Positions 1 through 35,527 of a DNA stretch of 35,527 bases are shown piece by piece (within the stretch, counting starts at the first letter, position 1; each line of letters begins with the position of its first letter). Source of the stretch: Terrisporobacter sp. (GTDB lineage Bacteria; Bacillota; Clostridia; Peptostreptococcales; Peptostreptococcaceae); assembly GCF_017888745.1 (NCBI RefSeq), contig NZ_JAGHFM010000076.1, positions 1-35,527 on the forward strand. The letters are read 5' to 3'. The position numbers were made by a program, and so were the translations under genes. The notes under the pieces were generated by a model. The model saw nothing but the letters and a program-made list of their open reading frames with translations, had not been told where the DNA came from and ran no database searches.

Positions 1-6
1 AAAATT

Positions 7-1458
7 CTATTGTTGGTTCATTGATTTTAATAATACAACTAAGTAGTCCCAAACATTTTTAATTGAAGTTATACTTACATGTTCGTTTGGAGTGTGAACT
101 TCAAACATATCTGGTCCCATAGAAATTGCTTCAGCACCATCCATTTTATCAAGTAATAGACCACACTCTAATCCTGCATGTATTGCAGTTATAATTGGTT
201 TTTTACCTGTTAATTTTTCATAAACATCTACGCATATTTCTTCTAATTTAGATCCTTTTGCATATTCCCAAGCAGGATATGGAGCGTGAATTTCAAATTT
301 AGCTGAAACAGCGTCACAAAGTAATTTAGTTTTATCGTTTATAGCATCTCTTAAAGTAGATACAGAGCTTCTAACAGTACTTTCGAAAGTCATTTTATCT
401 TCAGAAGTTATTACTACACCTAAATTAGTAGAGCTTTCTACTAAGCCTTCTATATCCATACTAACAGTTTGTATTCCATTTGGAATTAAGTTTAGTAATT
501 GTACAGCTTTAACTTTACACTCAGTAGTAAGAACTTTATCTGTAGAAGATGGCAATAATTCTATTTTTAGTCCTGGATCTGAAGTTTTAAATTCATTTTT
601 TAATATACATTCTACAGTTGTTAAATTATTTTTAAGAGTATCAACATCATCTTTGTTAACAACTATTTTAGCTTCACATTCACGAGGAATTGCATTACTT
701 TTTGATCCACCATTAACTTCTACTAAATCAAAATCAACACCAAGTAAATTTAATATTCTACCCATTACTATATTTGAGTTAGCTCTTTGTTTTACTATAT
801 CCATTCCTGAATGTCCACCAAGTAGACCTTTTACTTCAACTAAAAAAGTCTCCTTATCTTCTTCTATATTTTTATATTCAAGAGGTAAAGTTACAAGAGA
901 TCTATTTCCACCAGCACAGCTTACTAATATATAACCTTCTTCTTCTGAATCTAAGTTGATTATATATTTACCTTTTAATAAACTACCATCTAATCCACCT
1001 GCGCCAGTCATACCAGCTTCTTCATCAGATGTAATTAATACCTCTAATGATGGATGCTCTAAATCATTTGAAGCTAATACAGCCATACTCATAGCAACAG
1101 CTATACCGTTATCTGCACCAAGAGTTGTTCCATTAGCATAAATCATATCATCTATAACTCTAAGCTCTATAGGATCTTTTTCAAAATCATGATCCACATC
1201 TTTGTTTTTTTCACAAACCATATCCATATGACCTTGTAATATAACACCAGGACAGTTTTCATATCCTTTAGTAGCAGGTTTTCTTATTAAGATATTAAGA
1301 TATTCATCTTGTATAACTTCTAGGTTTAAATCTTTAGCGAACTTGTATAAGAAATCACTGATTTGTTTTTCTTTACCTGAACCTCTAGGTATTTGAGATA
1401 TTTGTTCAAAATAATTAAATACTAATGATGGGTTTAAACCATTTAATACATTTGTCAT
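7..1458 (-). CDS. pepD: Aminoacyl-histidine dipeptidase (M20 family)
   Basis: This 483-aa protein is a full-length PepD-type zinc dipeptidase that hydrolyses Xaa-His and other dipeptides in the cytoplasm. M20 metal-site motifs are visible in order: QGHMDM (His and Asp ligands), GADNGIA (bridging Asp region), SDEEAG (general-base and ligand Glu) and HAGLECG (late His/Glu segment). The usual M20 dimerisation lid lies in between, around GGHSGMD. The ATG start is preceded by an AGGAAGGGG ribosome binding site read on the - strand. It is divergent from mutS2 and has no visible operon partner here. The stop lies at the window edge, so its terminator cannot be seen. The family call is firm; substrate preference is inferred. 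Confidence 0.95.
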   Translation of the reverse strand: MTNVLNGLNPSLVFNYFEQISQIPRGSGKEKQISDFLYKFAKDLNLEVIQDEYLNILIRKPATKGYENCPGVILQGHMDMVCEKNKDVDHDFEKDPIELRVIDDMIYANGTTLGADNGIAVAMSMAVLASNDLEHPSLEVLITSDEEAGMTGAGGLDGSLLKGKYIINLDSEEEGYILVSCAGGNRSLVTLPLEYKNIEEDKETFLVEVKGLLGGHSGMDIVKQRANSNIVMGRILNLLGVDFDLVEVNGGSKSNAIPRECEAKIVVNKDDVDTLKNNLTTVECILKNEFKTSDPGLKIELLPSSTDKVLTTECKVKAVQLLNLIPNGIQTVSMDIEGLVESSTNLGVVITSEDKMTFESTVRSSVSTLRDAINDKTKLLCDAVSAKFEIHAPYPAWEYAKGSKLEEICVDVYEKLTGKKPIITAIHAGLECGLLLDKMDGAEAISMGPDMFEVHTPNEHVSITSIKNVWDYLVVLLKSMNQQ

Positions 1459-1580
1459 AATAAATCCCCTTCCTTTTTTATCCGATTAAAATTAAAATTT
1501 AAGTTAATAATGTAAATAACTTACTTTTGCTAAATAAAAACTACAATATATGATAAAATATAATATGTTAATGACTTGAG

Positions 1581-1608
1581 TTATTACTTAGCATATAAGT
1601 AGTATAAT
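1581..1608 (+). promoter_or_regulatory. Candidate promoter of mutS2
   Basis: A perfect TATAAT at 1603-1608 has a weak -35 match (TTATTA) 16 bp upstream. It lies about 80 bp ahead of mutS2 in the divergent pepD/mutS2 gap. The -35 is poor, so the call rests mainly on the -10 box and the position. Confidence 0.35.
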
Positions 1609-1690
1609 ACATTTTTATTAAAAAAAACTATATATGAGGAAAATATTTGTACAATTTACATAAATAAGATAATTATAAAGAGGAGGAAAT

Positions 1691-4069
1691 ATGGATAGCA
1701 GATCATTAAAAGTTTTAGAATTCAATAAAGTTATTAATTTATTATCAGAAAAAGCCTCATCTTCTTTAGGTTTAAAATATATTGAAAAATTAATACCAAG
1801 CTCTGATTATGAAGAAGTCAGAGATATGTTAGAAGAGACCAGTGAAGCTCAAGGTATTCTTGTAAAAAGAGGACATGTTAACTTAGCTGGCATACAAGAC
1901 ATATCTGATAGTGTAAAAAGAGCGGAAATAGGGGCTGTATTAGATCCAGGAAGCTTACTTAAAATATCAGATACATTAAGAGCGGCCAGAATATTAAAAA
2001 GAAGTCTATCTACTAGTGAAGAAGAAGATTTTAATTATCCAATAATTCAAGGTTTATCAAATTCATTATATACATATAAAGATATTGAAGATGAGATAAG
2101 TAATGCAATTGTAAGTGAAGTAGAAATATCAGATAATGCATCTCCAGCATTAAAAAGCATAAGAAGAAGAATTCTACAAAAGAATCAATCTATAAGATCT
2201 AAATTAAATTCTATAATATCTTCAACTACATATCAAAAGTACTTACAAGATGCTATTATATCAGTTAGAGGGGATAGATTTGTTGTACCAGTTAAAGCAG
2301 AGTATAGATCTCAAGTAACAGGTATTATACATGATCAAAGTTCATCTGGAGCTACATTATTTATAGAACCTATGAGTATAGTTGAAATGAATAATGAACT
2401 TAGAAAATTAAAATTAGATGAACAGGAAGAAATAGAAAGAATTTTAAGCGAACTTACTAAATTAGTAGGTGAAGTTGCAAGTGATATATTATCAAATCAA
2501 GAGATACTTGGTAAATTAGACTTTGCTTTTGCAAAAGGTAAATTATCTATAGATATGAAAGGTATAGAACCTGTATTAAATGAAGAAAAACATATGAATA
2601 TAAAAAATGGAAGGCATCCATTATTAGATAGCAATAAAGTAGTGCCTAATAATATTTATTTAGGAGAAGATTTTGATACTTTAGTTATAACTGGTCCTAA
2701 TACAGGTGGTAAGACTGTAACTATAAAAACAGTAGGCTTATTTTCATTAATGACTCAAAGTGGTCTTCATATACCAGCTGACTATGGAAGTAGTATGTGT
2801 GTATATGATAATGTATTTGCTGATATAGGTGATGAACAAAGTATAGAGCAAAGTTTATCTACTTTCTCATCTCATATGACAAAAATAGTTGGAATACTAA
2901 ATAATGTAACTAGTGAATCTTTAGTAATATTTGATGAACTAGGAGCTGGTACTGATCCAGTTGAAGGTGCAGCTCTTGCAATAGCCATACTAGAAGATGT
3001 AAATATGGCTGGAGCAAAATGTATAGCGACTACTCATTATAGTGAATTAAAAAATTATGCCCTTACAAAAGATAGAGTAGAAAATGCTGCTGTTGAGTTT
3101 GATGTTAACACATTAAGTCCTACATATAAGTTACTTATAGGTGTTCCAGGAAAGTCAAATGCTTTTGAAATATCAAGAAAGTTAGGATTAAGAGACTATA
3201 TAATTGATAGAGCAAAAGAGTTTATAAATACAGAAAACATAGAATTAGAAGATGTACTTCAAAATGTTGAAAAGAATAGAATAAAAGCAAACCAAGAAAG
3301 AGAAGAAGCAGAAAAACTTAAATCAGAAATTGAGGAAATAAAAGCTGAATACGAAAGAAAGCTTGAAAAGCTATCTCTTCAAAGAGAGAAAATGTTAGAA
3401 AAAGCTAAATCTGAGGCATTTAGTATAACAAGACAAGCCAAAGAAGAAGCTGATAATATTGTTAAAGAGCTTAGAAGTATGGAAATGGAGATGGCTTCTA
3501 AGGAAAAAAATAAAAAAATAGAAGCATTGAGAAAAGAATTAGCAGATTCTATGGGTAATTTACAACCATCAGTAAAAAGTATGATAGTTCCAAAGGTTTC
3601 AAATAAAGAAATAAAAGATTTAAAACCTGGTGATGAAGTTAAAGTTATAACCTTAAATCAAGATGGTAGTGTAGTTTCTGTAGATAAAAAGAAAAAGGAA
3701 GCAGTTGTACAAATAGGTATTATGAAAATGACTCTTCCATTTAAGGCTCTTCAAATTGCTCAAAAAGACAAAAAATCTATTGTGACTAAATCTACTAGAA
3801 AAATTATAAGTTCTAAATCAGGAAGGGTAAAAAGTGAAGTTGATTTAAGAGGGATGAATTTAGAAGAGGCTATTATGGAAGTTGATAAGTACTTAGATGA
3901 TGCTTGTGTAGCAGGACTTGAAACTGTTACAATAATACATGGTGTAGGTACTGGAGTACTTAAAAAAGGACTTCAAGATGTTTTAAAAAGAAATAAACAT
4001 GTTAAATCCCAAAGACCTGGAGAATATGGAGAAGGTGGAATGGGAGTAACCATTGTTCAAATGAAATAA
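1691..4069 (+). CDS. mutS2: Endonuclease MutS2
   Basis: This 792-aa protein is a MutS2 family ATPase. Known roles of the family are anti-recombination and rescue of collided ribosomes. The N-terminal half carries the MutS core and clamp helices. A Walker A loop GPNTGGKT sits near residue 335 and a Walker B segment VIFDELGAGTDP follows. A long charged coiled coil spans roughly residues 510-640, then a KOW-like segment, and a C-terminal Smr nuclease domain with VDLRGM and IIHGVGTG (about 715-792). Length and domain order are normal for the family. The start follows AGGAGG with good spacing. The DUF523 gene begins 26 bp downstream and is probably cotranscribed. Confidence 0.97.
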   Translation: MDSRSLKVLEFNKVINLLSEKASSSLGLKYIEKLIPSSDYEEVRDMLEETSEAQGILVKRGHVNLAGIQDISDSVKRAEIGAVLDPGSLLKISDTLRAARILKRSLSTSEEEDFNYPIIQGLSNSLYTYKDIEDEISNAIVSEVEISDNASPALKSIRRRILQKNQSIRSKLNSIISSTTYQKYLQDAIISVRGDRFVVPVKAEYRSQVTGIIHDQSSSGATLFIEPMSIVEMNNELRKLKLDEQEEIERILSELTKLVGEVASDILSNQEILGKLDFAFAKGKLSIDMKGIEPVLNEEKHMNIKNGRHPLLDSNKVVPNNIYLGEDFDTLVITGPNTGGKTVTIKTVGLFSLMTQSGLHIPADYGSSMCVYDNVFADIGDEQSIEQSLSTFSSHMTKIVGILNNVTSESLVIFDELGAGTDPVEGAALAIAILEDVNMAGAKCIATTHYSELKNYALTKDRVENAAVEFDVNTLSPTYKLLIGVPGKSNAFEISRKLGLRDYIIDRAKEFINTENIELEDVLQNVEKNRIKANQEREEAEKLKSEIEEIKAEYERKLEKLSLQREKMLEKAKSEAFSITRQAKEEADNIVKELRSMEMEMASKEKNKKIEALRKELADSMGNLQPSVKSMIVPKVSNKEIKDLKPGDEVKVITLNQDGSVVSVDKKKKEAVVQIGIMKMTLPFKALQIAQKDKKSIVTKSTRKIISSKSGRVKSEVDLRGMNLEEAIMEVDKYLDDACVAGLETVTIIHGVGTGVLKKGLQDVLKRNKHVKSQRPGEYGEGGMGVTIVQMK

Positions 4070-4095
4070 ATAATTAATTAAGGAGATGGATTGAG

Positions 4096-4539
4096 TTGTT
4101 AGTAGTTTCTGCTTGTTTAGTTGGAGTAAACTGTAAATATAATGGCGAAAATAATGATAATGAAAAAGTAAAAGAATTTTTAAAAGATAAAGAATATATT
4201 GTTGTTTGCCCAGAGCAACTAGGAGGATTAACTACTCCAAGAGATCCATCAGAAATAAATATAAAAGATGGAAAAGAAGTTTTGCATGGTGAAAGTAAAG
4301 TAATATCATGTAAAAATATTGATGTAACAGATAATTTTATTAAAGGAGCAAGAGAAAGCTTAAAAATTGCACAGATGTTTAATTGTAATAAGGCTTTACT
4401 TAAAGAAGGAAGCCCTTCTTGTGGATGTAACTTTATTTATGATGGAACTTTTTCAGGAAACAAAATTTCAGGAAAAGGAGTAACTGCTGCTTTATTTAAT
4501 GAAAATAATATAGAAGTTTTTAGTGAAAAAGAGTTATAA
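4096..4539 (+). CDS. DUF523 family protein
   Basis: This 147-aa protein has the DUF523 hallmarks: an N-terminal CLVGVNCKYNG segment and a later GSPSCGC cysteine cluster, suggesting metal or Fe-S binding. No biochemical function is firmly known to me. The start is TTG, preceded by AGGAGATGG; an upstream in-phase ATG is not available, and a TTG five bases earlier is out of frame and quickly stopped. It follows mutS2 closely and probably shares its transcript. The family assignment is secure and the role is not. Confidence 0.85.
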   Translation: MLVVSACLVGVNCKYNGENNDNEKVKEFLKDKEYIVVCPEQLGGLTTPRDPSEINIKDGKEVLHGESKVISCKNIDVTDNFIKGARESLKIAQMFNCNKALLKEGSPSCGCNFIYDGTFSGNKISGKGVTAALFNENNIEVFSEKEL

Positions 4540-4571
4540 TATATATTTGAAACGATAAGTATATCAATATC

Positions 4572-4600
4572 TTGAAAAAATATAAAAATTAATTTAACAT
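4572..4600 (+). promoter_or_regulatory. Candidate promoter of argS
   Basis: TTGAAA at 4572-4577 and TAACAT at 4595-4600 are separated by 17 bp, about 30 bp before the argS start. Both boxes deviate from consensus and the region is AT-rich, so a chance match is possible. Confidence 0.35.
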
Positions 4601-4631
4601 AGAAGAATAATGATGTAGAGAGGAGACAATA

Positions 4632-6332
4632 ATGCAAGATTTTAAAGTGGCAATAGCTAATTGCCTTAAAGAAAAGATTGAAGATTTAACATTAGAAGAA
4701 ATATTAGCACTAATAGAAGTGCCACCTAATAAAGAGATGGGGGATTATGCATTTCCTTGCTTTAAATTAGCGAAAGTATTTAGAAAAGCTCCAAATATGA
4801 TAGCTCAAGAATTAGCAGAAAGTATAGAAGCTAATGGTGGAATATCTAAAGTTATGCCACTTGGTGGATATGTGAACTTCTTTGTAAATAAGTCTCAATT
4901 AGCTGAGACAGTTATAAAAGACGTATTAACTAAAAAAGAAAAATACGGACATAGCGATTTAGGACAAGATAAAGCAGTAGTAATAGATTTCTCATCTCCT
5001 AACATAGCTAAGCCTTTCCATATAGGACATATAAGAACTACTGTTATAGGTAATGCTTTATATAAAATATATGATTCTCAAGGATATAATGTTGTAAGAG
5101 TGAATCACTTAGGGGATTATGGAACTCAATTTGGTAAACTTATAGTTGCCTTCAAACTTTGGGGTAACAAGGAAGCTGTAGAAGCTAATCCAATACCAGA
5201 ATTATTAAAATTATACATACAATTCCATGATGAAGCTGAGAAAAAACCAGAAATGGAAGATGAAGCTAGAGCTTGGTTTACAAAATTAGAAAACGGAGAT
5301 CCAGAAGCTAAAGAATTATGGCAATGGTTTAGAGATGAAAGTTTAAAAGAATTTGCTAGAGTATATGACCTATTAGATATAGAATTTGATTCATATGCAG
5401 GTGAAAGTTTCTATTCAGATAAAATGGATACTGTTATAGAGCAAATAAAAGAAAAAGGATTATTAATAGAGTCTCAAGGAACAAATGTTGTTGACTTAGA
5501 AGAATTTAATATGCCACCAGCTCTTATAACAAAAAATGATGGTTCAACATTATACATGACTAGAGATTTAGCAGCAGCTATTTATAGAAAAAATACTTAT
5601 GATTTTGAAAAATGTATATATGTAGTTGGTTCACAACAAAGCTTACATTTCCAACAATTATTCAAGGTGTTAGAACTTATGGGATTTGAATGGTCAAAAG
5701 ATTTAATACATGTTCCATTTGGTATGGTTGCTTTAGAAGAAGGAACTATGTCTACAAGAAAAGGTAGAGTAGTATTCTTAGAAGATGTTTTAAAACAAGC
5801 TATAGAAAAAACAAAAGAAACTGTTCTTTCTAAAAATCCAAATGCTAAAAATGTAGATGAAATATCTAAACAAGTTGGTGTTGGAGCTGTAGTATTCCAA
5901 GAACTATCAAATAGCAGAATAAAAGACTACACATTCTCATGGGAAAGAACTTTAAGTTTCGAGGGTGAAACAGGACCATATGTTCAATATACTCATGCTA
6001 GATGTTGTGCAGTTTTAAGAAAAGCCAATGAAGAAGTTACTACAGATATAAACTATGATTTATTATCTGATGGTGATGCAGCAGAAGTATTAAAAGTAAT
6101 CGGATCATTTAATAAAAGTATAGTTTCTGCAATGAGAAGAAACGAGCCACATATAGTTACAAGATTCGTACTAGACTTAGCTCAAGCATTTAATAAATTC
6201 TATCATGATAACCCAATAATAGTTGAAGATGTAGAATTAAGAAAAGCTAGACTTGCTTTAGTTGCAGTTACAAGACAAACTCTAGAAAATGGTCTTAGAA
6301 TATTAGGAATGCATTCTCCAGAAAGAATGTAG
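4632..6332 (+). CDS. argS: Arginyl-tRNA synthetase
   Basis: This 566-aa class I aminoacyl-tRNA synthetase charges tRNA-Arg in the cytoplasm. It has the N-terminal additional domain, then SSPNIAKPFHIGHIR containing the HIGH motif near residue 130. MSTRKG near residue 373 corresponds to the KMSKS loop, which is degenerate in ArgRS as expected. The C-terminal DALR anticodon-binding domain ends in the typical LGMHSPERM. The start follows GAGAGGAG. A strong terminator sits immediately after the TAG stop, so the transcript probably ends here. Confidence 0.98.
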   Translation: MQDFKVAIANCLKEKIEDLTLEEILALIEVPPNKEMGDYAFPCFKLAKVFRKAPNMIAQELAESIEANGGISKVMPLGGYVNFFVNKSQLAETVIKDVLTKKEKYGHSDLGQDKAVVIDFSSPNIAKPFHIGHIRTTVIGNALYKIYDSQGYNVVRVNHLGDYGTQFGKLIVAFKLWGNKEAVEANPIPELLKLYIQFHDEAEKKPEMEDEARAWFTKLENGDPEAKELWQWFRDESLKEFARVYDLLDIEFDSYAGESFYSDKMDTVIEQIKEKGLLIESQGTNVVDLEEFNMPPALITKNDGSTLYMTRDLAAAIYRKNTYDFEKCIYVVGSQQSLHFQQLFKVLELMGFEWSKDLIHVPFGMVALEEGTMSTRKGRVVFLEDVLKQAIEKTKETVLSKNPNAKNVDEISKQVGVGAVVFQELSNSRIKDYTFSWERTLSFEGETGPYVQYTHARCCAVLRKANEEVTTDINYDLLSDGDAAEVLKVIGSFNKSIVSAMRRNEPHIVTRFVLDLAQAFNKFYHDNPIIVEDVELRKARLALVAVTRQTLENGLRILGMHSPERM

Positions 6333-6363
6333 AAAATGGCAGCTTTAAAAGCTGCTATTTTTT
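6333..6363 (+). terminator. Intrinsic terminator of argS
   Basis: The GCAGCTTT / AAGCTGC stem has a very short loop, is flanked by A-rich 5' sequence and ends in ATTTTTT. It lies directly after the argS stop codon. Confidence 0.85.
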
Positions 6364-6469
6364 AGATTATAAGGAAATTATCTATTATTTAGTTTTGATA
6401 AGAGGTAATTTGCTGGGCTTGAATATAAGATAAAATATTTGATTAAAATATTTATAAAGGAGTTAATTT

Positions 6470-7399
6470 ATGAAAGAACGTTTAATAAGAAATTCTTATC
6501 TAAATTCCTTTAATATTAATGAAGAAGATAATGGATTAAAAGGTTTAATCGTTATAAATACTAAGTGCTTAATAGATGATAAGACACAAAGATATGTATA
6601 TATAGATAATAATCGTTTGAGAGATGAATTAATATATTATAATTTTTATGGAATTAAGCCAGAGTATGATGATATACTAAATATTCTACTTCCTTTAATA
6701 CTTGCAAACACAAATATAAAAAAAAGTGAAGATGAAGTAGTAGGTTTAATTCAAAAATATGTAAAGTATCTTAAAAAAGAAAATTACTTATTTGAATATA
6801 TTATTGGAGCAGTTATTTATAATGCTTTGATACATAATTTAATAGATAATAAAAATATTGAATATAATGACTTACTTCAAGGCTTGAAAGAGAAAATTAT
6901 AGGATTTTCCATTGAATTAGAAAAAACTAATATGATAAAATTCCAAATGGCTAGAATAAGTGCTATACAGACTATAGATAATTATATTGACATGAAAATT
7001 CATGATTATGAAGATGGTAAAATTATAATAAACTTACTGAATGCTATTTATGATATATATATTGAAGAAAGAATGGAGAATAATCAGGGAATTTTAAGTA
7101 TAAAAAAATCTATATTATCCATATTAGGTGAAGAAGTAAATTTAAATATAGATAATATAGATTTTATTGAATCTATGTCCCATTACATAGTAAAAATAAG
7201 AAATTATATGATAAATAAAAAATTATATAATTTAAATTCAGACCCAAGAAGCTTAATAAAATATAATAAAAATGATATTGTTCTAGACCCTATATTAAAT
7301 AAGATAAATATTATATCTAAAGAATTAAAGGACAATATACTTTATATTAAAATTAAAGCTAAATCAGGTGAATATAATTTCATGTTTAAAAAAGCATAG
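6470..7399 (+). CDS. Conserved-looking hypothetical protein, 309 aa
   Basis: I do not recognise this protein. It is 309 aa, rich in Ile, Asn, Lys and Tyr, with no signal peptide, no hydrophobic membrane segment, and no cysteine cluster or nucleotide-binding loop that I can see. Predicted content looks largely alpha-helical in the middle with a beta-like C-terminus. The ATG start has a clear AAAGGAG site. It lies between the argS terminator and a 66-aa gene on the opposite strand, with only 3 bp between the two stop codons and no terminator there. A real gene is likely from length, codon pattern and RBS; function is unknown. Confidence 0.75.
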   Translation: MKERLIRNSYLNSFNINEEDNGLKGLIVINTKCLIDDKTQRYVYIDNNRLRDELIYYNFYGIKPEYDDILNILLPLILANTNIKKSEDEVVGLIQKYVKYLKKENYLFEYIIGAVIYNALIHNLIDNKNIEYNDLLQGLKEKIIGFSIELEKTNMIKFQMARISAIQTIDNYIDMKIHDYEDGKIIINLLNAIYDIYIEERMENNQGILSIKKSILSILGEEVNLNIDNIDFIESMSHYIVKIRNYMINKKLYNLNSDPRSLIKYNKNDIVLDPILNKINIISKELKDNILYIKIKAKSGEYNFMFKKA

Positions 7400-7402
7400 A
7401 TT

Positions 7403-7603
7403 TTAACTATTATTTTCTAAATACTCTAGAAACTCATTTTCAGTTGTTTCTGTTAAAAAACATAACTCTTTTACGATGTTATTTTTTAAGTTTAGAAATT
7501 CTTCAATATTAGCATTTTGTCCAGTATACTCTAATGCCTTGATTATTAATAGTAAGTCTCTTTTTGATAAATCATTTATGGATACTTGATCAATAGATTC
7601 CAT
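7403..7603 (-). CDS. Small hypothetical protein, 66 aa
   Basis: This 66-aa acidic, helical protein is on the - strand. Read in that direction it has a good ribosome binding site (AGAAAGGATG) about 9 bases before ATG, which argues it is real rather than a shadow. There is no opposing gene over it. I see no recognisable domain; there is a single cysteine and no membrane segment. It converges with the 309-aa gene and is divergent from the radical SAM gene, so it must have its own promoter in the 7604-7725 gap, where I see no clear boxes. Confidence 0.6.
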   Translation of the reverse strand: MESIDQVSINDLSKRDLLLIIKALEYTGQNANIEEFLNLKNNIVKELCFLTETTENEFLEYLENNS

Positions 7604-7725
7604 ACAAATACATCCTTTCTAACAGTTGATTTTATATTATAAGTTTGAAATATTTACCTTACATATATTATTTTAACTTAAAAAGTATGTAGAACATAGT
7701 ATAAATTTAAAAAGGAGTGAAATAT

Positions 7726-9507
7726 TTGAAAATATTATTAACTACACTAAATTCGAAGTTTATTCACACGAATTTAGCAATAAGATATTTAAGAGAGAGT
7801 GTAAAAGATTTAATTGATGTAGATGTAAGAGAGTATACAATTAACAATCAATTAGATTACATTTTAAAAGATATATACAAAAATAATTATGATGTAGTAT
7901 TTTTCTCTACATACATATGGAATATTTATGACATAGTTAAACTATGTGATAACCTAAAAAAAGTTAAACCGGAAATTAAGATAGGCTTAGGTGGCCCTGA
8001 GGTTACATATGATAGCCAAAATGCTATGGAACAATATGAATTTTTAGATTATATACTATGTGGTGAAGGTGAATTAGTATTTAGAAGTTTAGTGGAGTAT
8101 TTTTTAGGAAACAAAAACATAGAGGACATTAAAGGTATTGCATATAGAAAAGATGGCCAAATAATAATTAATGAAGAAATGGAATTATTACAGAACTTAG
8201 ATGAAATACCAAGTCCGTATGAAAATCTTGATATAAAAGAATATGAAAATAGAATTGTTTATTATGAAACATCAAGAGGATGTCCGTTTAATTGTCAATA
8301 TTGTTTATCTTCGGCAATAAAAGGTCTTAGATATTTTAGTGCTGATAGGGTAAAAAGAGATTTGAAAAATTTAATAGATGCAAGGGTATCACAAATTAAA
8401 TTTATAGATAGGACTTTTAATGCAAATAAAAAATTTGCTAAAGAAATCATGGAATTCTTAATGGAAAATGATAACGGATATACTACATATCATTTCGAAG
8501 TTACGGCACATTTATTAGATGATGATATGCTATCATTTTTAAAAAACTGCAAAGAAGGTTTATTCCAATTTGAAATAGGAGTACAAAGTACAAATCAGAA
8601 AACACTTGATGCAGTGGGAAGAAGAGATAATTTTGAGAAATTATCTTATGTTGTAAAAACTATAAAATCATATAGAAACATACATCAACATTTAGATTTA
8701 ATAGCAGGTCTTCCTTATGAAGGTTATGAAAGATTCCAACAATCTTTCAATGATGTATTTAATCTTGGTATAGAGCAATTGCAACTAGGGTTCCTTAAAA
8801 TGATAAAAGGAACAGGCATGAGATATAGTGCTGATAAATATGGATATAGATTTAAAGATTATGCTCCATATGAAATATTATTCAATGATTTTATAAGTTA
8901 TGATGAAATTTTAAAAATAAAAGATATAGAAGAAATCTTAGAAACTTATTATAATTCTAATAATTTCCCATTATCTTTAGAATATATAATCAAAAATTAT
9001 TATATTGAAAGTCCGTTTAAATTCTTCGAAAAATTTGCTACTTATTTTGAAGAAAAAGGATATTTCCATATGGCTCAAGGTAAAAATCAATTGTATAAAA
9101 TACTATTAGATTTTTATTGTGAGAATATAAATGAGAACAATGAATTATTTAATGAAATTTTGAAATATGATTATTTATCTTTAGGAAAAATATCAACTGT
9201 TCCAGCAATATTTGATAAGATAGAAATAAATAATTTTAAAAGTAAATGTCATGACTTTTTACATGATGAAGATAATTTAAAGACATATTTACCTAATTTT
9301 GTTGATATACCGACGAAATATATGCTTAAATATATTCATTTCGAACCTTTCAAATATGATATTTTAAAATTAAAAGAAAATATTCATGAAAATTTAGATA
9401 AAGAACAGACTGTAATATTATTTGATTACAACACTAATAAAATATTTGATAAGTCAAAAACTTATACTGTAAAGGTGGGAGAAGAAGATGAAGTTCAAGA
9501 TAGATAA
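7726..9507 (+). CDS. B12-binding domain radical SAM protein (DUF4080-type)
   Basis: This protein is about 593 aa. The N-terminal ~130 residues form a cobalamin-binding-type Rossmann segment (FFSTYIWN, GLGGPEVTYD, CGEGE). The radical SAM core has the cluster motif SRGCPFNCQYC, with cysteines near residues 186, 190 and 193. The C-terminal ~200 residues fit the DUF4080 type. The reaction and substrate are unknown. The ORF track begins at GTG 7717, but that codon lies inside the AAAGGAG ribosome binding site; TTG at 7726, eight bases after it and followed by MKILLTTLNSKF, is the better start. Its 3' end overlaps the TPR gene by 20 bp, implying translational coupling and a joint function. Confidence 0.85.
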   Translation: MKILLTTLNSKFIHTNLAIRYLRESVKDLIDVDVREYTINNQLDYILKDIYKNNYDVVFFSTYIWNIYDIVKLCDNLKKVKPEIKIGLGGPEVTYDSQNAMEQYEFLDYILCGEGELVFRSLVEYFLGNKNIEDIKGIAYRKDGQIIINEEMELLQNLDEIPSPYENLDIKEYENRIVYYETSRGCPFNCQYCLSSAIKGLRYFSADRVKRDLKNLIDARVSQIKFIDRTFNANKKFAKEIMEFLMENDNGYTTYHFEVTAHLLDDDMLSFLKNCKEGLFQFEIGVQSTNQKTLDAVGRRDNFEKLSYVVKTIKSYRNIHQHLDLIAGLPYEGYERFQQSFNDVFNLGIEQLQLGFLKMIKGTGMRYSADKYGYRFKDYAPYEILFNDFISYDEILKIKDIEEILETYYNSNNFPLSLEYIIKNYYIESPFKFFEKFATYFEEKGYFHMAQGKNQLYKILLDFYCENINENNELFNEILKYDYLSLGKISTVPAIFDKIEINNFKSKCHDFLHDEDNLKTYLPNFVDIPTKYMLKYIHFEPFKYDILKLKENIHENLDKEQTVILFDYNTNKIFDKSKTYTVKVGEEDEVQDR

Positions 9508-10636
9508 ATATTTACTTAGAAAAACTGAAGAACTAGCATTTATAACTATTAAAAGAAATGGAGAATTCAGTTTAGAAGGATATGAAGTTCCAAAAGAAGG
9601 ACTAAATGTACCTATAAAGAATGAAGTTCTTGTAAAAGGAATAAAAGAAAAAACTGCACAAGATGGAATTAACTCTATATCTATTGCAGATGCAATGATA
9701 TATATAATAGGTATAGATCCAGAATTTAAATATAATGAAGAATATAAAAAATTCTTGTTTGCCTTAGAAAAGAAAGTTAACTTTAATGTAAGATCTTATG
9801 CAGGTTATATGTCTAGAAAATATTTTGAAATGGGAGAAAGTACAGATTCATTAATATACATTAAGGCATTAATAACACTATACCCAGATGATATAGAAGG
9901 ACTTTATAATTATGCGATTGTATGTCAAGAAGTAGCTACATTACACCAAAAAGATGGTGATGTGAAAGCAATGAATGCTTTCTTATTAGAAGCAGGAGAA
10001 AAATTAGAAAAGATCATTAATATGGATGGAGATTTTGCTCTTGCATATTATCACTTAGGATACCACTATTATAATCAAAGTCAATTCATTAAGGCTAAAG
10101 TAATATGGGAAGAGGCAATGAGATTAGGCCTTGATGAAGATATAATGGCAGAAATTCAAGAAAATATAGGAAAAATGGATTTTAAAGTACAATATGAAGA
10201 AGGATATTCTTTAGTTTTTCAAGGAAAGTTTGAACAAGGTCTTGAAAAATTATTGCCATTAGAAGAAGAACATAGTGATTGGTGGAATTTATTATTTATA
10301 ATAGGTATAGCCTATAAAAATATGGGTGAAATAGATAAAGCTATGTTATATTTTGAAAAAATATTAATAATAAGACCAGAACAAGTAGATACTTTAGTAG
10401 AACTTGCATTATGTGAAGCATCTTCATTTAATATGAATAGATGTGTAGAACTTTTAGAGCAAGCAGCTAAATTAAAAGAAGATCCAGAAATACTTTGTAA
10501 TTTAGGTATGGCTTATTTAAATACTGGAGATATAGATGATGCTATTTATTATATAGAAAGAGCATATGAACTCAATCCAGAAGATGAAGTAACAATATCA
10601 TGTATGAGAGAATTAGATAAATATAGAGTAAACTAA
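9488..10636 (+). CDS. Tetratricopeptide repeat protein
   Basis: This 382-aa protein has an N-terminal ~110-residue unrecognised domain followed by a series of TPR-like helical pairs. Examples are the ALAYYHLGYHYYNQSQF, WWNLLFIIGIAYKNMGE and ILCNLGMAYLNTGDIDDA segments. TPRs usually act as protein-protein scaffolds. No signal peptide or membrane helix is visible, so it is probably cytoplasmic. The start overlaps the end of the radical SAM gene and has GGTGGGAG upstream. A terminator follows, so the two genes form a short operon. A role as partner or substrate adaptor of the radical SAM enzyme is inference. Confidence 0.85.
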   Translation: MKFKIDKYLLRKTEELAFITIKRNGEFSLEGYEVPKEGLNVPIKNEVLVKGIKEKTAQDGINSISIADAMIYIIGIDPEFKYNEEYKKFLFALEKKVNFNVRSYAGYMSRKYFEMGESTDSLIYIKALITLYPDDIEGLYNYAIVCQEVATLHQKDGDVKAMNAFLLEAGEKLEKIINMDGDFALAYYHLGYHYYNQSQFIKAKVIWEEAMRLGLDEDIMAEIQENIGKMDFKVQYEEGYSLVFQGKFEQGLEKLLPLEEEHSDWWNLLFIIGIAYKNMGEIDKAMLYFEKILIIRPEQVDTLVELALCEASSFNMNRCVELLEQAAKLKEDPEILCNLGMAYLNTGDIDDAIYYIERAYELNPEDEVTISCMRELDKYRVN

Positions 10637-10646
10637 ATAAACATTT

Positions 10647-10688
10647 AACCACAAGATTAATTAAAAAGTTATATCTTGTGGTTTTTTA
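10647..10688 (+). terminator. Intrinsic terminator after the TPR gene
   Basis: AACCACAAGAT and ATCTTGTGGTT form a perfect 11-bp stem followed by a run of Ts. It closes the radical SAM/TPR operon. Confidence 0.9.
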
Positions 10689-11170
10689 TAGATAAATTTA
10701 ATTTATATAAGAAATAAGGTATTGTAGGATAATCATTCTATAAAAGAAAGTAAAAAAAGAATGATTACAAATTACATATTTAAAATATAAACAGGTATAC
10801 AATTTGAATAATATATTATATAATTTAAGTAAAGTAATTAAATAGTAATTATTGGAAAATAAATTGCTTAAAAAAATAAGTCTAATCATAATAAAAGCTA
10901 ATCTAATTAAAAATCGACATAAAATTTCAAGATATTCATAAAAAATTTTACTAAATATTATAGACACTATGCATTTAATAATTGCATGAATATGCATAAG
11001 TTTGTCTAATATTGTGAAAAAATTAATTTTTTTGAATAAAAACTAATCGCTAATTTTCCATGAGTTTCGTTCATGATATATTTTTATAAATATATTGAAA
11101 TATATAAACAAGGCATCTTTTTGTTATTTCAAAAATAGGGTTAAAAAATTACAAAGAGGGGAAAAAGAAT
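10689..11170. other. Long AT-rich leader/intergenic region upstream of cooS
   Basis: About 480 bp without a credible gene; the 99-aa - strand ORF in the track is compositional. It holds a 10-bp inverted repeat (TAATCATTCT at 10730-10739 with AGAATGATTA at 10758-10767). A tight cluster of ATGCAT-like hexamers lies at 10969, 10982 and 10992. A CATGA/TCATG pair lies at 11059-11075. No -35/-10 pair stands out. This should contain the main promoter and control sites of the Wood-Ljungdahl operon and possibly a long 5' UTR, but I cannot name a regulator or riboswitch. Confidence 0.5.
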
Positions 11171-13123
11171 ATGGAAAAAAAAGATATTAACATTCTTGAA
11201 CAAATGCAAAACATGACTGTTGATATGAACAGTAAAGTTATGCTTGAAAAGGCTGAAAAAGATGGCGTTGAAACAATGTATAAAAGAAAATTAGGCTATA
11301 AAGTACAATGTGGATTTGGTCTTCAAGGTGTATGTTGTAGAAACTGTGGAATGGGTCCTTGTAGAATAAGTCCTAAGACTCCAAGAGGACTTTGTGGTGC
11401 TGATGAACATACTATAGTTGGTAGAAATTTTGCTAGAATGTGTGCTGCAGGTACTGCTGCCCATTCAGATCATGCTAGAGATATAGCTCATACTTTAGCT
11501 TTAACTACTCCTGGTGGAGACTACCAAGTTAAAGAACCGCAAAAATTAATAGAATTTGCTAAATTTATGGATGTTGATACTGAAGGTAAAGATATATATG
11601 AATTAGCTCATGAGGTAGCAGAAGTCTGTCTAATGGAGTTTGGTAAACCATTTGGTGTATCAAAATTATTAAAGAGAGCTCCAAAAGTAAGACAAGAATT
11701 ATGGCATAAACTTGGCATAGAGCCAAGAGCAATAGATAGAGAAATAGCAACAGTAATGCACTCTACTCATGTAGGATGTACATCTGATTTAGATTCTTTA
11801 ATTCATATGGCTATGAGATGTTCTATGGCAGATGGATGGGCAGGATCTATGATAGGAACAATGCTTTCTGATGTATTATTTGGTACTCCAAAACCAGTTC
11901 ATACAGAAGCTAACTTAAATGTACTAGCAGGAAATAACGTTAATATAATTCTTCATGGACATGAACCAACATTATCTGAAATGATAGTTGCGGCTTCTGA
12001 ATTACCTGAGATGCAAGAACTAGCTAAAGAAGTAGGGGCTGATGGAATAACTCTATCAGGTATATGCTGTACAGGTAATGAGTTAACTATGAGACACGGT
12101 GTTAAAATAGCTGGTGACTTCCATCAACAAGAATTAGCTATAATAACAGGTGCTGTTGAAGCTATGATAGTTGATGTTCAATGTATATTCCCAGCATTAG
12201 CCGACTTAGCTAAACATTATCATACTAAATTTATAACTACATCTCCAAAAGCTAGAATCACTGGTTCTACATACATGGAGTTCCACGAAGATACTGCTAT
12301 GGAAGATGCTAAAACAATAGTAAGAGAAGCTATATTAAACTTCAAAAATAGAGATGAATCTAAAGTTTTAGTTCCAGATCTAAAATCAGAGGGTGTAGTT
12401 GGATATGCTGAAGAAGCTATAGTTGGTCAATTGAATAATGTTGTTAATACTCAAATAGATGAGATGGATACATTAAAACCATTAGTTGATGTTCTTGCAT
12501 CTGGTGTAATAAGAGGTGTTGTTGGTGTTGTTGGATGTAACAATGCTAAAACTCCATCTAACCATAATCACTTAACAATAATAAAAGAGTTAATAAAAAA
12601 TGATTTCTTAGTTGTTACTACAGGATGTGGTGCTTCTGCAGCTTGTAAGAATGGTTTAATGTTAAAAGAAAATGCTCCTAAATATGCAGGAAAAGGTTTA
12701 GCAACAGTTTGTGAATTAGTTGATATACCTCCAGTAATTCACTTAGGATCTTGTGTTGATAACTCTCGTATATTAAACGTATGTTCATTAGTTGCAAATG
12801 CATGTGATATGGATATAAGTGATTTACCAGTTGCAGGATGTGCTCCAGAGTGGATGTCAGAAAAAGCTGTAGCAATAGGAACTTATGTTGTTGCTTCAGG
12901 TATAGATACTTTCTTAGGTGTTATGCCTCCAGTTACAGGTTCTTCTAGAGCTGTTGAATTATTATGTGGTGGATTAAAAGATCAAGTAGGAGCTTGCTTC
13001 TTTGTTAACGAAGATCCAGTAGAGTTAGCTAAGATGATAATGGATGATATAGAATCTAAACGTCCACATTTCGAAGAATTATATCAAGAAAAAGTTTTAA
13101 ATAAACGTTTAGCAGAAGCTTAA
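11171..13123 (+). CDS. cooS: Anaerobic carbon monoxide dehydrogenase catalytic subunit
   Basis: This 650-aa Ni-Fe-S CODH interconverts CO2 and CO. It is the only CODH gene here and lies in the ACS operon, so it most likely supplies CO to AcsB. N-terminal cysteines at about 47, 55, 56, 59, 64 and 75 fit the bridging D cluster and the B cluster (CCRNCGMGPCR). The C-cluster ligands are all represented: HGHEP near 262, CCTGNE near 299, QCIFPAL near 337, VGCNNAK near 455, TGCGAS near 486 and GSCVDNSR near 527. Length is normal for CooS/AcsA. The ATG follows AGAGGGG. A gap of about 160 bp with a strong hairpin separates it from cooC. Confidence 0.97.
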   Translation: MEKKDINILEQMQNMTVDMNSKVMLEKAEKDGVETMYKRKLGYKVQCGFGLQGVCCRNCGMGPCRISPKTPRGLCGADEHTIVGRNFARMCAAGTAAHSDHARDIAHTLALTTPGGDYQVKEPQKLIEFAKFMDVDTEGKDIYELAHEVAEVCLMEFGKPFGVSKLLKRAPKVRQELWHKLGIEPRAIDREIATVMHSTHVGCTSDLDSLIHMAMRCSMADGWAGSMIGTMLSDVLFGTPKPVHTEANLNVLAGNNVNIILHGHEPTLSEMIVAASELPEMQELAKEVGADGITLSGICCTGNELTMRHGVKIAGDFHQQELAIITGAVEAMIVDVQCIFPALADLAKHYHTKFITTSPKARITGSTYMEFHEDTAMEDAKTIVREAILNFKNRDESKVLVPDLKSEGVVGYAEEAIVGQLNNVVNTQIDEMDTLKPLVDVLASGVIRGVVGVVGCNNAKTPSNHNHLTIIKELIKNDFLVVTTGCGASAACKNGLMLKENAPKYAGKGLATVCELVDIPPVIHLGSCVDNSRILNVCSLVANACDMDISDLPVAGCAPEWMSEKAVAIGTYVVASGIDTFLGVMPPVTGSSRAVELLCGGLKDQVGACFFVNEDPVELAKMIMDDIESKRPHFEELYQEKVLNKRLAEA

Positions 13124-13162
13124 AAATAAGTATTTTTAAATAAAATAATTTTAATAATTAGA

Positions 13163-13201
13163 AGTTAGTCTATTATTAATAATTATAATAATAGACTAAC
13201 T
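13163..13201 (+). repeat. Perfect 15-bp inverted repeat between cooS and cooC, no U-tract
   Basis: The arms 13163-13177 and 13187-13201 are exact reverse complements with a 9-nt loop. No T-run follows in either direction, so it is not a standard intrinsic terminator. It could stabilise the 3' end of a processed cooS transcript or bind a regulator. Confidence 0.8.
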
Positions 13202-13286
13202 ATGGATATATATTAGAAAAGTAAGAAAAGTTCATTTTTTAGTTACTTTAAAGACGATAGATTAAAGACGGGAGATGAGTGGGAAA

Positions 13287-14072
13287 ATGAAAATTGCTAT
13301 AACAGGAAAAGGTGGAGTAGGAAAAACAACTTTTGCTTCAATGATTTCAAGAATATTCGCAGATGAAGGATTTAGAGTAGTAGCTGTAGATGCAGATCCA
13401 GATGCTAATTTAGGGTTAGCATTAGGTTTTCCTAAGGATGTTTATGAATCAATTGTACCAATATCAGAAATGAAGAAATTAGTATCAGAAAGAACTGCTA
13501 CTAGTGAAGGTACATTTAATAAAATGTTTAAACTAAATCCAAAGGTGGATGATATTCCAGAAAAATATTGCAAAGAACATAATGGTGTAGGACTACTTAC
13601 GCTAGGTACAGTTGATACAGGTGGTTCAGGATGTGTTTGTCCAGAACATGTATTGTTAAAAAGATTATGTTCACATCTGATATTACAAAACAACGATGTT
13701 GTTGTAATGGATATGGAAGCTGGAATAGAGCATTTAGGAAGAGGTACTGCTCAAGGTGTAGATGCATTTATAGTAGTAGTAGAGCCAGGAGAAAGAAGCT
13801 TACAAACTTATAGAAAAGTTAAAAAGCTAGGTAGTGATATTGGTGTAAAAAAAGTATACGTTGTTGGAAATAAAATGAGGGATGATAATGATATTGAGTT
13901 TATAAAAAGTAATCTTGAAGATGGTGAAGCTTTAGGATTCATTCATTATAATCAACAAGTAATTGATTCTGATAGATCCAATCAATCTCCTTACGATATA
14001 AGTGAAGCAACTAGAAAAGAAATAAAAGATATTAAAGAAAGACTAGTTGAGATTAAAAAGCATAACAGTTAA
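13287..14072 (+). CDS. cooC: CODH nickel-insertion ATPase CooC
   Basis: This MinD/ParA-like P-loop ATPase supports nickel insertion into the CODH C cluster. It begins MKIAITGKGGVGKTT with the deviant Walker A motif. It contains a nickel-binding CxC (CVCPEH, Cys about 116 and 118) and VVMDMEAGIEHLGRG. It is about 261 aa from ATG 13287. The track start at 13275 sits directly against the GGGAG ribosome binding site, which makes the inner Met more likely, although its spacing is a little long (12 nt). It lies directly downstream of cooS. A second CooC-like gene is at 20.7 kb, so the two may serve different targets (CooS versus AcsB). Confidence 0.93.
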   Translation: MKIAITGKGGVGKTTFASMISRIFADEGFRVVAVDADPDANLGLALGFPKDVYESIVPISEMKKLVSERTATSEGTFNKMFKLNPKVDDIPEKYCKEHNGVGLLTLGTVDTGGSGCVCPEHVLLKRLCSHLILQNNDVVVMDMEAGIEHLGRGTAQGVDAFIVVVEPGERSLQTYRKVKKLGSDIGVKKVYVVGNKMRDDNDIEFIKSNLEDGEALGFIHYNQQVIDSDRSNQSPYDISEATRKEIKDIKERLVEIKKHNS

Positions 14073-14137
14073 TTAACTTTTATAAAAGATATAAACATTT
14101 AAATAGTGTTTAAATAAAAACTGTGGGAGGAATAGTT

Positions 14138-15811
14138 ATGGGATTCAAATCAGATATTGAGATTGCTCAAGAGGCAAAACCTCAAGATATTAGAGAGATA
14201 GGTAAAAAGTTAGGATTAACAGAAGATGATTTAGAGTTATATGGAAAATATAAAGCTAAAGTTGATTACAATTTACTTAAAAAAGATACTGGTAAAAAAG
14301 CTAAGTTAATTTTAACTACAGCTATCAACCCAACTCCAGCTGGAGAAGGTAAAACTACAACTACTATAGGTGTAGCTGATGGTTTACAAAAATTAGGTAA
14401 AAATGTTCTTGTTGCATTAAGAGAACCTTCTTTAGGTCCAGTATTTGGTATAAAAGGTGGAGCAGCAGGTGGTGGATATGCTCAAGTTGTTCCAATGGAA
14501 GATATAAACTTACATTTCACAGGTGATTTCCATGCTATAGGTGCTGCAAATAACTTATTAGCTGCAATGATAGACAATCATATTCATCAAGGTAATGATC
14601 TTGGAATAGATATTAGAACTATAACTTGGAGAAGATGCGTTGACATGAATGATAGACAATTAAGAAACGTAGTTGATGGACTAGGTGCAAGAGCTGATGG
14701 TGTTGTAAGGGAAGATGGATTTGATATAACAGTTGCTTCAGAAGTTATGGCTGCTTTTTGTTTAGCAAGTGATATTGTTGACTTAAAAGCTAGATTAGGA
14801 AGAATCGTTATTGGTTACAACTATGAAGGTAAACCAGTTACAGCTGAACAATTAAAAGCTAATGGTGCAATGGCTGCTCTATTAAAAGATGCTCTGAAAC
14901 CAAACCTAGTACAAACATTAGAAGGAACACCGGCATTTGTTCATGGTGGACCATTCGCAAATATAGCTCATGGATGTAACTCTGTTATAGCTACAAGAAT
15001 GGCAATGCATTTTGCAGACTATGTAGTAACTGAGGGAGGATTTGGTGCTGATCTTGGTGCTGAAAAATTCTTAGATATAAAATGTAGAATGGCTAACTTA
15101 AAACCAGATGCAGTTATAATAGTAGCTACAGTTAGAGCTCTTAAATATAACGGTGGAGTTCCAAAAGATCAATTAAATGAAGAAAATCTAGTAGCACTAG
15201 AAGCAGGTATTCCAAACCTATTAAAACATGTTGAAAATATAACTCAAGTTTATAAATTACCAGCAGTAGTTGCTATAAATGAATTCCCAACTGATACTCA
15301 AGCGGAAGTTGAATTAGTTAAAACTAAGTGTAAAGAATTAGGTGTTAATGTTGCTTTATCTCAAGTATGGGCTAAAGGTGGAGAAGGTGGAGTAGAACTT
15401 GCTGAAGAAGTATTAAGACTTTGCGAGCAAGAAAATGACTTCCAATTCTGTTATGAAGATGATTTAACATTAGCTGAAAAAATAGAAGCAATATCTACTA
15501 AGATATATGGAGCTGATGGTGTAGAATTTACTCCACAAGCAAAAAAAGAATTAGATAGATTAGAAAGTTTAGGATTTGGAAATATGCCAGTATGTATGGC
15601 TAAGACTCAATATTCTTTAACTGATGATTTAACTAAATTAGGTAGACCAACAGGGTTTAAAATTACAGTAAGACAAGTAACAGTTTCTGCTGGTGCAGGA
15701 TTTGTTGTTGCACTTACTGGCCAAATAATGAAGATGCCAGGTCTTCCAAAACGTCCAGCTGCTGAAAGAATAGATGTTGATGAAAATGGAGTAATTTCAG
15801 GATTATTCTAG
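14138..15811 (+). CDS. fhs: Formate--tetrahydrofolate ligase
   Basis: This enzyme makes 10-formyl-THF from formate, THF and ATP, the first THF-linked step of the methyl branch. [15 protein letters not shown] is the conserved P-loop region, with the [15 protein letters not shown] segment after it. The product is 557 aa when started at ATG 14138, the usual length. The track start at GTG 14123 overlaps the GGGAGG ribosome binding site and is rejected. It lies between cooC and fchA. No formate dehydrogenase is present in the window, so formate must come from elsewhere. Confidence 0.98.
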
Positions 15812-15852
15812 GATTATAAATAAAAATAATTATAAGCAATATATACAATGAA

Positions 15853-15881
15853 GTAGTACACAATTTTTAATTGTGTACTAC
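15853..15881 (+). repeat. Perfect 13-bp hairpin between fhs and fchA, no U-tract
   Basis: The GTAGTACACAATT and AATTGTGTACTAC arms are separated by 3 nt and followed by CTTCGAATT, not Ts. It lies 41 bp after the fhs stop. A transcript-processing or stabilising role is more likely than termination. Confidence 0.8.
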
Positions 15882-15922
15882 CTTCGAATTAACCTTGAAT
15901 AATTTAAGGAGGCATTAATTAG

Positions 15923-16555
15923 ATGGAAAAAATAGCAGAAAAAAGTTGTATTGATTTTATAGAAGTATTAGCTTCTAAAGCTGCTGTACCAGGAGGTGGA
16001 GGAGCTGCTGCATTAGCAGGTGCAATAGGGATGGCATTAGGTAGTATGGTTTGTAACTTAACTACAGGAAAGAAAAAATATGCACAATACGAAGAAGCTA
16101 TACAAGAAATTCTAGTTAAAGCAGCAAAATTACAGGAAGAACTATTATCTATGATTGATAAAGATGCAGAAGGATTTTATCCGTTATCAAAAGCTTACGG
16201 GCTTCCTACATCTACAGAAGAAGAAAAACAATATAAGGCTGAAACTATGGAAAAATGTTTAAAAGTTGCATGTGAAGTTCCTATGAATATAGTAAGATTA
16301 TGTTTCGATTCAATAAAATTACATGAAGAATTAGTTGATAAAGGATCAAAACTAGCTATAAGTGATGTTGGATGTGGTGTTCAATGTTTAAGAGCAGCGA
16401 TTTTATCTGGTCAATTAAATGTAATAATAAATGTAAACTCTATGAAAGATAGAGAATATGCAGAACAAATAGAAAAAGAATGTAATGAATTAGTTCAAGA
16501 TGGTGTTAAAATTTGCGATGAAGTATACCAAAAAGTATTGGTTGCTTTAGGATAA
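15923..16555 (+). CDS. fchA: Methenyltetrahydrofolate cyclohydrolase (FTCD-type)
   Basis: This 210-aa protein of the formiminotransferase-cyclodeaminase superfamily is predicted to interconvert 10-formyl-THF and 5,10-methenyl-THF. The hallmark is VPGGGGAAALAGAIG near residues 22-37, followed by the helical core with SDVGCGVQCLRAAI. It starts at ATG after AAGGAGG. It sits between fhs and folD, which is where this activity is needed, and the adjacent FolD appears to lack cyclohydrolase residues. Standalone size fits the acetogen FchA type rather than the bifunctional FTCD enzyme. Confidence 0.92.
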   Translation: MEKIAEKSCIDFIEVLASKAAVPGGGGAAALAGAIGMALGSMVCNLTTGKKKYAQYEEAIQEILVKAAKLQEELLSMIDKDAEGFYPLSKAYGLPTSTEEEKQYKAETMEKCLKVACEVPMNIVRLCFDSIKLHEELVDKGSKLAISDVGCGVQCLRAAILSGQLNVIINVNSMKDREYAEQIEKECNELVQDGVKICDEVYQKVLVALG

Positions 16556-16723
16556 TAAGAATATTGAAAATAATTTATTTTAAAAATATACTATAAGATT
16601 TACGATTATAATATATTTTTATACAAAATAATTTATATAATAACGATGAAAATTAGATAAGTATATAATTATATAAAAGACTATACGTAAAATAATCTTT
16701 TGTGTGTGGGAGGCGAATAAATA

Positions 16724-17581
16724 GTGGGTGAAATAATAAAAGGTAAACCAGTAGGCGATGCAATAAGTGAAGTTCTTAAAGGTGAATGCGAAGAATTAGT
16801 TAAAGATGGTATTCAACCTAAATTAGCTATTTTAAGAGTAGGTGCTAAAGCTAATGACTTATCTTATGAAAAAGGTGCTCTTAAAAAATGTGAAGCTATA
16901 GGAATTCAAACAGAAGTTACTGAGCTACCAGATGGTACAACTCAAGAACAATATATAGAAACATTACAAAAATTAAATGATGATTCTTCAGTACATGGTA
17001 TATTAACTTTTAGACCATTACCAGAAGGAATAGATGAAGAAGTAATCAAAAATATTATAGCACCTGAAAAAGATGTAGACTGCTTTAGTCCAATGAATAC
17101 TGCAAAGCTTATGGAAGGAGATAAAACTGGATTCCCTCCATGTACTCCTACAGCAGTAGTTGAAATATTAAAATACTATAATGTTCCTTTAAAAGGAGCA
17201 AATGTAGTTGTATTAGGTAGATCAATGGTTGTTGGTAAGCCAGTATCAATGTTATTACTTGGTGAAAATGCTACTGTTACAATTTGTCACTCAAAAACTA
17301 AAGATTTACCAAAGGTATGTGCGGATGCTGATGTATTAGTAGCTGGTGTTGGTAGAGCTAGAATGGTTACATCTGACTACATAAAAGAAGGGGCTGTAGT
17401 TATAGATGTTGGTATTAATGCAAAGCCAGAAGGCGGAGGAATTTGTGGAGATGTTGATACAGATGATGTTGTTGGAAAAGCATCAATGGTTACTCCAGTT
17501 CCAGCAGGTGTTGGTTCAGTTACAACATCTATACTTGCTAAACATGTAATTAAAGCATGTAAACAACAAAATAATAAATAA
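16724..17581 (+). CDS. folD: Methylene-THF dehydrogenase FolD, probably monofunctional
   Basis: This 285-aa FolD family protein has a Rossmann half with VVLGRSMVVGKP and TPVPAGVGSVTTS, so NAD(P)-dependent methylene-THF dehydrogenase activity is expected. Aligned by eye to E. coli FolD, the catalytic Lys54 (YxxxK) is Ala52, Gln98 (VQLPLP) is Phe96 in TFRPLP, and Gly122 (KDVDG) is Cys120; only the Asp of KDVD is kept. These residues are known to matter for cyclohydrolase activity, so this enzyme is probably dehydrogenase only, with FchA supplying the other step. The start is GTG with GGGAGG 10 nt upstream. The gap to fchA is about 170 bp with no strong structure. Confidence 0.93.
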   Translation: MGEIIKGKPVGDAISEVLKGECEELVKDGIQPKLAILRVGAKANDLSYEKGALKKCEAIGIQTEVTELPDGTTQEQYIETLQKLNDDSSVHGILTFRPLPEGIDEEVIKNIIAPEKDVDCFSPMNTAKLMEGDKTGFPPCTPTAVVEILKYYNVPLKGANVVVLGRSMVVGKPVSMLLLGENATVTICHSKTKDLPKVCADADVLVAGVGRARMVTSDYIKEGAVVIDVGINAKPEGGGICGDVDTDDVVGKASMVTPVPAGVGSVTTSILAKHVIKACKQQNNK

Positions 17582-17643
17582 TCAGGGGTAGGATACTTAG
17601 ATTATGTATATAAGATAGTTAAAACTTTGGGGGGAAAATAACT

Positions 17644-18318
17644 ATGGTAATATCTGATAGAAAACCAATGGAAGAAATACTAGGCTTTTTAAAAGATGCT
17701 AAAAAAGTTATATTAGTAGGATGTAATCAATGTGCTGCTGCTAGTAAAACTGGTGGAGAACCTGAAATTCAAGAAATGAAAGATTTATTGGAAGCAGAAG
17801 GTAAAGAAGTATTAGGATATTTACTTCCAGATACAGCTTGTAACTTATTATTAGGTAAAAAAGAAATGAAATCTCTAAAAAGTGAGTTGAAAGAAGCTGA
17901 TGCAATATTATCATTAGCTTGCGGAGATGGAACTCAAACTATTGTTAAAAATATTAAAAAACAAAATATTCCTGTTTATCCAGCAAATAATACTTTATTT
18001 ATAGGTGAGGTAGAGAGAGTTGGCCAATTCGAAGAAGCTTGCAAGGCATGTGGAGAATGTGAACTTGGATGGACTGGGGGAATTTGTCCAGTTACTATGT
18101 GTGCTAAAGGCTTAATCAATGGTGCATGTGGTGGAGCAAAAAATGGAAAATGTGAAGTTAGCCCAGATAATGATTGCGCATGGGTAATGATTTATGAAAG
18201 ACTTAAAAGCTTAGGTCAACTAGATAATTTAATGGAGGTTAGAGCTCCAAAAGATTATTCTAAACAACTTAATCCAAGAAGACATAATGCAAATAAAAAA
18301 GCAGAGGCAGAAGCTTAA
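17644..18318 (+). CDS. metV: Methylenetetrahydrofolate reductase partner MetV
   Basis: This 224-aa protein is of the MetV / MTHFR C-terminal type. It has an N-terminal CNQCAAASKTGG segment and a C-terminal cysteine-rich stretch (CKACGEC, CPVTMC, CGGAKNGKCE) that likely binds a Zn or Fe-S site. In acetogens MetV pairs with MetF to reduce methylene-THF to methyl-THF. It is directly upstream of metF. The start follows a GGGGGG ribosome binding site. No RnfC2 or hdrA-like electron module is present here, so the electron donor to the MetFV complex is not resolved by context. Confidence 0.9.
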   Translation: MVISDRKPMEEILGFLKDAKKVILVGCNQCAAASKTGGEPEIQEMKDLLEAEGKEVLGYLLPDTACNLLLGKKEMKSLKSELKEADAILSLACGDGTQTIVKNIKKQNIPVYPANNTLFIGEVERVGQFEEACKACGECELGWTGGICPVTMCAKGLINGACGGAKNGKCEVSPDNDCAWVMIYERLKSLGQLDNLMEVRAPKDYSKQLNPRRHNANKKAEAEA

Positions 18319-18351
18319 GAAGTAATAAGTTAATAAAGGGGGATTATTTTC

Positions 18352-19233
18352 ATGAGTAAGTTACAAGAAGCATTGGAAAGAGGAGAATTTGCCGTAACTG
18401 CAGAGATGGCACCACCAAAAGGTACAGATCTTTCTCATTTGCTAGAATGTGCAAAATTATGTGTAGGAAGGGTACATGCTGCAAACGTAACAGATTTCCA
18501 ATCAGCTGTAATGAGAGCTACTTCTCTGGCAACATGTAAGTTATTAAAGGATATCGGATTAGAACCAGTAATACAAATGACTGGTAGAGACAGAAATAGA
18601 ATTGCTATAGAAGGTGAAATGCTTTCTGCGGGAGTGTTCGGTATAGAAAACTTATTAGCATTAACAGGTGACCACACTAGTGTAGGTGACCATCCACAAG
18701 CTAAGCCAGTATTTGATTTAGATTCTGTAAGTATACTAAAAACAGCTTCTACATTAAATAGTGGAGTAGATAGTGTAGGATTAGAATTAAAAGGAAATAC
18801 TAATTTCTTCTTAGGAGCTTGTGTTACACCTGAATACGATCCTATAGAAGTGCAATTACTAAAAATGCAAAAGAAAATAAATGCTGGAGCTAAGTTCTTC
18901 CAAACTCAAGCAGTTTATGATATAGATCATATGAGAAAATTTAGAGAACTTACTAAAGATATGGATTGTAAAATTTTAGCTGGTATAGTTCCTCTAAAAT
19001 CACCAGGAATGGCTAAATTTATGACAGCTAATGTACCAGGTATATTTGTTCCTGATGAGCAAATAGAAAGATTAAAAGCAGCTGGTAAAGGAAATTATGT
19101 ACAAGAAGGTATTAAGATGGCTGGAGAGTTTATAAGACAATTAAAAGAAGAAAACCTATGTGATGGTGTACATATAATGGCAATCGGGGCTGAAGAGAAT
19201 GTTCCAAAAATATTAGATGAAGCAGGTTTATAA
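18352..19233 (+). CDS. metF: Methylenetetrahydrofolate reductase MetF
   Basis: This 293-aa TIM-barrel flavoprotein reduces 5,10-methylene-THF to 5-methyl-THF, the last folate step before AcsE. It begins with VTAEMAPPKGTD (the family's EhxPP region), and later has LALTGDH and GAKFFQTQAVYD, both typical of MTHFR. Length is normal for the bacterial catalytic subunit. ATG follows AAGGGGGAT. It lies immediately after metV and before lpd, so the three are cotranscribed. Confidence 0.95.
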   Translation: MSKLQEALERGEFAVTAEMAPPKGTDLSHLLECAKLCVGRVHAANVTDFQSAVMRATSLATCKLLKDIGLEPVIQMTGRDRNRIAIEGEMLSAGVFGIENLLALTGDHTSVGDHPQAKPVFDLDSVSILKTASTLNSGVDSVGLELKGNTNFFLGACVTPEYDPIEVQLLKMQKKINAGAKFFQTQAVYDIDHMRKFRELTKDMDCKILAGIVPLKSPGMAKFMTANVPGIFVPDEQIERLKAAGKGNYVQEGIKMAGEFIRQLKEENLCDGVHIMAIGAEENVPKILDEAGL

Positions 19234-19261
19234 AATTTGAAATAAAATTGGGGGATTGAAC

Positions 19262-20653
19262 ATGAAAGTTGCAGTAATTGGTGGAGGACCAGGAGGATAT
19301 GTAGCAGCTTTAAAGGCAGCTATGCTTGGTGCAGAAGTTACAGTAATTGAAAAGAATAAAGTAGGTGGAACTTGCTTAAATGTAGGTTGTATACCAACTA
19401 AAGCTTTATTAGCTTCAAGTGATGTACTAAGAACTGTAAAAGAAGCTAAATCTTTTGGAATCGATGTTGAAGGGGATATTAAGCCAGATTTTCAAGCTAT
19501 AATCGCAAGAAAACAAAAAGTAACAGATGAATTAGTGGCAGGTATAGAATTCCTTTTTGATAAAAGGGGAGTTAAAAAAATAAATGGATTTGGAAAATTA
19601 ATAGATAAAAATACTATAGAAGTTACTAAAGAAGATGGAAGTGTAGAAGAAGTTAAAGCAGATAAAATAATATTGGCCAATGGATCTATACCTACTGTAT
19701 TCCCATTCATGCCATACAATGGTAAAAATGTAATTACTTCTGATGAAGTATTAAGTTTAGAAAAATTACCAGAATCTATGGTAATCATAGGTGGTGGAGT
19801 AATAGGTTCTGAAATAGGTCAATTCTATTCTACATTAGGAACTAAAGTAACGATAGTGGAAGTTCTTCCACAAATCCTAGGAAGAATGGATTCTGATGGA
19901 GCAAAAGCTCTAGCAAGACAATTCAAAAAAGACAAAATAAAAGTTATGTGTAACGTTGCAACTGATAGCTTTGAAGTTAGTGAAGATAAAGTTAAGCTTA
20001 ACTTAAATAATGGAAAATCTATAGAGGCAGAAATAGTACTACTATGTACAGGAAGAAAGCCTAATTTAGCTAACTCTGGTGTGGCTGAAGCTGGAGTTAA
20101 GATGACTGATAGAGGATTCATAGAAGTAAATGAATATATGGAAACTAATTTAGAAGGTGTTTATGCTATAGGAGATATTATACCAGGAGCAATGCTTGCA
20201 CACGTTGCATCAGCAGAAGGTATGGTAGCAGCAGAAAATGCAGTAAAAGGAAATAGTGAAACAGTTAATTATAAATCAATACCAAGTTGTGTTTATACAG
20301 AGCCTGAAGTAGCAGGTGTTGGTAAAACAGAAGATGAATTAAAAGCTGAAGGCGTAGAGTACAAAGTTGGTAGATTTGATTTTAGAGGTCTAGGAAAAGC
20401 TAAGGCAATAGGAAAAATACAAGGATTTATCAAGGTTTTAGTTGATAAAGATGATGTTATAATAGGAGCTACTTTGGTGGGGCCTCATTGTACAGATTTA
20501 TTAACTGAATTATCTTTAGCAGTAGGGTTAGGATTAAAAGCCAAAGATGTAGGTAGAGTAATACATGCACATCCTAGTTTATCAGAAGGTATTATGGAAG
20601 CATTACATGATGTACATGATGAATGCGTTCATTCAGTACCATCATCTTTATAA
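19262..20653 (+). CDS. lpdA: Dihydrolipoyl dehydrogenase
   Basis: This 463-aa FAD/NAD disulfide oxidoreductase oxidises dihydrolipoamide with NAD+. It has GGGPGGYVAAL (FAD), the redox pair GGTCLNVGC (Cys38 and Cys43), IIGGGVIGSEIG (NAD), AIGDI and the C-terminal catalytic HAHPSLSE. It has no N-terminal lipoyl domain. The track starts at TTG 19256 inside the ribosome-binding region; ATG 19262, seven bases after GGGGG, is preferred. It lies in the Wood-Ljungdahl operon without gcvP, gcvT or 2-oxoacid dehydrogenase genes; only gcvH is present 6 kb downstream. Its job here is unsettled. Confidence 0.95.
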   Translation: MKVAVIGGGPGGYVAALKAAMLGAEVTVIEKNKVGGTCLNVGCIPTKALLASSDVLRTVKEAKSFGIDVEGDIKPDFQAIIARKQKVTDELVAGIEFLFDKRGVKKINGFGKLIDKNTIEVTKEDGSVEEVKADKIILANGSIPTVFPFMPYNGKNVITSDEVLSLEKLPESMVIIGGGVIGSEIGQFYSTLGTKVTIVEVLPQILGRMDSDGAKALARQFKKDKIKVMCNVATDSFEVSEDKVKLNLNNGKSIEAEIVLLCTGRKPNLANSGVAEAGVKMTDRGFIEVNEYMETNLEGVYAIGDIIPGAMLAHVASAEGMVAAENAVKGNSETVNYKSIPSCVYTEPEVAGVGKTEDELKAEGVEYKVGRFDFRGLGKAKAIGKIQGFIKVLVDKDDVIIGATLVGPHCTDLLTELSLAVGLGLKAKDVGRVIHAHPSLSEGIMEALHDVHDECVHSVPSSL

Positions 20654-20657
20654 GCTA

Positions 20658-20686
20658 AAACAGAGGAAAAATCTAAAGCTCTGTTT
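20658..20686 (+). repeat. Imperfect hairpin between lpd and the second cooC gene
   Basis: AAACAGAG (20658-20665) pairs with CTCTGTTT (20679-20686) around a 13-nt loop, and a further GC pair is possible outside. No U-tract follows. It is weaker than the other intercistronic hairpins of this operon. Confidence 0.5.
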
Positions 20687-20713
20687 AGGCAAATTTTAAG
20701 GGGGAAGTCTTAA

Positions 20714-21484
20714 ATGAGTTATAACATAGCGGTAGCAGGAAAAGGTGGAACTGGTAAAACAAGTCTTACAGGGCTTTTAATAGATAATTTATTAAAAGAA
20801 AATAAAAAACCAATTCTTGTAGTTGATGCTGATGCTAATGCTAATATTAATGAAGTATTGGGAGTAGATGTAGAAGCTACAATAGGTCAAATTAGGGAAG
20901 AAGCTAATATGACTGAAAAAAGAGGCGATTCATTTCCTGGAGGTATGACGAAAGCTCAATTTTTACAATGGAAATTAAATTCTATTATAGTAGAAGGTGA
21001 AGGATACGACTTATTAGTAATGGGACGATCTGAAGGTGAAGGCTGTTATTGTTTCGTAAATGGAATATTAAGAGAGCAAGTCCAAAAGATTTCTAGCCAT
21101 TATAACTATGTAATCACTGATAATGAGGCAGGTATGGAACATTTAAGTAGAAAGACATCTAAACATATTGATACTTTGTTATTAGTAAGTGATTGCTCAA
21201 GAAGAAGTATACAAGCTGTTGCAAGAATTAGAGACTTAGCTGATGAATTAAATTTAAGTGTTGGAAGTGTTTATCTTATAGTAAATAAAGCACCGGATGG
21301 GGAGTTAAATGACGGTATAAAAGAAGAAATAAAAAGACATGATTTAAACCTTCTAGGTGTTGTACCTTTAGATGAATTAATATATGAATATGATTCTAAC
21401 GGAATTCCACTTGTGAATTTACCTAAAGAATCAAAATCTAGAATGGCTATGGAGAAAATTATAGCTAAATTAGAATTAAAATAG
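20714..21484 (+). CDS. acsF: CooC/AcsF-type nickel-insertion ATPase
   Basis: This 256-aa P-loop ATPase is paralogous to the CooC upstream. It has the deviant Walker A GKGGTGKTS, VVDADANANIN, a CxC in GEGCYCF (Cys111 and Cys113) and TDNEAGMEHLSRKT. This family matures Ni enzymes. Its place directly before acsD/acsC/acsE/acsB suggests a role in ACS (A-cluster) maturation, as proposed for AcsF, but a CODH role cannot be excluded. The start follows AAGGGGGAAG. The gap to acsD is 19 bp, so they are tightly coupled. Confidence 0.88.
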   Translation: MSYNIAVAGKGGTGKTSLTGLLIDNLLKENKKPILVVDADANANINEVLGVDVEATIGQIREEANMTEKRGDSFPGGMTKAQFLQWKLNSIIVEGEGYDLLVMGRSEGEGCYCFVNGILREQVQKISSHYNYVITDNEAGMEHLSRKTSKHIDTLLLVSDCSRRSIQAVARIRDLADELNLSVGSVYLIVNKAPDGELNDGIKEEIKRHDLNLLGVVPLDELIYEYDSNGIPLVNLPKESKSRMAMEKIIAKLELK

Positions 21485-21503
21485 GCTTAAGGGGGAAAAA
21501 GAT

Positions 21504-22448
21504 ATGGCATTTAAAATGTCTGTTCAAAAAAGTTCTGGAAAAGTAAATGAAGTAGTAATAGGAACAGGAGAAAAGGCTATAAAATTAGGTGGAGAAAATG
21601 TATTACCATTCTATGCATTTGATGGTGATACAGGAAATGTCCAAAAGGTTGGTATAGAAATTAATGATGTATATCCAGAAAGTTGGATTCAATGCTACAA
21701 AGATATGTATAAAGATGTAGCAAATGATCCAGCTGCATGGGCTAAATACGTTGAAGATAATACAGAAGCAGATTTTGTTTGCTTAAGATTAGTAGGTGCA
21801 GATCCAAATGCAGAGGATAAATCTGCTGAAGAATGCGCAGAAGTAGCTAAAAAAGTGGCTGATGCTATTGAATTACCTTTAGTAATAGCTGGATGTGGAG
21901 TTGCTGAAAAGGATGGTAAAGTATTTGCCAAAGTTTCTGAAGCCCTTGAAGGCAAAAATATTTTAATATTATCTGCAGTTGAAGAAAACTATAAAGAAGT
22001 TGGTGCAGCAGCAGGCCTAGCATACGGTCAAAAAGTTGGTGCAGAATCAGCAGTAGATATAAACTTAGCTAAGCAAATGAATGTTTTATTAACTCAATTA
22101 GGTGTTAAACCTGAAAATACAGTTATGAACGTAGGTTGTTCAGCTGTAGGATATGGTTATGAGTATGTTGCATCTACAATGGATAGAATTAGATTAGCAG
22201 CTTTCAATCAAAATGATAAGTCATTACAAGTTCCAATTATAACACCAGTTTCTTTTGAAGTTGGTCATGTTAAAGAAGCTATAGCTGATGAGATAGATCA
22301 ACCAGAATGGGGATGCAATGAAAAAAGAAGTATAGCTATGGAAGTTTCAACTGCTGCAAGTGTTTTAGTAGGTGGATCTGATGCAGTAATACTTCGTCAT
22401 CCAGAATCAATAAAAACTATAAAAACATTAATAGGCGAATTAGCTTAA
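21504..22448 (+). CDS. acsD: Corrinoid/Fe-S protein small subunit (CODH/ACS delta)
   Basis: This 314-aa TIM-barrel protein is the small subunit of the corrinoid iron-sulfur protein, which carries the methyl group from AcsE to AcsB. Family-typical features are GGENVLPFYAFDG near the N-terminus and MNVGCSAVGYGYEY later. It starts at ATG after AAGGGGGAAA. acsC follows after 30 bp, as expected for a heterodimer. Confidence 0.96.
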   Translation: MAFKMSVQKSSGKVNEVVIGTGEKAIKLGGENVLPFYAFDGDTGNVQKVGIEINDVYPESWIQCYKDMYKDVANDPAAWAKYVEDNTEADFVCLRLVGADPNAEDKSAEECAEVAKKVADAIELPLVIAGCGVAEKDGKVFAKVSEALEGKNILILSAVEENYKEVGAAAGLAYGQKVGAESAVDINLAKQMNVLLTQLGVKPENTVMNVGCSAVGYGYEYVASTMDRIRLAAFNQNDKSLQVPIITPVSFEVGHVKEAIADEIDQPEWGCNEKRSIAMEVSTAASVLVGGSDAVILRHPESIKTIKTLIGELA

Positions 22449-22478
22449 TATTATTTGTAAGGTTAGGGGGATAAAACA

Positions 22479-23843
22479 ATGGCATTAAAAGCTTTAGATA
22501 TATTTAAATTAACACCAAAGAAAAACTGTAAGGAATGTGGATTTCCAACTTGTATGGCTTTCTCTATGAAAGTTGCTAGTGGAGCAGTAGAAGTAGAAAA
22601 ATGTCCACATATGTCTGATGAAGCAATACAAAAATTATCAGAGGCTACTGCGCCTCCAATGAAAACTTTAAAAGTTGGAGCTGGAGAAAGTGAATATACT
22701 CTAGGTGGAGAAACTGTATTATTTAGACATGAAAAAACTTTAGTAAGTAAAAATAGATTTGCTATAGCATTTTGTGACTGCATGACTGAAGAACAAGTAG
22801 ATGCAAAAATAGCTAATATAAAAGCAGTAGAATATGAAAGAATTGGAGAAGTAATGAGAGCTGAATTTGCTTTTGTTACTTACAATGAAAATAAAGAAAA
22901 TTTCTTAAGTATTATAAATAAATTAAAAGCTGAAACTAAAGTAGCATTCATATTAAATGTTTCTGATGCTGAAGTTGCTAAAGAAGCTGTTGAAGTATTA
23001 AAAGGATTAAATCCAGTAGTATATGGAGCTAATAAAGATAACTACAAAGCTATGATAGATGTAGTTAAAGGAGATAATTTAGCTTTAGGTGTAAAAGCTG
23101 ACAGCTTAGAAGGATTATATGAAACAGTTGAACTAATTCAAAAAGCTGGATATAAAGAATTAATCCTTGATGTAACTGGAGAAAACATAAAAGATACTTA
23201 TGTTAATGCAGTTCAAGTTAGAAGAATAGCTTTAAAAGAGCAAGATAGAACTTTTGGATATCCATCATTAGTATTTATAAATAAATTAGCTAATGGAGAT
23301 GACATGATGGAAGTTGCATTAGCATCTACATTTACAGTTAAATATGGTTCTATATTAGTTTTAAATGATATAAATTATGCAAAAGCATTACCATTATATG
23401 CTTTAAGACAAAACTTATATACTGATCCACAAAAACCAATGAGAGTTGAAACAAAAGTATATCCATTAAACAACCCAGATGAAAATTCTCCAGTATTAGT
23501 TACTGTTGACTTTGCTTTAACTTATTTCGTAGTAACTGGAGATATAGAAAGATCTAAAGTTCCATGCTGGTTAGTAATACCTGATGCAGGTGGATATTCA
23601 GTTCTTACTTCTTGGGCTGCTGGTAAATTTGGTGGTAGTGTAATAGGAAACTTTGTCAAAGAATGTGGTATAGCTGATATGACTAAGAACAGAGATTTAA
23701 TAATACCAGGTAAGGTAGCAGTTATACAAGCAGATGTACAAGATAATTTACCAGATTGGAATGTAATAGTAGGTCCTGCTGAGTCTATGGAACTACCTAA
23801 ATTCTTAAAAGAATATATGGAATCAAAAACAGTAACAGCATAA
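22479..23843 (+). CDS. acsC: Corrinoid/Fe-S protein large subunit (CODH/ACS gamma)
   Basis: This 454-aa large subunit carries the cobalamin and one [4Fe-4S] cluster. The N-terminal cluster ligands are visible as NCKECGFPTCMAF plus KCPHM (Cys 17, 20, 25 and 42). A TIM barrel follows, and a C-terminal corrinoid-binding domain with WLVIPDAGGYSVLTSWAAGKF. It partners AcsD, receives methyl from AcsE and is kept reduced by AcsV. ATG follows TTAGGGGGAT. Confidence 0.97.
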   Translation: MALKALDIFKLTPKKNCKECGFPTCMAFSMKVASGAVEVEKCPHMSDEAIQKLSEATAPPMKTLKVGAGESEYTLGGETVLFRHEKTLVSKNRFAIAFCDCMTEEQVDAKIANIKAVEYERIGEVMRAEFAFVTYNENKENFLSIINKLKAETKVAFILNVSDAEVAKEAVEVLKGLNPVVYGANKDNYKAMIDVVKGDNLALGVKADSLEGLYETVELIQKAGYKELILDVTGENIKDTYVNAVQVRRIALKEQDRTFGYPSLVFINKLANGDDMMEVALASTFTVKYGSILVLNDINYAKALPLYALRQNLYTDPQKPMRVETKVYPLNNPDENSPVLVTVDFALTYFVVTGDIERSKVPCWLVIPDAGGYSVLTSWAAGKFGGSVIGNFVKECGIADMTKNRDLIIPGKVAVIQADVQDNLPDWNVIVGPAESMELPKFLKEYMESKTVTA

Positions 23844-23894
23844 TTTTAGACAATAATTTATAAGATATATAAAATCTAAGGGGGATAAATTAGT

Positions 23895-24710
23895 ATGGAA
23901 AAATTTATGATTATAGGTGAAAGAATTCACTGTATAGCACCACCAATAAGAAAAGCTATAGCTGAAAGAGATCCAGAGCCAATATTAAAAAGAGCAAAAG
24001 AGCAATTAGATGCAGGGGCTCATGTTATAGATTTTAATATCGGGCCAGCTGAAAGAGATGGAGCTGAAATAATGGAATGGGGAGTTAAGTTACTTCAAAG
24101 TGAATTAAATAATGTTCCACTAGCTTTAGATACAGCTAATGTTGCAGCTTTAGAAGCTGGATTAAAAGTTTACGATAGAACTCATGGAAAGCCAATAATA
24201 AACTCTGCTGATGCTGGAGATAGAATGCATTTAATGGAGGTAGCTGGCGAATATGATGCAGCAATAATAGCATTATGTGCGAAAGAAGGTATACCTGCAG
24301 ATAATGACCAACGTATGGGATATTGTACAGAGTTAATAGAAGCAGCTGCAATGGCTGGATTAGATCCTGAAACAGATGTATTATTTGATCCACTTTGCTT
24401 AGTTATAAAAGGAATGCAAGATAAACAAATGGATGTTTTAGAAGCAATAAGACAAATGACTGAAATGGGATTAAAAACTACAGGTGGATTATCAAATGTT
24501 TCTAATGGTTGTCCAAAACATATAAGACCTATATTAGATAGCAATTGGTTAGCAATGGCTATGGCTAATGGATTCTCTTCTGCGATAGTTAACCCATTAG
24601 ATGAATTATTAATACAAACAATAAAATCTTGTGACATAATAAGAAACTCTAATTTATATGCAGATTCTTTCTTAGAAGTGAGAGATTTAGCATTTGACTA
24701 TAGAGGATAA
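23895..24710 (+). CDS. acsE: Methyl-THF:corrinoid/Fe-S protein methyltransferase
   Basis: This 271-aa pterin-binding TIM barrel transfers the methyl of 5-methyl-THF to Co(I) of AcsCD. Typical motifs are IIGERIHC at the N-terminus, HVIDFNIGPAERDG, PLALDTAN and FDPLCLVIKGMQ. Length matches acetogen MeTr. It starts at ATG after AAGGGGGAT. A perfect palindrome separates it from acsB. Confidence 0.96.
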   Translation: MEKFMIIGERIHCIAPPIRKAIAERDPEPILKRAKEQLDAGAHVIDFNIGPAERDGAEIMEWGVKLLQSELNNVPLALDTANVAALEAGLKVYDRTHGKPIINSADAGDRMHLMEVAGEYDAAIIALCAKEGIPADNDQRMGYCTELIEAAAMAGLDPETDVLFDPLCLVIKGMQDKQMDVLEAIRQMTEMGLKTTGGLSNVSNGCPKHIRPILDSNWLAMAMANGFSSAIVNPLDELLIQTIKSCDIIRNSNLYADSFLEVRDLAFDYRG

Positions 24711-24748
24711 ATATAAAAATTTATTAAATAATAGAATTAGGTTTAGAT

Positions 24749-24776
24749 GACTAAGCTTTTATATAAAAGCTTAGTC
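24749..24776 (+). repeat. Perfect 28-bp palindrome between acsE and acsB
   Basis: GACTAAGCTTTTAT is followed directly by its exact reverse complement ATAAAAGCTTAGTC. It is followed by TGAATATAA and no T-run, so it is not a normal terminator. It lies about 40 bp before the acsB start. Confidence 0.85.
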
Positions 24777-24816
24777 TGAATATAAACATATAATTCATAA
24801 AAGGGGGAAGTAAAAA

Positions 24817-26946
24817 GTGAATTTATATAATACAATTTACACAGGTGCAAACCAAGCATACGATGCTGCAAATGGTGCACTTTCAGCTGCAATAGCAGAA
24901 AAAGGGAAAGAGTGTCCAGTAGCATTCCCAGATACAGCATATTCTATTCCATGTATATATGCTGCAACTGGGCAAAAGATGGCTACTTTAGGAGATTTAG
25001 AGGGTGCTTTAGCAATAGTAAAAGCTTTAATAGTAGAAAAACCATTACTTGAAACAGCTTTAAATGCTGGTTTAGCTACAGCTTTAGCAGCTGAAATCGT
25101 TGAAGCGGTTAAATATGCAACTAACGAAACTCCATATGAAGCTCCTTGTGCAGGGCACGTAGTTGACCCTGTAATCAGATCTTTAGGTGTACCGCTAGTT
25201 ACAGGGGATATACCTGGTGTTGCAGTTGTTCTTGGTGAATGCCCAGATGCTGAAACATTAGCAAAAGTAGTTAAAGATTATCAATCAAAAGGTTTATTAA
25301 CTTTCTTAGTAGGAAAAGTTATAGATCAAGCTATAGAAGCTGAAGTGAAAATGGGTGTAGACCTTCGTGTTATCCCTCTAGGATATGATGTAACTTCTGT
25401 TATACATGTTGTTTCTGTTGCTATAAGAGCTGCATTAATATTCGGTGCTGTTCCTCCAGGAGATTTAAATCAATTATTAGAATATACATCTAAGAGAGTT
25501 CCTGCATTCGTTAATGCATTTGGACCACTTAGTGAATTAGTAGTTGCTTGTGGTGCTGGTGCTATAGCTTTAGGATTCCCAGTTATAACTGATCAAGTTG
25601 TTACTGAAGTACCATGTAACTTATTAACTCAAAGAGATTATGATAAATTTGTTGCAACTTCTCTAGAAGCTAGAGGAATAAAAATAAAAGTAACTGAAAT
25701 ACCTATACCAGTTGGATTTGCGGCAGCTTTCGAAGGGGAAAGAATTAGAAAAGCTGAAATGGCATATGAATTCGGTGGAAACAAAACTCCTGCTTGGGAA
25801 TTAGTTATAGCTAAACCAATGTCAGAGGTAGAAGATCATAAAATAGAAGTAATAGGTGAAAATATAGATTTATCTAAATTAGCAGATGGAGTTACAAGAC
25901 TACCTCTTGCTGTAGTAGTTAATGTTGCTGGTAAAGCAATGCAAGAAGACTTCGAACCGGTTCTTGAAAGACGTTTCCATTACTTTATGAACTATATAGA
26001 AGGATTAATGCATGTTGGTCAAAGAGACATGTCTTGGGTAAGAATATCTAAAGATGCAGTAGAAAAAGGATTTAAATTAGAGCATATAGGTGAAGTTATG
26101 TATGCTATGATGAAAGATGAATTTGAAGCTGTTGTTGATAAATGTGAGGTTACTATAATAACTGATGAAGCGATAGTAAATGAAAGAAAATCTGAAGCAT
26201 TAGCAAGATATGAAGCAAGAGATAATAGATTAGCTTCTCTTGTTGATGAAAGTGTTGAAGATTTCTATTCTTGTAACATGTGTCAATCATTTGCTCCAGC
26301 TCACGTTTGTGTTGTTACTCCTGAAAGACTAGGACTTTGTGGTGCAGTTTCTTGGTTAGATGCTAAAGCTACAAAAGAACTTAATCCAACAGGACCTTGT
26401 CAACCAATACCAAAAGGTGAATGCTTAGATGATAAAAAAGGTATCTGGCAATCAGTTAATGATACTGTAAACGAAATATCTCAAGGTGCAGTTGAACAAG
26501 TTACACTTTACTCTATAATGGAAGATCCAATGACTTCTTGTGGATGTTTTGAATGTATATGTGGTATAATGCCAGAAGCTAACGGATTAGTTATAGTAAA
26601 CAGAGAATTCCCAGGAGTAACTCCTGTTGGTATGACTTTTGGTGAGCTTGCTTCTATGACTGGTGGTGGGGTTCAAACTCCAGGATTTATGGGCCATGGT
26701 AGACATTTCATATCTTCTAAAAAATTCGCTTACACAGAAGGTGGACCAGAGAGAATAGTTTGGATGCCAAAAGAATTAAAAGATTTTGTAGCTGATAAAC
26801 TTGATGCTACAGTTAAAGAAATGACTGGAATAGATAACTTTAGTCAAATGATTTGCGATGAAACTATAGCAGTTGATTCAGAATCAGTTTGTGCTTTCCT
26901 TGAGGAAAAAGGACATCCAGCATTATCTATGGATCCAATAATGTAA
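24817..26946 (+). CDS. acsB: Acetyl-CoA synthase (CODH/ACS beta subunit)
   Basis: This 709-aa enzyme makes acetyl-CoA from CO, a methyl group and CoA at a Ni-Ni-[4Fe-4S] A cluster. The A-cluster ligands are visible: CNMCQSFAPAHVC and GLCG (four cluster cysteines, first near residue 486), then the CGC of TSCGCFECICG near 574 that binds the distal Ni. The N-terminal domain that docks to CODH is present. The start is GTG after AAAGGGGGAAG. Gene order puts it last among the acs catalytic genes, 31 bp before gcvH. Confidence 0.97.
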   Translation: MNLYNTIYTGANQAYDAANGALSAAIAEKGKECPVAFPDTAYSIPCIYAATGQKMATLGDLEGALAIVKALIVEKPLLETALNAGLATALAAEIVEAVKYATNETPYEAPCAGHVVDPVIRSLGVPLVTGDIPGVAVVLGECPDAETLAKVVKDYQSKGLLTFLVGKVIDQAIEAEVKMGVDLRVIPLGYDVTSVIHVVSVAIRAALIFGAVPPGDLNQLLEYTSKRVPAFVNAFGPLSELVVACGAGAIALGFPVITDQVVTEVPCNLLTQRDYDKFVATSLEARGIKIKVTEIPIPVGFAAAFEGERIRKAEMAYEFGGNKTPAWELVIAKPMSEVEDHKIEVIGENIDLSKLADGVTRLPLAVVVNVAGKAMQEDFEPVLERRFHYFMNYIEGLMHVGQRDMSWVRISKDAVEKGFKLEHIGEVMYAMMKDEFEAVVDKCEVTIITDEAIVNERKSEALARYEARDNRLASLVDESVEDFYSCNMCQSFAPAHVCVVTPERLGLCGAVSWLDAKATKELNPTGPCQPIPKGECLDDKKGIWQSVNDTVNEISQGAVEQVTLYSIMEDPMTSCGCFECICGIMPEANGLVIVNREFPGVTPVGMTFGELASMTGGGVQTPGFMGHGRHFISSKKFAYTEGGPERIVWMPKELKDFVADKLDATVKEMTGIDNFSQMICDETIAVDSESVCAFLEEKGHPALSMDPIM

Positions 26947-26977
26947 TAATAAAAGAATTGATTTGGGGGAATAAAAT

Positions 26978-27355
26978 ATGAAAATATTAGCTGAATTAAA
27001 ATACTCTCCAAAACATACTTGGGTAAGAGTTGAAGGGGAATATGCTTACGTTGGTGTCACAGATTTTGCTCAAGAACAATTAGGAGAAGTGTTATTTGTT
27101 GAAATGCCAGAAGTAGAAGATGAATTAACTAAAGATGAATCTTTTGGTGTAATAGAGTCTTCTAAGGTAGCTTCTGATTTAATAGCTCCAGTTTCAGGAG
27201 AAGTAGTTGAAATAAATGAAGATAAATTAGAAGATGAACCTGAATATGTAAATGAAGATCCATATGATGCATGGATTTGCAAAGTTAAAATGTCAGATGC
27301 ATCTGAATTAGATACATTATTAAGTGGAGAAGATTATCAAAAGGGCCTAGAGTAA
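26978..27355 (+). CDS. gcvH: Glycine cleavage system H protein (lipoyl carrier)
   Basis: This 125-aa GcvH family lipoyl protein has the lipoylation site VIESSKVASDL, with Lys63 as the expected modified residue. It starts with the usual YSPKHTWVRVEG. Length is normal. ATG follows TTGGGGGAA. There is no gcvT, gcvP or lipoate ligase nearby, and the only plausible partner in the window is lpd. A strong terminator follows, so it closes the main Wood-Ljungdahl transcript. It could serve a glycine cleavage system encoded elsewhere or have a separate redox role here. Confidence 0.95.
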   Translation: MKILAELKYSPKHTWVRVEGEYAYVGVTDFAQEQLGEVLFVEMPEVEDELTKDESFGVIESSKVASDLIAPVSGEVVEINEDKLEDEPEYVNEDPYDAWICKVKMSDASELDTLLSGEDYQKGLE

Positions 27356-27382
27356 TCTAGTACTACTTAATATTAAATTAAT

Positions 27383-27427
27383 AAAAGCATAGTAAATTTA
27401 AGCGCGCTAAGTTTACTATGCTTTTTT
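27383..27427 (+). terminator. Intrinsic terminator after gcvH
   Basis: AAAAGCATAGTAAA pairs perfectly with TTTACTATGCTTTT, with an inner AGCGCGCT palindrome, and ends in CTTTTTT. It separates acsV from the main operon. Confidence 0.92.
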
Positions 27428-27523
27428 ACTCATAGTGATATATACAAATAAGGGAATTTCATACCTATTTAAATAAGATAGCAGGTTGAGTGATTATAAA
27501 AATAAAATTATTGGGGTGATGAT

Positions 27524-29452
27524 ATGGCTAAAGTGTTTTTTAAATCACATAACAAAGAAGTTCAGTGTGAAGTGGGTGAAAATTTATTAGATTTAGCAAG
27601 AAAGGCAGATATATTTATAGATGCACCTTGTAATGGATCTCAATCATGTGGAAAATGTAAAGTTAAACTATTAGATGGCAAATGTGATACTGAAAAAAAT
27701 ATACATATTAGTGATGATGAATGGGAACAAGGATATATATTAGCCTGTGCCACTAAAGTTACTGAAGATATAGTAGTAGATGTTCCATCTAAACTTTCTT
27801 CATCAATGCATGGTATGAAAATAGAAGGTTCAGATAAAAAAGTGGATAAGGATTTATTTGATAGAGCTAAGAAATTAATAGACGATAACGGGCTTTCATA
27901 TAGCACTAATATAGAAAAAAGATATATTGAATTAGAAGAACCATCATTAGATGATAACATAAGTGATGTTGACAGACTTGAAAGACAAGTGAGACAAGAT
28001 TTTGGAATAGATGGAATTGATTTTAGATTAGATATATTAAGAAAAATGCCAAAAGTATTAAGAGAAAATAATTTTAAGGTAACTTTAACTTATGTTAAAA
28101 AGAGAAATAAAATAACAATATTAAATATTGAATCAGGAAATAAAGAGGGAGAATTATACGGTCTAGCTATAGATATAGGGACTACTTCTGTTGTTGTGTG
28201 TTTAGTAAATTTAATAACTAATGAAATTATTGAAAAAACATCATCAGGAAATTCTCAAATAAGATACGGCGCAGATGTTATAAATAGAATAGTATTTGCC
28301 GTTAGAAAAGATAATCTAGAAATTATGAGAAAGGCAATAGTAGAAGATACTTTAAATCCTTTAATAGAGTCAATCTATGAAAAAACAGGTATTGATAAGA
28401 ATAATGTAATTAGAGCTGTTATTTCCGGGAATACTACTATGTCTACGCTATTTTTAGGTATATATCCTGATTATTTGAGATTAGAACCTTATATACCACC
28501 ATATTTAAAATCACCAAGACTAATGGGCGAAGATGTAGGCTTAAATATTAATCAAAGTGCATTAATTTATCTATCTCCAAATGTAGCTAGTTATGTTGGT
28601 GGAGATATAACAGCAGGTGTATTATCAGCAGGTATATGGGCAAGTGAAGAGAATACACTATTCATTGATTTGGGTACTAATGGAGAAATAGTATTTGGAA
28701 ATAAAGATTTCATGATGTGCTGTGCATGTTCTGCTGGGCCAGCTTTTGAAGGTGGAGGTATAAGTTGTGGAATGAGAGCCTCTGCTGGTGCAATTGAAAA
28801 AGTTAGTATTGATAAGGATACTTTAGAACCGAAATTGACTATAATTGGAGAAGGTAACCCAATAGGAATATGTGGTTCTGGTATAATAGATTTAATCTGC
28901 CAAATGCTACTTAAAGGTGTAATAGATAGAAGAGGTAAAATCCAAAAAGGTCTTGATAATAGAAGAGTAAGATTTAATGAGCATGAAATTGGTGAGTATG
29001 TATTAGCTTTCAAGGATGACTATGAAGGTTTAGAAAATGATTTAGTTGTAAATGAAGTAGATATAGATAACTTTATAAGAGCTAAAGGAGCCATATATTC
29101 AGGAGCATCTGTGCTTCTTGAAAGTTTAGGCATGGATTTTGAAGTCATAGATAAAGTATATATAGCTGGAGGTATAGGAAATAACCTTGACATAGAAAAT
29201 TCTATATTAATTGGATTACTACCTGATGTAGATAGAAGTAAATTTAAATATATAGGAAATAGTTCATTAGTTGGTTCTTACTTAGCTTTAATTAGTTCAG
29301 ATGCAAAACATAAACTAGAGGAAATAGGTTCACAAATGACATATGTAGAATTAAGTGTATATCCTACATATATGGATGAATTTGTTTCTGCATGTTTCTT
29401 ACCTCATACCAATATAGATAGTTTTCCAACAGTAAAAGAAATCTTAGAATAA
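27524..29452 (+). CDS. acsV: Corrinoid activation/reduction protein AcsV (ASKHA ferredoxin)
   Basis: This 642-aa protein is of the reductive activator type for corrinoid proteins. It has an N-terminal [2Fe-2S] ferredoxin domain with Cys36, 42, 45 and 75 (PCNGSQSCGKC ... LACAT), a linker, and a C-terminal ATP-binding ASKHA/DUF4445 domain. That domain has AIDIGTTSVVVCLV, SGNTTMSTLFLG, IDLGTNGEI and IAGGIGNNLD. It probably restores Co(II) of the AcsC corrinoid to Co(I) at the expense of ATP. It starts at ATG after TTGGGGTGAT. It lies behind the gcvH terminator, so it has its own promoter or depends on read-through. Confidence 0.92.
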   Translation: MAKVFFKSHNKEVQCEVGENLLDLARKADIFIDAPCNGSQSCGKCKVKLLDGKCDTEKNIHISDDEWEQGYILACATKVTEDIVVDVPSKLSSSMHGMKIEGSDKKVDKDLFDRAKKLIDDNGLSYSTNIEKRYIELEEPSLDDNISDVDRLERQVRQDFGIDGIDFRLDILRKMPKVLRENNFKVTLTYVKKRNKITILNIESGNKEGELYGLAIDIGTTSVVVCLVNLITNEIIEKTSSGNSQIRYGADVINRIVFAVRKDNLEIMRKAIVEDTLNPLIESIYEKTGIDKNNVIRAVISGNTTMSTLFLGIYPDYLRLEPYIPPYLKSPRLMGEDVGLNINQSALIYLSPNVASYVGGDITAGVLSAGIWASEENTLFIDLGTNGEIVFGNKDFMMCCACSAGPAFEGGGISCGMRASAGAIEKVSIDKDTLEPKLTIIGEGNPIGICGSGIIDLICQMLLKGVIDRRGKIQKGLDNRRVRFNEHEIGEYVLAFKDDYEGLENDLVVNEVDIDNFIRAKGAIYSGASVLLESLGMDFEVIDKVYIAGGIGNNLDIENSILIGLLPDVDRSKFKYIGNSSLVGSYLALISSDAKHKLEEIGSQMTYVELSVYPTYMDEFVSACFLPHTNIDSFPTVKEILE

Positions 29453-29479
29453 TATAAAATTTATTAATTTATAATTATA

Positions 29480-29527
29480 TAAAAAAACTCCTATAATATT
29501 TATAAAAAATATTATAGGAGTTTTTTT
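29480..29527. terminator. Strong intrinsic terminator after acsV
   Basis: AAAAAAACTCCTATAATATT pairs with AATATTATAGGAG followed by TTTTTTT. Because A and T runs flank both sides, it can act in both directions. Confidence 0.93.
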
Positions 29528-29793
29528 ATGACAATAAATAATTACACTAAATTAGAAAATTATCAATGGAAGTAATTTATAAATAAAGAACATGTAAATT
29601 TAAAATTAAAAATGAAATATGTCAAGTTATGCAATAATACATAAAATAATGTATAATATTGAATTTTAATGAAATAAAATATATAAAATTAAATATTTTG
29701 ACAATTCATGTATATATTTACAACATAATTAATAATTGATAATCTTATATATATAGTCCAGTATAGAAGTGTTCAAAATACTGGAGGTTTAAT
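29528..29793. other. AT-rich gap between acsV and the His-rich peptide gene
   Basis: No credible gene here; a 15-codon ORF at 29528 has no ribosome binding site. There is a TTGACA at 29698-29703 without a good -10 at the right distance, and a TATAAT at 29652-29657 with a poor -35. AATAATTGATAATC near 29731-29744 resembles half of a metal-regulator (Fur-like) site but is not a convincing full match. The promoter for the metal-handling genes should lie here. Confidence 0.4.
29758..29784 (+). promoter_or_regulatory. Hairpin abutting the ribosome binding site of the His/Cys-rich peptide
   Basis: CCAGTAT (29758-29764) and ATACTGG (29778-29784) are exact reverse complements with a 13-nt loop. The last two Gs of the 3' arm are the first two of the GGAGG site (29783-29787) for the 45-aa peptide. 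The fold could partly mask translation start. A functional role is inference. Confidence 0.45.
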
Positions 29794-29931
29794 ATGCTAA
29801 GAAGGAGTTTAATGAAACATCATAATCCACATATAGGTGGATGCTGCGGTAATGGTGGAGAAAACTGCTGTGGGAGCTATGACCATGAAGAACACATACA
29901 TCCATATGATCATGTTCACATTCATGCATAA
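29794..29931 (+). CDS. Small His/Cys-rich putative metal-binding peptide, 45 aa
   Basis: This ORF is too short for the supplied track. It encodes 45 aa with nine His and four Cys. A GGCCGNGGENCCG core with two CC pairs is followed by a C-terminal HEEHIHPYDHVHIHA tail, an obvious transition-metal binding composition. ATG 29794 has GGAGG six bases upstream. An in-frame ATG at 29812 has its own AAGGAG, giving a 39-aa form, so either or both may be used. No signal peptide or membrane helix is present. It precedes an ABC metal-importer operon and shares DHVH with the ATPase tail and the 104-aa protein. Ni storage, delivery or sensing is inferred. Confidence 0.75.
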   Translation: MLRRSLMKHHNPHIGGCCGNGGENCCGSYDHEEHIHPYDHVHIHA

Positions 29932-29964
29932 TAATTAAATAAGATAATCATAACTATAACCATG

Positions 29965-30020
29965 AAGGTTTATGTATTATAGATTTGTTATATCTATACA
30001 TATATAAACCTTTTATTTTT
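29965..30020 (+). terminator. Terminator/attenuator between the small peptide gene and the ABC operon
   Basis: AAGGTTTAT (29965-29973) pairs with ATAAACCTT near 30004-30012, with an inner ATAGAT/TATCTAT helix and a T-rich tail (TTATTTTTT). It lies between the 45-aa gene and the lipoprotein gene. With only about 50 bp left before the next start, and no clear promoter in it, partial read-through into the importer genes is plausible. Confidence 0.65.
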
Positions 30021-30073
30021 TATAAAATAAATTATATAAATTACAAAAAGTATTTTACAGGGGGAATTAATCA

Positions 30074-31099
30074 ATGTTAAAAAGTAAAGGTTTAAGAAGG
30101 GTATTAGCACTATTATCTATAGTAGGGGTAACTTTAAGTTTTGTTGGATGTTCAAATGACAATCAAAAATCTGAAACAACAAAAACAAAAGCAGAAGCAA
30201 GTAACTTTGAACCAGTAGAATTTACATATTCTGATGGAGCTAAAGATTATGATGTAAAAGTTGATAAACCTAGACAAAAAGCAGTTACATTATCCCAGTT
30301 TATGACGGAAATGTTATTGGCATTAGATTTAGGTGATAAAATGGTGGGGACAGCGCTTTTAGATAATCCAATACTTCCAGAATTTGAAGAAGCATACAAT
30401 AAAATACCAGAGTTAGAAGTAGGTGAAGGCCACTCAATATCAAAAGAAGGATTTATGGCTACAGGGGCTGACTTTGTCAGTGGATGGGATTCATCAATAA
30501 GTGAGCAGACAACAGGATCACCAGAGGAGCTTATAAAAAATGATATAACTCCATTTATGGCAAAGTCTTATTCACCAGATGCAACAGTTGAAACAGTATA
30601 CGAAGATTTTGAATTATTAGGAAAAATATTTGGAGTAGAAGATAAAGCTACAGAAGTAATAAATAAAATGAAAAGTGATATAAAAGAAGTAAGTAACAAA
30701 TTAGGTGATATAAAAGAAGAAGATAGAGTAAAAATGATGGTATATGACTCAGGGGAAAAGGATGCCATGGTAGTTGGTTCTGGTCTTGCTAATAACTTAA
30801 TAGATTTAGCTGGAGGGAATAATATATTTGGAAAAGACGCTGAAAAGCCTTATATAAATGTATCTTGGGAAAGTATAGTAGCTGAAAATCCAGAGGTTAT
30901 ATTAGTAACTGACTTTATGGCTGGACAACCAGCACAAGAAAAAATAGATTTCTTAAAGTCTCATCCTGCTCTTAAAGATGTAGCAGCAATAAAAAATGAT
31001 AAAATATATGTTGTAGGATTAGCAGATTTATCTCCAGGTGTTAGAAATCCTAAGCTTATAGAGAAAATGTATGGATATTTCTATGGAGAAAATAAATAA
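30074..31099 (+). CDS. ABC transporter substrate-binding lipoprotein (metal/metal-chelate type)
   Basis: This 341-aa TroA/FepB-like periplasmic-binding-fold lipoprotein has a signal peptide with lipobox VGCSN (Cys26 lipidated), followed by a Lys/Glu/Thr-rich tether. The binding domain has KAVTLSQFMTEMLLALDLGDKMVG at the front and ENPEVILVTD and KIYVVGLADLSPGVRN near the end. This fold serves siderophore, cobalamin, heme and also nickel/cobalt chelate uptake. Sequence alone does not fix the ligand. Location beside CODH/ACS and His-rich nickel-type proteins favours nickel. The stop overlaps the permease start (TAATG). Confidence 0.88.
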   Translation: MLKSKGLRRVLALLSIVGVTLSFVGCSNDNQKSETTKTKAEASNFEPVEFTYSDGAKDYDVKVDKPRQKAVTLSQFMTEMLLALDLGDKMVGTALLDNPILPEFEEAYNKIPELEVGEGHSISKEGFMATGADFVSGWDSSISEQTTGSPEELIKNDITPFMAKSYSPDATVETVYEDFELLGKIFGVEDKATEVINKMKSDIKEVSNKLGDIKEEDRVKMMVYDSGEKDAMVVGSGLANNLIDLAGGNNIFGKDAEKPYINVSWESIVAENPEVILVTDFMAGQPAQEKIDFLKSHPALKDVAAIKNDKIYVVGLADLSPGVRNPKLIEKMYGYFYGENK

Positions 31100-32181
31100 T
31101 GGATATATCAGTACAAGAAAAAAGAGGCCTTTCTAAAAAGAAAGGTTTCCTATTTTGGACAGTATTACTTATTATATTATTAGCTATTACGGTAGTATCA
31201 GCAATAGCAATAGGTAGCACATATATACCTCCTGGAGAAGTTTATAAAGTACTACTAAGTAAATTATCAAATGGAATGCTATTTGGTGATGTGGGAACTA
31301 TAATGACACAAAATATAATATGGGAAATAAGATTTCCAAGAGTGTTATTAGGGGCAATGTGTGGCGCTGGTCTTGCGCTTTGTGGAGTACTTATGCAATG
31401 TGTAACTAAAAATCCAATAGCAGAGCCTTATATATTAGGTATATCATCAGGGGCATCTTGTGGTGCTGTAGCAGTTATAGTTTTAGGTGGAATATCTACT
31501 ATGGGAATAAATAGCATAAGTACAGGTGCTTTTGTAGGTTCAATAATATCAGGAGTTCTTGTATTTGCAATAGGAACTCAAATGGGGAAGACAACTTCTA
31601 CTACGAGGTTAGTACTTACAGGTATGGCAATATCTACAATATTTTCAGCTCTTACTAATTTACTTATATATTCTGCAGATAATTCAAATCAAGCTAAAAA
31701 TGCATTATTTTGGACAGTAGGTAGTTTAGGTGGAGCGAAATGGGATGTACTATTATTACCTTTTATAGTATTAATAATAGTAATTATAGCCTCATTTATG
31801 ATGTCTAAATCTCTAGATATATTACTTTTAGGTGATGATAGTGCAATAATACTAGGAATAAATGTAAAGCTTATTAAGTCAATAATACTTATTTTAGCAA
31901 CTTTACTTACATCCTCTTTAGTTGCAATAACAGGAGCTATAGGATTTATAGGTTTAGTAGTACCACATGTATGCAGAACTATAGCAGGAAGTGACCACAA
32001 AAAATTAATAGTACCCTCATCATTAATAGGGGCAATATTTTTGATAATATCAGATATTTTTGCAAGAGGGCTTTTCCCGCCAATAGAAATACCTATAGGA
32101 ATCATAACATCATTAGTTGGTGGACCATTCTTCTTATATTTAATTTCTAAGAAAAATTATGCTTTTGGAGGAAAAGAGTAA
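31099..32181 (+). CDS. FecCD-family ABC transporter permease
   Basis: This 360-aa membrane protein of the FecCD/BtuC type has about nine to ten hydrophobic helices. Typical features are RFPRVLLGAMCGAGLALCGVLMQ in the first third, EPYILGISSGASCGA, and GAIGFIGLVVPHVCR before the coupling-helix region. It would import the ligand of the adjacent lipoprotein, probably as a homodimer. Both ends overlap neighbours by TAATG (start with lipoprotein stop, stop with ATPase start), showing a tight operon. Confidence 0.92.
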   Translation: MDISVQEKRGLSKKKGFLFWTVLLIILLAITVVSAIAIGSTYIPPGEVYKVLLSKLSNGMLFGDVGTIMTQNIIWEIRFPRVLLGAMCGAGLALCGVLMQCVTKNPIAEPYILGISSGASCGAVAVIVLGGISTMGINSISTGAFVGSIISGVLVFAIGTQMGKTTSTTRLVLTGMAISTIFSALTNLLIYSADNSNQAKNALFWTVGSLGGAKWDVLLLPFIVLIIVIIASFMMSKSLDILLLGDDSAIILGINVKLIKSIILILATLLTSSLVAITGAIGFIGLVVPHVCRTIAGSDHKKLIVPSSLIGAIFLIISDIFARGLFPPIEIPIGIITSLVGGPFFLYLISKKNYAFGGKE

Positions 32182-33032
32182 TGCATAAAATTCAAGTAAA
32201 AAATTTAAGATTTAGCATAGATAAGAATGAAATATTAAAAGATATATCTTTTAATGTTCCTAAGGGAAGTTTTGTAGGTATTATTGGACCTAATGGATCT
32301 GGAAAATCAACTTTATTAAAAAATATATATAGACTATATAAACCATCAAGTGGACAAATTATATTAGATAATAAAGACTTAATTCACATGAAAGATAAAG
32401 ATTGTGCAAAAGAAACTGCAGTACTTGCTCAAGAAAGTGATTCTCAATTTGACTTTACTGTAGAGCAAATAGTAAAAATGGGAAGATATCCGTATAAATC
32501 TATATTTGAAGATTACTCAAAGGAAGATCTGAATATGGTTTCAGATATGCTAAAAAAGGTTGGGCTGGACAATTATATCCATAGAAGTTTTTCAAATTTA
32601 TCTGGAGGAGAGAAGCAAAGAACTTTAATTGCGAGGGCTCTTGTACAAAATACGGATTTTCTAATATTAGATGAACCTACAAATCACTTAGATATAGGAT
32701 AGCAAATACAATTAATGGATCTAGTAAAAAGTTTAAATATAACTACGTTATCTGCTATACATGATATGAATATAGCCTCTATGTATTGTGACTATTTAAT
32801 AGTTATGAAAAAAGGGGAGATAATTGATTTTGGAAAGGTTGAAGAAGTAATAACTTCAGCTATGTTAAAAGATGTTTTTGGAGTAAATGCTTATATAGGT
32901 GTTAATCCTATAAATAAAAAACTACAAGTATCATTTATGCATACTCATGAACATATAAATGGTATTGGAGAAGATCATGTGCACGAAGATGGATTTACAG
33001 GTTTTCATAGTCATCAACATATTTGTTTATAA
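32181..33032 (+). pseudogene. ABC transporter ATPase interrupted by an in-frame TAG
   Basis: One reading frame of 283 positions encodes a FecE/BtuD-type ATPase but contains TAG at 32700-32702 (codon 174). The first part has Walker A GPNGSGKST, a Q-loop AQES, signature LSGGEKQR and Walker B LILDEPTNHLD. After the stop the same frame goes straight on with QIQLMDLVK and the H-loop AIHDMN. The break therefore lies between the D-loop and the switch His, so the 173-aa product alone should be inactive. Family members usually have a Tyr there (LDIxYQ), one base away from TAG. Inactivation, nonsense suppression or a sequence error are all possible. TAG is an ordinary stop elsewhere here (argS, fhs). 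Confidence 0.85.
32703..33032 (+). pseudogene. C-terminal part of the interrupted ATPase, with a His-rich metal-binding tail
   Basis: This is the downstream 109 codons of the same frame. It carries the H-loop AIHDMNIASMYCDY, the DLIVM-like strand and a C-terminal extension not usual for this ATPase family: MHTHEHINGIGEDHVHED and then FHSHQHICL, with eight His and one Cys. The first Met (32715) has no ribosome binding site, so separate translation is unlikely. The tail resembles those of the 45-aa and 104-aa proteins (DHVH) and suggests binding of the transported metal on the cytoplasmic side. Confidence 0.75.
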
Positions 33033-33085
33033 TTTGTATTTATAAATAGATAGTTGAAAAACAATCCATTATTCTTGGCTTATTA

Positions 33086-33125
33086 TTAACAATAATTATG
33101 TTTAAGTATTTGACTTAACAATAAT
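33086..33125 (+). repeat. Direct repeat flanking the cooT promoter -35
   Basis: TTAACAATAAT occurs at 33086-33096 and again at 33115-33125, 29 bp apart start to start. The second copy overlaps the end of the -35 box. The first copy is also part of an ATTATTAACAATAAT palindrome. Candidate operator pair; the AT-rich background makes this tentative. Confidence 0.4.
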
Positions 33126-33138
33126 ATGAGTATATACT
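33110..33138 (+). promoter_or_regulatory. Near-consensus promoter of the cooT unit
   Basis: TTGACT (33110-33115), a 17-bp spacer and TATACT (33133-33138) make a strong sigma-A-type promoter. A near-palindrome ATGAGTATATACTTAT (33126-33141) covers the -10, a good place for a repressor. Predicted transcription start is near 33145, giving a leader of about 110 nt. Confidence 0.75.
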
Positions 33139-33179
33139 TATGGTATAAGAATATAGAAAAATTTGTAAATGGAATCATG

Positions 33180-33223
33180 AAGATTTCTTATTGGCGTTAT
33201 ATTGCCTTTAGAAATCTTTTTTT
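33180..33223 (+). terminator. Leader terminator/attenuator ahead of cooT
   Basis: AAGATTTCT (33180-33188) pairs with AGAAATCTT (33210-33218), with an inner GGC/GCC pair and a seven-T tail. It lies downstream of the strong promoter and only 30 bp before the cooT start, so it may be a regulated attenuator rather than the end of the upstream ABC operon. I do not recognise a known riboswitch in the leader. Confidence 0.7.
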
Positions 33224-33253
33224 GATTAGATTTATAACTAAGGGGGATTTTAT

Positions 33254-33445
33254 ATGTGTGAATCATCTGCATTTGTATTAGGTAAAGATAATAATTTGCA
33301 AAAAGTAATGGAAAATGTAGTAACTGTAGACCCGGCTGATGGGAAAGTATATTTAACAGATTTATTAGGGGACCAAAAAATAATAGATGGTTATATTAAA
33401 GAAATAAGGTTAATGGATCATAAAATAATATTAGCTCAAGAATAA
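33254..33445 (+). CDS. cooT: CooT family nickel-binding protein
   Basis: This 63-aa protein begins MCESSAF and fits the CooT family: short, an N-terminal Met-Cys whose Cys2 is the known nickel ligand, and a small beta-barrel-like sequence (KVYLTDLLGDQKIIDGYIKEI). CooT homologues accompany CODH in CO-oxidising and acetogenic bacteria and bind Ni(II). It starts at ATG after AAGGGGGAT. It heads a three-gene unit with the DUF3842 gene 24 bp downstream. The family call is by pattern and context; exact affinity or role in CODH maturation is not shown by sequence. Confidence 0.8.
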   Translation: MCESSAFVLGKDNNLQKVMENVVTVDPADGKVYLTDLLGDQKIIDGYIKEIRLMDHKIILAQE

Positions 33446-33469
33446 TAATAAAAATTCGAGGTATGTCAA

Positions 33470-33886
33470 ATGATTATAGCTGTAATTGATGGAATGGGTG
33501 GTGGAATAGGTGCTCAGGTAGTTAATGCTCTTAGAGAAGAATTACCAACATATATAGAAATTTATGCTCTGGGAACTAACTCAATAGCAACTAGTGCAAT
33601 GATGAAAGCTCATGCTAATAAAGGTGCTACAGGAGAAAATGCAATAGTAGTTTCTTCTAAAAAGGCAAGTATAATTGTAGCTCCTATATCAGTTGTAATG
33701 CCAAATACAATGATGGGGGAAGTTACTAGTAAAATTAGTGAAGCTGTATCAGATAGTGAAGCATTTAAAATTCTTTTACCTATTATGCCAGAAAATTTTG
33801 AAGTAGTAGGAGTTGAAGGAAAACCATTGTCTTTATTAATAAAAGATACAATAAAAATAATAAAAAAAGAATTTAATATAAAATAA
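33470..33886 (+). CDS. DUF3842 family protein
   Basis: This 138-aa protein has the N-terminal nucleotide-binding-like IAVIDGMGGGIGAQVV and a centre containing ALGTNSIATSAMMKAHANKGATGENA, matching the DUF3842 family as I remember it. There is no cysteine or histidine cluster and no membrane segment. Its position between cooT and a His-rich protein suggests a role in metal handling, but no biochemical function is established to my knowledge. ATG follows a modest GAGGTA site 24 bp after the cooT stop. Confidence 0.75.
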   Translation: MIIAVIDGMGGGIGAQVVNALREELPTYIEIYALGTNSIATSAMMKAHANKGATGENAIVVSSKKASIIVAPISVVMPNTMMGEVTSKISEAVSDSEAFKILLPIMPENFEVVGVEGKPLSLLIKDTIKIIKKEFNIK

Positions 33887-33899
33887 GGGGGATTTAAAA

Positions 33900-34214
33900 A
33901 TGTTAAATAAAAATATAGCTTTATTCCATGAGGGGCATCATCACCATCATGATCATGTACATACTGATTGTGGATGTGGGGGAAGTTGCGGACATGCTCA
34001 TGAAGAAGATCAAATGAGCAAAGATGAAAAAACTTTAAATATATTATTAGTTCATTGGGTGAATCATAACGAGTCTCATGAAGAAGGATTTAGAGAATGG
34101 GTGTCTAAAGCTAAAGAAATGGGAAAAGAAGAATCAGCAGAATATATTGAAAAAGCAATAGAAGCTATGCAAAAAGCTAACGAAATGTTATTAGAAGCTA
34201 AGAAGCATATGTAA
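33900..34214 (+). CDS. His-rich putative metal-binding protein, 104 aa
   Basis: This 104-aa protein has two parts. The N-terminal ~40 residues are a metal-binding stretch with HEGHHHHHDHVH, DCGCGGSCGHAHEE. The C-terminal ~60 residues form a helical domain (LNILLVHWVNHNESHEEGFREW, then a Lys/Glu/Ala-rich amphipathic helix pair). There is no signal peptide, so it is probably cytoplasmic. It is the last gene of the cooT unit, 13 bp after the DUF3842 stop, with AAGGGGGAT before ATG, and a terminator follows. Nickel storage or transfer to CODH/ACS maturation is inferred; binding of Co or Zn is possible. Confidence 0.8.
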   Translation: MLNKNIALFHEGHHHHHDHVHTDCGCGGSCGHAHEEDQMSKDEKTLNILLVHWVNHNESHEEGFREWVSKAKEMGKEESAEYIEKAIEAMQKANEMLLEAKKHM

Positions 34215-34223
34215 TTATAAATT

Positions 34224-34256
34224 AGCAAAGAAGATGAAAATTTTCTTTGCTTTTTA
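34224..34256 (+). terminator. Intrinsic terminator after the His-rich gene
   Basis: AGCAAAGAA pairs with TTCTTTGCT and is followed by TTTTT. It ends the cooT unit. Confidence 0.88.
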
Positions 34257-34363
34257 ATTATATTTGTAATCTATATTTTATTTTAAATTTAATATTATTC
34301 ACAATAAAATGTTTACTTGAAAATTAATTTTTAATATAGAATATATTTTATCTTTACTAAATA

Positions 34364-34392
34364 TTGACACAATGATTATTATGAGATATAAT
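34364..34392 (+). promoter_or_regulatory. Consensus promoter of tRNA-Ser
   Basis: TTGACA (34364-34369), a spacer of exactly 17 bp and TATAAT (34387-34392) form a perfect sigma-A consensus promoter ending 13 bp before the tRNA. Confidence 0.93.
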
Positions 34393-34405
34393 TGAAGTAC
34401 AGTTT

Positions 34406-34498
34406 GGAGAAGTACTCAAGTGGCTCAAGAGGATCCCCTGCTAAGGGATTAGGCTGGATTAAACCGGTGCGAGGGTTCGAATCCCTCCTTCTCCGCCA
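34406..34498 (+). tRNA. tRNA-Ser (anticodon GCU)
   Basis: The acceptor arm GGAGAAG pairs with CTTCTCC, then discriminator G and an encoded CCA. The anticodon stem ATCCC/GGGAT holds the loop CTGCTAA with anticodon GCT at 34440-34442, reading AGC/AGU. A long variable arm (GGCTGGATTAAACCGGT) is typical of serine tRNA, and GGTTCGAATCC is the T loop. It stands alone between its own promoter and terminator. Confidence 0.97.
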
Positions 34499-34501
34499 AT
34501 C

Positions 34502-34536
34502 AAAAGATCTAAGATTTTTATCTTAGGTCTTTTTTA
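34502..34536 (+). terminator. Intrinsic terminator after tRNA-Ser
   Basis: AAAAGATCTAAGAT pairs with ATCTTAGGTCTTTT (one G-U wobble) around TTTT, and ends in a T run. Confidence 0.9.
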
Positions 34537-34544
34537 TATGTTAC

Positions 34545-34587
34545 GGAATTTATAATTTATCTGGTTTGTGGATAAATTATAAATTCC
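34545..34587. repeat. Perfect 17-bp inverted repeat upstream of the ClC gene
   Basis: GGAATTTATAATTTATC (34545-34561) and its exact reverse complement (34571-34587) flank a 9-nt spacer. No T-run follows, so it is not an ordinary terminator. It lies about 80 bp before the chloride channel start and could be an operator or an mRNA hairpin. Confidence 0.8.
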
Positions 34588-34664
34588 AACCTATTATCTT
34601 AAGCAACGGACGAAGTCGTTGGCGATATGAGAGAAGCGAATTTTTTTATGCAAGGAGGGGGAAG

Positions 34665-35459
34665 ATGGATAAAAAAGGTGATAGAGTATATAACATGTTA
34701 AAAAGATTAGAAAATCTTAAATATAAGTTAATACTAGATTCTTTATTAGTAGGAGCGTCAGTAGGTTTTGTAATTGTATTCCATCGAATCATATTATCAA
34801 GCTTAAGTCATAAGTTTACTAATTTTTATGAAAAAGCAAGTAGTAATTATTTATTAATACCAATAATTTTTTCAGTACTTATACTATTAGGATACATAGT
34901 TGGAAAAATGGTGAAAAAAGAACCAATGATTAGTGGTAGTGGTATTCCACAAGTTACAGGAGTTTTGACTAGGAACTTAAAACAGAATTGGTTTAGTGTA
35001 CTATTTTACAAATTTGTTGGAGGATTAATTTGTTTAGTAGCAGGTCTTTCTTTAGGGCGAGAGGGCCCTTCTGTTCAAATGGGTGCTTGTATTGGAGAAG
35101 GTATTTCTGAAAAAACTAATAAATTAGATAATGAAAAGAAATATTTAATAACAAGCGGATCTAGTGCAGGACTGTCTGCAGCATTCAATGCCCCAATATC
35201 GGGGGTGATGTTTTCTCTAGAGGAAACCCATAAAAATTTTTCGCCATTAGTTTTAGTATCGGCTATGATAGCCTCGCTTACAGCTGACTTTATTTCAAAA
35301 AATTTCTTTGGATTGACTCCATCATTGTATTTTCCAAAGCTTAATTCATTACCACTTAAATATTATTGGGGACTTATATTATTAGGAATTATAATAGGGA
35401 TAAGTGGAGTAATATATTGCAAAGGATTATTAAAACACAAAACTTATACACAAAAATAA
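34665..35459 (+). CDS. ClC-family chloride channel/exchanger, frameshifted and partial
   Basis: This membrane protein has the ClC signature motifs GSGIPQ, GREGPSVQMG (with the gating Glu) and SAAFNAPISGVMFSLEE, so it is a chloride-type ClC rather than the fluoride-specific subtype. The first 264 aa are read here; family members are about 400-500 aa. The track start at 34566 is unlikely: ATG 34665 has AAGGAGGGGG just upstream. At 35451-35459 the frame hits TAA, but the overlapping frame from 35456 continues with a plausible ClC sequence to the window end. A single A missing from the short A-run would explain it. Mutation, slippage or sequence error cannot be told apart here. Confidence 0.85.
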   Translation: MDKKGDRVYNMLKRLENLKYKLILDSLLVGASVGFVIVFHRIILSSLSHKFTNFYEKASSNYLLIPIIFSVLILLGYIVGKMVKKEPMISGSGIPQVTGVLTRNLKQNWFSVLFYKFVGGLICLVAGLSLGREGPSVQMGACIGEGISEKTNKLDNEKKYLITSGSSAGLSAAFNAPISGVMFSLEETHKNFSPLVLVSAMIASLTADFISKNFFGLTPSLYFPKLNSLPLKYYWGLILLGIIIGISGVIYCKGLLKHKTYTQK

Positions 35460-35527
35460 ATTTATCAACAGAGATAAAGTGTATTATACCTTTTGTGATA
35501 ACAGGTATAATGGGGATAACGTTACCT
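35456..35527 (+). pseudogene. Out-of-frame continuation of the ClC gene
   Basis: Read from 35456 (a -1 shift from the upstream frame), the sequence is open to the window end. It encodes INLSTEIKCIIPF followed by VITGIMGITLP, a segment of the kind expected next in a ClC protein. It has no start codon or ribosome binding site of its own, so it is the remainder of the upstream gene, cut by the window edge. Confidence 0.6.

What the first reader, a model, noticed from the sequence alone, without database searches (positions are those of the whole stretch)
29794..29931. Unlisted 45-aa peptide with nine His and four Cys
It is absent from the ORF track but has two in-frame ATG codons, each with its own ribosome binding site (GGAGG and AAGGAG), two CC pairs and an alternating H-x-H tail. 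Such density is very unlikely in random AT-rich DNA. It could be a metal buffer, a chaperone for the importer or CooC, or a leader peptide whose translation senses metal.
Basis: partly seen in the sequence, partly recalled or inferred. Interest (0 to 1): 0.7.

Follow-up and report, generated by a model that had tools for sequence, protein, structure and literature searches.

The report
Shortened histidine-rich nickel-operon protein
The 45-residue peptide is a real gene: a shortened copy of an unnamed histidine- and cysteine-rich protein that about a third of the sampled relatives carry, usually just before a probable nickel importer, and next to it lies a conserved RNA hairpin that also precedes other nickel-uptake genes and is not in the RNA family database.

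Summary
The ORF at 29794-29931 encodes 45 aa with 9 His and 4 Cys; only 1 of 5000 shuffles of the intergenic region does as well. It is a gene, not noise. Twenty-one other genomes of the family (22 of 71 with the window) encode homologues, 84-94 aa long, with HHNPH-x2-GCCG-GG-CCG plus an H-x-H tail. These evolve under purifying selection (dN/dS about 0.06-0.19). The family is absent from Pfam, NCBIfam, PHROGs and PDB sequences. In 13 genomes it is the gene before the FecCD-type importer, as here, and the importer ATPase carries the same His-rich module. The window copy lacks about 44 residues of tail and its operon shows decay (stop in the ATPase gene; three sister species have lost the ORF). 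A leader-peptide role is unlikely: seven genomes of one genus keep the protein without the importer, and others keep importer and hairpin without the protein. Best reading: a cytosolic metal (nickel) buffer or chaperone; metal binding is not shown. Unexpected find: a CCAUGAAG/CUUCAUGG terminator-like hairpin between peptide and importer also sits just upstream of NikA-type importers, FmdE, and methyltransferase plus ECF genes, in genomes lacking NikR.

The parts
29794..29931 (+). 45-aa His/Cys-rich protein, shortened member of a HHNPH-GCCG-CCG-(HxH)n family
29783..29787 (+). Shine-Dalgarno GGAGG for the conserved first ATG
29760..29773 (+). 5'UTR hairpin (AGUAU-AGAA-GUGUU), counterpart of the covarying GGGGUAC-UGAA-GUAUCU hairpin of the homologues; weak (wobble) in the window and in competition with a longer predicted hairpin 29758-29784 that overlaps the SD
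29960..30021 (+). Terminator-like hairpin plus U-tract between peptide and importer; 5' arm keeps CCATGAAGGTTT, 3' arm CTTCATGG lost in the window and replaced by AAACCTT pairing
30074..31099 (+). Importer substrate-binding lipoprotein (Peripla_BP_2)
31099..32181 (+). FecCD-family permease
32181..33032 (+). Importer ATPase, interrupted by an in-frame TAG at 32700-32702 (a Tyr codon in three compared relatives); C-terminal His-rich module 32931-33020 homologous to the middle of the full-length peptide family
33254..33445 (+). CooT (nickel-binding CODH accessory protein family)
33900..34214 (+). Second His-rich protein, 104 aa, conserved in relatives, no family match; stands directly before the importer in G052/G053

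Best explanation
The ORF is a genuine gene for a small cytosolic (no signal peptide seen) metal-binding protein, most likely a nickel buffer/chaperone, and the first gene of the importer operon next to the CODH/ACS cluster. Inferred mechanism: the HHNPH motif, the CC...CC cluster and the H-x-H tail bind Ni(II) brought in by the adjacent FecCD-type importer, hold it in an exchangeable, non-toxic form, and pass it towards the nickel users (CODH/ACS, CooC, CooT). The same His-rich module on the importer ATPase could take part in hand-off or feedback. The hairpin between peptide gene and importer would let the buffer be made without the importer (termination) or together with it (read-through). 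Shown: gene reality, conservation, synteny, module sharing, purifying selection in the family. Inferred: metal binding, identity of the metal, direction of regulation. In the window species the protein is shortened by about 44 residues and the operon shows decay, so this copy may have reduced function.
For: Homologues of 84-94 aa in 21 other genomes of the family, 22 of 71 with the window; HHNPH, GCCG and CCG all kept in the 45-aa copy. dN/dS 0.06-0.19 in homologue pairs, changes mostly at third codon positions. Gene lies directly before the same importer in 13 genomes. ATPase tail matches HMM columns about 41-75 of the family in more than 20 genomes. Neighbourhood: CODH/ACS genes, CooT, RACo, DUF3842, another His-rich protein. 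Nickel link: the hairpin before this importer also precedes NikA-type importers whose binding protein L110 has as a top, full-length PDB-sequence match the Yersinia nickel-binding protein YntA (4ofl, 1e-112); CooT and CooJ are nickel-binding CODH accessories (PMC6006190). [quoted passage not shown]
Against: No binding or expression data. His/Cys ligands could equally hold Zn, Co or Cu. The importer's substrate is itself inferred: its SBP has only weak similarity to a solved nickel/iron binding protein (4ino, 4e-4) and fits no curated NCBIfam model above cut-off. In G068 the homologue stands before an HlyD-type gene, not an importer.
Confidence: 0.65

Rival explanations
1. The window copy is a decaying remnant: the family is functional elsewhere, but this 45-aa version is on its way to loss together with its importer.
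For: Half the length of all homologues; three sister species of the genus (G001-G003) keep only non-coding or out-of-frame remnants; importer ATPase has an in-frame stop; hairpin 3' arm has drifted; G004/G005 gave no importer SBP match at 1e-50.
Against: Frame, start, SD, stop, HHNPH, all four Cys and the HIHA end are kept; the loss is consistent with a clean in-frame deletion; most differences from the nearest homologue L157 are at third codon positions (7, 6, 19; dN 0.18, dS 1.27), though not in every comparison (L152: 10, 10, 14). The ATPase stop could be a sequencing error (a nearby CLC gene also looks frame-shifted).
Confidence: 0.4
2. Leader peptide: translation of the His/Cys-rich ORF senses metal (or His supply) and controls the downstream terminator-like hairpin and so the importer.
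For: ORF lies upstream of a terminator-like hairpin and the importer; the stop-to-hairpin gap is short in several homologues (about 40-55 nt by eye), with no separate promoter established between them.
Against: The protein is 84-94 aa and under amino-acid-level constraint well away from the hairpin. Seven g4 genomes keep it with no importer and no 3' hairpin arm. The hairpin at other nickel genes has no such ORF before it, and importer plus hairpin persist without an intact peptide in G001-G003, G035, G052 and G060.
Confidence: 0.07
3. Zinc, cobalt or copper buffer (metallothionein-like) rather than nickel.
For: CC pairs and His are generic soft/borderline ligands; Hpn proteins also bind Zn, Co, Cu and Bi in vitro (PMC4671568).
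Against: Genomic context and the shared hairpin regulon point to nickel uptake.
Confidence: 0.2
4. Chance ORF.
For: Short and missing from length-filtered ORF lists.
Against: 1 of 5000 shuffles; conserved protein family.
Confidence: 0.01

Closest known systems
Hpn / Hpn-2 (Hpn-like) of gastric Helicobacter
   Same: Small proteins very rich in His; Hpn has a measured role in nickel sequestration and trafficking (PMC4671568).
   Different: No sequence-family relation was found or tested; this family has a CC-GG-CC cluster and HHNPH start, lies in an importer/CODH operon in Firmicutes, and shares a module with the importer ATPase.
CooJ / CooT, CODH nickel accessory proteins
   Same: Nickel-linked small proteins encoded with CODH; CooJ has a His-rich domain and binds 4 Ni per monomer (PMC6006190). 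A CooT homologue is 3.3 kb downstream.
   Different: CooJ is 12.6 kDa with a C-terminal His-rich domain of 16 His; this family is 84-94 aa (45 here), with the CC cluster near the N-terminus and no database match.
NiCo riboswitch and other metal riboswitches (for the hairpin)
   Same: An RNA element in leaders of metal-transport genes.
   Different: No Rfam family matches the hairpin even at E<=1; it is a single short stem with conserved sequence and variable loop, before uptake genes.
NikR nickel regulon
   Same: Controls nickel import operons.
   Different: NikR_C is found in 2 of 71 genomes (weak), neither with a hairpin hit; the spacing between hairpin arms varies from 8 to about 48 nt, unlike a fixed DNA operator.

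Membership tests
Hpn/Hpn-2 | Sequence relatedness to Helicobacter Hpn | not tested
   No Hpn sequence was compared; no Pfam, NCBIfam or PHROG match.
Hpn/Hpn-2 | High-capacity Ni(II) binding | not testable with these tools
   Needs biochemistry.
Hpn/Hpn-2 | Very high His content in a small protein | tested here: met
   26-28 His in 84-90 aa in most homologues; 9 in 45 in the window.
CooJ | Encoded with CODH accessory genes | tested here: met
   CooT and CODH/ACS genes adjacent in the window.
CooJ | About 12.6 kDa with C-terminal His-rich domain and a solved-structure relative | tested here: not met
   84-94 aa (45 in the window); no PDB sequence match for the homologue at E<=1.
Amino-acid leader-peptide attenuator | Short leader ORF needed in cis for control of the downstream terminator | tested here: not met
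   Protein kept without importer in seven g4 genomes; hairpin and importer kept without protein elsewhere.
Known Rfam RNA element (hairpin) | Match to a curated covariance model | tested here: not met
   No match at the hairpin in 13 loci at E<=1.

The most novel reading that the evidence does not exclude
The CCAUGAAG...CUUCAUGG hairpin plus U-tract is an undescribed nickel-responsive RNA attenuator that controls nickel-uptake genes (FecCD importer, NikA-type importers, FmdE, methyltransferase plus ECF S component) in Peptostreptococcaceae and some other Clostridia that lack NikR. The His/Cys-rich protein is encoded upstream of it in the importer transcript, so nickel buffer and nickel importer are made in a switchable ratio. 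Its conserved UGAAG string, also in the loop region of the covarying 5'UTR hairpin, would be the recognition element of an unknown RNA-binding regulator.
Probability: 0.35. Interest if true: 0.8.

Novelty: new variant of a known kind. Interest (0 to 1): 0.58.

Why it matters
It identifies an unnamed family of probable nickel-handling proteins tied to the Wood-Ljungdahl CODH system. It also points to a candidate RNA switch for nickel uptake in clostridia without NikR, where how nickel import is controlled is an open question (PMC2667541 noted that fewer than half of NikABCDE organisms have NikR). Both are testable in tractable species with simple reporter and knockout work.

Tried and rejected
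tblastn-style search with the 45-aa peptide found nothing in the five other genomes of its genus; homologues appeared only by looking upstream of the importer and then with an HMM. Pfam's weak hit to a coronavirus spike tail (0.027) is a Cys-rich composition artefact. No hit in plasmids, PHROGs or PDB. Literature searches on His-rich nickel proteins with C. difficile or Terrisporobacter found no description of this family. NikR-type operator considered for the hairpin and rejected: spacing too variable and NikR nearly absent. A fixed promoter-to-hairpin distance was tested and not found. Weak covariance-model hits such as the hisZ leader (GCCATGTAGG, loci L116/L124/L128) look like ordinary terminators.

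Full report
Check of the observation. Nine His, four Cys, two CC pairs and both ATG/SD pairs are present. In 5000 dinucleotide shuffles of the 621-base, 20% GC intergenic region, one produced an ORF of at least 30 aa with 13 or more His+Cys; shuffling the ORF itself gave none.

It is a conserved gene. The genome's family was searched for relatives of the downstream binding protein, and the DNA upstream of each match was read. In 13 genomes the gene immediately upstream encodes an 84-90 aa His-rich protein with the same start. An HMM of these finds 22 of 71 family genomes with the N-terminal motif, the window included. Named sources include Romboutsia, Paraclostridium, Faecalimicrobium and [Eubacterium] tenue. 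In the closest homologue pairs most changes fall at third codon positions, and dN/dS is about 0.06-0.19. No Pfam, NCBIfam, PHROG or PDB sequence matches.

The window copy is short. Aligned to homologues it keeps HHNPH, GCCG, GGENCCG and the C-terminal HIHA but lacks about 44 residues of the H-x-H tail. That missing part is homologous to the C-terminal tail of the importer ATPase (HEHxNGxGxDHxHEDGFTGxHSH). In the window the ATPase frame is broken by TAG at 32700-32702, a Tyr codon in three compared relatives. In three same-genus genomes (G001-G003) the importer is intact but the peptide gene is reduced to remnants. So the operon seems to be degrading in this genus, and the 45-aa form may be on that path; an alternative is a still-working minimal form. 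A neighbouring CLC-channel gene also appears frame-shifted near 35440-35460, so sequencing error cannot be excluded for the ATPase stop.

Leader peptide or protein? Importer genes persist without an intact peptide gene in G001-G003, G035, G052, G053 and G060. Constraint is at the amino-acid level over the whole length. A stand-alone protein is therefore far more likely than a cis-acting leader.

Hairpin downstream. Between peptide and importer lies a stem with CCATGAAG / CTTCATGG arms, a variable loop and a T-rich tail, seen in the loci with a full-length peptide and also in loci that lack it, such as L004-L006, L008, L013 and L018 (not seen in L007). The pattern occurs in 16 of 71 family genomes by exact match, with no match for the reversed control pattern. 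A covariance model (9 pairs; the closing pair switches G-C to A-U) finds 44 of 71 genomes, up to 10 matches each, counting some sites on both strands. Of 57 site readings in fetched loci, some of them second-strand readings of palindromic hairpins and the reference proteins being drawn from these same loci, about 40 lie just upstream of a FecCD importer, a NikA-type importer, FmdE, or methyltransferase plus ECF S component. The NikA-type protein of L110 matches the Yersinia nickel-binding protein YntA at 1e-112; NCBIfam matches to nikA/nikB/nikC are all below the curated cut-offs. The element also precedes NikA-like genes in two other families of the class. It has no Rfam match. NikR_C is found in only 2 of 71 genomes, neither of which has a hairpin match. 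A few sites follow His-rich or importer genes without an uptake gene downstream (L041, L047, L048), so some may be plain terminators. In the window the 3' arm has drifted but a strong hairpin with a U-tract remains (z -2.25).

Hairpin upstream. Just before the SD, many homologues carry a short hairpin with a GAA-containing loop (GGGGUAC-UGAA-GUAUCU); base pairs covary (score 0.532 against 0.323 in shuffles and at most 0.198 when slid). The sequences for that count were picked by eye and two loci (G059, G061) do not fit well, so this is suggestive.

Mechanism. Best supported: a cytosolic nickel buffer or chaperone made with the importer (and, if the hairpin terminates, in excess of it), feeding CODH/ACS maturation. 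Known analogues are Hpn (PMC4671568) and CooJ/CooT (PMC6006190). Steps shown: gene, conservation, synteny, module sharing, constraint. Steps inferred: metal binding, nickel as the metal, regulation by the hairpin.

Noticed in passing
window 32181-33032: Importer ATPase gene interrupted by in-frame TAG at 32700-32702; the same codon is Tyr in three compared relatives.
   Followed up: yes
window 33900-34214: A second His-rich protein (104 aa, GHHHHHDHVHTDCGCGGSCGHAH then a conserved DEKTLxILLxHW...helical part), no family match, conserved next to CooT/DUF3842 in relatives and directly before the importer in G052/G053.
   Followed up: partly
window 34566-35527: Voltage-gated chloride channel gene appears frame-shifted near 35440-35460: a second frame continues with a CLC-like end.
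   Followed up: no
L146, L164-L169: Genus g4 (probably Clostridioides) carries a free-standing 90-aa homologue (in L146 between an ileS end and TetR/DegV-like genes), followed by a lone CCATGAAGGTTT without its 3' arm.
   Followed up: partly
L038, L050, L059, L091-L095, L104, L105: Class I methyltransferase plus ECF S component ('FLPMHIPV') share the nickel hairpin leader; a possible unrecognised nickel-chelate uptake system.
   Followed up: partly
L042, L044, L101, L109: FmdE genes carry the same hairpin leader, in L101 followed by a NikA-like binding protein.
   Followed up: partly
window 29789-29929 (-): Opposite-strand 46-aa His-rich ORF; likely a mirror of the CAT/ATG-rich coding strand.
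   Followed up: no
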